In this document: piece by piece, positions 1-41,520 of the stretch
Layout of the letters: the number at the start of each line of letters is the position of its first letter
Numbering within the stretch: the first letter of the stretch is position 1
Assembly (NCBI GenBank): GCA_001792535.1
Contig: MGGS01000002.1
Span: forward strand, 71,155 to 112,674
Direction: 5' to 3'
DNA length: 41,520 nt
Origin: Candidatus Woesebacteria bacterium RIFCSPHIGHO2_02_FULL_42_20
GTDB lineage: Bacteria; Patescibacteriota; Microgenomatia; UBA8517
Position numbers and translations under genes: made by a program
Notes under the pieces: generated by a model
The model's database searches: none
Told to the model about the DNA's origin: nothing
Seen by the model: only the letters and a program-made list of their open reading frames with translations

Positions 1-128
1 CCAACGAGAAAAACGAGCCCAAAGATTCCGGCGACTGTCAGAATCTCGGGTTGAGGTGCCAATGTCCCATAAAGGAACAAGGAACCAAGTGCTCCGAACC
101 CTCCGATTAGCAAAAGTTTTGTTGACAT
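1..128 (-). CDS. N-terminus of a small membrane protein (partial)
   Basis: An open frame runs from an ATG at 128 to the left edge of the window and codes for 42 residues. An AAGGAG Shine-Dalgarno sequence lies about 7 nt before the ATG, one of the few strong ribosome sites in the window, so the start is well supported. The peptide begins MSTKLLLIGG and reads as two hydrophobic stretches split by a short polar turn (TLAPQPE). It is therefore probably a membrane protein. The rest of the gene lies outside, no family is recognisable, and function is unknown. Confidence 0.6.
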   Translation of the reverse strand, partial: MSTKLLLIGGFGALGSLFLYGTLAPQPEILTVAGIFGLVFLV

Positions 129-151
129 CTTACGCTCCTTTTCTTTTGAAA

Positions 152-169
152 AAGTCCCTCGTGGGACTT
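152..169 (-). promoter_or_regulatory. Leader hairpin, terminator-like, upstream of the left-edge gene
   Basis: AAGTCCC (152-158) and GGGACTT (163-169) form a perfect 7-bp stem with a 4-nt loop. Read on the minus strand the stem is followed by TTTTT, the form of an intrinsic terminator, and lies 23 nt before the ATG at 128 and just before its ribosome site. A second, weaker stem AAATCC/GGATTT lies at 209-227. This could be an attenuator; no ligand-binding fold or leader peptide is recognised. The rest of 129-357 shows no gene. Confidence 0.35.
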
Positions 170-357
170 CGGGGTATAGAGACTTTTCTTTTTAATCTCC
201 ATAATCCGAAATCCCACAAAAGGATTTGGGAAACTATAAATTTCAAGGTGCAAACGACCCTGACTATAGGATGTGTATTTATACAACTTAATTTAAACAA
301 GTGCTTGATACGATAGGCTCAAAAAGTACCGAAAGTATGTCCTTTTTGACAAAAGAC

Positions 358-386
358 TTGACAAAAACAAACGTGAGCGGTAATAT
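358..386 (+). promoter_or_regulatory. Consensus-like promoter for the ATPase/winged-helix gene
   Basis: TTGACA (358-363), a 17-nt spacer, then TAATAT (381-386). Transcription would start near 393, leaving a leader of about 8 nt before the ATG at 402. No Shine-Dalgarno site is visible in that leader. Confidence 0.65.
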
Positions 387-401
387 TGAAACTGGATACG
401 T

Positions 402-1667
402 ATGAGACCAGAAGACCAGATTTATAACTTCTATAGGATTGAGTTGAAACAGGTTGCGGACACTATTGGAAAAGGCAAAGTGGCTATTTTTGTCGGTATA
501 AACGCCATAGGCAAAACTTATTTGGCTCGGCAAGTCCTTTCAGAGAGATTTCGAAACGAGTTTTTGGAAAACCAAAAAACTTACTTTGTTTCCGTAGACT
601 TGAAAGATAAGGTTGGCTTGTCAACTAACCAAGTCCTTTCCCATTGGCTTAGTCAGACAAAGAAGGCCTTGGGCTTAAAAGATGAATTAAAAGAGGTAAA
701 TAACTTTTCTTTTTACTCCGAGATGACCGAGCTGATTAAGAAATTGAATCCAAATGAGAAAATGTCTTTTGTAGTTTTGGATTTTCAGAACACATTTGGT
801 TGTGATGAATCCTTTTTCCAAAGTCTGATTTACCTCTCTATTTATTCATACGGAAAAGTTTCTTACATAATTTTGTCTGAGCCGCAGATTTTGGAGAGCA
901 AGAATTTAGGCGTTATTAGATTTTTGGAAAAATTTGAGAATTTGAGGAAATTCAACTTCATGAGAGCCTTTGATGCGAAAACCATGAAAGCAGATATTGC
1001 GGTACAAGGCAAGCTTCTTGGCATGGATTTTAAAAAATACCGAACAATGTTAGTCAAACACTCTCATGGCTATCACGGCATATCTAGAACCTCTTGTCAT
1101 TTGATTAAAGAAAATCCGAAATTAACGGATATCAGGAAACTTTCTAAAGTTTTTGCCGAAAACTCTTCCTGTCAATTTTGGGTGAAGGAAATTTTGGACA
1201 GCATTCCGAGGGAGTCGGCAAGAATCCTGAAGGAAGCGGTCGGTAATAAAACAAATTTCCAAAAATATCCAAAAAATATTTACGGGAAGTTTCTTATTGA
1301 TTTGACTTTCTTAAAAAAAGACGGGACTTTTCGCTATCCCTTACTTACCCCGTTTATCAAAAACTATTCTCCGCAAGATTTGACTTCTCCTGAAGTTAGA
1401 CGAATAAAAAACTCTTTTTTTGTCGGGAATGATAAAATGAAGTTGACCAAGAAAGAATTCATGGCCTTAGACCTTCTTTATAAAAATAAAGGCAAGCCGG
1501 TAAGTAGCGACTCTTTGGGGGAGTCTATTTGGAAGGACAACCCCGACGAATTTTCGCTGTGGGCAATAGCCCAGATAATAAGGCGTTTGAGGAAAAAGCT
1601 AGCTTTTTATTTTATAAATCCCCAAAGGATTAAAAGTGTGAGGAATGAAGGGTATGTTTTAAATTAA
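402..1667 (+). CDS. P-loop ATPase with C-terminal OmpR-type winged helix
   Basis: This 421-aa protein has a P-loop GINAIGKT (residues 32-39) after a short N-terminal helix. A Walker B-like strand FVVLDF (123-128) and a sensor-like strand SYIILSEP (154-161) follow. The last ~76 residues (from MKLTKKEF, 346-421) look like the effector domain of OmpR-type regulators, with a recognition helix near AQIIRRLRKKL and a C-terminal hairpin VRNEGYVLN. The layout is that of a STAND/AAA-type signalling ATPase that could bind DNA. The stop is followed after one base by the start of the 735-aa gene, so the two are almost certainly co-transcribed and translationally coupled. Ligand and target are unknown; regulating its own operon is an inference. 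Confident on domains, not on function. Confidence 0.75.
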   Translation: MRPEDQIYNFYRIELKQVADTIGKGKVAIFVGINAIGKTYLARQVLSERFRNEFLENQKTYFVSVDLKDKVGLSTNQVLSHWLSQTKKALGLKDELKEVNNFSFYSEMTELIKKLNPNEKMSFVVLDFQNTFGCDESFFQSLIYLSIYSYGKVSYIILSEPQILESKNLGVIRFLEKFENLRKFNFMRAFDAKTMKADIAVQGKLLGMDFKKYRTMLVKHSHGYHGISRTSCHLIKENPKLTDIRKLSKVFAENSSCQFWVKEILDSIPRESARILKEAVGNKTNFQKYPKNIYGKFLIDLTFLKKDGTFRYPLLTPFIKNYSPQDLTSPEVRRIKNSFFVGNDKMKLTKKEFMALDLLYKNKGKPVSSDSLGESIWKDNPDEFSLWAIAQIIRRLRKKLAFYFINPQRIKSVRNEGYVLN

Positions 1668-1668
1668 T

Positions 1669-3876
1669 ATGACTTCAGATTCGTCAGATGTTGAAGTTGG
1701 AGTGCAAACAGCATTTGCAACAACAAGGCAAACAATTAGTAGCGAGTTGTTGAAAACTCTTTCAACAAGCCCTTTTGAACCCTCCCATCCTTATTTAAGA
1801 GAGGTTGAAGATTTAAAGAATATGTGGCCGGATTTTCCCGAAGAAATGATCGAGCTTTATGCTAAGTTTCCCCAAGCTGCGAAAGAAGTAATAGGAAGAC
1901 CCGGTTGGAATAATGTTGTTGCAACAAGGTCAGGATTATATGCACAGTGGTTAATGAAAATGGCTTGGCAGCATCCGATTAAAAATGAAGCTAAACCCCG
2001 CGGGCGGGATCACACAGCCGCACTAGGGGTTTGGGACAGGTTGTCGGAAGAAATGTTTGAGGCAGAAGCCGATAGCGGAGTTATTGTTTCTCCGGGTAAT
2101 GAAATAAGTGCTCCAATAGCTTTATTTGGAAAGATTGTTCCTGAAAATTTTAGAGAAAGTTGTTTGGACCAGATGAATGAGGACAACTGGCCGATTGAAA
2201 TTATAGGAGATAGGGTGTTTTTTAAAGATCCACTTACGTTTTACTTACTTCTTTCTGATAGATTTTTGACAGATGAAGAGGATTTGGGTCCGCATTTTTT
2301 AGGGCTTAACCAGATTGGTATAGGTTTCCACGCGGACATTGGCACTGTCATTGAAAGGTTGGATAAGGCAGAGAGTTTTGAAATTGAAGAGCTTTCAAAA
2401 AATTTCATGCTACTTTTGATTATTGGCGAAAGAATTTTTTTGTGGCCGGATAAGAACGGCGGGTTTGATGATTATTTAGTCGGAATCGCACGAAAAATGG
2501 GCGGAAAAGAAGGTGTTGATTTGGCATATGCGGTATACCGGGATATCAGTAGCATTTATTCAAAATTGGATATTTCAAAATCTCCAAGACATGTTCTGGG
2601 GCCGATTTTAACTAAAGAAAAAATTGCCGAAAGTTTGGACAAGGCCAAAAGAGCAATTCAAACCGAAGAAAGAATTGTAATGTATCCTAATCGTGAAGTC
2701 GTGGTGAAACCGGAGGTTATTGATCAGGCTCTTACTCGCGCGAGAGCCTTGGGAGATCCGCGTGAGTTCTGGCAAGATGTTTTTATTCGCAGTGGGGTTG
2801 ATTTTAAAATGACCCAAAGATTCGAAAGAGGGAAATATAAAGCAGATTTGGAAGATTTTTATGAATCGGCCTTGGCAGAGCGCAAACAAATAGCGGTGGA
2901 AATACTTGCGACAGCAGACATGGTGGGTTTTGACCCGAAAAAGGCTCTAGCATTGGCTGCCGGCGCACAGCTTTTTTGGGGTGAGGCAGTTATCCCGATT
3001 GACAATGCTGCCGGTGTTCACAAAAGGCGAAAGGGGTTAGATACCGCGGTTGCCAGAGAGGGCGTGGGACCGGCGATCGAAAAATCCATGGTAGCACTGG
3101 GGGGAATTTTTAAAGACGCTTTCGGGGAAAAAGCAGGAGGAAAGGTTGGTTTGGAGTTAGCAGAAACTCTGGAGTCGACTTTTGGAGGAAGCGTGCGTTT
3201 GAGAGATCTGGGCTGGGATAGCGGCTATGGTGAACACAGAAAAAATATAGGCAGGTTAATCAGCGCCTTCAGTTTATTTACCAGGTACATGGGCGAACAA
3301 AGCGGTTTCCCCGAGGCGACTAAATATTTGGCCCTGGCTCAAAGGCTCGGTCACACTTTGGGGCAGATTAATAATGCTATGGAAGATGTCAACCCGCCCG
3401 GTGAAAAACATGAGGCCGGAAGCGACGTCGGGCAAGTGACTATATTTTGGAAGACTTTAACCGAGCTTCCCGAAGACGTAGTGGGTACAGACGAAAAAGA
3501 CTTTGTAAAGCGAGTTTTTGATGCGGAAAGCGACAGGAAAATTTCCGGCAGGCCAAGAACTCCCGAAGAAGAAAGTGATTTCGAGAAAGTTTTAAGATTA
3601 GGCGGGCGCTATCAGGGTGATGTCGCGAGAGCTTTGGAGAGTAAAGCCAGAATGCTTTATGAACGCTCGAAAAGGTGCATCGACAAAGCAGTGAAACTGT
3701 TACCCAGAGTTGATCAAAGAGTCGAGAAAGCGAGGGAAGTGTTTTTGTTTGGCGCAGATTACCAATGGGACAAATTTCAATCTTTTATTCCAAGAGACGA
3801 AGCTGAAGGAGCGCCGATTCCGATTGACACGACAATGCTTTCTCCAAAGACGCCTGTTCCCGTAGAGGTTAATTAG
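1669..3876 (+). CDS. 735-aa protein; C-terminal half resembles a degenerate isoprenyl diphosphate synthase
   Basis: The ATG lies one base after the upstream stop. Residues 1-350 match no family I recognise; they are rich in Trp, acidic residues and predicted helices. Residues ~405-705 follow the order of motifs in trans-isoprenyl diphosphate synthases: a helix GFDPKKALALAAGAQLFW (420-437), the slot of the first aspartate-rich motif (PIDNAAG, 443-449), then KRRKG (452-456). The second motif slot reads GQINNAMED (565-573), followed by GSDVGQVT (584-591) and a closing helical region to ~705. In active enzymes these slots are DDxxD; here only single Asp residues remain, so catalysis by Mg-diphosphate chemistry is doubtful. 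No signal peptide or membrane segment is seen. It may be a pseudoenzyme that binds an isoprenoid or a partner protein. The fold call is by eye and needs structure prediction; the gene itself is certain. Confidence 0.6.
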   Translation: MTSDSSDVEVGVQTAFATTRQTISSELLKTLSTSPFEPSHPYLREVEDLKNMWPDFPEEMIELYAKFPQAAKEVIGRPGWNNVVATRSGLYAQWLMKMAWQHPIKNEAKPRGRDHTAALGVWDRLSEEMFEAEADSGVIVSPGNEISAPIALFGKIVPENFRESCLDQMNEDNWPIEIIGDRVFFKDPLTFYLLLSDRFLTDEEDLGPHFLGLNQIGIGFHADIGTVIERLDKAESFEIEELSKNFMLLLIIGERIFLWPDKNGGFDDYLVGIARKMGGKEGVDLAYAVYRDISSIYSKLDISKSPRHVLGPILTKEKIAESLDKAKRAIQTEERIVMYPNREVVVKPEVIDQALTRARALGDPREFWQDVFIRSGVDFKMTQRFERGKYKADLEDFYESALAERKQIAVEILATADMVGFDPKKALALAAGAQLFWGEAVIPIDNAAGVHKRRKGLDTAVAREGVGPAIEKSMVALGGIFKDAFGEKAGGKVGLELAETLESTFGGSVRLRDLGWDSGYGEHRKNIGRLISAFSLFTRYMGEQSGFPEATKYLALAQRLGHTLGQINNAMEDVNPPGEKHEAGSDVGQVTIFWKTLTELPEDVVGTDEKDFVKRVFDAESDRKISGRPRTPEEESDFEKVLRLGGRYQGDVARALESKARMLYERSKRCIDKAVKLLPRVDQRVEKAREVFLFGADYQWDKFQSFIPRDEAEGAPIPIDTTMLSPKTPVPVEVN

Positions 3877-4741
3877 TTCCTACGTATTTATAAACGACTC
3901 TATTTACCTGTTCGGCTATTAGGTATGGAGGTTTTTCTCCTCTTGAAGGCTTATTGCTGATTCTAAAAAAACCAGCCGGGCCAGGGGTTTTTAATGCGTC
4001 CATGGCTTCCAGAAGCATCAAGGCACAGTTATTGATATCAACAAAAGGGCGGGGATATTCTGGTTGTTCGCTTAGTGTTCTTTTACAAACCTGTCTTATT
4101 GCATCTGGTCGGTAAGCGTTTGTGTGGAGCGTATCAGCAAATAGGTATGCAAGCCGCCCTTCTCGTGTGTCAGGAGTTCTGACGAACATTCTGATCATCC
4201 CTGCAAGATACAAAGGTAAGGATTCTAATCTAACAAGATCATTTGTTATAACGTGTAAACCATTACCGGTATTTAAAAGAGACCAGTCAGCATGTACAAG
4301 TCTTGAAGAGTCAATAATATCGAAGACAGCTGTTCCAATCGGTTGCTGGTCAAGGTCGAAAGTTGGAAATGCAAAAAGATCTAATTTGCCACTGGCGCTT
4401 CTTACTCCCACGGTCGGGCTGATTGCGCAGATCTCTCCGTGCTTTGATTTCGGCCACAACCCGTTTTCAAGAGTCCAAATAATTTCACTCATACTGTAAT
4501 CGCTGGGTACTCCTTGGAGTGGCGTGGTATAGCCATAAGTCGGAGGATGTTCGGGATAATGAGAAAAGAATAACCTTTCAATCTCGGGATGGCTTCGTAT
4601 TAATTCTGCCCATACAACAGGAGAACTCCTAAAAGAGTTCACTTTTACTTCGTGAGTTTCAGGAGGAGGAACTATTTGAAAGGTTTGAATATCATGAATT
4701 ACTATTTGTTTCCCTCTGAGGTCAACCGCTTCTTGTATCAT
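3869..4741 (-). CDS. Uncharacterised protein with primase-polymerase-like motifs
   Basis: This 290-aa protein is convergent with the 735-aa gene and overlaps its 3' end by 8 nt. I chose the ATG at 4741; a TTG two codons earlier also fits, and neither has a Shine-Dalgarno site. No full family is recognised. Three short motifs come in the order seen in archaeo-eukaryotic primases of the LigD/PrimPol type: FDLDQ (Asp129, Asp131), then LNTGNGLHVI (158-163, with His163) about 29 residues later, then PFVDIN (Asp235). In LigD-type primases the matching motifs are DLDP, SGGKGLH and IFID. The middle region is otherwise unlike typical primases, so this is a hypothesis. Other possibilities are an unrelated metal-dependent enzyme or a phage-derived protein. 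Confidence 0.5.
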   Translation of the reverse strand: MIQEAVDLRGKQIVIHDIQTFQIVPPPETHEVKVNSFRSSPVVWAELIRSHPEIERLFFSHYPEHPPTYGYTTPLQGVPSDYSMSEIIWTLENGLWPKSKHGEICAISPTVGVRSASGKLDLFAFPTFDLDQQPIGTAVFDIIDSSRLVHADWSLLNTGNGLHVITNDLVRLESLPLYLAGMIRMFVRTPDTREGRLAYLFADTLHTNAYRPDAIRQVCKRTLSEQPEYPRPFVDINNCALMLLEAMDALKTPGPAGFFRISNKPSRGEKPPYLIAEQVNRVVYKYVGTN

Positions 4742-4780
4742 GACCAATTTTACTACTATAAGTCAATAATGTTAACCTTA

Positions 4781-4809
4781 TTGATTTGAATTAGAAAGAT
4801 TGCTAAAAT
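4781..4809 (+). promoter_or_regulatory. Promoter for fusA, with a second possible promoter downstream
   Basis: TTGATT (4781-4786), 17 nt, then TAAAAT (4804-4809) preceded by TGC, an extended -10. A start near 4816 gives an ~84-nt leader, long for this window. That leader holds a small hairpin TCAGG/CCTGA (4847-4864). A second pair, TTGTCA (4844-4849) and TAATAT (4869-4874) with a 19-nt spacer, could start transcription closer to the ATG. Confidence 0.5.
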
Positions 4810-4899
4810 TCATAGACTGCTTTCCATCGGGGGCAGTATATTTTTGTCAGGTATTTTCTCCTGATCACTAATATCTTGTTGTTTCAATGTCTTAATTTT

Positions 4900-7065
4900 A
4901 TGGCAGTACAACAGCAGAAGAAAAAAGCAGCGATGGTTATGACGGTCACTCGTGACCGTGTTGTTCCTTTGGAAAAAATCAGAAACATAGGGATAATTGC
5001 CCACATCGACGCCGGCAAAACGACAACCACCGAGCGCATTCTTTTTGAAACAGGCAGAACTTATAAACTTGGCTCGGTTGACGAGGGGACAACGGTCACC
5101 GACTGGATGGCACAGGAGCGGGAGCGCGGGATAACAATTGTGTCTGCTGCAATAACAACTTTTTGGGATATAAAGAAAAAGAGTAACATCGAGCAAGGCC
5201 ACTACAGAATAAATATAATCGACACTCCGGGGCATATCGATTTCACCGCCGAAGTCGAACGATCTTTGCGCGTTCTTGATGGAGCCGTCATGGTCTTTGA
5301 CGGCAGGACGGGTGTCGAATCACAGTCTGAAACTGTGTGGCGGCAGGCAGACCGTTACAAAGTTCCAAGGATTTGTATCCTGAATAAACTGAACCTCATT
5401 GGCGCTGACTTTGATGGTTCTATCAAGTCCATCCGGGACAGGCTTGGAGCAAATGCAGCCGCAATTCAAATGCCTATTGGTATTGAACACTCTCTCACAG
5501 GAGTTGTTGATTTGGTTTCAATGAAAGCCTTTACTTATGATGGTGTCGAGTCAAATAAACTTGAGGAAGGCGATATTCCCTCGGAACTTTTGGACAAGGC
5601 AAAAGAACTGCGGGGAGTATTAATAGAAAAAATTGCCGAGTTTGACGATGAGGCGTTGGCTAAGTACTTGGACGGGAAGGATCTTGCCGAGGTCGACGTT
5701 AAGCGTGCAATCAGGGCGGGGGTAGTTGCTGGTAAGTTTTTCCCGATCTTGGGTGGTGACAACAGAACCGCGACTGCCCAGCTACTTATGAATGCGGTTG
5801 TTGAATTCTTACCTTCCCCGATCGATCTGCCGGATGTGGAGGGGACAGATCCCTCCACGGGTGAGGTAATTAAGCGAAAAAGGGAAAATGAGGAAGCCTT
5901 CAGCGCTTTGGCTTTCAAAGTAATTACGGATCCCCATGTAGGCAGACTGGTTTACTTAAGAATTTACTCGGGGATATTAAAATCCGGCCAGCAAATTTTT
6001 AACACCAGTAAAAGAATAAACGAGCGGATCGGTAAACTTGTTTTGATGCACGCTGACCAAAGAGAACTTATCGAGGAGGCTTTTGCGGGAGAAATTGTGG
6101 CAGCCGTTGGTATTAAAGACACTACTACAGGCAACACGCTGAGCGAGCCTGGTCGGCCCGTTTTGCTCGAGTCGATTACTTTCCCGGAGCCGGTGATCTC
6201 GCTTGCTATTGAGCCGGCTACCAAACAGGATCTGGAAAAAATGGGATTGGCCTTAAAAAAGCTTTCGGATGAGGACCCGACGTTTAAGATTAAGACCAAT
6301 CACGAGACGGGGCAAACTATTATTTCCGGAATGGGTGAGCTACAACTTGAGGTTTTGGTCGACAGGATGAAGCGGGAGTTTAACGTCGAAGCGAAAACTG
6401 GTGCCCCCCAAGTTGCTTATAAAGAAACAATTAAGGCTAAGGGTCTAGGCGAAGGTAAATACATTCGCCAGACGGGTGGCCGCGGACAATACGGGCACTG
6501 TTTCCTGCGAGTTGAGCCCAAAAACCGCGGTGAAGGTTTTGAGTTCGTGAATGCAGTTAAAGGGGGATCTATTCCGAATGAATTTATTCCGGCTGTGGAA
6601 AAGGGAGTCCGAGAAAAGCTGGAAAATGGTATCTTAGCCGGTTTTCCGATGGTGGATTTGCAGGTTACGCTTTATGATGGTACATACCACGATGTAGATT
6701 CCAGCGAAATTGCGTTTAAAATCGCCGGTTCTATGGCAGTTGAGGATGCCGTGAGGCGGTCATTGATGATACTTCTCGAGCCGATTATGAAAGTGGAAGT
6801 GTCCACCCCTACCGAGTTTATGGGTGACATCATTGGAGACCTCTCATCCCGCCGGGCCCAGATTCAAGGAACAGAGGATAAAGGAATTATGACGGTTGTA
6901 AATGCATTGGCGCCTTTGAGTGAGCTTTCAGGTTACGCGACGGTTTTGCGCTCGATTACCCAAGGCAGGGCAACTCCGTATGTCGAGCCAAGCCACTACG
7001 AAGAAGTTCCTAAAAATATCCAAGAGCAAATAGTTGCAAAGAGCGGTAAATCCACGGCGAATTAA
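4900..7065 (+). CDS. fusA: Elongation factor G
   Basis: EF-G is the GTPase that moves tRNA-mRNA through the ribosome and helps split ribosomes in recycling. The protein is 721 aa from the ATG at 4900. Seen motifs are G1 AHIDAGKT (34-41), RGITI (76-80), and G3 DTPGH (108-112); domains II-V follow at full length with the usual C-terminal end. The N-terminus carries about 20 residues before PLEKIRNIG, longer than usual; an ATG at 4933 is an alternative start. No strong Shine-Dalgarno site precedes either. The G4 motif reads NKLN (162-165) where NKMD is expected, so the Asp that reads the guanine base is Asn; see findings. A rho-independent terminator follows at 7114. Its place before tuf and rpsJ fits the end of the bacterial str operon, though rpsL and rpsG are not upstream here. 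Confidence 0.97.
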   Translation: MAVQQQKKKAAMVMTVTRDRVVPLEKIRNIGIIAHIDAGKTTTTERILFETGRTYKLGSVDEGTTVTDWMAQERERGITIVSAAITTFWDIKKKSNIEQGHYRINIIDTPGHIDFTAEVERSLRVLDGAVMVFDGRTGVESQSETVWRQADRYKVPRICILNKLNLIGADFDGSIKSIRDRLGANAAAIQMPIGIEHSLTGVVDLVSMKAFTYDGVESNKLEEGDIPSELLDKAKELRGVLIEKIAEFDDEALAKYLDGKDLAEVDVKRAIRAGVVAGKFFPILGGDNRTATAQLLMNAVVEFLPSPIDLPDVEGTDPSTGEVIKRKRENEEAFSALAFKVITDPHVGRLVYLRIYSGILKSGQQIFNTSKRINERIGKLVLMHADQRELIEEAFAGEIVAAVGIKDTTTGNTLSEPGRPVLLESITFPEPVISLAIEPATKQDLEKMGLALKKLSDEDPTFKIKTNHETGQTIISGMGELQLEVLVDRMKREFNVEAKTGAPQVAYKETIKAKGLGEGKYIRQTGGRGQYGHCFLRVEPKNRGEGFEFVNAVKGGSIPNEFIPAVEKGVREKLENGILAGFPMVDLQVTLYDGTYHDVDSSEIAFKIAGSMAVEDAVRRSLMILLEPIMKVEVSTPTEFMGDIIGDLSSRRAQIQGTEDKGIMTVVNALAPLSELSGYATVLRSITQGRATPYVEPSHYEEVPKNIQEQIVAKSGKSTAN

Positions 7066-7072
7066 TTGACTA

Positions 7073-7102
7073 TTGACAGGTTTGATCAGCCACAATTATA
7101 CT
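7073..7102 (+). promoter_or_regulatory. Putative upstream promoter for tuf
   Basis: TTGACA (7073-7078), an 18-nt spacer, then TATACT (7097-7102), just after the fusA stop. The predicted start (~7109) lies right in front of the terminator-like hairpin at 7114, so this promoter would either be attenuated or produce an mRNA with a 5' hairpin. Confidence 0.5.
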
Positions 7103-7113
7103 ATCCAGTAGTT

Positions 7114-7135
7114 AAAGAGCTTGGTTGCTCTTTTT
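7114..7135 (+). terminator. Rho-independent terminator after fusA / tuf leader hairpin
   Basis: AAAGAGC (7114-7120), a loop TTGGTT, and GCTCTTT (7127-7133) running into a T-rich tract (TTTTTATTT). It would end fusA transcripts and insulate tuf. Confidence 0.7.
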
Positions 7136-7153
7136 ATTTGTCAGTTAATAGTA

Positions 7154-7159
7154 TATAAT
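7154..7159 (+). promoter_or_regulatory. TATAAT box 8 nt before the tuf start codon
   Basis: A perfect TATAAT lies 8 nt before the ATG at 7168 and after the terminator-like hairpin. No good -35 is visible. Transcription from it would start 0-2 nt before the ATG and give a leaderless tuf mRNA. Confidence 0.5.
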
Positions 7160-7167
7160 CAGCTAAT

Positions 7168-8367
7168 ATGGCAGCAGATACGAAACAAAAATTTGAAAGA
7201 AGCAAGCCGCACGTCAATATCGGCACTATTGGTCATGTTGACCACGGAAAGACGACTTTGACTGCCGCAATTACCACAGTACTCTCCAAACAAGCAGGAA
7301 ATAAAACCAAGGCTTATAAATTTGACGACATAGATAACGCCCCCGAGGAAAAAGAGCGGGGAGTCACAATTAATATTTCCCATATTGAATACGAGACAGC
7401 AAAACGGCACTATGCTCACATTGATGCTCCGGGCCATGCCGATTACATTAAAAACATGATTACAGGTGCGGCTCAAATGGACGGAGCCATATTGGTCATT
7501 TCCGCCGCAGACGGCCCGATGCCGCAAACCAGAGAGCACGTCATTTTGGCTCGCCAAGTCAACGTTCCTTATTTAATTGTTTTCCTTAATAAATGTGATA
7601 CGGTTGATGACCCGGAGATTTTGGACTTGGTTGAGTCCGATGTTCGGGAGTTACTCAAAAAATACGAATATCCCGGTGACGATGTTCCCATAATTCGAGG
7701 GTCGGCACTCAAGGCTATGGAAGGGGACGCCGAAGCCGAAAAGCAAATTATGGCTTTGATGGACGCCGTTGATACTTATATTCCCGAGCCAAAGCGCGAG
7801 GTAGACAAGCCGTTCTTGATGGCTGTCGAAGACGTTTTTTCGATCAAAGGACGCGGCACTGTTGTAACGGGTAGAGTAGAGCGGGGAAAATTGGCGGTTA
7901 ATGAGGAGATTGAAGTCGTTGGACTTAAGGATACGGCCAAAACTGTTGTGACAGGGCTTGAAATGTTCAGAAAGACTTTGGATGAAACAGTCGCGGGGGA
8001 CAATTCCGGAGTACTTCTTCGAGGAGTAGAGAAAAACGACGTTTTACGCGGCCAAGTGCTTGCAAAGCCGGGATCGGTTACTCCTCATACTGAATTTGAA
8101 GCAGAAGCCTATATTCTTTCCAAAGAAGAAGGTGGCCGCCATACGCCATTTTTCACCGGCTACAAACCGCAATTCTTTATCCGGACAGCGGACGTTACAG
8201 GAGAAGCGACGCTTCCCGAGGGAATTGAGATGGCCATGCCGGGAGACAATGTCAAAATGAAAGTTAAACTCATCCAGCCGGTTGCACTGGAGGAAGGCCA
8301 GAGGTTTGCCATCCGCGAGGGTGGAAGTACAGTCGGCGCCGGGGTGATTACCAAAATTATAGCTTAG
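7168..8367 (+). CDS. tuf: Elongation factor Tu
   Basis: EF-Tu carries aminoacyl-tRNA to the ribosome as a GTP complex. It is 399 aa, normal for the family. Motifs seen are G1 [13 protein letters not shown] in switch I, DAPGH (usually DCPGH) in G3, and NKCD in G4 with its Asp intact, in contrast to the neighbouring EF-G. Domains II and III (from about PKREVDKPF to the C-terminal VGAGVITKI) are complete. The ATG at 7168 has no Shine-Dalgarno site; a TATAAT box lies 8 nt before it. rpsJ follows after 16 nt, so tuf, rpsJ and the methyltransferase form one operon. Confidence 0.98.
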
Positions 8368-8383
8368 TAAATTTGCACCTTAA

Positions 8384-8692
8384 ATGTCGGCAGGAAGACT
8401 CCGAGTCAAACTCAAGAGCTACGATCATCATATAATTGATGAGGTGGCGACTAAGATATTGGAAACAGCCCTTGCCACTGGTGCGAAAATAGTAGGCCCT
8501 ATTCCGCTTCCAACTAAACGAACCTTGATTCCTGTCAATAAATCACCTCACACAGACAAAGATGCCAGAGAGCATTTTGAAATTCTGGTTCATAAAAGGC
8601 TAATTGATATCTTGGACCCTTCCGACCGCACAATCGATTCTCTGTCTAATTTAGATCTTCCGGCCGGTGTTTCCATTGAAGTTAAGATGTAA
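8384..8692 (+). CDS. rpsJ: 30S ribosomal protein S10
   Basis: S10 is a small-subunit head protein that also acts as NusE in antitermination. The 102-aa length and the sequence are typical: N-terminal RVKLKSYDHHIID, GPIPLPTKRTLIPVNKSPHTDKDAREHFE in the middle, and a C-terminal PAGVSIEVKM. It starts 16 nt after tuf with no clear Shine-Dalgarno site. In most bacteria S10 opens the long S10 ribosomal operon (rplC, rplD and so on). Here it is followed instead by a methyltransferase gene after 9 nt, so the ribosomal cluster is split at this point. Confidence 0.98.
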   Translation: MSAGRLRVKLKSYDHHIIDEVATKILETALATGAKIVGPIPLPTKRTLIPVNKSPHTDKDAREHFEILVHKRLIDILDPSDRTIDSLSNLDLPAGVSIEVKM

Positions 8693-8701
8693 AATTACCC
8701 T

Positions 8702-9268
8702 ATGGGCAACTTTGTTTCCCGTGCTGGCGAAAAACTTGCCTTTGCTTTGAGCACTTTCAAGATCGATGTTAGTGGCCTCACGGCCGCTGATTTTGGAAGC
8801 TCGACCGGTGGCTTTGTCGATTGTTTGCTGCAAAACGGCGTTAAAAAGGTTTATGCGGTAGAAGTTGGCTATGGGACTTTGGATTGGAAATTGCGCAACA
8901 ACCAAAGAGTTGTCGTAATGGAACGTACCAACGCCATGCACGTGACTTTGCCCGAAAAAATGGACTTTATCACGATTGACGTTGGTTGGACAAGGCAGAA
9001 ACTAATTTTACCTAATGTTTTTGCCAATCTTAAAAAAGGTGGGACAGCAATTTCTTTGCTTAAACCGCACTATGAAGCCGACAGAAAATATCTGCGGGGT
9101 GGCAAACTTGCCGACGAATTTGTAGATGAAGTTTTGGAAAGTGTAAAGTCGGATATCGAAGCTGTCGGCGGCAAAGCAATCGATGTCGTTGAGTCCCCAA
9201 TTTTGGGTGAAAAAGGGAAAAACCGCGAGTTTCTTGCTCGTATACTCAACCAACTAAGAAATACTTAA
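8702..9268 (+). CDS. TlyA/FtsJ-like RNA methyltransferase without S4 domain
   Basis: This 188-aa protein has the Rossmann methyltransferase core of TlyA, a 2'-O-ribose methyltransferase of rRNA. It begins directly at the motif SRAGEKL, followed by the SAM loop DFGSSTGGF, the acidic strand AVEVGYG, the catalytic-type DFITIDVGW, and LLKPHYE. These fit the K-D-K-E arrangement of FtsJ-fold enzymes. TlyA proteins are usually ~240-270 aa with an N-terminal S4 RNA-binding domain; here that domain is absent and only three residues precede the core. The ATG lies 9 nt after rpsJ, so no room exists upstream for S4 in this frame. Substrate is probably rRNA but could differ. Confidence 0.85.
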   Translation: MGNFVSRAGEKLAFALSTFKIDVSGLTAADFGSSTGGFVDCLLQNGVKKVYAVEVGYGTLDWKLRNNQRVVVMERTNAMHVTLPEKMDFITIDVGWTRQKLILPNVFANLKKGGTAISLLKPHYEADRKYLRGGKLADEFVDEVLESVKSDIEAVGGKAIDVVESPILGEKGKNREFLARILNQLRNT

Positions 9269-9318
9269 TATATTACAGAATATAGATCTACAGATAGGTT
9301 TTGATATAATACCACGGG

Positions 9319-10056
9319 TTATGTTTGGTGTGAGGTGAATTTAATAATCTCTTCTGCCAGTTCTTTTGGATGGTGAACTGGAATCGAGTGGTTGCAGAGG
9401 TAGGAGATTACTTTTTTGTTTTTGAAATTATTGTAGAGTTCTGTCCCGTTTATTTTTATTACTGCACTATCTTTTGTGCCGTAAGCAAGAAGGATCGGTA
9501 TATGAACCATACTTACTTTGCTTGGCCAGTCGTGTGTTAATAAATCACGACAACAGAGGGCAACCGATTTTGCGTTGCTCTTTTTAAGAAAACCCGCGTC
9601 CAGAGGGATTAATTTTTGGAGGGTAGATTTTAATAACTTGTTTTTAGAATTGAGAATGAGTTTGATAATTTTGTCAACAAAACCAAGGTTAATACCGATC
9701 CAGATAAGAAATCTGAAATTTTTGGGCGAGTGCGAATTTGGTTTTCTTAACGGCGACGAGACAATAACCAGTTTTTTGACTTCTCTGGGAAATTTTATTG
9801 AGTACTCAAGTGAAATATATCCTCCTAATGAATGGCCGACCAAAATGTAAGGCGATTTGATTTTTAGTTTTTTAAGTACGTCTTTGACATAAATTGGAAA
9901 AAGGTCAAAATCTAGTGGCTTTCCTTTGTAAATTTTATAGTATTCGGGAATATCAAAAGCAATAGTTTTGTATTTGTTTTTAGGGAAATACTTTAGCATC
10001 TTTTTCCAAAGACTTTTAGAGTATCCAAGGCCGGGAATGAAAATTAGAGTTTTCAT
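9319..10056 (-). CDS. Alpha/beta hydrolase
   Basis: This 245-aa protein has the alpha/beta-hydrolase fold. Visible are the oxyanion region FIPGLGYSKSLW, the nucleophile elbow GHSLGG, an acid at YGTKDSAV, and the final histidine in NHSIPVHHP. The substrate cannot be told. I chose the ATG at 10056 because its first four bases overlap the stop of the upstream gene (ATGA) and a GGAGG Shine-Dalgarno site lies 8 nt before it; an ATG at 10071 has no such support. It is the last gene of a minus-strand run with two FemAB-like transferases and another hydrolase, which hints at a cell-surface role. Confidence 0.8.
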   Translation of the reverse strand: MKTLIFIPGLGYSKSLWKKMLKYFPKNKYKTIAFDIPEYYKIYKGKPLDFDLFPIYVKDVLKKLKIKSPYILVGHSLGGYISLEYSIKFPREVKKLVIVSSPLRKPNSHSPKNFRFLIWIGINLGFVDKIIKLILNSKNKLLKSTLQKLIPLDAGFLKKSNAKSVALCCRDLLTHDWPSKVSMVHIPILLAYGTKDSAVIKINGTELYNNFKNKKVISYLCNHSIPVHHPKELAEEIIKFTSHQT

Positions 10057-10874
10057 AAAGGCAGCCTCCATTTTGTAAATGCACCGGGGTAAACGGCTTC
10101 TTTTCCGCCAAAAGATTTTTTAAAACGTGTGAACCCGAGCCAGGATTTTAACGGAAAGCGGTCGTCATAGACGCCTTCTAAATCAAACAACTTACACTTT
10201 AATTTTTTGGCCAGCTTTATAGCTTCCCAAGTAACTAACGTTGGTGCAAATAATTTCTTCCCTTCAGGAGTGGCCGCGGCGTACATGTAATAGGCAACAC
10301 TACCCGTTTCAGGCATTAATATTCCGGCGAGAAGTTTATTGCTCTTATGTGCGAGCAGTAGATGCGAGTTTTTGCCAAAAGCGCTATGCAAAGCGTGAAT
10401 TGATTTGCCGAGTTTTAATAATCTCCTACTTGGTTGGGCGGCGAGCCAAAGTTCTACAAATGAATTCATATCGCTAGAACTTGTTACTTGTAATTTGTTA
10501 CGCTTGGCTATTTTGATGTTATACCTGGTCTTGTGATGCATTTCCCCCAAAAGTTGGTTCTCTGTTTTAGTCAAGTCGATTTCTATTGTCTTGCTCGGTA
10601 GGTAGGGAGATTTAGTTAGTTTAAATCCACGCTTTATAAGTGGTTTACCCTGAGCGAAGTCGAAGGGTTCGATAACAATTTGGAAGGCTCTGTGTTTTTT
10701 GGCAATTCGGTTTATTTGATTAAAGTCCAACTTCTGTGGCCTTTGAATTTTAATAAATGAACCAATGACTGGAATCTTTTTAATAAAATAATTTACTCGA
10801 TCTTTTCGCTCGACTATCCAGCCAACATTTTGCATGTAATCTACATACCTTTTGGTCTGGCGAATATCAATCAT
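10053..10874 (-). CDS. FemAB-like peptidoglycan bridge/aminoacyl transferase (1)
   Basis: This 273-aa protein belongs to the FemABX group, double GNAT-fold enzymes that move amino acids from tRNA to peptidoglycan precursors. Seen are the N-terminal DIRQTKRYVDYMQNVGW, the signature MHHKTRYNIKIAKRNKL, and the C-terminal AIKLAKKLKCKLFDLEGVYD with SWLGFTRFKKSFGG. It starts at an ATG 8 nt inside the upstream gene. Residues FDFAQGK are coded by a palindromic repeat at 10647-10668 that looks like an in-frame insertion between family-conserved parts. Exact amino acid and acceptor are not inferable. Confidence 0.85.
   Translation of the reverse strand: MIDIRQTKRYVDYMQNVGWIVERKDRVNYFIKKIPVIGSFIKIQRPQKLDFNQINRIAKKHRAFQIVIEPFDFAQGKPLIKRGFKLTKSPYLPSKTIEIDLTKTENQLLGEMHHKTRYNIKIAKRNKLQVTSSSDMNSFVELWLAAQPSRRLLKLGKSIHALHSAFGKNSHLLLAHKSNKLLAGILMPETGSVAYYMYAAATPEGKKLFAPTLVTWEAIKLAKKLKCKLFDLEGVYDDRFPLKSWLGFTRFKKSFGGKEAVYPGAFTKWRLPL
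10647..10668. repeat. REP-like palindromic element inside a FemAB gene
   Basis: ACCCT (10647-10651) and AGGGT (10664-10668) flank the core GAGCGAAGTCGA. The core is one I associate with dispersed short repeats in many environmental genomes. It adds the peptide FDFAQGK in frame to the FemAB-like protein. No second copy was noticed in this window. Confidence 0.55.
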
Positions 10875-11538
10875 TTAATAGTTTGCTGATTTTTTCTAAA
10901 GTTATTGGTGAATTTAAAATGTTTACATGCCCAACTATATTAACTTGGATATTTCTTGCGCCTTCCAGGTATAAACTTTTATTTGGAATTACATATGGGT
11001 CGGCTTCAGGATAAATGTTAATGATCTTTTTTATTCCGTTTTGATTTTTGTTCACTTCTTTGATTTGTTTAGACCATGGGGTAAGCTCATGGACATTAAA
11101 AATTCTAAGAACTCCCCACAATGTTCCTATATTTGGAACGGAGAGGTTGATTACCTCCTTTACCCTTTTTTCCATTTCCGTGTCTTGAAGAAGAAGTCTT
11201 GATATTATTCCTCCTTTACTATGAGCAACAATAATTAGCTTACTTAAATTGTGTTTTAGAATGTATTTCTTGATTTCGTTAACGCCGTAACTGATAGGAT
11301 AAATGTTTCTTTCAATAGAGGTGACTATGTGGATTTTATATCCAAGATTATTTAAAAAGTTTCCAGTCTTTCGCAAATAATACCAAGACCCCAAAAATCC
11401 TGGGATTAAGATTGCGTTTCCAGATTTTCCACTTTCCCAATTTCTTGGCGGCTTTTTATGGAAGGTTGCCTTGATGCCTTCAAATTTAATAAACAGTAGT
11501 TCTTTTATGAGAATGAGAGCTATTTTGATCATGTTCAC
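10867..11538 (-). CDS. Lipase-like alpha/beta hydrolase
   Basis: This 223-aa protein has an alpha/beta-hydrolase fold close to lipases and PGAP1-type hydrolases. The oxyanion region is LIPGFLGSWYYLR, the nucleophile elbow AHSKGG, with an acid near YPEADPYVIP and a histidine in NIVGHVNIL. The first residues form a hydrophobic helix (IKIALILIKELLFI) that may bind membrane. The start is either GTG at 11538, which forms a GTGA overlap with the previous stop, or ATG at 11532; neither has a Shine-Dalgarno site. It lies between two FemAB-like genes, which suggests a lipid or cell-wall substrate by context only. Confidence 0.75.
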   Translation of the reverse strand: MNMIKIALILIKELLFIKFEGIKATFHKKPPRNWESGKSGNAILIPGFLGSWYYLRKTGNFLNNLGYKIHIVTSIERNIYPISYGVNEIKKYILKHNLSKLIIVAHSKGGIISRLLLQDTEMEKRVKEVINLSVPNIGTLWGVLRIFNVHELTPWSKQIKEVNKNQNGIKKIINIYPEADPYVIPNKSLYLEGARNIQVNIVGHVNILNSPITLEKISKLLND

Positions 11539-12404
11539 AGTTTTGATTTTATTCGGAGAACAGTCCAGCGGATTTTTTCAGCGAGTATATATAGAGTGTA
11601 AAGGGATTTGTTTATAAAAAGATCCCACGTTCCCAATAATTCGACAACCTGCGGATTATAGCCCTCTTTAAATTTTGTAAATCCTTTTCCAGGTTCTCTT
11701 CCCCAAAGGTCAAAAGTTTTGCAGCCAATTTTTTTGCCAAATTTTATAGCTTCCCACATCATGAGGTTACTTGCCATGACGTTTTTGTGAATATCACTAC
11801 TGGCGCCGTAAGGGTAATAGAGGATTTTATCGTGAGCAAACAAAATCCAGGTAGTTATGATTTCGCCTCGGTATTTGGCAACAAGTAAATGAGCGATTGG
11901 TGATTGGTGGTTGGTGACTGGTGATTGGTGAAGGTGTTTCCACATTAAACGGTGATATTTTGGTGTGTGGGCGTAGAAGCCTTGGCGTTTAGCGGTTTCA
12001 AAAGTCAGTTCAAGATATTTTTTAAATGCTTTTTGCGAGCTGTCTTCCTCTATGTTTACTCCGCGTTTTTGGGCCAGGCGAATGTTGTAGCGGGTCTTAC
12101 TCGAAAAGTTCTTCAAGATCTCATCTTCGGACTTTGTTAAGTCGATCCAAAAAGTGGTGGGTGTAAATAGAGTTTTACCTGGTACAGTCCCGTTTTTTCT
12201 GAATAATTGAATTACTGAATTACTGGTTTTACTTTTGACAACATTTGGTTCGAGTTTTATAAATATTAAGTTTTTTTCTTTTGCCAGTTTTTTAAGAAAG
12301 TAGAGCATTTCCTGGGTTGGTTTTGGACCTTTGATAAACATACCGACAGAGTAGTTGGTGAATGGTATACGGTGTATTGTAATTACGCCGTATTTTGTTT
12401 CCAC
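11535..12404 (-). CDS. FemAB-like peptidoglycan bridge/aminoacyl transferase (2)
   Basis: This is a second FemABX-type transferase. Motifs are FSSKTRYNIRLAQKRG, LVAKYRGEIITTWILFAHD, and the C-terminal MWEAIKFGKKIGCKTFDLWG with GFTKFKEGYNP. The first canonical start is GTG at 12404, giving 289 aa. Family-like sequence continues in frame upstream: THPLQTHQWAEFRREWGNEV is coded at about 12464-12405, matching the usual FemAB N-terminal helix, but no ATG, GTG or TTG precedes it in that frame before the ABC transporter gene. The true start may be non-canonical or lost. Residues HQSPVTNHQSPIA come from a heptamer tandem repeat (11899-11933). Membrane-peripheral action on the cell wall is the likely role. 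Confidence 0.8.
   Translation of the reverse strand: METKYGVITIHRIPFTNYSVGMFIKGPKPTQEMLYFLKKLAKEKNLIFIKLEPNVVKSKTSNSVIQLFRKNGTVPGKTLFTPTTFWIDLTKSEDEILKNFSSKTRYNIRLAQKRGVNIEEDSSQKAFKKYLELTFETAKRQGFYAHTPKYHRLMWKHLHQSPVTNHQSPIAHLLVAKYRGEIITTWILFAHDKILYYPYGASSDIHKNVMASNLMMWEAIKFGKKIGCKTFDLWGREPGKGFTKFKEGYNPQVVELLGTWDLFINKSLYTLYILAEKIRWTVLRIKSKL
11899..11933. repeat. Heptamer tandem repeat (GGTGATT)n inside a FemAB gene
   Basis: Five 7-bp units follow each other: GGTGATT, GGTGGTT, GGTGACT, GGTGATT, GGTGAAG. Three units equal seven codons, so on the minus strand the repeat gives a periodic peptide (HQSPVTN, then HQSPIA). Copy-number changes that are not multiples of three units would shift the frame. 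Confidence 0.8.
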
Positions 12405-12471
12405 GACTTCATTTCCCCACTCCCTTCTAAACTCCGCCCACTGGTGGGTTTGAAGAGGATGAGTAACGGAT

Positions 12472-14253
12472 TCACTTGTAACCTTGCGCTTGGATTTCGA
12501 AAAGCTCGGCAGACAGTCCTCCTTTCTTCATGAGTTTTTTATGGCTTCCTTCTTCAATAATCTTCCCACCTTCCAGAACTAATATTCTGTCAGCGTTTCG
12601 GACGGTTGAAAATCGGTGAGAAATGATTATTACGGTTTTGCCTTTTTGTAGAGCTTGAACCTTTTGAAAGATTTCATATTCTGCTTTAGCGTCAATAGCG
12701 CTTGTCGGCTCGTCAAGAATTAAAATGGGAGCATCCCGGAAAAAGGCTCGGGCTAGAGCAAGCTTTTGCCACTGTCCACCGGAAAGATCTACTCCCCCCT
12801 TAAACATTTTCCCCAAAATTTGATCAACGCCTTTGGGCAAATTATCAAGATATTTGTTTGCCCCCGATTTTTCAATAGCCTTCTTGAGCAACCTTTCTTG
12901 GTTTATCTTTGTTAAATCTCCCAGATAGACGTTTTCCTTGAAGGTAAATTGATACTTGATAAAATCCTGAAACAAGGCCCCGATTTGTTTATGCCATCCG
13001 TTCAGATCCACCTCTTTAATATTTACGCCATTAGTCAAAATTTCACCCTCAGAAACATCATAGAAACGAAGTAGGAGTTTTATAATCGTCGTTTTACCCG
13101 CACCGTTTTCTCCGACCAATGCAATTTTTTCCCCACTTTCAATTTTCAAATTGAAGTTTTTCAAAATATAACGCTCTGTTTTTGGATACTTAAAAGAGAC
13201 GTTTTTAAATTCAATTAGTGGAGGCATTGGGGTTGCTGTGATCGCTTTAGGAAGCACAGGTGAAGTAATTGTTTTTTGAGTGTTAATGAAATCAAAATAT
13301 TTATCGATATATTTATTCCTTGCGGCCATGCTTGAATACTGGTTAAGGATGTCTTCAGCACTTAACGTAAGATTTAAAGATTGCTGGAAAACTAACGCGA
13401 AATTACCAATAGTTAAAGTTCCCATAAAAACCCTCGAGAGATTAAGGTGCTGTGTATAGACAAAAGCTGAAAATTGTATGAGCTTCGCGAGCAGAATTTT
13501 TAATGACCAGGGACCATTAACTTTGTCAAAGTCACTAAAATAGAGTTGCTGCTGCTTTTTAATTTTTGCCAACATTGTTTCGCCGGTTTTGAAAATAGCC
13601 GATTCCTTAGAGGTTGAATCGGAAAAAAGAAGGTTTTTGATATATTGGGTAACTCTGGTAACCACCGACCTTTTCTCGACATAAAAAGGCCAGGTAGAAA
13701 TCCTAAATTTGTCAAACGCAATATAACTTGGGATTGTGGCGATTAGTATGATTGGCGCAAATAACGGGAAAGTAACCGATACGACTAGTGCGGCAGTGGT
13801 AAATTTAAAAACTGCATCTATTAGGCTAATAAAGCGAACTAAGTGCATCTGTATTGTTCCCTTGACTCCTTCCAATTGGGCAATTAAGTTCTGGAATTCC
13901 GGGTTTTCAAAAGTGGCCGGGTCGAGCTCTGTAAGTTTTTTGCTAATTTGAAGATCAATATAGCCTTCAAATTTTATTTGTAAGTAAGCTTCTTTTACAT
14001 CCATGAGGCTTTTAAGCGTGAGTTTGGCAACCGACGCGATGAGATAGCCGATAATAATCAAAGATAGGTCCGTGAAAGTAACCTGTTGACCTGACGAAAA
14101 CAAATCCAAAACTTTGGCCAGAAGAAAAACCTGAATAAAGGGGTACAACGTACTGTCATAAACTGTAGCTAAAATCGTAACTAACGAGTAGACGCCATTC
14201 GCTTTCCAAGAAAGCGACAAAGCTTTCATACCATATGCTAGTGATTTTTTCAT
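12472..14253 (-). CDS. ABC exporter, fused permease and ATPase
   Basis: This 593-aa protein is a half-transporter of the MsbA/lipid-peptide exporter type. Residues 1-330 hold the membrane domain with about six hydrophobic segments (for example PFIQVFLLAKVL and FAPIILIATIPSYIAF). The C-terminal ~240 residues are the ATPase: Walker A GENGAGKT, Q-loop FQDF, signature LSGGQ, Walker B ILILDEPTSAID, and switch ISHR. It probably works as a homodimer, because no partner gene is adjacent. The ATG at 14253 overlaps the last codon of the HicA remnant (ATGA), so the exporter is probably translated from the hicB transcript. Substrate is unknown; the neighbouring FemAB and hydrolase genes suggest envelope material. 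Confidence 0.92.
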   Translation of the reverse strand: MKKSLAYGMKALSLSWKANGVYSLVTILATVYDSTLYPFIQVFLLAKVLDLFSSGQQVTFTDLSLIIIGYLIASVAKLTLKSLMDVKEAYLQIKFEGYIDLQISKKLTELDPATFENPEFQNLIAQLEGVKGTIQMHLVRFISLIDAVFKFTTAALVVSVTFPLFAPIILIATIPSYIAFDKFRISTWPFYVEKRSVVTRVTQYIKNLLFSDSTSKESAIFKTGETMLAKIKKQQQLYFSDFDKVNGPWSLKILLAKLIQFSAFVYTQHLNLSRVFMGTLTIGNFALVFQQSLNLTLSAEDILNQYSSMAARNKYIDKYFDFINTQKTITSPVLPKAITATPMPPLIEFKNVSFKYPKTERYILKNFNLKIESGEKIALVGENGAGKTTIIKLLLRFYDVSEGEILTNGVNIKEVDLNGWHKQIGALFQDFIKYQFTFKENVYLGDLTKINQERLLKKAIEKSGANKYLDNLPKGVDQILGKMFKGGVDLSGGQWQKLALARAFFRDAPILILDEPTSAIDAKAEYEIFQKVQALQKGKTVIIISHRFSTVRNADRILVLEGGKIIEEGSHKKLMKKGGLSAELFEIQAQGYK

Positions 14254-14382
14254 AAATATTTTTTTATTTCTTCTGGTGATATGCCGATTTGTTTTGAGTA
14301 CATTGGGATAGATGTATACTTACCGTTGTTTTTTGAGAGCCTTAGCTAACTTCACGGGTTTGACTTGAGGCAGTTTACTCAT
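14250..14382 (-). pseudogene. hicA: Remnant of a HicA-type mRNA interferase toxin
   Basis: An ATG at 14382 overlaps the hicB stop (ATGA), the usual hicB-hicA junction. It codes for MSKLPQVKPVKLAKALKKQR and then hits TAA. That is the N-terminal helix of HicA/YcfA toxins. The rest survives in another frame: GKYTSIPMYSKQIG joined directly to ISPEEIKKYL, the strand and C-terminal helix of HicA. The central part with the conserved GSH catalytic motif is missing, and a second deletion removes the helix after 'IG'. Only 133 bp remain of the ~230 bp expected. The toxin must be inactive while the antitoxin gene stays open. Confidence 0.8.
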
Positions 14383-14669
14383 GCGACGGCGAGTCTTGCT
14401 GTTTTTTCAGGAACACGAATCTGTGTGAAAGTGACAATGCTTTCTTCCGGGTAGTCAACCGGGATTTCTTTTCCCTGTTCAGTAAGAAATTCAATTACTC
14501 CTTCTATCCCTTGCTTGATGCCTTTAAGAGCTTTCTCGATTGAATCTCCGTAATCAAAAACTCCCAAAGTAGGACAAGATGCACTATAAACGATCTTGCC
14601 GTTCTCATAACGCTCTTTTTCAATAATAACTCGATAGTTTAATATATTTCTGTCTATTTTTTTTACCAT
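14379..14669 (-). CDS. hicB: HicB-like antitoxin
   Basis: This 96-aa protein has the partial RNase H-like fold of HicB: YRVIIEKERYENGKIVYSASCPTLGVFDYGDSIEKALKGIKQGIEGVIEFL is the typical pattern (CPTLG, then an amphipathic helix). HicB binds and inhibits the RNA-cutting toxin HicA. I chose the ATG at 14669; a GTG at 14690 is also in frame, but a TATAAT box at 14679-14684 places the transcription start after that GTG. The partner hicA downstream is wrecked, so this is an orphan antitoxin. It may persist as a regulator of its transcript, which appears to continue into the ABC exporter. Confidence 0.85.
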   Translation of the reverse strand: MVKKIDRNILNYRVIIEKERYENGKIVYSASCPTLGVFDYGDSIEKALKGIKQGIEGVIEFLTEQGKEIPVDYPEESIVTFTQIRVPEKTARLAVA

Positions 14670-14678
14670 AACAGTAGC

Positions 14679-14684
14679 ATTATA
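14679..14684 (-). promoter_or_regulatory. TATAAT box 9 nt before the hicB ATG
   Basis: A perfect TATAAT on the minus strand ends 9 nt before the ATG at 14669 and overlaps the stop codon of the upstream gene. The mRNA would have a leader of 0-3 nt. Confidence 0.55.
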
Positions 14685-15405
14685 CACCACCTTTTTTAAG
14701 GTATCTAACCTGAGGGTGAACTTTTGAAAAGACCAACATAGTATTTTGCTGAAGACTAGTTATATCAAGGTCTGTTTTATAGTCGTTTATAAACTCGGTT
14801 TTAAAAGGAAGTTTATTGGTTAGTCTATCAAGCAAGGTTTCATAGTATACTAGGCCTTTTCTGATGATCTTTGCATCTTGTTCTGTGATGAAACTTCTGG
14901 GAAAGAAATGGTGAATAACTAATACTCTAGGCTTGCATACTCTTAGCGCAAGCTCGGCGCACTGAATACCATTTTCTATATCGATTTCGTTAGACCTAGC
15001 AAAAGCGATATTTGTACTCTGTAATATATTATTTTCTTCTCTTGTAAATTCCTTGATTGAACTTGGATCACCCCAATCTGCAAAATTGGTAATTGAGACA
15101 CCGTCCTGTTGTATGTTGAAAATTATGTTGGGCGTACCTCGAGTTTCTCTTGTTTCTATACCGGTTATCAGGAGATTATCTTTTTCGAATCGACCGGAGT
15201 AAGATAAAATGTGTGATTTTGGTGAGGTTGCTATGTTTCCGTGATCATGCCAAGTGCTGCTTATTAATAAATACTCGGACTCAATTTGACCGACATCTAC
15301 ATTATTAAACGTATCGTAGGGATCAGTTAAAATTTTTCTCCCCGCAAGTTCGATTAAAAAGCAACAATGTCCAAACCAGGTTAGTTTGACCTTATTGGTA
15401 ATCAT
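14680..15405 (-). CDS. Metallo-beta-lactamase-fold protein with altered metal site
   Basis: This 241-aa protein resembles UlaG/YtnP-type metallo-beta-lactamase-fold hydrolases: VKLTWFGHCCFLIELAGRKILTDPYD is the typical opening. The metal-binding motif expected as HxHxDH reads STWHDH, so the first two histidines are replaced by Ser and Trp while the final Asp-His stays. Later landmarks are FADWGDP and VLVIHHFFPRSF. A reduced or one-metal site, or a non-enzymatic role, is likely. I chose ATG 15405, which overlaps the helicase gene's end by 14 nt; ATG 15417 is an alternative. A TATAAT at 15422-15427 lies 16 nt before the chosen start. Product is confident at fold level only. Confidence 0.7.
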   Translation of the reverse strand: MITNKVKLTWFGHCCFLIELAGRKILTDPYDTFNNVDVGQIESEYLLISSTWHDHGNIATSPKSHILSYSGRFEKDNLLITGIETRETRGTPNIIFNIQQDGVSITNFADWGDPSSIKEFTREENNILQSTNIAFARSNEIDIENGIQCAELALRVCKPRVLVIHHFFPRSFITEQDAKIIRKGLVYYETLLDRLTNKLPFKTEFINDYKTDLDITSLQQNTMLVFSKVHPQVRYLKKGGV

Positions 15406-17245
15406 TTTCAGTCTCATCAAAATTATACTCTGTAATTCTTTTTGGGGAGTAGCCGTTTGTGGTTTCAATTATCTCTTCTGGGATGTCGATCAGAAACCTG
15501 CTGGGGGGGTTGGACGAGGTTTGGCCAAAATAAAGACGGCGGGAAGCGTAAGTTAGATAAAGAATTTCTTTTGCGCGAGTGATACCTACGTAGGCGAGCC
15601 GCCTTTCTTCTTCCATTCCGTCTCGTTCCCATAAAGATTGTGCATGGGGGAAAAGGCCCTCTTCCATGCCAATCAAAAAAACTGTTTTAAATTCCAATCC
15701 TTTTGACGCATGTAGAGTCATTAAGGTAACTGCGTTTTTATTTTTCTGGCCGTTTAAAGGATCATCGGGTAAATATTCTTGCTGAACTAAAGCTACATTT
15801 TCCAGAAAATCAGTTAGTTGGGGAAACTGGGTGGCGACAGAACGAAGCTCTTTGATATTTTCTAACCTGGCATAATCCTCTTGGATATCGGTATTAAATT
15901 TAGCTAAATAGCTTGTAATTTCGACAACTTTATCCAGTATTTCAAGAGTTGTTTTGCCTGCCTGCGCAGGTAGGTTTTCGATTTCGGAAGCATATTTTCT
16001 GAAAGTCTCGTATCTTCTCTTGCCGACTTTTTCGACTCTTTTGGCCGAAACGGGGTCTTTAGGATTAATTAGCAGACGAAGGTAAGACAAGATATCTTTT
16101 ATTTCAGCACGCTCGTAAAACTTTACTCCACCAACCAATACATAGGGGACACCGGTGTGCAAAAACGCTTCTTCCAAAACCCGAGATTGTGCATTGGTTC
16201 TGTAAAGGACGGCTACGTCTTTATGATCGAAATTGTTTTTTAATATCTCATTTACTGTAAAAGTTGCTTCATCTTGACCGCTTCTGGCAGAGTAAATTTT
16301 GATTTTTGCTCCACCCTTTTTGGCTGTCCAAAGTTTCAAGATGGGGTGTGTTGTATTTTTTGAAATAATACTATTTGCCGCAAGGAGTATGTTTTCTGTC
16401 GATCTGTAATTTTGTTCGAGATTGATTATTTTTATTTGAGGAAAGTCTTTGATTAAATTGGTGATATTTCGAAAATCTGCTCCGCGCCAGCTGTAGATAC
16501 TCTGCGACGCGTCGCCCACGGCAGTAATGTTTTTATTCTTGGATATCAGCAATTTGGTAAGTTTATATTGAATTTTGTTGGTGTCTTGCCATTCGTCGAC
16601 CAAAACGTGAGTTAGTCTGCTTTCCCATTTATTTAGGGTTTCAGGGTTACTTTCAAGAAGATCGACGGCTTTAATAAGTAAGTCGTTGAAGTCCAAGGCG
16701 TTTGCCTCCCTTAGTGCTTTTTCATATTCAAGATAAATTTTGAAGGTTTTTTCCTGCCAAGATGTTTTTGCCATTTCGGCATACATCAAAGGGGAAAGCA
16801 TTTGATTTTTGGCTGAGTCGATCGAGGAGAGGACGGAACTTGGATTGACGGATTTGTCGGAAATATACAGTTTTTTTATTATGTCTTTAATTAAGTCCTT
16901 TTGGTCTTGGGTGTCGTATATGACAAAGTTGCGGCCTATGCCAACCTTTTCGCCGTCGATGCGAAGCAGTCTTGCTGAAAATGAGTGAAAAGTGCCGGTG
17001 AAAAACGGCTTACTGCCCGAAATTTTTTCGACGCGGTCTTTCATTTCACCGGCTGCCTTGTTTGTAAATGTTAGAAGCAGTAAGTTGTCCGGCCTGGCAA
17101 TTTTTTTGGCAATAATATATGCCGCTCTGTGAGTTAGTACTCTGGTTTTGCCGGACCCGGCGCCGGCCAAAATTAATATTGGACCGGATGTATAGGTTAC
17201 AGCTTCTTGTTGATCCTTATTCAACTGGTTTAAAATAGAGTTCAT
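15392..17245 (-). CDS. UvrD/PcrA-type superfamily 1 DNA helicase
   Basis: This 3'-5' DNA helicase for repair and replication-fork upkeep is ~617 aa, a little short for the family. Motifs seen: Q-motif LNKDQQEAV, Walker A GAGSGKT, LTFTNKAA (Ia), DEWQDTN (II, usually DEYQDTN), GDASQSIYSWRGAD (III), LEQNYRST (IV), LMTLHASKGLEF (V), and VGITRAKEILYL (VI). An in-frame palindrome at 15957-15974 codes for LPAQAGK in the 2B region. I chose ATG 17245: an extended -10 (TGCTACAAT, 17257-17265) lies 11 nt before it. The ATG at 17266 overlaps that promoter and would need a different one. Confidence 0.93.
   Translation of the reverse strand: MNSILNQLNKDQQEAVTYTSGPILILAGAGSGKTRVLTHRAAYIIAKKIARPDNLLLLTFTNKAAGEMKDRVEKISGSKPFFTGTFHSFSARLLRIDGEKVGIGRNFVIYDTQDQKDLIKDIIKKLYISDKSVNPSSVLSSIDSAKNQMLSPLMYAEMAKTSWQEKTFKIYLEYEKALREANALDFNDLLIKAVDLLESNPETLNKWESRLTHVLVDEWQDTNKIQYKLTKLLISKNKNITAVGDASQSIYSWRGADFRNITNLIKDFPQIKIINLEQNYRSTENILLAANSIISKNTTHPILKLWTAKKGGAKIKIYSARSGQDEATFTVNEILKNNFDHKDVAVLYRTNAQSRVLEEAFLHTGVPYVLVGGVKFYERAEIKDILSYLRLLINPKDPVSAKRVEKVGKRRYETFRKYASEIENLPAQAGKTTLEILDKVVEITSYLAKFNTDIQEDYARLENIKELRSVATQFPQLTDFLENVALVQQEYLPDDPLNGQKNKNAVTLMTLHASKGLEFKTVFLIGMEEGLFPHAQSLWERDGMEEERRLAYVGITRAKEILYLTYASRRLYFGQTSSNPPSRFLIDIPEEIIETTNGYSPKRITEYNFDETENDYQ
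15957..15974. repeat. Palindromic repeat inside the helicase gene
   Basis: CCTGCCTGCGCAGGTAGG is an almost perfect 18-bp palindrome with one mismatched pair. It codes for PAQAG in frame on the minus strand, inside a loop of the helicase. I recognise this type of element from other candidate-phyla genomes, where it occurs dispersed; this could not be checked here. Confidence 0.55.
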
Positions 17246-17256
17246 TGTCAGTTTCG

Positions 17257-17265
17257 ATTGTAGCA
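17257..17265 (-). promoter_or_regulatory. Extended -10 promoter for the helicase gene
   Basis: TGCTACAAT on the minus strand (TGnTAnAAT form), 11 nt before ATG 17245. Its TG overlaps the start codon of the divergent LCP gene at 17265. Confidence 0.45.
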
Positions 17266-18323
17266 TGATCAGACCTAAGTTTTATTTTTCCAAAATTAAG
17301 CGTAGATTTTTAGGCCATGTCTGGCTTGCAAGGGCTGTTTTATTGTTTACCAGTCTTACAGTTGTTGTACTTGGTTTATTAGGTTTATTTTCGATTGTTA
17401 AAAAAACGCCACTTTCTTACTATTTGGAAGTTGCTCATGCTTTTTTGTTCGCTCCTCAAAATCAGATCAAGTCAAATGATGACAGAACCAATATTTTAAT
17501 TTTGGGCCGGGGCGGGCAAGGACATGATGCGCCTGACTTGACCGACACAATGATGTTGGCTAGTGTCCATCACGAAAGCGGGGGGGTGACTTTTGTGTCA
17601 ATTCCGCGCGATATTTGGCACAAACCATTAAGAATTAAGCTAAATAGCGCTTACTATTGGGGCAATAAGAAACAAAATGGTGGCGGCCTTGTTTTGGCAA
17701 AATCAGTTGTTGAGGAGATTGTGGGAGTGCCTGTTCACTATGCCGTAGTGGTTGATTTTACACTCTTTAAAGATGTTGTCGACGAGCTGGGTGGGGTGCA
17801 GGTGGATGTGGAAAATTCATTTGAAGACATAAAATATCCAATAGCCGGGCGGGAGGTCGATGATTGTGGAGGGGGTGACCCGGAGTTTTTATGCAGATAT
17901 GAAACAATCAAATTTGAAAGCGGTTTGCAATTTATGGATGGCGAGACTGCATTAAAGTTTGTCCGATCCCGAAATGCCGAAGGCGATGAAGGAACTGATC
18001 TCGCTCGCTCTAGCCGGCAGCAAAGGGTGATTCTGGCCGTGAAAAATAGATTATTAAGTCGCTACGTCCTTTTATCGCTTTCAAAGCTCTCGAATATAAA
18101 AGAGCTTGCGCTTTCGAGGATTGAAACCGATATGGCCGCATTAGTGACTGTTGTAGTTGCCAGGAAATTTATTGATGCGAGGGACAACTTTAGGACAACG
18201 AGCATTCCGGAGGAGTTGATACAAGTGGCGCCGATTTCAAGTGAGTACGACAATCTTTATGTTTTTATTCCTCGCGCCAACGACTGGTCCCAAATCCAAA
18301 ATTGGGTAAGAGAAAATTTGTAA
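17265..18323 (+). CDS. LytR-CpsA-Psr (LCP) family envelope ligase
   Basis: LCP proteins transfer lipid-linked glycopolymers to peptidoglycan or proteins at the outer face of the membrane. The 352-aa protein has one N-terminal membrane segment (AVLLFTSLTVVVLGLLGLF), then the LCP domain: RTNILILGRGGQGHDAPDLTDTMMLASV, VTFVSIPRDIW, LNSAYYWG, LGGVQVDV, and the arginine-rich GETALKFVRSRNAEGDEGTDLARSSRQQRV. These include the Asp and Arg residues that hold the diphosphate. The start is an ATG at 17265 that overlaps the divergent helicase region (shared CATG). A TAAAAT box lies at 17231-17236. The polymer it transfers is unknown. Confidence 0.92.
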   Translation: MIRPKFYFSKIKRRFLGHVWLARAVLLFTSLTVVVLGLLGLFSIVKKTPLSYYLEVAHAFLFAPQNQIKSNDDRTNILILGRGGQGHDAPDLTDTMMLASVHHESGGVTFVSIPRDIWHKPLRIKLNSAYYWGNKKQNGGGLVLAKSVVEEIVGVPVHYAVVVDFTLFKDVVDELGGVQVDVENSFEDIKYPIAGREVDDCGGGDPEFLCRYETIKFESGLQFMDGETALKFVRSRNAEGDEGTDLARSSRQQRVILAVKNRLLSRYVLLSLSKLSNIKELALSRIETDMAALVTVVVARKFIDARDNFRTTSIPEELIQVAPISSEYDNLYVFIPRANDWSQIQNWVRENL

Positions 18324-18420
18324 AAATTAAAATACCCAGCGGCTGAGATATTGAGAGAGAGATAAAACAATAAATGATTCCCATCCTCTATCAGGAGTGT
18401 CGGTAACTTGGGTTTAACTC

Positions 18421-18449
18421 TTGACAACTAGGTATGAGAACTATATACT
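18421..18449 (+). promoter_or_regulatory. Strong promoter of the MazEF-type operon
   Basis: TTGACA (18421-18426), exactly 17 nt, TATACT (18444-18449), then 9 nt to the ATG at 18459. The predicted transcript starts 0-3 nt before the ATG. This is the clearest leaderless promoter in the window. The rest of 18324-18420 holds no gene. Confidence 0.75.
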
Positions 18450-18458
18450 AAACTTAGT

Positions 18459-18776
18459 ATGCAAAAGATTACATACAGAATTCCTTCAGAAGAAGATAAT
18501 TTGACTTCATTAGTCGAAGCAAAAAAGGCTCTTGGTCCTAAACAAAGAGTTGGCTTCATAATTCCAAAGAGAATTCTTGACGAGCTAGAAAAAATTACCT
18601 CAAATCGAGGTAGAAGTCAGTTTGTCTCATCAGCCTTGGCTAAATCAATTGATGAGATAAAAAAAAGCGAAAAACTAAAAGAGCTCGCTAAAAAATACGA
18701 AGATTTTTCAAAAGAATCTAAAGAAATCGCCAAGGACTGGCATGGGTTAGATCTTTCAGATTGGGATGAAATCTAA
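18459..18776 (+). CDS. Ribbon-helix-helix antitoxin (MazE-like role)
   Basis: This 105-aa protein precedes a MazF-type toxin and overlaps it by 11 nt, the usual layout of a type II toxin-antitoxin pair. Residues ~31-66 (RVGFIIPKRILDELEKI then GRSQFVSSALAKSID) read as a ribbon-helix-helix DNA-binding fold. The charged helical C-terminal part ends in WHGLDLSDWDEI, an acidic-aromatic tail of the kind that blocks a MazF active site. The protein should repress its own promoter and neutralise the toxin. The promoter at 18421-18449 gives a leaderless mRNA. Confidence 0.85.
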   Translation: MQKITYRIPSEEDNLTSLVEAKKALGPKQRVGFIIPKRILDELEKITSNRGRSQFVSSALAKSIDEIKKSEKLKELAKKYEDFSKESKEIAKDWHGLDLSDWDEI

Positions 18777-19140
18777 AACCTTTTCAAATATCAGAGAAAT
18801 AAAACGCGGCCAAATTTACATGGTTAACTTCGATCCAACGGTTGGCCATGAAATTAAAAAAACACGACCCGCTGTGGTCATCCAAAATGACCTAGGCAAT
18901 CGTTTCTCTTCAACAACAATTGTGGCGGCAGTTACAGGCAATGGGAAAAAATTCAAAAAAGCTCCTGTATGTGTACTTATAGCAAAGGATACAACTAAAC
19001 TTAAAAAAGAATCCATAATTCTTCTCAATCAAATTAGAACAATTGACAAACAGAGGTTAACTCATTTTATTGATATCTTGCCTGAATTAACAATGAAAGA
19101 ATTAAACATACAGCTTAAAATAAGTTTAGATCTGGAATAA
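18766..19140 (+). CDS. MazF/PemK-type endoribonuclease toxin
   Basis: MazF toxins cut single-stranded RNA at short sites and stop growth. The 124-aa protein shows the family pattern: IKRGQIYMVNFDPTVGHEIKKTRPAVVIQND with the catalytic-type Arg in KKTRP, a strand TIVAAVTG with the conserved Thr, and ILLNQIRTIDKQRL. Length is normal and nothing is broken, so the toxin looks active. It is translated from within the antitoxin gene (11-nt overlap). A decayed PEP-utilising enzyme gene follows convergently, which suggests the module landed beside, or survived, a decaying locus. Confidence 0.92.
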   Translation: MKSKTFSNIREIKRGQIYMVNFDPTVGHEIKKTRPAVVIQNDLGNRFSSTTIVAAVTGNGKKFKKAPVCVLIAKDTTKLKKESIILLNQIRTIDKQRLTHFIDILPELTMKELNIQLKISLDLE

Positions 19141-19999
19141 TCACAAAAGTTTCACAATCCCTTTGTTTGCATCAACTTCCACCAAGTCTCTATCTTTCAA
19201 CAATTTCGTCGCGTTTATTGTTCCGACTACGCAGGGTACACCAAACTCACGGGCTACAATTGCGGCACGGCACGTAACTCCCCCCTCATCAGTGACAAAT
19301 GCCTTTAATTTGACCGGCTGTTTCTGTTCTAACTTTTTGTTTTTTGTGTTTACCAGCAATAACTTTTTGTAACTTCAAAGCATCACTTCCAAAAAAAGTA
19401 AACAGTTGACCTCCTAGCCATACAATCGCGAACCCCATCTGTCGGCTTTTTACCTTTTTAATCAACCCCGGTTTACTTATTGTACCGACTAAAAGATCGA
19501 CGATTTCCTCTGGACTTAATGAAAGTGTGTCCGAATACGCCAACTTTGTTTTCTCGGCTATCTCTGCAAACAAAGTTAGCTTAGCTGTATGGAGTAGATG
19601 CTCGTTTGACTCTACAGTTGCAGTTCTCAAGAAAATAAAATTCCTCAGAGCCTCTACAATCTTAAGCGTCGATCCTTGGATTCCTTGATCGCGAACAATC
19701 TTTCTATAAATGCTCTCGGTTGATTTTCTTTCAGACTCGATTCTCCCAATTTCACTGTCTAAATTCTTGTTTTTAACATAGTTATCTAATCTTTCTAAAT
19801 AGTCCTGCTTAGTGAATGAGATTCTTTCATAAGTTATCGGCCCTTTTTGCCAAGAATATTTTTCAATATGCTTTTCCAGGTCACTATCGATGTTTTCTCC
19901 ATGTACATGTCAGGCCTGACCCAAGCAGGTATCATCGATTTAACAAAGTTTTTCGAAAATTCCAAAACACTATATTTTGTTGATTAACGCTTTATCCAT
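19141..19999 (-). pseudogene. Decayed PEP-utilising enzyme (PEP synthase-like)
   Basis: Pieces of one gene lie in different frames. From ~19900 to 19290 one frame gives HVHGENIDSDLEKHIEKYSW through an all-helical region (LSPEEIVDLLVG) of the type found before the mobile domain of PEP synthase-like enzymes. At 19141-19359 another frame gives the phosphohistidine domain, [28 protein letters not shown]. The frame changes near 19340-19355, close to an A-rich run, and sequence expected between the two parts is missing. A second break lies at ~19900-19920 at two adjacent palindromes. The swivelling catalytic His of the TCHAA motif is Arg (codon 19267-19269), so even the intact part could not carry phosphate. 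An ATG at 19999 may be the old start, but only nine codons follow before a stop. Confidence 0.8.
19900..19920. repeat. Two abutting perfect palindromes at a frameshift
   Basis: CATGTACATG (19900-19909) is directly joined to GTCAGGCCTGAC (19909-19920). They lie exactly where the reading frame of the PEP-utilising enzyme relic breaks. The second belongs to a class of short palindromes that I associate with dispersed repeats; no other copy was noticed in the window. Confidence 0.5.
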
Positions 20000-20004
20000 A
20001 TTAG

Positions 20005-20934
20005 CTAAGGAGTTGCAATGGGGGTTGGTGATGGGCTCGCTTTTGGAATTGGAGTTGGAGATGGACTTGGTGAAGGCGAAGCTTCGGGATTATTCTCGAC
20101 CTTTCTTGCGTACTGATTAGTTACCCAGCCTTCTTTATCGGTCTCGTACTCAATTTTAAACCAGCCGGATTTTTCGTCTATAGCAAGTAGTATATACTCT
20201 TCACCTGGTACTACTTGGCCTAATTCTACACTTTGAGTAGTCGGTTCCTGTCTCACACGCAGGAAGCCGGTCGGTGTAGTTAATATTTTAACTTTTTCCA
20301 CTGTCTCCTCGGTCGGCTCTTCTGGCACTTCCGGAGTAGTAACCCCCTCCACATTCCCGGGTTGAGCGGCAAGCTTTACTTCGGCCGTCAGCAAATACCC
20401 ACTAACAGCCTTAACTACAAAATCTCTCTTTTGATAGCCGTCTGCGGCAACTTCCAAGTGGTACTCTTTGGTCTCCAGATCGGTAATCTTAATTGGAGTC
20501 CTGCCTCTAGTTTGGGAGTCAAGCGAGACCTGGGCTCCATCAGGAATTGAGATCACCGACAAGCTCGCCTTGTCTCCGCCAATTCTTTCAAACGAAACAA
20601 CCTCACCCGCAGAAGTGTCATCAGTATCCCCAAAACTTCGCCTCACTACCGTCTTTATACCTGCAACCAAATCCACCGTCGACTGATAAGGAGCCAGTGG
20701 CGACTCAAAGGAATCCGGAATAAGCTTGATCACCACTTCACCAGCGCTAAACTCGCCTTCATAAGGGGTACGGCCAACCTGTTCGCCATTTACAAACGCT
20801 GTCGAGTTCGGACTGCTCTCAACTAAAAGAGCGGCTTTCGGAGGCTTGATTAGCCGGAGAACCAAAAAAGAAATAGTGATAAGTATCCCTACCCCGGAAA
20901 CAACAAACAAAGAAATTTTGAGCTTCTTTCTCAT
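20005..20934 (-). CDS. Membrane-anchored PEGA and SH3-domain protein
   Basis: This 309-aa surface protein has an N-terminal membrane segment (ISLFVVSGVGILITISFLVLRLI), then two PEGA-type beta repeats (ALLVESSPNSTAFVNGEQVGRTPYEGE and SLSVISIPDGAQVSLDSQTRGRTPIK). A Pro/Glu-rich linker and a bacterial SH3 domain (GFLRVRQEPTTQSVELGQVVPGEEY ... GWFKIEYETDKEGWVTNQYARKV) follow. It ends in a Pro-Ser-rich tail typical of cell-wall spanning regions. It probably binds the wall or another surface polymer outside the cell. The start at 20934 is supported by an extended -10 box 9 nt upstream. It is divergent from tRNA-Cys. Confidence 0.85.
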   Translation of the reverse strand: MRKKLKISLFVVSGVGILITISFLVLRLIKPPKAALLVESSPNSTAFVNGEQVGRTPYEGEFSAGEVVIKLIPDSFESPLAPYQSTVDLVAGIKTVVRRSFGDTDDTSAGEVVSFERIGGDKASLSVISIPDGAQVSLDSQTRGRTPIKITDLETKEYHLEVAADGYQKRDFVVKAVSGYLLTAEVKLAAQPGNVEGVTTPEVPEEPTEETVEKVKILTTPTGFLRVRQEPTTQSVELGQVVPGEEYILLAIDEKSGWFKIEYETDKEGWVTNQYARKVENNPEASPSPSPSPTPIPKASPSPTPIATP

Positions 20935-20943
20935 TTAAAGCCA

Positions 20944-20952
20944 AGTTTAGCA
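20944..20952 (-). promoter_or_regulatory. Extended -10 promoter for the PEGA/SH3 gene
   Basis: TGCTAAACT on the minus strand ends 9 nt before the ATG at 20934. The identical 9-mer at the identical 9-nt distance precedes the receiver gene at 27294. Confidence 0.55.
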
Positions 20953-20962
20953 AAAAATAATG

Positions 20963-20968
20963 TATAAT
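20963..20968 (+). promoter_or_regulatory. TATAAT box of tRNA-Cys
   Basis: A perfect TATAAT lies 18 nt before the 5' end of the tRNA, so the precursor would have an ~11-nt 5' leader. No clear -35 is seen. Confidence 0.5.
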
Positions 20969-20986
20969 ACCAACGGAAGTAAGTTT

Positions 20987-21058
20987 GACCGGATGGCGAA
21001 GTGGAAACGCTGCGGTCTGCAAAACCGCGATGCGCGGGTTCGATTCCCGCTCCGGTCT
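20987..21058 (+). tRNA. tRNA-Cys (GCA)
   Basis: The cloverleaf is complete: acceptor stem GACCGGA/TCCGGTC, D-arm GCG/CGC, anticodon stem GCGGT/ACCGC with loop CTGCAAA (anticodon GCA), 5-nt variable loop, and T-arm GCGGG/CCCGC with loop TTCGATT. The discriminator base is T, as expected for Cys. CCA is not encoded. It is 72 nt long. A membrane-protein ORF starts 4 nt after its last base. Confidence 0.95.
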
Positions 21059-21062
21059 CAAA

Positions 21063-21416
21063 ATGTTTAAAAACTTAACCAATTTCGATCACCAGAGAAA
21101 TAAAAAGGAAGCAGTGGGCTTCTACATTTCATATCTGGTATTTATTGTGCTCCTGGGGGCTACAATCCAGGCAGTACTAATCCAACTATCACTTTTTAGT
21201 CTGGAAGCGTGGGTGAAAATCGGCAGCATATTGTCTACTTCAATCTGCATTTTTCTTTCTTACAAAATACTTAAGGCTAGAAATTTAACTAAAAACGTCA
21301 ACTACTTAAGCTTGAGCTTGCTCTCGGGGCTCCTTGCCCTGTCCAGTTGGACAATCTTTGGCCTGATGATTCCGGCTTACCTTACAACTGTTAAAAAAAA
21401 TAAATCAAATTCTTGA
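21063..21416 (+). CDS. Small membrane protein co-transcribed with tRNA-Cys
   Basis: This 117-aa protein starts at ATG 21063, only 4 nt after the tRNA. It has a polar N-terminus (NFDHQRNKKEAVG) and three or four hydrophobic segments (YISYLVFIVLLGATIQAVLI, IGSILSTSICIFLSYKIL, LSLLSGLLALSSWTIFGLMI). No family is recognised. There is no room for its own promoter or a Shine-Dalgarno site, so the mRNA must come from the tRNA precursor. Cutting at the tRNA 3' end would release a leaderless mRNA. It overlaps the convergent PH-like gene by 12 nt. A longer frame through the tRNA is not credible. Confidence 0.65.
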   Translation: MFKNLTNFDHQRNKKEAVGFYISYLVFIVLLGATIQAVLIQLSLFSLEAWVKIGSILSTSICIFLSYKILKARNLTKNVNYLSLSLLSGLLALSSWTIFGLMIPAYLTTVKKNKSNS

Positions 21417-21734
21417 TTTGACTAGGGAATTTATTTCTTCAGCAGAAGCGTTTTGGTCCGATGAAAATAATATACTGTTTTCGTCTTTTGAAGCGTCAAT
21501 TATACCACCCGTGCTTTCATTCCCGCCTGAAACTGAAAACTGAAGGTAGCCGCTCATCAAAGGGTTCGCCTTTTGAAATTGCACACTGGTTATTTTTGCC
21601 AATGGCATGCTCTTGTCACCCCTGAAGCCTTCAAGCAGTTTTGCAATTAAGTTTCGCTTTATCACAATTCTATCCTTATAGACCTCTAAGGTTGCACCTA
21701 TGCCTTTAAGGATTTTAACTGGAATATCTTTCAT
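21405..21734 (-). CDS. Bacterial PH-domain-like protein
   Basis: This 109-aa protein has the pattern of small bacterial PH domains (DUF4429/bPH type): ATLEVYKDRIVIKRN, a Lys-Gly rich turn, IPLAK-type strand MPLAKITSVQFQKAN, and GYLQFSVSGG, then a C-terminal helix EEINSLVKSRI. Function of such domains is mostly unknown. It starts at ATG 21734; a TATAAT box (21741-21746) lies 6 nt before it, just downstream of the dprA stop. It therefore seems to be transcribed separately from dprA. Confidence 0.65.
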   Translation of the reverse strand: MKDIPVKILKGIGATLEVYKDRIVIKRNLIAKLLEGFRGDKSMPLAKITSVQFQKANPLMSGYLQFSVSGGNESTGGIIDASKDENSILFSSDQNASAEEINSLVKSRI

Positions 21735-21740
21735 GTCTTT

Positions 21741-21746
21741 ATTATA
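21741..21746 (-). promoter_or_regulatory. TATAAT box 6 nt before the PH-like gene
   Basis: A perfect TATAAT on the minus strand lies between the dprA stop and the ATG at 21734. The predicted start coincides with the ATG. Confidence 0.45.
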
Positions 21747-21748
21747 CT

Positions 21749-22624
21749 TTAGCTTCTCACCAAATGAAACTTGCCAAGAGCTTCCGTAATGTATCCTCTA
21801 AGTGCCATCACGGATACGTTTTTGGATACCTCCACCACCGACCCGCTTATAGCTAACGCTATTTCGTCAGTACTTAACGGCTCAAACTCCAAGGCTTTAT
21901 ATATTTTAGTTTCGATGTCGCTTAAGTCATTAGGGATTTTGGATTTTCCTCTAACCGTTTTTGTTCTCAATATATCGGACGGGTCGGTCACCAAGATAGC
22001 CCGGCGTTTCTTAAGCAATGTGTTTGTTCCGCTGGAGACTTTAGAAGTTACCGGCCCTGGGACGGCAAAAACTTTTTTACCTTGCCTTCTGGCAAAGTCA
22101 GCCGTAATTAATGACCCGCTTTTTTCTCCCGCTTCAATTACCAAAACCCCCAGACTTGCCAGGCCGGCAACCAGCCGGTTTCTTTGAGGGTATTTCCACA
22201 GCTGAGGTTTGCTGTCCGGCGGATACTCGGAGATGACCGCTCCGCCTTTTTCTAAAATTTCGGTGTAAAGATTGTTGTTTTCTACCGGATAGCAAATATT
22301 GACTCCACAGCCAAAGATTGCAATGGTCACTCCTCCGAACTCCACCGTTTTTTTGTGTACTTGGGTGTCCACGCCATACATAAACCCCGAAATTGTAGTA
22401 ACACCGTCGGTTACAAATAAAGACACAAAGTGGTCGATGACCTCTCTGCCGTATGCTGTCACTTGTCTACTTCCGACAATAGCAATGGACTTGTCGAGTA
22501 CTCTTTCCTCAAAATTTCCACGAAAGTAAATTTGCTTGGGAGGATTCTTTATTTTTGTAAGATTCCTAGGAAAACCGGGGTCGCCGAGTGTTAACTTTTT
22601 TATTTGCCAATCTTTCCAATTCAT
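21749..22624 (-). CDS. dprA: DNA processing protein DprA
   Basis: DprA loads RecA on incoming single-stranded DNA during natural transformation. The 291-aa protein has the Rossmann-like core: IAIVGSRQVTAYG, TISGFMYGVDTQVHKKTVEFGGVTIAIFGCGVNICYP, GAVISEYPP, FPQRNR-like YPQRNRLVAGLASLGVLVIEAGEKSGSLITADFA, and VFAVPGPV. A C-terminal winged-helix region (LEFEPLSTDEIALAI) follows. It overlaps yraN by 4 nt (ATGA). Usually LARGID is seen where FMYGVD stands here. Together with yraN and comM this is a competence and DNA-uptake cluster. Confidence 0.95.
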   Translation of the reverse strand: MNWKDWQIKKLTLGDPGFPRNLTKIKNPPKQIYFRGNFEERVLDKSIAIVGSRQVTAYGREVIDHFVSLFVTDGVTTISGFMYGVDTQVHKKTVEFGGVTIAIFGCGVNICYPVENNNLYTEILEKGGAVISEYPPDSKPQLWKYPQRNRLVAGLASLGVLVIEAGEKSGSLITADFARRQGKKVFAVPGPVTSKVSSGTNTLLKKRRAILVTDPSDILRTKTVRGKSKIPNDLSDIETKIYKALEFEPLSTDEIALAISGSVVEVSKNVSVMALRGYITEALGKFHLVRS

Positions 22625-23004
22625 ATGTCGGACTCGATATTTTCGTAGTGGCTGATTCTGTCAACAGAATCGCCTCCGCCGGTTACAACACAAACAGCGT
22701 CGATTTGATACTTGGCAAACTTTTGCTTCGTTTGTGGGTTCTCCAGCAAGTATCCTTCGGCCGTTTTCCTTACCTGCCAGACCTTGCCTTTGGTGATCAT
22801 CTCCTCGGGAGTCCCGAATTTGTCGCCGATTTTAAGTTTGACTTCAATAAAAATAAGCCTATCTCCACATGTTGCAATCAAATCAATCTCCCCAAATCTT
22901 GTCCTGTAATTTTTTTCAATAATATTATAGCCATGATCGCGCAAATACTTAGCCGCAATCTCCTCTCCGCGTCTCCCGCTTTCTTTATTTAAATCCTTCG
23001 CCAT
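22621..23004 (-). CDS. yraN: UPF0102 (YraN) nuclease-like protein
   Basis: This 127-aa protein has a restriction-endonuclease-like fold: GRRGEEIAAKYLRDHGYNIIEKNYRTRFGEIDLIA and FIEVKLK give the Glu, Asp and ExK residues of the PD-(D/E)XK site. The usual family form is FVEVKTR. It is commonly beside dprA and comM in genomes, and in this lineage it may process DNA during uptake or recombination. It starts at ATG 23004, with TAAAAT (23013-23018) 8 nt before it. Confidence 0.92.
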   Translation of the reverse strand: MAKDLNKESGRRGEEIAAKYLRDHGYNIIEKNYRTRFGEIDLIATCGDRLIFIEVKLKIGDKFGTPEEMITKGKVWQVRKTAEGYLLENPQTKQKFAKYQIDAVCVVTGGGDSVDRISHYENIESDI

Positions 23005-23012
23005 CTATACCC

Positions 23013-23018
23013 ATTTTA
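23013..23018 (-). promoter_or_regulatory. TAAAAT box 8 nt before yraN
   Basis: A -10-like TAAAAT on the minus strand ends 8 nt before the ATG at 23004; no -35 is evident. Confidence 0.35.
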
Positions 23019-23061
23019 CTTTAATTTGTAACTAAAAAATATCAAAATGGGGGATCAAAAT

Positions 23062-23092
23062 CACTTGCGAGATGTGTAAACTCGAGTAAGTG
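23062..23092 (-). terminator. Possible terminator after comM
   Basis: CACTTGCGAG and CTCGAGTAAGTG can pair with a small bulge around a 9-nt loop. On the minus strand ATTTTGAT follows, a weak U-tract. It would separate comM from yraN-dprA. Confidence 0.35.
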
Positions 23093-23119
23093 GAGTTTAT
23101 GAATTCATTGTAAACAAAA

Positions 23120-24664
23120 TTAAAAGAATTTATTTTGGGTTCTGATCCGGTACTGCAAGCTTTCGGCAATATGGGAAGAGGTGATTTTGGCGTCCCCCGC
23201 GATGTCGGCTATTGTCCGCGATACTTTAATCAGGCGAAAATAAGTCCTGGCCGATAAACTGTAATTATTGACCGCTTGTTTTAAAAGTAACTGCGCGTCG
23301 TCGGCCATCTCGCAATATTTTTTGATGTGTTTATTTTTCATCGATGCGTTGTTATAAATTCCGTCTTTCGAAAATCTTTTCAACTGAATTTCTCTCGCTT
23401 TAATGACTCTTTCTCTGATACTAGCCGACTTTTCGGCAGTGGTTTTAACCTTGCTCATCGCGGCCAACTTCTCAACGTCGACAGTGGGTACATTTAAGTG
23501 AATGTCGATCCTATCCATCAAGGGTCCGGAGAGTCTATTTTGATAATTCATAATTTGGCGCGGACTACAGCGGCACTCCCGCCTCGGGTCCCCTAAATAG
23601 CCACACGGGCAGGGGTTGGCGGCGGCAACCAGCATAAAGTTCGCCGGAAATTTAACACTTCCTGCTGCTCTGGCGATTGAGACAATGCCGTCCTCCAAAG
23701 GCTGGCGCAATGCCTCAAGCGTCGACCTTGGAAACTCTGGGAACTCGTCCAAAAACAGTACGCCGTTATGGGCAAGGCTAATTTCCCCCGGGTGCGGGTC
23801 GCTTCCACCTCCGACTAAGCCGATTTTGGAAACCGTGTGGTGGCAAACCCTGAACGGCCGCACTCGAATAAGCGAACCTCCGGGTGGGATGTTGCCGGTC
23901 AAGGAATATATTTTGGTTACCTCCAAACTCTCATCTTCACTCAAGGGTGGCAAAATCCCCGGAATTGCCCGAGCCAGCATAGTTTTGCCAGCCCCAGGTG
24001 GTCCCTGCATAAACAGATTGTGGCCGCCTGCACAGGCAATCTCGAGCGCGCGCTTGGCCGACTCCTGACCAATGATTTCGGAAAAATCAAATTCCACAGG
24101 AGCTTCCTCGAGCAAATCCTGTGCCTCTACGTACTTCGTTTTGGCAATTACTTTAGTGCTGTTTAAATGCATTACCAAGTCATTAAGCGAGGTTACAGGA
24201 TAGACATTCAGACTTTTGATGACCGCCGCTTCGTTTGCAGAGTCCGTCGGCACAAACAAATTCTTAATTTTATTTTCCTTAGCCGAAATTGCAAGTAAAA
24301 AAACTCCCTTAGTGTGGCGAAGCGTCCCGTCCAAGGACAATTCGCCGAAAAAATAGGATTTTTCTTCTGGAAGCGCAACCACTTCCAAAGCGTTCAAAAT
24401 CCCGACGGCAATCGGCAAATCGTAATTGGAGCCTTCTTTGGGAATGTCAGCAGGAGCCAGATTAACAGTTATTTTGGCTTCCGGAAACTTTATGTTTGAA
24501 TTAACTAATGCTGTTTTAACTCGCTCCCTGGCTTCTTCAACGGCTTTACTGGGTAGCCCTATTATATTAAACCCCGGGAAGCCTTTGCTGGCAATATTGA
24601 CTTCGACCTCAACAGGAATAGTCTTTAAACCAAAATGTGCCGCAGACAAAATTTTAGTCAACAC
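23120..24664 (-). CDS. comM: ComM/YifB Mg-chelatase-like AAA+ ATPase
   Basis: ComM is a hexameric AAA+ helicase that promotes branch migration during natural transformation. The 514-aa protein has the N-terminal Lon-like domain (IIGLPSKAVEEARERVKTAL, NLAPADIPKEGSNYDLPIA), a Walker A GPPGAGKT, Walker B VLFLDEFPEF, a zinc-type CPCGYLGDPRRECRC insert, and the C-terminal LSARTYFRLIKVSRTIADI. It starts with GTG at 24664; no ATG precedes the conserved start. Length and motifs are complete. It is the first gene of the comM-yraN-dprA run. Confidence 0.95.
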   Translation of the reverse strand: MLTKILSAAHFGLKTIPVEVEVNIASKGFPGFNIIGLPSKAVEEARERVKTALVNSNIKFPEAKITVNLAPADIPKEGSNYDLPIAVGILNALEVVALPEEKSYFFGELSLDGTLRHTKGVFLLAISAKENKIKNLFVPTDSANEAAVIKSLNVYPVTSLNDLVMHLNSTKVIAKTKYVEAQDLLEEAPVEFDFSEIIGQESAKRALEIACAGGHNLFMQGPPGAGKTMLARAIPGILPPLSEDESLEVTKIYSLTGNIPPGGSLIRVRPFRVCHHTVSKIGLVGGGSDPHPGEISLAHNGVLFLDEFPEFPRSTLEALRQPLEDGIVSIARAAGSVKFPANFMLVAAANPCPCGYLGDPRRECRCSPRQIMNYQNRLSGPLMDRIDIHLNVPTVDVEKLAAMSKVKTTAEKSASIRERVIKAREIQLKRFSKDGIYNNASMKNKHIKKYCEMADDAQLLLKQAVNNYSLSARTYFRLIKVSRTIADIAGDAKITSSHIAESLQYRIRTQNKFF

Positions 24665-24701
24665 TAACTTAGTTTAGTAATTTTCCCTTTTGCCGACAAT
24701 C

Positions 24702-24710
24702 TGCTAAATT
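24702..24710 (+). promoter_or_regulatory. Extended -10 for the L,D-transpeptidase gene
   Basis: TGCTAAATT lies 6 nt before the ATG at 24717. The box lacks a matching -35. Confidence 0.35.
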
Positions 24711-24716
24711 AAATAT

Positions 24717-25412
24717 ATGAAGTTTTTTGGGATGCAAATACGCGTTTTAGCTATTTCGGTTGCATTGGCTACAATTACACTGGTTTACTTTTACCAAAAT
24801 GCTCTCCCGGCAAGGTTTCCCAATCAATATCAACCAAAAGAGACAGATATTTTAAACGATTCGTATGATTCAGACGACACCATTGGAACCTGGCACGGGG
24901 CAAAAGCTAACTCCGTAAAGCTCGTAGACTTGCCTGTAAACCAAAAGGTTTTAGGCCAGACAAACAGTAGCAAAAGAATAGAAGTGGATCTGACCAATCA
25001 AAGGCTATATGCTTTTGAAAACGGTCAAAAAATCTACGATTTTGTTATCTCCTCCGGGCTTTATGACTGGACGCCAAGAGGCACATTTTATATTTGGACG
25101 AAGCTGCGTTACACCAAAATGGAAGGCGGCAACAAAGTTTTAAGAACCTATTATTATCTTCCAAACGTTCCTTATACAATGTATTTTTATAACGACCAGG
25201 TTCCGGCCTATCGAGGGTTTGGACTTCACGGCACGTATTGGCACAACGACTTCGGCCGACCAAAAAGCCACGGCTGTGTTAACCTCAAAACAGAAGACGC
25301 TGAAAAACTCTTCTACTGGGCCGAGCCGGAACTAAACGGTAAAACTTCCGTTCGTGCCTCAGACGATAATCCGGGTACACAGATTGTCATCTACGGGAAG
25401 TATGGAGGCTAA
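24717..25412 (+). CDS. L,D-transpeptidase (YkuD family)
   Basis: These enzymes make 3-3 cross-links in peptidoglycan or attach proteins to it, using a catalytic Cys outside the cell. The 231-aa protein has an N-terminal signal-anchor ([17 protein letters not shown]), a linker, and the YkuD domain from [16 protein letters not shown]. The active site [12 protein letters not shown] followed by SHGCVNL holds the conserved His, Ser-His-Gly-Cys and Asn. Length and motifs are complete. An extended -10 lies just upstream. Confidence 0.95.
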
Positions 25413-25445
25413 AGTCCAAGGGCTCGGAGGCCCAATCTGCCGGTG

Positions 25446-25454
25446 TGATAAAAT
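25446..25454 (+). promoter_or_regulatory. Extended -10 promoter for the EamA transporter
   Basis: TGATAAAAT ends 10 nt before the ATG at 25465. The upstream GGGCTCGGAGGCCC (25430-25433 region) can fold but has no U-tract. Confidence 0.45.
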
Positions 25455-25464
25455 TCACTAGACT

Positions 25465-26316
25465 ATGACTTGGCAGGTGTTAATTTTCATCAGTGTAATT
25501 CTTTTTTCTGTCGGAACACTTTTTCAACGAGTTTTGATGGAGAGAAAAGCAAGCGACCCGATTGCTTATTCAATAGTCTTTCAACTTCTGACGGGTTTGA
25601 TTATTGGGTTTTATGGTTTTTTATTTGAAAACATGAGTTTCCCCGAAGTTATACCACTGGTAAACATTCTTTTAATGACTCTTCTTTGGACTTTTGCAAA
25701 TATTTTTTCGTTCACGGCGTTAAAGCACATAGATGTTTCCCGTTTCACTGTAGTTTTTTCTTCTCGACTATTTTTTACGGTAGTAGCTTCAAGTTTATTT
25801 TTGAGCGAGTTTCTTACTGCGCAGCAGTGGTTAGGGGCAGTGCTGATTTTTGCCAGTATTTATGTTGTTACTCAAAAGTCTGGAGAAAAGTTTGCTTTAA
25901 CAAAATATGACACGTTTTCAATACTGGCGGCTATGGCTTTTGGATTTGCAAATACCAACGATAGATTTATGTTGAAGACTTTTAATCTTTATCCATATGT
26001 ATCAATTGCATTTATTTTCCCGGCTGTCTTTACAGCTTTAGTTAAACCCAAACATTTAAAATCCCTTCGGGTATTTGCAGACAAAACTATTTTTAAAAAC
26101 ATGGTTTTTCTTTGTTTGTTTTACACAGTCTCATCACTGACATTTTTCCGAGCATTACAAATTGCGCCGAATTCGTCGCAGGTTGTCGCAGTAAATTTGA
26201 CTAGCGTGATACTTACAGTTTTATTAGCAATTGTGTTTTTGAAGGAAAGAGAAAATTTGAGGAGAAAAATTTTGGGCGCAGTGTTGAGCTTTATCGGGCT
26301 TTTGTTGGTTGGATAA
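25465..26316 (+). CDS. EamA/DMT-family membrane transporter
   Basis: This 283-aa protein has about ten hydrophobic segments in two similar halves, the layout of drug/metabolite transporters of the EamA family. The conserved patterns ALKHIDVSRFTVVFSSRLFFTVVASSLFLSE and ALQIAPNSSQVVAVNLTSVILTVLLAIVFLKERENL are the paired signature ends of each half. Substrate is unknown. It starts at ATG 25465 with an extended -10 promoter and no Shine-Dalgarno site. Confidence 0.85.
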   Translation: MTWQVLIFISVILFSVGTLFQRVLMERKASDPIAYSIVFQLLTGLIIGFYGFLFENMSFPEVIPLVNILLMTLLWTFANIFSFTALKHIDVSRFTVVFSSRLFFTVVASSLFLSEFLTAQQWLGAVLIFASIYVVTQKSGEKFALTKYDTFSILAAMAFGFANTNDRFMLKTFNLYPYVSIAFIFPAVFTALVKPKHLKSLRVFADKTIFKNMVFLCLFYTVSSLTFFRALQIAPNSSQVVAVNLTSVILTVLLAIVFLKERENLRRKILGAVLSFIGLLLVG

Positions 26317-26326
26317 AATATACTAT

Positions 26327-26338
26327 CGTACTAGTACG
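26327..26338. promoter_or_regulatory. Perfect 12-bp palindrome, possible operator
   Basis: CGTACTAGTACG lies 11 nt after the EamA stop and 17 nt before the next ATG. It has no loop or U-tract, so a dimeric protein site is more likely than a terminator. Confidence 0.35.
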
Positions 26339-26355
26339 TTAATACAACAAGTAAC

Positions 26356-26700
26356 ATGAAATATAAAATCGTAGCAATAATGAACTTGATTTTTGGGTTA
26401 TCTCAAATGTTTATGTCTCTATCATATTTATTTGTGATCGTTCCAAAAATGAAAAGTCTTTATGAGCAGTTTGCGGCCCGGGTGGATTTGACAGAGTCTT
26501 ATTTAATTCTTTTTGCAGTGCTTATTGTGGGGATTTTAAATATTATTACCACGATAAAGCTTTTTACAAAAGATGGGATTAAATTGGAAAGGTATTTTAG
26601 GTTTGGTCTGATTTTAATATTCACTTCTCTACTTGGATTTACGATTTACTATCAGGTTGCTCTGGCATCCGTAGTTAATCCAATTTACAGTCTATACTAA
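26356..26700 (+). CDS. Small three-segment membrane protein
   Basis: This 114-aa protein has three hydrophobic segments: IVAIMNLIFGLSQMFMSLSYLFVIV, YLILFAVLIVGILNIITTIKLF, and FGLILIFTSLLGFTIYYQVALA. No family is recognised and no catalytic motif is seen. A palindrome (26327-26338) lies upstream. The next gene follows after 13 nt, so the two are probably co-transcribed. Confidence 0.7.
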   Translation: MKYKIVAIMNLIFGLSQMFMSLSYLFVIVPKMKSLYEQFAARVDLTESYLILFAVLIVGILNIITTIKLFTKDGIKLERYFRFGLILIFTSLLGFTIYYQVALASVVNPIYSLY

Positions 26701-26713
26701 GGGTTTTAGAATT

Positions 26714-27286
26714 ATGACTGCAAGAACTCATGACGCTTTTGCTTTCGCTTCGCTGGTGACTGTGGCTGCTTTTTACCCTCCAGAGACGCTAAGTGTGGCA
26801 ACGTTATTTACGTCTTTAATTGGCAACGTGGTCGGAGCTTTGACACCTGATCTTGATCAGGCCAGTAACCGCTTGTGGGATTTGTTGCCGGTAGGCAACA
26901 TCGTTGGTAAAATTTTCCGGCCGCTGCTGCTGGGTCACAGAACGCTTTCGCATTCAATCTTAGGTGGGCTGGTCTATTACAAACTTTTGGAATTTGTCCT
27001 TCCTAAAATACTAAATCCTGATTATGTAAATATTAACATTGTGTTTGGGTCAATAATGATTGGATTTGTTTCCCACCTTATTGCCGACAGTCTTACTAAG
27101 GAAGGCATACCACTTTTTTTCCCGTTTAAAATAAAAATCGGTATACCGCCGTTTTCGTTTTTTAGAGTTACAACCGGCAGTTTTATTGAAAAAGGGATAG
27201 TTTTGCCGGGAGTGGCAGTTTATTTGGTTTGGTTGGTCAATTTCAAAAAGGAAGTTTTGTTAAATGTAGTAAAACTGCTAAACTAA
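26714..27286 (+). CDS. YdjM/DUF457-type membrane-bound hydrolase-like protein
   Basis: This 190-aa membrane protein shows the YdjM family pattern: an early THDAFAFAS, LTPDLDQASNR with acidic residues after a hydrophobic segment, LLGHRTLSHSILG, and FVSHLIADSLTKEGIPLFFPF. The His/Asp pattern is that of the 'LexA-regulated membrane-bound metal-dependent hydrolase' family; the activity itself is unproven. An AAGGG sequence lies ~12 nt before the ATG. It precedes the receiver gene by 7 nt. Confidence 0.85.
   Translation: MTARTHDAFAFASLVTVAAFYPPETLSVATLFTSLIGNVVGALTPDLDQASNRLWDLLPVGNIVGKIFRPLLLGHRTLSHSILGGLVYYKLLEFVLPKILNPDYVNINIVFGSIMIGFVSHLIADSLTKEGIPLFFPFKIKIGIPPFSFFRVTTGSFIEKGIVLPGVAVYLVWLVNFKKEVLLNVVKLLN
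27276..27284 (+). promoter_or_regulatory. Extended -10 promoter for the receiver gene
   Basis: TGCTAAACT ends 9 nt before the ATG at 27294 and overlaps the stop of the upstream gene. It is identical in sequence and spacing to the promoter of the PEGA/SH3 gene at 20944-20952. Confidence 0.5.
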
Positions 27287-27293
27287 GAAATAC

Positions 27294-27659
27294 ATGAAAA
27301 AGATCCTTATTATAGAAGATGACAAAGATATCTCCGGAATGTATAGGCAAAAACTTGAAATGGCCGGCTTCGAAGTTGCGCAAGAGTATGACGGAAAGAA
27401 GGCGCAGATGTTGGTTAAAAATACTTTACCTGACCTTGTTTTATTAGACATCATCCTTGGAGGCAAAGTTAATGGTTTCGATATTTTGGAGGACATCAGG
27501 AGGGATCCGCGAACTAAAAATATACTTGTTTTAGTATTGACCAATCTTGAAACTGAAGAGAAAGTGGCAAAAGAGATTGGTGCGAATGAATACGTAATTA
27601 AAGCAAACACCACACCCGGGGATTTAGTTCAAAAAATAAAGTCAATGGTAGGCCTATGA
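27294..27659 (+). CDS. Stand-alone response-regulator receiver (CheY-like)
   Basis: This 121-aa protein is one receiver domain with no output domain. The acidic pocket IIEDD (residues 5-9), the phospho-acceptor in LVLLDI, the conserved Thr in LVLTN, and the Lys in YVIKAN are all present. It would be phosphorylated by a histidine kinase, but no kinase gene lies in this window. Its stop overlaps the FKBP gene start (ATGA), so it is co-translated with it, an unusual partner. Confidence 0.93.
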   Translation: MKKILIIEDDKDISGMYRQKLEMAGFEVAQEYDGKKAQMLVKNTLPDLVLLDIILGGKVNGFDILEDIRRDPRTKNILVLVLTNLETEEKVAKEIGANEYVIKANTTPGDLVQKIKSMVGL

Positions 27660-28126
27660 AGAAGTTTTTATTTGCAGTTGTCGCTATCTCTTTGGCAGTT
27701 GTTATTGTAAAGCCTTTGTTTAAAAGGGATAATAGCCAATCGGTTGCTGGCCAACAAGTCGTTTCCGAGCAACCGAAAGACGAAGTAATGGGTATAATAG
27801 ACGATAAGCTAGAGATTGAAGACGTCGTAGTGGGCAATGGCGATGACGCGGTTTCCGGCAAGAAAGTGACAGTCAACTATAAAGGGACTTTTGAAGATGG
27901 AGAAGTATTTGACAGCAGTTATGATCGTGGTGTTCCCTTCACTTTTAATCTCGGAGCGAAAGAAGTTATTCGGGGATGGGATGAAGGAGTCTCCGGAATG
28001 AAAGTCGGTGGCAAGCGGAAACTTACCATACCTTCTAGCCTTGGTTATGGAGAGCAAGGTATCCCCGGTGCAATTCCTCCAAATTCTACTTTGGTATTTG
28101 AAGTAGAGCTCCTGAAGGTTGAATGA
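27656..28126 (+). CDS. FKBP-type peptidyl-prolyl isomerase, secreted or membrane-anchored
   Basis: This 156-aa protein has an N-terminal hydrophobic signal (FLFAVVAISLAVVIV) and a complete FKBP domain: VTVNYKGTFEDGEVFDSSYDRGVPFTFNLGAKEVIRGWDEGVSGMKVGGKRKLTIPSSLGYG ... IPPNSTLVFEVELL. The pocket residues (Tyr, Phe, Asp, Trp, Tyr) are in place. It speeds folding of exported proteins. It overlaps the genes on both sides by 4 nt (ATGA). Confidence 0.95.
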   Translation: MKKFLFAVVAISLAVVIVKPLFKRDNSQSVAGQQVVSEQPKDEVMGIIDDKLEIEDVVVGNGDDAVSGKKVTVNYKGTFEDGEVFDSSYDRGVPFTFNLGAKEVIRGWDEGVSGMKVGGKRKLTIPSSLGYGEQGIPGAIPPNSTLVFEVELLKVE

Positions 28127-28719
28127 GAAAGACACTGGCTCACTTAAAGAAGGACCCGGTTTTAAGAAAAGTTATCGAAAAAATCGGCAAACCTGATTTT
28201 GTTTCAAGTCACGCAGATGAAAATTTGTATGTTAGTATTGTCGAAAACATTATTGGCCAGCAGCTGTCAAGTGGGCCGGCGAACATGATAACCGAGAGGT
28301 TTTGGAATTTGTTTGAAATAAAATATCCAACTCCAGATGAGGTTTTAAGGCTGCCCGACAAGGAGTTGCGTGCCGTAGGTATGTCTTGGGCGAAAGCATC
28401 GTATATCAAGAATCTTTCCAGGGAGATTTCCGAAGGCAGATTGAATTTAGAACGAATTAAAACTTTAGGGGACGAGGAAGTTATAGAAGAACTGGTAAAA
28501 GTAAAAGGAATCGGGCGCTGGACTGCGGAGATGATTTTGATGTTTCATTTAGACAGGCCAGATGTTTTTTCGCTTGGGGATTTAGGGCTTCGGACGGCGG
28601 TATCAAGACTCTACGGGGTTGACCGAGCTGACTCTAAAAAAATTGAGAAAATTTCAATTTCTTGGAAACCATACCGGACACTTGCTTCGCGCTACCTCTG
28701 GAGAAGCTTGGGCGAGTAA
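28123..28719 (+). CDS. AlkA-like DNA-3-methyladenine glycosylase
   Basis: This 198-aa HhH-GPD glycosylase removes alkylated bases from DNA. Visible are SIVENIIGQQLSSGPANMITERF at the start, the helix-hairpin-helix VKGIGRWTAEMILMF, and the catalytic-type Asp in VFSLGDLGLRTAV. It lacks the N-terminal beta domain of E. coli AlkA and ends soon after the catalytic helix, as in short archaeal-type enzymes. It overlaps the FKBP gene by 4 nt. Confidence 0.9.
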   Translation: MRKTLAHLKKDPVLRKVIEKIGKPDFVSSHADENLYVSIVENIIGQQLSSGPANMITERFWNLFEIKYPTPDEVLRLPDKELRAVGMSWAKASYIKNLSREISEGRLNLERIKTLGDEEVIEELVKVKGIGRWTAEMILMFHLDRPDVFSLGDLGLRTAVSRLYGVDRADSKKIEKISISWKPYRTLASRYLWRSLGE

Positions 28720-28724
28720 GCTTG

Positions 28725-28733
28725 TGGTATCAT
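28725..28733 (+). promoter_or_regulatory. Extended -10 promoter for the Clp-like ATPase
   Basis: TGGTATCAT ends 9 nt before the ATG at 28743, following the stop of the glycosylase gene. Confidence 0.45.
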
Positions 28734-28742
28734 TTAGATAGG

Positions 28743-31211
28743 ATGGAGTTTATTTCCTGGTTTTATCAAAGGGGTGTGACGTATTACCTTCGTAGATGGT
28801 ATTTTCTGCTTGCCTCTATTTATCACTATTTTTCGATTCCCATATTGGTTTTCACGATGTTTTCTCCCTGGAGAAAGGTGGTTATTGAAGAGCGAACCGG
28901 TTACAACGTCCAAAAATATCTTTCAAATTTAGTTTTCAATCTTATATCCAGATCCGTCGGCGCCGTAATGAGGATTATATTGTTAATTTCCGGCATTGTG
29001 CTTCTACTCTTTGCATTTTTAGGCGGTGCCGCAGGGCTTGTAGTTTGGCTATTTTTGCCGCCTTTAGGCTACACTGTTTATACCCGTTATTTGAATCGGC
29101 CTGAAAAACTCGTCGAGAAGATAATTAACAGCGTAAAAATAAAAAACGATAACCCGATTCGGGTAATTTTTGATAATCCTGCAGGTAGGTTTACTCTTTC
29201 CCGTATGAATCTGACGCTTGACGAAACAGTGAAAGAAGCTAAATTTGACTTGGAAAAGTTTGGCAAATTCAGCACTGTTTCGTATCACGAACTAATTAAG
29301 TTTTTGGTCGACAGCGAAACCTGGACCGACGAATTTTATCGCAAGCGGCAAATTCAAAAAGACGATTTAGTGAACGCCGCCAAGTGGTGGGAGCAGAGAA
29401 AAAAAGGTGACTCTTATTTGGGAGATGAGGAGCAAACCTTTGTAAGCCCCGGGATAGGCGCGGAACTTATGTACGGCTATACGCCTAACCTGAGTAAATA
29501 CTCAACAGACATGGGAAGTCCCAGGTCTTACTCTCATAGGTTAATCGGTCGTGAGTCAGAGCTTTTAAGGATGGAGCGTACTTTGAATGGTGGTGCAAAC
29601 GTCATGCTTGTTGGTCAGCCCGGTGTGGGTAAAACCACGGTCGTTCTGGCATTCGCACTCAAGGCGAGATTGGGAGAGTTGGGGTCAAAGCTCGCTTATA
29701 AAAAAATACTGGAACTTGATTACAATTCGTTTTTGTCGGGTACGGCAGACTTAAATAGAAAGAAAACTTTGCTTGCACAGATCTTGGAGGAAGCAGCCTA
29801 TGCTGGAAATACAATTCTTGTTATCAGAGACATCCACAGACTCACCAATCCTCAGGTTGAGGGGTATGATTTCACCGATGTTTTGGAAGAGCGTATAAAA
29901 GCGGAGGAACTAAAAGTGATCGCGATTCTTTCCCCTGTAGACTACGAAAGATTTGTGTCGCAAAATTTGAGATTAAGAAAGTATTTCGAGGTTGTTGAAG
30001 TAATTCCGCCAAGTAAGGAAGAGGCATTTGAAATACTGCTTGAGGCAGCCAGTCGATGGGAGGAAAAACAGGGGATAATCATTCCATTGCCGTCGCTTCG
30101 GCAAATACTTAACGGGAGTGATAAATACATAAGCGAGATTCCATTTCCGGAGAAAGCACTCGAGATTCTCGACTCGGTTGTTCTATTTAAAGAGATACAG
30201 GGCAAGGATAATCTGGTGGTGAATATCGATGACGTCAACCAAGTGCTTGCTGAAAAAACAGGCATAAGTTTTGCTAGACTTACCGAATCTGAAAAGACAA
30301 AACTTACCAACATTGAAAGAATTATCCATGAAAGACTTGTGAATCAGGAAGCCGCGATCGACCTTATTGCCAAAAGTCTTCGGGGACGGAGTGTGGGAGT
30401 CAAAGAAGAAACAAGGCCTATCGGCTCATTTCTTTTTTTGGGCCCGACGGGAGTCGGTAAAACCCAAACAGCAAAAGTGTTGTCGAGTGTTTATTACGGC
30501 AGTGAGGCAAGTATTCTGCGTTTTGACATGGCCGAGTTTGCAGGCCGGGAAGGGTTGGAGAGATTGATTGGTTCGGTTGAAAGTAACCTGCCCGGTTTGC
30601 TTACAACAGCCGTAAAAAACCGCCCGGCAAGTTTATTACTTTTAGATGAAATGGAAAAGGCCACTCCGTCTGTCTACAACCTTTTTCTCACACTTTTGGA
30701 TGAAGGTAATATCACTGATGCCTTTGGGAGGAAAATAAATTGCCGTCACCTGTTTGTTATTGCAACAAGTAATGCCGGTGCCGAGTTTATTCGTCAGCTT
30801 GTCGCAAAAGATGTAAATAGCGAAGAGCTTCAAGATGAAGTTTTGGATTATGTCCAAAAGGAAAAAATATACAGTCCGGAGTTTCTGAACAGATTTGATG
30901 GCGTTGTGGTTTATGAGCCATTAAAGAAAAACCACCTTGTTCAAATAGCCAGGCTCATGCTTACTGATTTTAAGAATGCTCTCAAATCGAGAAACATTAC
31001 TTTGGAAGTTACCGATAGTGCGTGTGCAAAAGTTGCAGAAGATGGTTACGAGCCGGAGCTGGGAGCGAGGCCTATGCGCAGAGTGGTCGATCTTGTTTTG
31101 GGAGATCTTTTGGGTAAAGCTATTTTAAATGAAGAAATTTTACCCGGAGATAAAATTAAAATTGTCCCGGGGGAAAAAGAGAAAGAGTACACGTGGGAAA
31201 AAGTTGTTTAA
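28743..31211 (+). CDS. Membrane-anchored double AAA+ ATPase of the Clp/Hsp100 type
   Basis: This 822-aa protein starts at ATG 28743. Residues 1-110 hold membrane segments (YFLLASIYHYFSIPILVFTMF and VGAVMRIILLISGIVLLLFAFLGGAAGLVVWLFLPP) instead of the Clp N-domain. AAA+ module 1 has Walker A GQPGVGKT (291-298), but Walker B reads ILVIRD (358-363) where DE is expected. Module 2 has Walker A GPTGVGKT (567-574), Walker B LLLLDE (631-636), TSNAGAEFI, and SPEFLNRFD. The Clp C-terminal domain GYEPELGARPMRRVV is present. The aromatic pore loops (KYRG in module 1, GYVG in module 2), the coiled-coil M-domain and a ClpP-docking [LIV]G[FL] loop are not seen. It is probably a membrane ATPase using module 2, not a standard unfoldase. 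An extended -10 lies 9 nt before the ATG. Confidence 0.88.
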   Translation: MEFISWFYQRGVTYYLRRWYFLLASIYHYFSIPILVFTMFSPWRKVVIEERTGYNVQKYLSNLVFNLISRSVGAVMRIILLISGIVLLLFAFLGGAAGLVVWLFLPPLGYTVYTRYLNRPEKLVEKIINSVKIKNDNPIRVIFDNPAGRFTLSRMNLTLDETVKEAKFDLEKFGKFSTVSYHELIKFLVDSETWTDEFYRKRQIQKDDLVNAAKWWEQRKKGDSYLGDEEQTFVSPGIGAELMYGYTPNLSKYSTDMGSPRSYSHRLIGRESELLRMERTLNGGANVMLVGQPGVGKTTVVLAFALKARLGELGSKLAYKKILELDYNSFLSGTADLNRKKTLLAQILEEAAYAGNTILVIRDIHRLTNPQVEGYDFTDVLEERIKAEELKVIAILSPVDYERFVSQNLRLRKYFEVVEVIPPSKEEAFEILLEAASRWEEKQGIIIPLPSLRQILNGSDKYISEIPFPEKALEILDSVVLFKEIQGKDNLVVNIDDVNQVLAEKTGISFARLTESEKTKLTNIERIIHERLVNQEAAIDLIAKSLRGRSVGVKEETRPIGSFLFLGPTGVGKTQTAKVLSSVYYGSEASILRFDMAEFAGREGLERLIGSVESNLPGLLTTAVKNRPASLLLLDEMEKATPSVYNLFLTLLDEGNITDAFGRKINCRHLFVIATSNAGAEFIRQLVAKDVNSEELQDEVLDYVQKEKIYSPEFLNRFDGVVVYEPLKKNHLVQIARLMLTDFKNALKSRNITLEVTDSACAKVAEDGYEPELGARPMRRVVDLVLGDLLGKAILNEEILPGDKIKIVPGEKEKEYTWEKVV

Positions 31212-32191
31212 TTCACCAGTCTTGGCTGGCCGAAGTCTTCAATGAAAACGGGCAAGAGTTCATAGTCAGTTAGTTCTTGGTTTAAGAATGTAAATTTCGC
31301 GATTTCCCCTTCCCGGGTTTTTGTAGACCACATTTGGTCGAAAATGAAGTTCCCAAGCGAATAGACGATCAGTTTCTTTTTGTAAGTTTCTGCCGTCTGG
31401 GTCCAATGGGGGTGGTGGCCGATTACAAGGTCGGCTCCGGCGTCAATTGCGAGATGGGCAAGTGTAACTTGTCTGTCTGTGGGCTTGTCGGTGTATTCGA
31501 CCCCCCAATGAAAAGTAACTATTGTTATATCCGAATTTTGGGAAGAGTAGCCGACTTCCGACTTTACCCGATCGTTATCTGCCCACGAAATTCCGGGTTC
31601 TTTGAGGGTAATGTCGTTATAACCCAAAAAAGCAAACTTCGTGCCGCTAATTTCTTTATAGACGGCTTTTCCGATGCCTAACGCAGCTATGCCACTTTTT
31701 TCAAGGTTTTCGATAGTTTGTCGTAAGCCGTCTTTACCGTAATTATAGGAATGGTTGTTTGCAAGGTTGGCAATGTCAACTCCTGCAAAGTTCAGGCCTT
31801 CAATGTGACCCAGACCGCCACAAAAGTAAAAGTTTGTTTGAGTTATCGGGCAGTTGGCAATAAGTGTTCCTTCAAGGTTTATCATAGTGATGTCCGCGCT
31901 TTTTAGGATGTCGGCAGTTTTTTCAAAAGCCCATCGGAAATTATTTTTACTTACAGCCTGCTCGTTGACCTTCCGGCCTAGCATTACATCGCCGACGGCG
32001 ACCAAAGTAATCGAAGCATCTTCAATCTTGTCATTGATGGTTAGCTGTTGGACAGAGTCGGGAAAGTGATCCGCCTGTACTTTTTTGAAAAACGTGAAGT
32101 AAACGAATGAAATTGTCAGTCCTGTAAAAATTCCGAGAACAGGAATTAAGTAATAGTTATTAGCAAGTGCTCGATTAATTCTTTTTAACAA
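31208..32191 (-). CDS. CapA-like metallophosphatase-fold protein
   Basis: This 327-aa protein has an N-terminal membrane anchor (YLIPVLGIFTGLTISFVYFTFF) and the CapA/PgsA domain: VAVGDVMLGR, INLEGTL, ANNHSYNYG, FHWGVEYT, GHHPHW and YSLGNFIFDQ. CapA family proteins work in poly-gamma-glutamate capsule synthesis or anchoring. The only start before the anchor is TTG at 32191, 17 nt inside the ATP-grasp gene. Its stop shares the bases TTAA with the stop of the convergent Clp-like gene. It is co-transcribed with the ATP-grasp ligase, suggesting a joint role in a peptide-type surface polymer. Confidence 0.9.
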   Translation of the reverse strand: MLKRINRALANNYYLIPVLGIFTGLTISFVYFTFFKKVQADHFPDSVQQLTINDKIEDASITLVAVGDVMLGRKVNEQAVSKNNFRWAFEKTADILKSADITMINLEGTLIANCPITQTNFYFCGGLGHIEGLNFAGVDIANLANNHSYNYGKDGLRQTIENLEKSGIAALGIGKAVYKEISGTKFAFLGYNDITLKEPGISWADNDRVKSEVGYSSQNSDITIVTFHWGVEYTDKPTDRQVTLAHLAIDAGADLVIGHHPHWTQTAETYKKKLIVYSLGNFIFDQMWSTKTREGEIAKFTFLNQELTDYELLPVFIEDFGQPRLVN

Positions 32192-33224
32192 CTTGGTCTA
32201 AATAGTTTCTTTGCAAAACTCTTATAAGCAAGTCTTTAAATGAATGGTCGTTCACTCTCGCTACTGATGCGACGGCTTCGTTGGGGCCAAGGGATGGATT
32301 TGCGTTGCAGTCCACGACGTAATGGTTTCCGTATTTATCCAGTAGAATGTCGAATCGGCCATAGTCGTCCATTTTGAGGATATCAAAAGCAAGCCGGATA
32401 TCATGTCTGATATTGCCCGCTTTGTCTATAAAGGTCCTGTGTTTAATTGTGTTTTTGCGTCCGAATTCCTCGGCATAAGTTGTTTCAAAGGTGAGAAGTT
32501 TAAACTTTTTGGTAGCAGGTTTGTATTGGCGTTCGCTGATATAAATATTTATTCTCTGCGACTCGAGCACCAATCCGGTCAGCTCTGTTGCGTCTTCGAT
32601 AAATTCTTCCGCCAAAACATTTTGCTTATAGGTTCGCATCAGCCAGGCAAGTTGCTTCCGGAGTTCCTGTTTGTTGGTTACAACGGATTTCTCACTGATT
32701 CCCACTCCTCCGTGCTCTTCGTTTAGTTTGAGGATTAACGGAAACCTTAGTTCGTAGTCCATTTCCTGATCGGGGTTTCTAAAAAGCTGGTATTGAGGCG
32801 TAGGGATTTCCCAGGCCTCGAGTAATGTTTTAGTTAAGTATTTATTGGAATTGATAGACAGACAGAGTGTATTTGCGCCGACGTACGGGATGTTTAGGTA
32901 GTCAAAAATTCCGGGGATAACCGAACAAAGCGGCATGTTGCCTCTTATTGAGTCTGTAAAGTTGATACACAAGTCCGGTTTAATTTTTTCCAAGTTTTCA
33001 ATTAAATTGTTGTTGGCAGTCAGTATAGAAGTTTTGATACCCAACTTTTCAATTTCTTTTTTGACAACCTGAGACCTTGAGATACATTCATATTCGGCAA
33101 TGTAGGCCTCCTTGGTGGGGAAATAGTCCCTTTTGACATCCGACCGCACGATTGCGATGTGTTGGTACCAATCTGCGGGGTTGCCTTTGATTTTTTCTAA
33201 GTCTGGGTTTTCGTTTGTCGCCAT
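32175..33224 (-). CDS. ATP-grasp ligase related to D-Ala-D-Ala ligase
   Basis: This 349-aa protein has the ATP-grasp fold: NIPYVGANTLCLSINSNKYLTKTLLEAWEIPTP, FPLILKLNEEHGGVGIS in the nucleotide lid, VLAEEFIEDATELTG, and the metal site YGRFDILLDKYGNHYVVDCNANPSLGP. It is most like D-Ala-D-Ala ligases, but the substrate loops differ from a canonical Ddl and an N-terminal extension of ~20 residues precedes the Rossmann part (HIAIVRSD). It joins an amino acid or carboxylate to an amine using ATP. Pairing with CapA suggests a surface peptide, though a cell-wall role is possible. An inverted repeat (33230-33247) lies 6 nt upstream. Confidence 0.8.
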   Translation of the reverse strand: MATNENPDLEKIKGNPADWYQHIAIVRSDVKRDYFPTKEAYIAEYECISRSQVVKKEIEKLGIKTSILTANNNLIENLEKIKPDLCINFTDSIRGNMPLCSVIPGIFDYLNIPYVGANTLCLSINSNKYLTKTLLEAWEIPTPQYQLFRNPDQEMDYELRFPLILKLNEEHGGVGISEKSVVTNKQELRKQLAWLMRTYKQNVLAEEFIEDATELTGLVLESQRINIYISERQYKPATKKFKLLTFETTYAEEFGRKNTIKHRTFIDKAGNIRHDIRLAFDILKMDDYGRFDILLDKYGNHYVVDCNANPSLGPNEAVASVARVNDHSFKDLLIRVLQRNYLDQVVKKN

Positions 33225-33229
33225 ATTTA

Positions 33230-33247
33230 TAGCTTAAATATAAGCTA
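33230..33247. promoter_or_regulatory. Inverted repeat between ATP-grasp and sod genes
   Basis: TAGCTTA (33230-33236) and TAAGCTA (33241-33247) form perfect 7-bp arms around AATA. It starts 6 nt upstream of the ATP-grasp ATG, in the divergent intergenic region, and could be an operator for either side. Confidence 0.4.
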
Positions 33248-33309
33248 ATAAATCGGAATAGCAAGGTGTAATAGCTTTAAAGAATTTGACAACCATGCTA
33301 ACATGGTAC

Positions 33310-33909
33310 ATGTTCAATCTTCCAAGTTTGCCCTATGACTACAATGCCCTCGAGCCGTATATCGACGAGGAAACAATGAAGATTCACCACGATAAGCACC
33401 ACGCAACGTATGTTGACAATTTAAATAAAGCTCTAGAAGGACAAAATAGTTTGTTGGGAATGAAGATAGAGGAATTAGTGATGAGTCTTGACAAAGTACC
33501 CGAAGGGATAAAGCAAGCGGTGATAAATAATGGTGGAGGACACGCAAATCATAGTTTTTTCTGGCAAGTGATGAGGCCGTCTGCAGGGGATAAGCCGACG
33601 GGCAAACTTGCCGAAGCTGTAATTTCCATGTTTGGTAGTTTTGATAAGTTTAAAGAGGAATTTACCGGTAAGGCAATGACCGTTTTTGGCAGTGGTTGGG
33701 CATTTCTTATCAAAAAACCGGACGGGACACTGGCTCTTAAACGTCACTCGTTTCAAAATAGTCCTTTAATGCACGGCGATAAACCTGTTTTGGGGATTGA
33801 TGTTTGGGAGCACGCTTATTATTTAAAATATCAAAACAGAAGGAAGGATTATATCGATGCCTGGTGGAATGTTGTCAACTGGAAACAAGTCGAGCAAAAC
33901 TTCAACTAA
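33310..33909 (+). CDS. sodA: Superoxide dismutase [Fe/Mn]
   Basis: This enzyme turns superoxide into oxygen and hydrogen peroxide. The 199-aa protein shows MKIHHDKHHATYVDNLN (first metal His), GGGHANHSFFW (second), and GIDVWEHAYYLKYQNRR (Asp and His ligands), with FGSGWAFL. Metal type cannot be told with certainty. ATG 33310 gives the normal family start (FNLPSLPYDYNALEPYI). A TTG at 33286 in the same frame is really part of a TTGACA. An extended -10 (TGCTAACAT, 33296-33304) lies 5 nt upstream. Confidence 0.97.
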   Translation: MFNLPSLPYDYNALEPYIDEETMKIHHDKHHATYVDNLNKALEGQNSLLGMKIEELVMSLDKVPEGIKQAVINNGGGHANHSFFWQVMRPSAGDKPTGKLAEAVISMFGSFDKFKEEFTGKAMTVFGSGWAFLIKKPDGTLALKRHSFQNSPLMHGDKPVLGIDVWEHAYYLKYQNRRKDYIDAWWNVVNWKQVEQNFN

Positions 33910-33948
33910 AGTTTCACACACACTTGGAGCGAAAATTAAAATTACCGT

Positions 33949-35088
33949 ATGAATAATAAATTAATCGCATTTGTCATTGTAATCGCGGTTTTGCTGGTAG
34001 GATATTTGCTTAAGGATAGAATACTTTGGATGTTTTATTCGCCAACGAATTCTTCGATTGAAACCGGCGTTACTATTAAGAAAACTGATGATCAAACTCC
34101 GTCGAAGCCTAATATTGAAGTGGTTGCCGAGAATTTAGATATCCCTTGGGAAATAGTTTTCCTTCCATCGGGTGAGATGTTGGTGACGGAGCGATCTGGG
34201 AATCTGCTAAAGATAGGAACAGACCGAAAAGTAATTAACATCGACGGAGTGAACCACTTTGGTGAAGGCGGGCTGCTGGGTTTGGCTCTTCACCCCGACT
34301 TTGCAAGCAATAACTTTATCTACCTGTATTTTACAAGTGGCTCCGCGAGTTCAATCAGTAATCGTGTGGAGCGATATAAGTTGGAAGGCGAGACTTTAAC
34401 TGATAAAACTGTGATTATTTCGGGAATTCCTGGGGCTGCAAATCATGATGGGGGAAGGATTAGGTTCGGACCTGACGGCTACTTGTATATTACAACGGGG
34501 GATTCGCAAAATAGTAGTCTTTCACAAGACAAAAATTCTTTGGCGGGGAAGATATTGCGGGTAAAAGACGATGGGGGGTCACCATCCGATAACCTCTTTA
34601 ACAGTGCTGTTTACAGCTATGGGCACAGGAATGTGCAGGGAATTGCCTGGGATAGCCAGGGACGGCTTTGGGCGACAGAGCATGGCCGAAGCGGAGTGCA
34701 GTCGGGGTTGGATGAAGTTAATCTGATAGTCAAAGGCGGCAATTACGGGTGGCCTACAATTCAAGGAAATGAAATTAGAGACGGGATGGTGACACCCGTA
34801 ATTAATTCCGGGGCAAGTGATACTTGGGCGCCGTCAGGAATGGTTTTTTATAATGGAAAACTTTTTTGGGCAGGACTTCGGGGCGAAAGTTTGTATGAAG
34901 CTGTCATTCGGGAAAATAAGTTAGTTAGTCTTAAAGCAAATTTCAGGAGTGAATATGGGCGGCTTCGAACAGTGGTCATTGGCCCGGACGGGTATTTTTA
35001 TATTCTGACAAACAACACCGACGGCCGCGGCACTCCGAGTCCCGGCGACGATAAAATCATCCGGGTAAATCCTGTTGTGTTCAAGTAA
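33949..35088 (+). CDS. PQQ-dependent sugar dehydrogenase-like beta-propeller
   Basis: This 379-aa exported protein has an N-terminal membrane anchor (LIAFVIVIAVLLVGYLL) and a soluble glucose/aldose dehydrogenase (YliI/GSDH) propeller: LDIPWEIVFLPSGEMLVTERSG, GEGGLLGLALHPDF, NHDGGRIRFGPDGYLYITTGD, YSYGHRNVQGIAWD, and GWPTIQGNE. The His and Arg positions that bind PQQ in GSDH (NHDGG, GHRN) are kept. No PQQ synthesis genes are in the window, so the cofactor would have to be scavenged, or the protein only binds sugars. Confidence 0.9.
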   Translation: MNNKLIAFVIVIAVLLVGYLLKDRILWMFYSPTNSSIETGVTIKKTDDQTPSKPNIEVVAENLDIPWEIVFLPSGEMLVTERSGNLLKIGTDRKVINIDGVNHFGEGGLLGLALHPDFASNNFIYLYFTSGSASSISNRVERYKLEGETLTDKTVIISGIPGAANHDGGRIRFGPDGYLYITTGDSQNSSLSQDKNSLAGKILRVKDDGGSPSDNLFNSAVYSYGHRNVQGIAWDSQGRLWATEHGRSGVQSGLDEVNLIVKGGNYGWPTIQGNEIRDGMVTPVINSGASDTWAPSGMVFYNGKLFWAGLRGESLYEAVIRENKLVSLKANFRSEYGRLRTVVIGPDGYFYILTNNTDGRGTPSPGDDKIIRVNPVVFK

Positions 35089-35094
35089 CAAACC

Positions 35095-35103
35095 TGTGAT
35101 AAT
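35095..35103 (+). promoter_or_regulatory. Extended -10 before the 194-aa membrane-anchored protein
   Basis: TGTGATAAT ends 7 nt before the ATG at 35111. Confidence 0.35.
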
Positions 35104-35110
35104 TTTAACA

Positions 35111-35695
35111 ATGAGACAAAAAGGTGCAGTTTCTATTTTCATTCCAGTTGGCCTAGCAATAGTAGCTCTGGGTATAATTTTAGTATTGGTTGTGAGGACA
35201 AGAGAAGCCGCCGAAAATAAAGAGTTAAATGTTGCATCAAGCCCGATTATTACTTCAACCCCAACCGCTAAACCTACCCCCGCAATTGCTTCTACTCCAA
35301 AGCCAACTTTGAAACCAACAGCCAAACTGGTTGCTACTACGACAGGTACGCAAACTCCGACACCAGCCACTCCTACCCAACCAGAATGCTCCGCTTATAA
35401 GTTTGAAGAACCAACAGGTGCAATAAAGGTCGTAATTACGTCAAAGACGCACTACGACATAACTTGGAAACAGGTTGAAATATACGCCCATTCAGGGTGT
35501 AAAGCCCTTAATAATAAGTCGTTGGATAAGTACGACACAAGCGCCTACGGTGATAATGTTGAAGTCTCGTTTGGGCAAGTAGTGGCAGGCCCGTATTCTA
35601 TAAGAGTTAGATACAGTGATGGAAAGTGGACGGGAATTTATAACACAGACGTGATCCCCGGCCAGTTGGTTACTCTAAATATTGAAATTCCATGA
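35111..35695 (+). CDS. Membrane-anchored protein with Thr/Pro linker and small extracellular domain
   Basis: This 194-aa protein starts at ATG 35111. It has one N-terminal membrane segment (FIPVGLAIVALGIILVLVV), a Thr-Pro-Lys-rich linker of ~45 residues (many TPT/KPT steps), and a C-terminal domain of ~100 residues. That domain contains two Cys (in PECSAY and HSGCKAL) that could form a disulfide, and beta-rich sequence ending TDVIPGQLVTLNIEIP. No family is recognised. It is probably a surface protein. It follows the dehydrogenase after 22 nt but has its own -10-like box. Confidence 0.7.
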   Translation: MRQKGAVSIFIPVGLAIVALGIILVLVVRTREAAENKELNVASSPIITSTPTAKPTPAIASTPKPTLKPTAKLVATTTGTQTPTPATPTQPECSAYKFEEPTGAIKVVITSKTHYDITWKQVEIYAHSGCKALNNKSLDKYDTSAYGDNVEVSFGQVVAGPYSIRVRYSDGKWTGIYNTDVIPGQLVTLNIEIP

Positions 35696-35725
35696 CATGA
35701 ATTAGAATTAGTTAGGTTACTAAAT

Positions 35726-36655
35726 ATGCTTAAGAAAATTAGATCAAGTTGGACTTTAATTAAAGATTCAATTAGTGTTTTTGATAAACATCCTAAATTT
35801 TTAGTTCCACTTCTGATTACTTGGGCTATTTACGCACCAGTAATTCTTTACTATGTGTATGATTATGGTTTAAATAAACATTCTTTTCTTCAAAATGTAT
35901 TGGTTGCCTTTGTGATAATATTTATTTTTGCATCCATTTTAACGCTTTCGTGTTCTTTATTATTGGAACTAATACAACAATTGGAGAGTGGAAGAAAAAC
36001 GGACCTTCGAGGGGCCTTTAAAGTCACCTTTAAGCAAAATATTGTAGATATTATCCCCCTTGTTTTTGTGTGGGCAGTTATATGGTGGCTAATATCTGTA
36101 GTTCAGGCATTTTTTACCAGAAAGAACCAGTATGAAGGGGACAAAACTTTAACAGCAGAAAACGCGGCTAAAACTTTAGCGGGCTACGACGAGAATTTTA
36201 ATCTATCAAAGGCTTTTTTCGAAGCGCTGAGGAAAGGTGTTAGAATGATAATGTTTCTTATATTACCCGCTATAGCATGGGAGAATAAAAAATTTGGGGA
36301 TGCAGTATCGAAAGGGATGGCAGTATTTAAAACTAATATAGTTCACTTTGTCTCAGGTTTTGTACTTTTAGAGGGTATAGATATTTTAATTTTTTTTCCA
36401 GCCGGCATACTTTTTGGTCTAGCTGATGGAATGGAAATCTTTTCGAGTGATACAGTTTGGGTCATTGCAATATTTTATATTGCTTTTGCATGGAGCTATT
36501 CTATTTATCTCGAACAGATGTTCGCAGCAGAACTTTATTTGTGGAATTTAAAGTGGGAAAAGCAAGTTGCCAAAGCGAAAAACGAAGGACTGCCCGTCCC
36601 TAATTTAAGCGAAATTCCAAAACCTTCCCTTTTGGACGAAATACATGAGTTTTAG
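35726..36655 (+). CDS. Multi-pass membrane protein (DUF6159-like)
   Basis: This 309-aa protein has about six hydrophobic segments: FLVPLLITWAIYAPVILYYV, VLVAFVIIFIFASILTLSCSLLLEL, IVDIIPLVFVWAVIWWLI, MIMFLILPAIAWE, GFVLLEGIDILIFFPAGILF, and VWVIAIFYIAFAWSYSIYL. The opening SSWTLIKDSISVFDKHPKFLVPLL resembles the DUF6159-type family of unknown function. Its charged C-terminus is probably cytoplasmic. No catalytic motif is seen. Confidence 0.75.
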   Translation: MLKKIRSSWTLIKDSISVFDKHPKFLVPLLITWAIYAPVILYYVYDYGLNKHSFLQNVLVAFVIIFIFASILTLSCSLLLELIQQLESGRKTDLRGAFKVTFKQNIVDIIPLVFVWAVIWWLISVVQAFFTRKNQYEGDKTLTAENAAKTLAGYDENFNLSKAFFEALRKGVRMIMFLILPAIAWENKKFGDAVSKGMAVFKTNIVHFVSGFVLLEGIDILIFFPAGILFGLADGMEIFSSDTVWVIAIFYIAFAWSYSIYLEQMFAAELYLWNLKWEKQVAKAKNEGLPVPNLSEIPKPSLLDEIHEF

Positions 36656-36656
36656 C

Positions 36657-36968
36657 TTAGTTCGTTACAAACTTTGCTCGGTGGGTGAGTATGTTTCCCC
36701 AAGTCATTGCTCGCTCGCCCCAGTCAAGACCACTAACATTTCTCGACCTGGCTTGCTTTTCCAGGAGTCTGTAGCTATCAACAAAATTGTCAAAAGTCTT
36801 TTTAAATTGATTTGTAAATTTTGAAGTATTTAAAGAGTTTATGAGTACGGAGGTTTGATATAAGAAAGTATTTATTCGCTTTTGCCTTTCGCTAAACCCG
36901 TCTGCAGACCAATTTCCGATACGGTTTAAGTTCATAGCGATGTCCAGAATTTTGTCTCTGTTGCTCAT
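36657..36968 (-). CDS. Small helical protein paired with DUF5674 gene
   Basis: This 103-aa protein is predicted to be all helical: KILDIAMNLNRIGNWSADGFSERQKRINTFL and FKKTFDNFVDSYRLLEKQ, ending WGERAMTWGNILTHRAKFVTN. The C-terminal WGNILTHRAK motif looks conserved in kind, but I do not recognise a named family. Its ATG overlaps the DUF5674 stop by 4 nt (ATGA), so the two act together. The toxin-antitoxin-like layout is suggestive only. Confidence 0.7.
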   Translation of the reverse strand: MSNRDKILDIAMNLNRIGNWSADGFSERQKRINTFLYQTSVLINSLNTSKFTNQFKKTFDNFVDSYRLLEKQARSRNVSGLDWGERAMTWGNILTHRAKFVTN

Positions 36969-37294
36969 AGCAATAACTCCTTAACTATCATATCAAATTT
37001 TTTTCTGATGTCTGCTGACATAATGTCTCGGCCTGGGTTGTTCCGATTAGGCCTAAGATTAATGATCGAATTGTAATCAATTTCTCTTGATTCCAGATCT
37101 ATGCCTCCACCCCACAGATTTTCTTGGCGCGACCCTTCCTGTAGGAGTTTTTGTTCACCCTCGAAGTGCCTTTGCCCGCCGCCTGCCAACATTTCTTGGT
37201 CAACATCAACAACGACTTTAATATAGCCGTCAAAATCCTGTGCCATATTCTTAATCTGGTCTTTGGTCGCCTTTTTCTTAATAATCAGAAGCAT
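36965..37294 (-). CDS. DUF5674 family protein
   Basis: This 109-aa protein matches the DUF5674 pattern from memory: IKKKATKDQIKNMAQDFDGYIKVVVDVDQEMLAGGGQRHFEGEQKLLQEGSRQENLWGGGID, then SIINLRPNRNN and a closing helix. Landmarks are the KVVVD strand, a GG-x-H segment, QE(N/D)LWG, and INLRP. Function is unknown. It starts at ATG 37294 and a TATAAT box lies 10 nt upstream. A small helical partner gene follows with a 4-nt overlap. Confidence 0.75.
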   Translation of the reverse strand: MLLIIKKKATKDQIKNMAQDFDGYIKVVVDVDQEMLAGGGQRHFEGEQKLLQEGSRQENLWGGGIDLESREIDYNSIINLRPNRNNPGRDIMSADIRKKFDMIVKELLL

Positions 37295-37304
37295 ACAATA
37301 GTTT

Positions 37305-37310
37305 ATTATA
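37305..37310 (-). promoter_or_regulatory. TATAAT box 10 nt before the DUF5674 gene
   Basis: A perfect TATAAT on the minus strand; the predicted start leaves a leader of 2-4 nt. It lies just downstream of the MacB-like stop. Confidence 0.5.
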
Positions 37311-37312
37311 GA

Positions 37313-38515
37313 CTACTCATATCGTATCGCTTCGATTGGCGAAAGATTGGCTGCGCGGCGGGCGGGAAAAACGCCGAAAAATACTCCTATTGCGCTTGAT
37401 ATCCCCAGTGCCGCAATGGCCGCAAACAAGTTGAGTGTTGCTGGGAAAAACTGGCGGATAATGATGATAATTATGCCAGCAGCGACCAACCCTAAAACCC
37501 CGCCGATAAGCGAAAGCAGGGTTGACTCTGCCAAAAACTGAAAGAGGATATCCTGCCTGGTGGCTCCTATAGCGCGTCTTATGCCAATTTCCCGGGTGCG
37601 GTCGGTAACCGTCGCATACATAATATTCATAATTCCGACTCCTCCGACAATAAGCGATATTGACCCAATTGCAATAAGTACGGAATTTATTATCGAAAAT
37701 ATTTGGTTTATTGTGCTCAGTAACTCCGACTGCTCGGTAACGGCAAAATCATCTTTGTCATATCTATCTAGCAGCACCTTTTCGGCCTCGACTTTAGCGG
37801 TAGACACCAACTCGTCGGATTTAACCCCCAAATAAATCGACCAAAAAGTCTTATCTGGGTTTAAACTTCCATACGTTGTTTTGTAGGGAATGAAAATGGC
37901 ACTATCGGCCTCCCTGTCGCCTTTCTTTTCCGCAACCGCCAGGATCTTAAACCTCTGATTCTCGAGGCGTACGGTTTTACCGACGGAGTCGGCGGGACTA
38001 CTGAATAAGTCCTTTGCTATCGTGTTTCCCATGACCCCCACCTTGGCACTTGCTTGGACATCGGAATTGTCAAAGAGTTTTCCAAATTGGGCCTTGACAT
38101 TCATTAATTTAAAGCCGTCTTCGTTTATACCCATTACATAGCCGAACTTTTCCTCCCTGGGTGCTTCTATTGTGACCCCTTTCATAAATACGGGTACAAC
38201 AAAGTCAATTTCCGAAATTCTTTTAAGGGAGTTAACATCTTTTTCGTCAAAACTTACTCCACCGACAAGCGCTGCACCGCCTATGCCCGACCCTCCTTCT
38301 CCGGTGAACCCGCCGCCTGGAAGAATTAGAATAAGATTCGCGCCTAAACTTTCGAACTGGTTCTGGATGTAATTTTTGAGTCCCAGTCCCAAACCAATCA
38401 ATATTACCACCGAAAAAACGCCAATCATGATCCCCAACGACGTTAAGAAAGTTCTGATTTTGTTACGTTTAAAATCATCAATTGATGCTTTCAGAAGTGG
38501 AATAGCTTGTTTCAT
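37313..38515 (-). CDS. MacB-like ABC transporter permease
   Basis: This 400-aa permease has the FtsX/MacB layout: an N-terminal segment ([29 protein letters not shown]), a large extracellular domain (~40-270), and three membrane segments at the end ([87 protein letters not shown]-type end). It is the third gene of adaptor-ATPase-permease and overlaps the ATPase by 4 nt (ATGA). Such systems push peptides or lipoproteins from the periplasmic side using energy from the ATPase. The substrate is unknown. Confidence 0.93.
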
Positions 38516-39189
38516 ATGTACTTATCTACAACCCGCCCGTCTTTGATATATACCCTCCTCCGTGTTTTATCAGCAACGGATTTCTCGTGGGTAACGATGA
38601 CAACCGTTACGTTTAAATCTTTGTTTAATTTTTTGATAAGCTCAATTATTTCATTTCCTGTTTTACTGTCCAGGTTTCCAGTCGGCTCGTCGGCCAGGAT
38701 AATTTTGGGTTTCATAACAAGAGCCCGCGCAATCGCGCACCGTTGCTGTTCTCCGCCCGAGATTTTGTTAGGGTAAAAATTTGCCCTTTTGTCAATCCCG
38801 AACATCCTCATAAGATCGTTGGCGTAGTTTGCAATATCGTAGTCAGGTTTTGTTTTAGAGTACAACAAGGGAAGTCTGATGTTTTCGGCGACTGTTAAAT
38901 TGTTTATCAAATTAAACTGCTGGAAAACAAAGCCGACAACACTATTCCTTATTTTGGAGATCTCGTCGTCAGTCAGTTTCGCAATGTTTCTGCCTTCAAA
39001 AATTATTTCGCCGCTTGTTGGTTTATCAAGAAGACCAATGATATGCATCAATGTTGACTTACCCGACCCAGATGAGCCGATAATGCCAATGAATTCGCCA
39101 TGTTTTATTTCCAGTGTGGTGCTGTCCAGTGCTTTAAGGGTTGTGTCGCCGATTTTGTACTCTTTGATGACATTTTTAAGGCTGATCAT
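38512..39189 (-). CDS. MacB/LolD-type ABC transporter ATPase
   Basis: This 225-aa ATPase has Walker [11 protein letters not shown]-loop FQQFNL, signature ISGGEQQR, Walker [13 protein letters not shown], and switch VTHE. It belongs to the MacB/LolD/FtsE group that drives FtsX-type permeases. I chose ATG 39189 ([12 protein letters not shown]), the normal family start, which lies 14 nt inside the adaptor gene with GAGGG ~11 nt upstream. Longer starts only add adaptor-overlap residues. Confidence 0.95.
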
Positions 39190-40192
39190 ATATTTCTTGG
39201 CCCTCATGAACATTGCCGATTACTTCGACCACACCATCTCCTTCTATTCCGGTTTCAATGTTAACTTTTTCTTTGTTTGCTCCCGTCAACAAATATTCGC
39301 CGCTTTTGTCTTGCTGGACGAATTTTTCTTCAACAAAGAGAGCGTTGGCTTTTTCGCTGATTGTAAAGTTTGCATCGCCAGTCATGCCGACTTTAATGTT
39401 GCTGACCAAATTTTCCACTTCCGCTACTTTTAATTTGACTTTGTAAACTGTAGACGTTTCATCTAATTTCGGTGTGAGGGCTACGAAGATAATTTCGGCG
39501 CTGTAACTTTTGTCTTGGTCAATGTCAAAGACAATATCTGCCGGTTGGCCGAGTGTTATTTTCGAAACATCTGTCTGATCGGCTGCGACTGAAAAGTAAA
39601 TCGTTTCCGGATTGATGACTTCAATGAAGGATTGGGTATAGATGATGTTTATACCCGGTTTGATATCTACAATTTGGGAAACAATCCCATCAAAGGGTGA
39701 CCGAAGAACAGCCTCGGCTAAATTTTGTTGCGCTTTAACCAGATTTCTGTAGGCTTTATCTCGGGCAACTTCGGCTTGTGTCCTTGTCTCTTTTTGTGTG
39801 AATGACTCGTCTTTGTCGTGGTTTTTAACAGAGTCAAGTGCGCGGTCGACTGTGGATTGGGCATCGCGGAGATCTGAAACGGCCCGCTCATAGTCGGCAT
39901 GCAAAAGCGTTGTATCAAGCTTTGCAAGTTGTTGGTTTTTGGCCACCTTTTGTCCTTCAATAACATCCACAGAAGCGATTTTTCCGGATGTAGAAAACAC
40001 CAGTTTTATATGCTCGTCTGCCTCTACAACTCCGGAGAGAGTTAACTCTTCTTTAATATCACCTTTTTGGATGACCCCTTTAGCCCAACCATTGTTTCCT
40101 TGCCGGCTGATAAAAAGTGTAATTAGAATACCAACAATTACGATAGCCCAGAATTTTTTCAATTTAAGCCAGCCCTTTGTTCTTTTAAGCAT
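39176..40192 (-). CDS. MacA/HlyD-like periplasmic adaptor
   Basis: This 338-aa membrane-fusion protein has an N-terminal anchor (FWAIVIVGILITLFI), a lipoyl-type half (EADEHIKLVFSTSGKIASVDVIEGQKVAKNQQLAKLD), a coiled-coil hairpin (~90-145, ALDSVKNHDKDESFTQKETRTQAEVARDK), and the second half FDGIVSQIVDIKPGINI followed by a beta barrel. It works with the ATPase and permease downstream. CPR cells probably lack an outer membrane, so the adaptor may span the wall without a TolC partner. I chose ATG 40192; a TATAAT (40207-40212) lies 14 nt upstream. TTG at 40201 is an alternative. Confidence 0.92.
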   Translation of the reverse strand: MLKRTKGWLKLKKFWAIVIVGILITLFISRQGNNGWAKGVIQKGDIKEELTLSGVVEADEHIKLVFSTSGKIASVDVIEGQKVAKNQQLAKLDTTLLHADYERAVSDLRDAQSTVDRALDSVKNHDKDESFTQKETRTQAEVARDKAYRNLVKAQQNLAEAVLRSPFDGIVSQIVDIKPGINIIYTQSFIEVINPETIYFSVAADQTDVSKITLGQPADIVFDIDQDKSYSAEIIFVALTPKLDETSTVYKVKLKVAEVENLVSNIKVGMTGDANFTISEKANALFVEEKFVQQDKSGEYLLTGANKEKVNIETGIEGDGVVEVIGNVHEGQEIYDQP

Positions 40193-40235
40193 GGAAATCA
40201 ACCAGTATTATACAGTAATTGACGAAGTGAGGAAA

Positions 40236-41390
40236 TTATTTTCTGTTTTTAGCCAAAAGTGTTCGCTTAAGATTAAAGACGGCACCTAAGCCGACCAAGA
40301 TAATTGTCAGGGTAGCAAAGAAAGAAACAAACGGAATTTTAGATAGTACAAAAAGGATAATTAGGCCAAGTGCCAGGCTAAGGTAGACGTTAGCACCCTT
40401 TTTCCCTGCAAGATCCGTCAGTTTGCCACCGGCGAAGATCGCAAAGACAATTTTAGTCAGGTAAATTTCTATTGCAAATAGAGCGGTAAGAATTGCCGCA
40501 ATTGGTATACCAACCACGGTGAAGAATGCGATGATAATAATAAATGGCGTACCAACCAAGATTACCAGACCCCAACCCATGTTTTTCCAGAAGTTGTCGT
40601 TGACGCTTGTGGCAAGGTTTACAGCTTGCTTTTTGAAAAGTAACAGGAAAACTACACCAGTAGCCAAGTAGGACAGAAACGACCACAGTTGCATGCCGAC
40701 ACCTAAGCTTCGGACAAATAGTCTGCTTTGTTTCCTTACTTTTTCCCGATCTACAAGTGAATCGGGATCTGTCCTTGTGGTTTTACCTGCGATTTTTGCA
40801 TTTTTGTCAATTCGCAATTCCTCATCCGACGTGTAATTCAAGTCTCCGGCAACGCGCGTTGAAGGCCCGAGCGTTACCGTTCCCACACCGATATTTATAT
40901 CTTTTCCGACAGATGAGTTTAACAACAAGTTTCCCATTCCTCCGGTAATTCCTCTGCCAACTTTGGCGTTGACAGTCACATTTCCGGCACCCAGTACCAA
41001 TCCTCCGCCGATCGAGGAGTCCTCGTCAACTGTAATGTTTCCACCGGCCAGAGTTACACTATCACCAACATCCACATTTCTTAAATTGATGTTTCCGCCC
41101 GCGGCACGTACATCGTCCCTGACTCTGCCTGAAATATCTATTGTGCCCCCGGCTGCAAGTATGTCTCCGTTGACAGTGCCTTTGACAATAACACTTCCAC
41201 CCGCTACATACAGGTCACCGTTTATCGTCCCTTCGATTAAAACCGTTTCCCCGCCGATAAATAGGTCGTCGTCTATTACTTCGTCTTGGGCAACCGTTGC
41301 AAGTTCCTGTTTTGCAATCTTTGCAGATACCGTTAGCGGAAGGATAAACGAAGCAAGAAAAATAGCCAGAAAAATTTTAATCCTTTGCAT
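40236..41390 (-). CDS. Bactofilin-like polymer-forming membrane protein
   Basis: This 384-aa protein has a signal peptide (IFLAIFLASFILPLTVSA), then ~150 residues of repeated short beta units, such as GTINGDLYVAGGSVIVKGTVNGDILAAGG and VGDSVTLAGGNITV. This is the right-handed beta-helix pattern of bactofilins, here placed outside the cell. Four hydrophobic segments follow (LWSFLSYLATGVVFLLLF, GLVILVGTPFIIIIAFFTVVGIPIAAILTALFAI, LSLALGLIILFVLSKIPFVSFFATLTIILVGLGAVF). The protein may form a surface scaffold. A TATACT box lies 9 nt before the ATG. The MacA-like gene follows after ~43 nt. Confidence 0.88.
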   Translation of the reverse strand: MQRIKIFLAIFLASFILPLTVSAKIAKQELATVAQDEVIDDDLFIGGETVLIEGTINGDLYVAGGSVIVKGTVNGDILAAGGTIDISGRVRDDVRAAGGNINLRNVDVGDSVTLAGGNITVDEDSSIGGGLVLGAGNVTVNAKVGRGITGGMGNLLLNSSVGKDINIGVGTVTLGPSTRVAGDLNYTSDEELRIDKNAKIAGKTTRTDPDSLVDREKVRKQSRLFVRSLGVGMQLWSFLSYLATGVVFLLLFKKQAVNLATSVNDNFWKNMGWGLVILVGTPFIIIIAFFTVVGIPIAAILTALFAIEIYLTKIVFAIFAGGKLTDLAGKKGANVYLSLALGLIILFVLSKIPFVSFFATLTIILVGLGAVFNLKRTLLAKNRK

Positions 41391-41397
41391 ATTACTT

Positions 41398-41520
41398 TTA
41401 GTATATACTCTTACTAATTTCTTTCAGATTAACGTTTTTGATGGCAACGAGTGGAGCATGAGTAATTTCGTCCGAAGCCCAGAGAATTGTCTGCACGCGG
41501 TCACGGCCGATAGCGATAAT
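41398..41520 (-). CDS. C-terminus of an unidentified gene (partial)
   Basis: An open frame enters from the right edge and ends with TAA at 41398-41400, giving 41 residues: IIAIGRDRVQTILWASDEI, then a closing part with NVNLKEISKSIY. No family is recognised from this fragment. Its stop overlaps the promoter of the bactofilin-like gene. Frame choice is by continuity to the window edge, so confidence is moderate. Confidence 0.5.
   Translation of the reverse strand: MIAIGRDRVQTILWASDEITHAPLVAIKNVNLKEISKSIY
41400..41405 (-). promoter_or_regulatory. TATACT box 9 nt before the bactofilin-like gene
   Basis: TATACT on the minus strand ends 9 nt before the ATG at 41390 and overlaps the stop of the preceding gene. 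Confidence 0.45.

Follow-up and report, generated by a model that had tools for sequence, protein, structure and literature searches.

A winged-helix ATPase and a predicted isoprenyl-synthase-like partner form a conserved gene pair in Microgenomates bacteria that looks like a regulatory or conflict cassette

A two-gene unit, by its appearance a regulatory or conflict cassette not described before, was found in the genome of Candidatus Woesebacteria bacterium RIFCSPHIGHO2_02_FULL_42_20 (GCA_001792535.1; G000), a 1.08 Mb genome of the Microgenomates group (lineage Microgenomatia). The stretch of DNA analyzed, referred to here as the window, was 41,520 nt long and covered positions 71,155–112,674 of contig MGGS01000002.1. 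The favored reading, to which a probability of roughly 42% is given, is a horizontally moving and autoregulated regulator–partner cassette in which the partner protein acts by binding a ligand or another protein. The first-pass annotation had described a degenerate isoprenyl synthase-like protein coupled to an ATPase/DNA-binding gene; the view of the pair as a conserved, self-contained, moving and recombining unit is added here.

The partner gene was located on the forward strand at 1669–3876 of the window, where an ORF with an ATG start encodes 735 amino acids (AA), and the motifs quoted in the first-pass annotation were present in its translation. Directly upstream, with 1 base between the two genes, the ATPase ORF occupied 402–1667 on the same strand (421 AA). 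The first ~335 residues of the partner (1669–2670) contained no known domain, as the first-pass annotation had also found, and within the family this region diverged and recombined the most. Residues ~335–705 (2671–3783) comprised the trans-isoprenyl diphosphate synthase-like domain. A 292-AA ORF with a TTG start was also observed on the minus strand (3869–4747); it runs towards the partner gene and shares the last 8 bp with it. This ORF had no match in Pfam, and the likeness of its stretch DWSLLNTGNGLHVI to primase-polymerase motifs was judged only by eye.

Relatives of the partner protein were rare. A single-sequence search covering 374 genomes of the class revealed relatives in only two other genomes, both belonging to another family, Candidatus Gottesmanbacteria, so that three of the 374 genomes, including that of the window, carried the gene. 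The sampled genomes of the window organism's own genus and family yielded no partner relative. Four full-length relatives could be recovered by profile search, namely G109:C9 (MFJU01000009) and G199:C69, G199:C55, and G199:C25 (MFJM01000069, 55, and 25), while the rest of the Gottesmanbacteria family and 380 genomes drawn from the phylum contained no more full-length relatives. Neither the ATPase nor the partner gene was found in viral contigs.

The window partner shared 23–28% identity with its relatives. Among the ATPases, identity was 40–50% across the pairs and 95% between the two closest. The ATPase directly preceded the partner on the same strand in all five pairs from the three genomes, separated by 1 bp in four pairs and by 6 bp in the fifth; thus the pairing holds even though the pairs diverge down to 23% (partner) and 40% (ATPase) identity. 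A class-wide ATPase profile search placed only the five paired copies at an E-value of about 1e-200 or below, whereas the next match (1e-20) scored mainly through its C-terminal part, and no ATPase homologue of the close group was seen away from the partner gene. The sample is small, being five pairs in three genomes. The five-taxon trees of the ATPase and the partner were not fully congruent and their support was moderate (86%), and strict co-descent is therefore not claimed. In G199:C25, genes for a PEP-utiliser mobile-domain protein and a histidine phosphatase follow immediately after the isoprenyl-like gene, possibly in the same operon (L021, 2481–4497). Literature searches for a pairing of an isoprenyl-synthase-like protein with an ATPase returned nothing relevant, most subscription papers lying outside their reach.

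When the 735-AA protein was searched alone, no Pfam or NCBIfam match and no credible PDB match could be obtained, a GTDB scan with the single sequence gave no match, and the AlphaFold2 (AF2) model built from it was unusable (pLDDT 40.8). A moderate model (mean pLDDT 59.5) was obtained from a five-row alignment consisting of the family members only, with ordinary synthases absent from the rows. Foldseek comparison of this model against the PDB placed isoprenyl synthases of the trans fold at all of ranks 1–32, with probabilities of 0.95–1.00, a best E-value of 4.1e-3, and TM-scores normalized by target of about 0.45–0.64. When the C-terminal domains of all five members were aligned by hhalign with 15 synthases from the class, the probability was 98.3% (E-value 1.7e-14, 249 columns), and a profile of the same 15 synthases scored the family members at 38.6, 31.5, 23.5, 19.4, and 8.0 bits, all above the best of 1000 shuffled sequences (6.7 bits); this synthase set is mildly biased, as most of it was fetched with the partner family's own profile. 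The PF00348 model matched G199:C25 at 3.5e-6 (26.8 bits) and, in the genome scan, at 2.3e-7 (29.5 bits, above the cut-off of 27), while the window protein had no PF00348 match at the curated cut-off. Further, a search of the PDB with a four-row family profile hit E. coli octaprenyl diphosphate synthase (E-value 0.007). The model and the profile comparisons together confirm a predicted trans-isoprenyl diphosphate synthase fold for residues ~335–705, and the isoprenyl-synthase likeness proposed for the C-terminal half in the first-pass annotation is borne out. The membership of the window protein itself leans on its relatives, since alone it was the weakest of the five, with 8.0 bits compared to 6.7 for the best shuffled sequence.

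The partner shares with PF00348 synthases, such as E. coli octaprenyl diphosphate synthase (5ze6/3wjk), the all-helical fold, the motif order, both Asp-rich motif positions, K406 and R454 of the diphosphate-binding region, and D586 after the second motif. Unlike these synthases, it has depleted metal ligands, an extra N-terminal part of ~335 residues, and a fixed pairing with a DNA-binding ATPase, and the helix-B Arg and helix-G K-T pair are not conserved. At the first motif position (D445-NAA-G449; 3001–3015), where DDxxD is canonical, the window copy reads DNAAG, which does not fit DDx2-4D, compared to DNVVD in both G199:C69 and G109, DQIID in G199:C55, and DDTID in G199:C25. At the second position (N569-AME-D573; 3373–3387; canonical DDxxD) it reads NAMED, compared to NDIED in G199:C69 and G109, CDIED in G199:C55, and NDFDD in G199:C25, and with the residue before the motif included the sequence is NNDFDD in G199:C25 and NNAMED in the window copy. 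The first and fifth Asp of the first motif were kept in four of the five copies, all but that of the window, and the full DDxxD was present in one, G199:C25. In the second motif the fifth Asp was kept in all five while the first was replaced by N or C. The erosion of both motifs described in the first-pass annotation thus holds for the window copy (DNAAG, NAMED), but it is not a trait of the family.

K406 and R454, at diphosphate-binding positions of ordinary synthases, were kept in all five copies, the helix-B Arg was absent from all five, and the helix-G K-T pair was not in canonical form. In addition to these two elements, the window copy has lost the fifth position of the first motif (G449) and the second position of the second motif (A570). 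Across the partner family the metal site has thus shifted, with the greatest erosion in the window copy; we infer that this copy is enzymatically inactive. The first-pass proposal of an isoprenoid-binding pseudoenzyme linked to a signalling ATPase is partly supported, the pseudoenzyme part being plausible for this copy. The metal ligands of the window copy appear too depleted for normal chain elongation, and its pocket therefore most likely serves binding.

The first-pass annotation had assigned the gene one base upstream to the P-loop ATPases and noted an OmpR-type winged helix in it; domain searches bore out the winged helix. The winged helix (residues 345–420) matched PF00486 (Trans_reg_C) at 55.2 bits against a cut-off of 26.2, while no receiver-domain match was found and a P-loop domain was present instead. 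The Walker A motif (GxxxxGK[ST]) was present as GINAIGKT (residues ~32–39) or variants of it in the four complete copies, the fifth ATPase being cut by the contig start. The window ATPase scored 22 bits against AAA_14, below the cut-off of 27, and a distant winged-helix relative passed NPHP3_N (31.7 against 24.8). The Walker B motif is LDFQN, and ATP hydrolysis is uncertain because Q stands where a catalytic E is usual. The related ATPase compared between L022 and L024 was under purifying selection (dN/dS 0.14). The combination of a P-loop NTPase with a DNA-binding winged helix and the direct-repeat operator geometry are shared with STAND/NACHT-type regulators and OmpR/PhoB-family factors; unlike these, the ATPase of the pair lacks a receiver domain and always has an isoprenyl-synthase-like gene directly after it.

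A common promoter layout was revealed upstream of the ATPase gene in all four pairs with available upstream DNA, consisting of CTTGAT, exactly 42 bp, TTGACA-N5/6-TTGACA with a period of 11 or 12, a 17-bp spacer, and a −10-like hexamer located 15–38 bp 5′ of the ATPase start codon. The window elements, all on the forward strand, were CTTGAT at 304–309, TTGACA-N6-TTGACA (period 12) at 346–363, the second copy of which is also the −35 box, and TAATAT at 381–386, 15 bp 5′ of the ATPase start. Outside these elements the upstream DNA of the four pairs was unalike, and the repeat core had only three exact matches in the 1.08 Mb window genome. Direct repeats are the usual binding sites of OmpR/PhoB-type winged helices (PMC3960148); given this preference and the conserved layout, the direct repeat is a candidate winged-helix operator, and autoregulation by the ATPase's winged helix at this predicted site is likely. 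TTGACA-N5/6-TTGACA repeats were also observed near unpaired winged-helix genes of one clade (L072 3495, L103 5269, L109 4325, and L117 4197), where they may mark the operators of those regulators. At L175 (3782–6774; G182:C22), an ATPase (GHGKT) with a winged helix, broken by a masked N run, comes before an unknown protein of 574 AA; the promoter of this ATPase has a 37-bp element and TTGAC-like repeats in common with the isoprenyl pairs, while its partner is unrelated.

The location of the pair pointed to an insertion. Among 29 other genomes of the window organism's family for which the rpsG region was fetched, 26 had the start of fusA 45–1133 bp from rpsG, while in the window genome the distance was about 6.0 kb and contained a BrnT-like gene, the pair, and an opposite-strand ORF. 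Just upstream of the window, in the same insertion, the BrnT-like toxin ORF is followed by a short ORF with a 4 bp overlap (L025, 7176–7771), likely a toxin–antitoxin pair by eye. The insertion between rpsG and fusA and the patchy distribution together indicate that the pair has spread horizontally.

Comparison of G199:C69 and G109:C9 revealed a mosaic pattern, which represents one comparison of two genomes. The ATPase DNA was 93.8% identical over 1122 bp, and synonymous differences were saturated between codon ~315 in the ATPase fragment and partner residue ~370, dropped over the next 100 residues, were near zero around the second Asp-rich motif, rose again at residues 564–608, and were zero from 624 to the end. 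The downstream small gene was also replaced, after which homology returned at 92%. The block pattern appears best explained by recombination replacing the N-terminal part of the partner. The small genes 3′ of the two pairs are lipoprotein-like and mutually unlike (L022 3157–3822; L024 12087–12713), with flanking DNA that is 92–94% identical.

Under the favored regulator–partner reading, the first gene would encode a STAND/NACHT-like P-loop ATPase whose winged helix binds the TTGACA direct repeat overlapping its own −35 box, so that the operon would control itself. The second gene, on the same predicted transcript, would supply a dedicated partner with the isoprenyl-synthase-fold domain behind a variable N-terminal module. 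The old diphosphate/prenyl pocket would bind either a ligand of the isoprenoid-diphosphate type or another protein, and the bound state of the partner would set the state of the ATPase–winged helix, presumably by physical interaction. Action by binding is favored because of the eroded site, the dedicated DNA-binding neighbor, and the conserved operator. Against the cassette reading, G199:C25 with DDTID and NNDFDD could be an enzyme, and mosaic exchange fits conflict or recognition loci better than it fits a metabolite sensor.

The pair may instead be a toxin–antitoxin-like conflict module. The winged-helix ATPase would then act as repressor or antitoxin, and the isoprenyl-synthase-like protein would be an effector damaging to the cell itself or to an invader; it could, for instance, sequester or consume isoprenoid diphosphates that lipid-carrier synthesis requires. 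This conflict reading we consider rather unlikely, although the insertion, mosaic exchange, and patchy spread speak for it; the latter two fit both this and the regulator–partner reading, and sequence alone cannot separate them. A precedent is provided by the AbiE type IV toxin–antitoxin system, a two-gene operon of the winged-helix AbiEi and the nucleotidyltransferase AbiEii (PMC3985639). The pair resembles AbiE in the order of regulator then partner and in its compact, self-contained promoter; unlike AbiE, its partner has an isoprenyl-synthase fold and its regulator an ATPase domain. Moreover, PADLOC found weak generic ATPase matches only and no named defence system in the pair, and the active site of the window copy is eroded.

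More distant winged-helix relatives, present in 78 of 357 class genomes, add to the case for the conflict reading through their coupling to other partners; against it, the relatives with other partners lie in other branches of the tree. Of 59 winged-helix genes examined, 21 were followed within 15 bp, or with an overlap, by an ORF of 300 AA or more on the same strand, compared to 21 of 170 other ORFs called mechanically at the same loci (p = 1.7e-4). About 13 of the 21 coupled partners showed, on inspection by eye, a nucleotidyltransferase-like GS...DxD pattern, and those of them that were scanned against Pfam had no match. Translational coupling of winged-helix regulators without a clear Walker A to large GS...DxD proteins was observed at L064, L066–L069, L071, L075, L096, L097, L108, L112, L113, and L121, and several of these partners form one family by BLAST. 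Other partners were a methyltransferase (L081, 2398–5181), a deaminase-like protein by eye (L077, 3747–4880), and a HAD hydrolase (L102, 4899–6038). The sequence link between the pair and this wider set was mainly the winged helix, and hhalign of the partner's N-terminal part and isoprenyl domain against the partners of other winged-helix regulators gave probabilities all below 2%. Treating the isoprenyl pair and the nucleotidyltransferase-coupled proteins as one system was considered and rejected; the link stays an analogy because the regulators of the latter sit in other deep branches of the tree and mostly lack Walker A. A more speculative and doubtful reading is a new kind of diversifying cassette in Microgenomates, comparable to a recognition or conflict system. 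In it, an autoregulated winged-helix ATPase would offer a partner slot to widely differing proteins of enzyme origin, resembling nucleotidyltransferases, methyltransferases, deaminases, HAD proteins, or isoprenyl synthases, and partner modules would be exchanged by recombination.

It is possible, above all for G199:C25, that the partner is an active specialized prenyltransferase with unusual metal ligands, regulated by the neighboring gene, which modifies a peptide or makes an unusual prenyl product. The retained Asp residues of both motifs and the PF00348 score of G199:C25 agree with this. Furthermore, an otherwise normal-looking 353-AA isoprenyl synthase of the class (G082; L059, 1276–2337) carries DDIID and NDVKD, and an N at the first place of the second motif thus need not mean inactivity. 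Set against the positions that the window copy has lost, the proposal seems unlikely. Less probable by far is that the protein serves a heteromeric prenyl diphosphate synthase as its inactive regulatory subunit. Plant GPPS small subunits have the same fold and likewise lack one or both Asp-rich motifs (PMC7284688), and one ordinary synthase was present in the window genome (G000:C8). Unlike the case of those subunits, the fixed neighbor here is a DNA-binding regulator. The PF00348 genome scan found no trans-synthase in G109, G086, G182, G126, and G051 of the Gottesmanbacteria family, and a cis-prenyltransferase was present in all four of those tested (G109, G086, G182, and G051). The subunit role is therefore improbable, as G109 (93% complete) has the pair and no ordinary trans-synthase was found there. 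Equally remote is a decaying gene, the window copy being a non-functional relic of an enzyme: its motifs are the most eroded of the five and it is alone in its organism's family, but 735 codons remain open, the coupling, promoter layout, and core residues are intact, and the related ATPase is under purifying selection.

The regulation and conflict systems of these bacteria are, to our knowledge, hardly known, and we know the isoprenyl-synthase fold almost only from the making of prenyl chains. The exact promoter layout of the pair lends itself to a simple DNA-binding assay, and the graded active sites beside the same partner gene, from DDTID/NNDFDD to DNAAG/NNAMED, make the step from enzyme to binding protein testable. 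If the regulator–partner reading is true, a DNA-binding ATPase would have acquired its partner from a fold for making prenyl chains.
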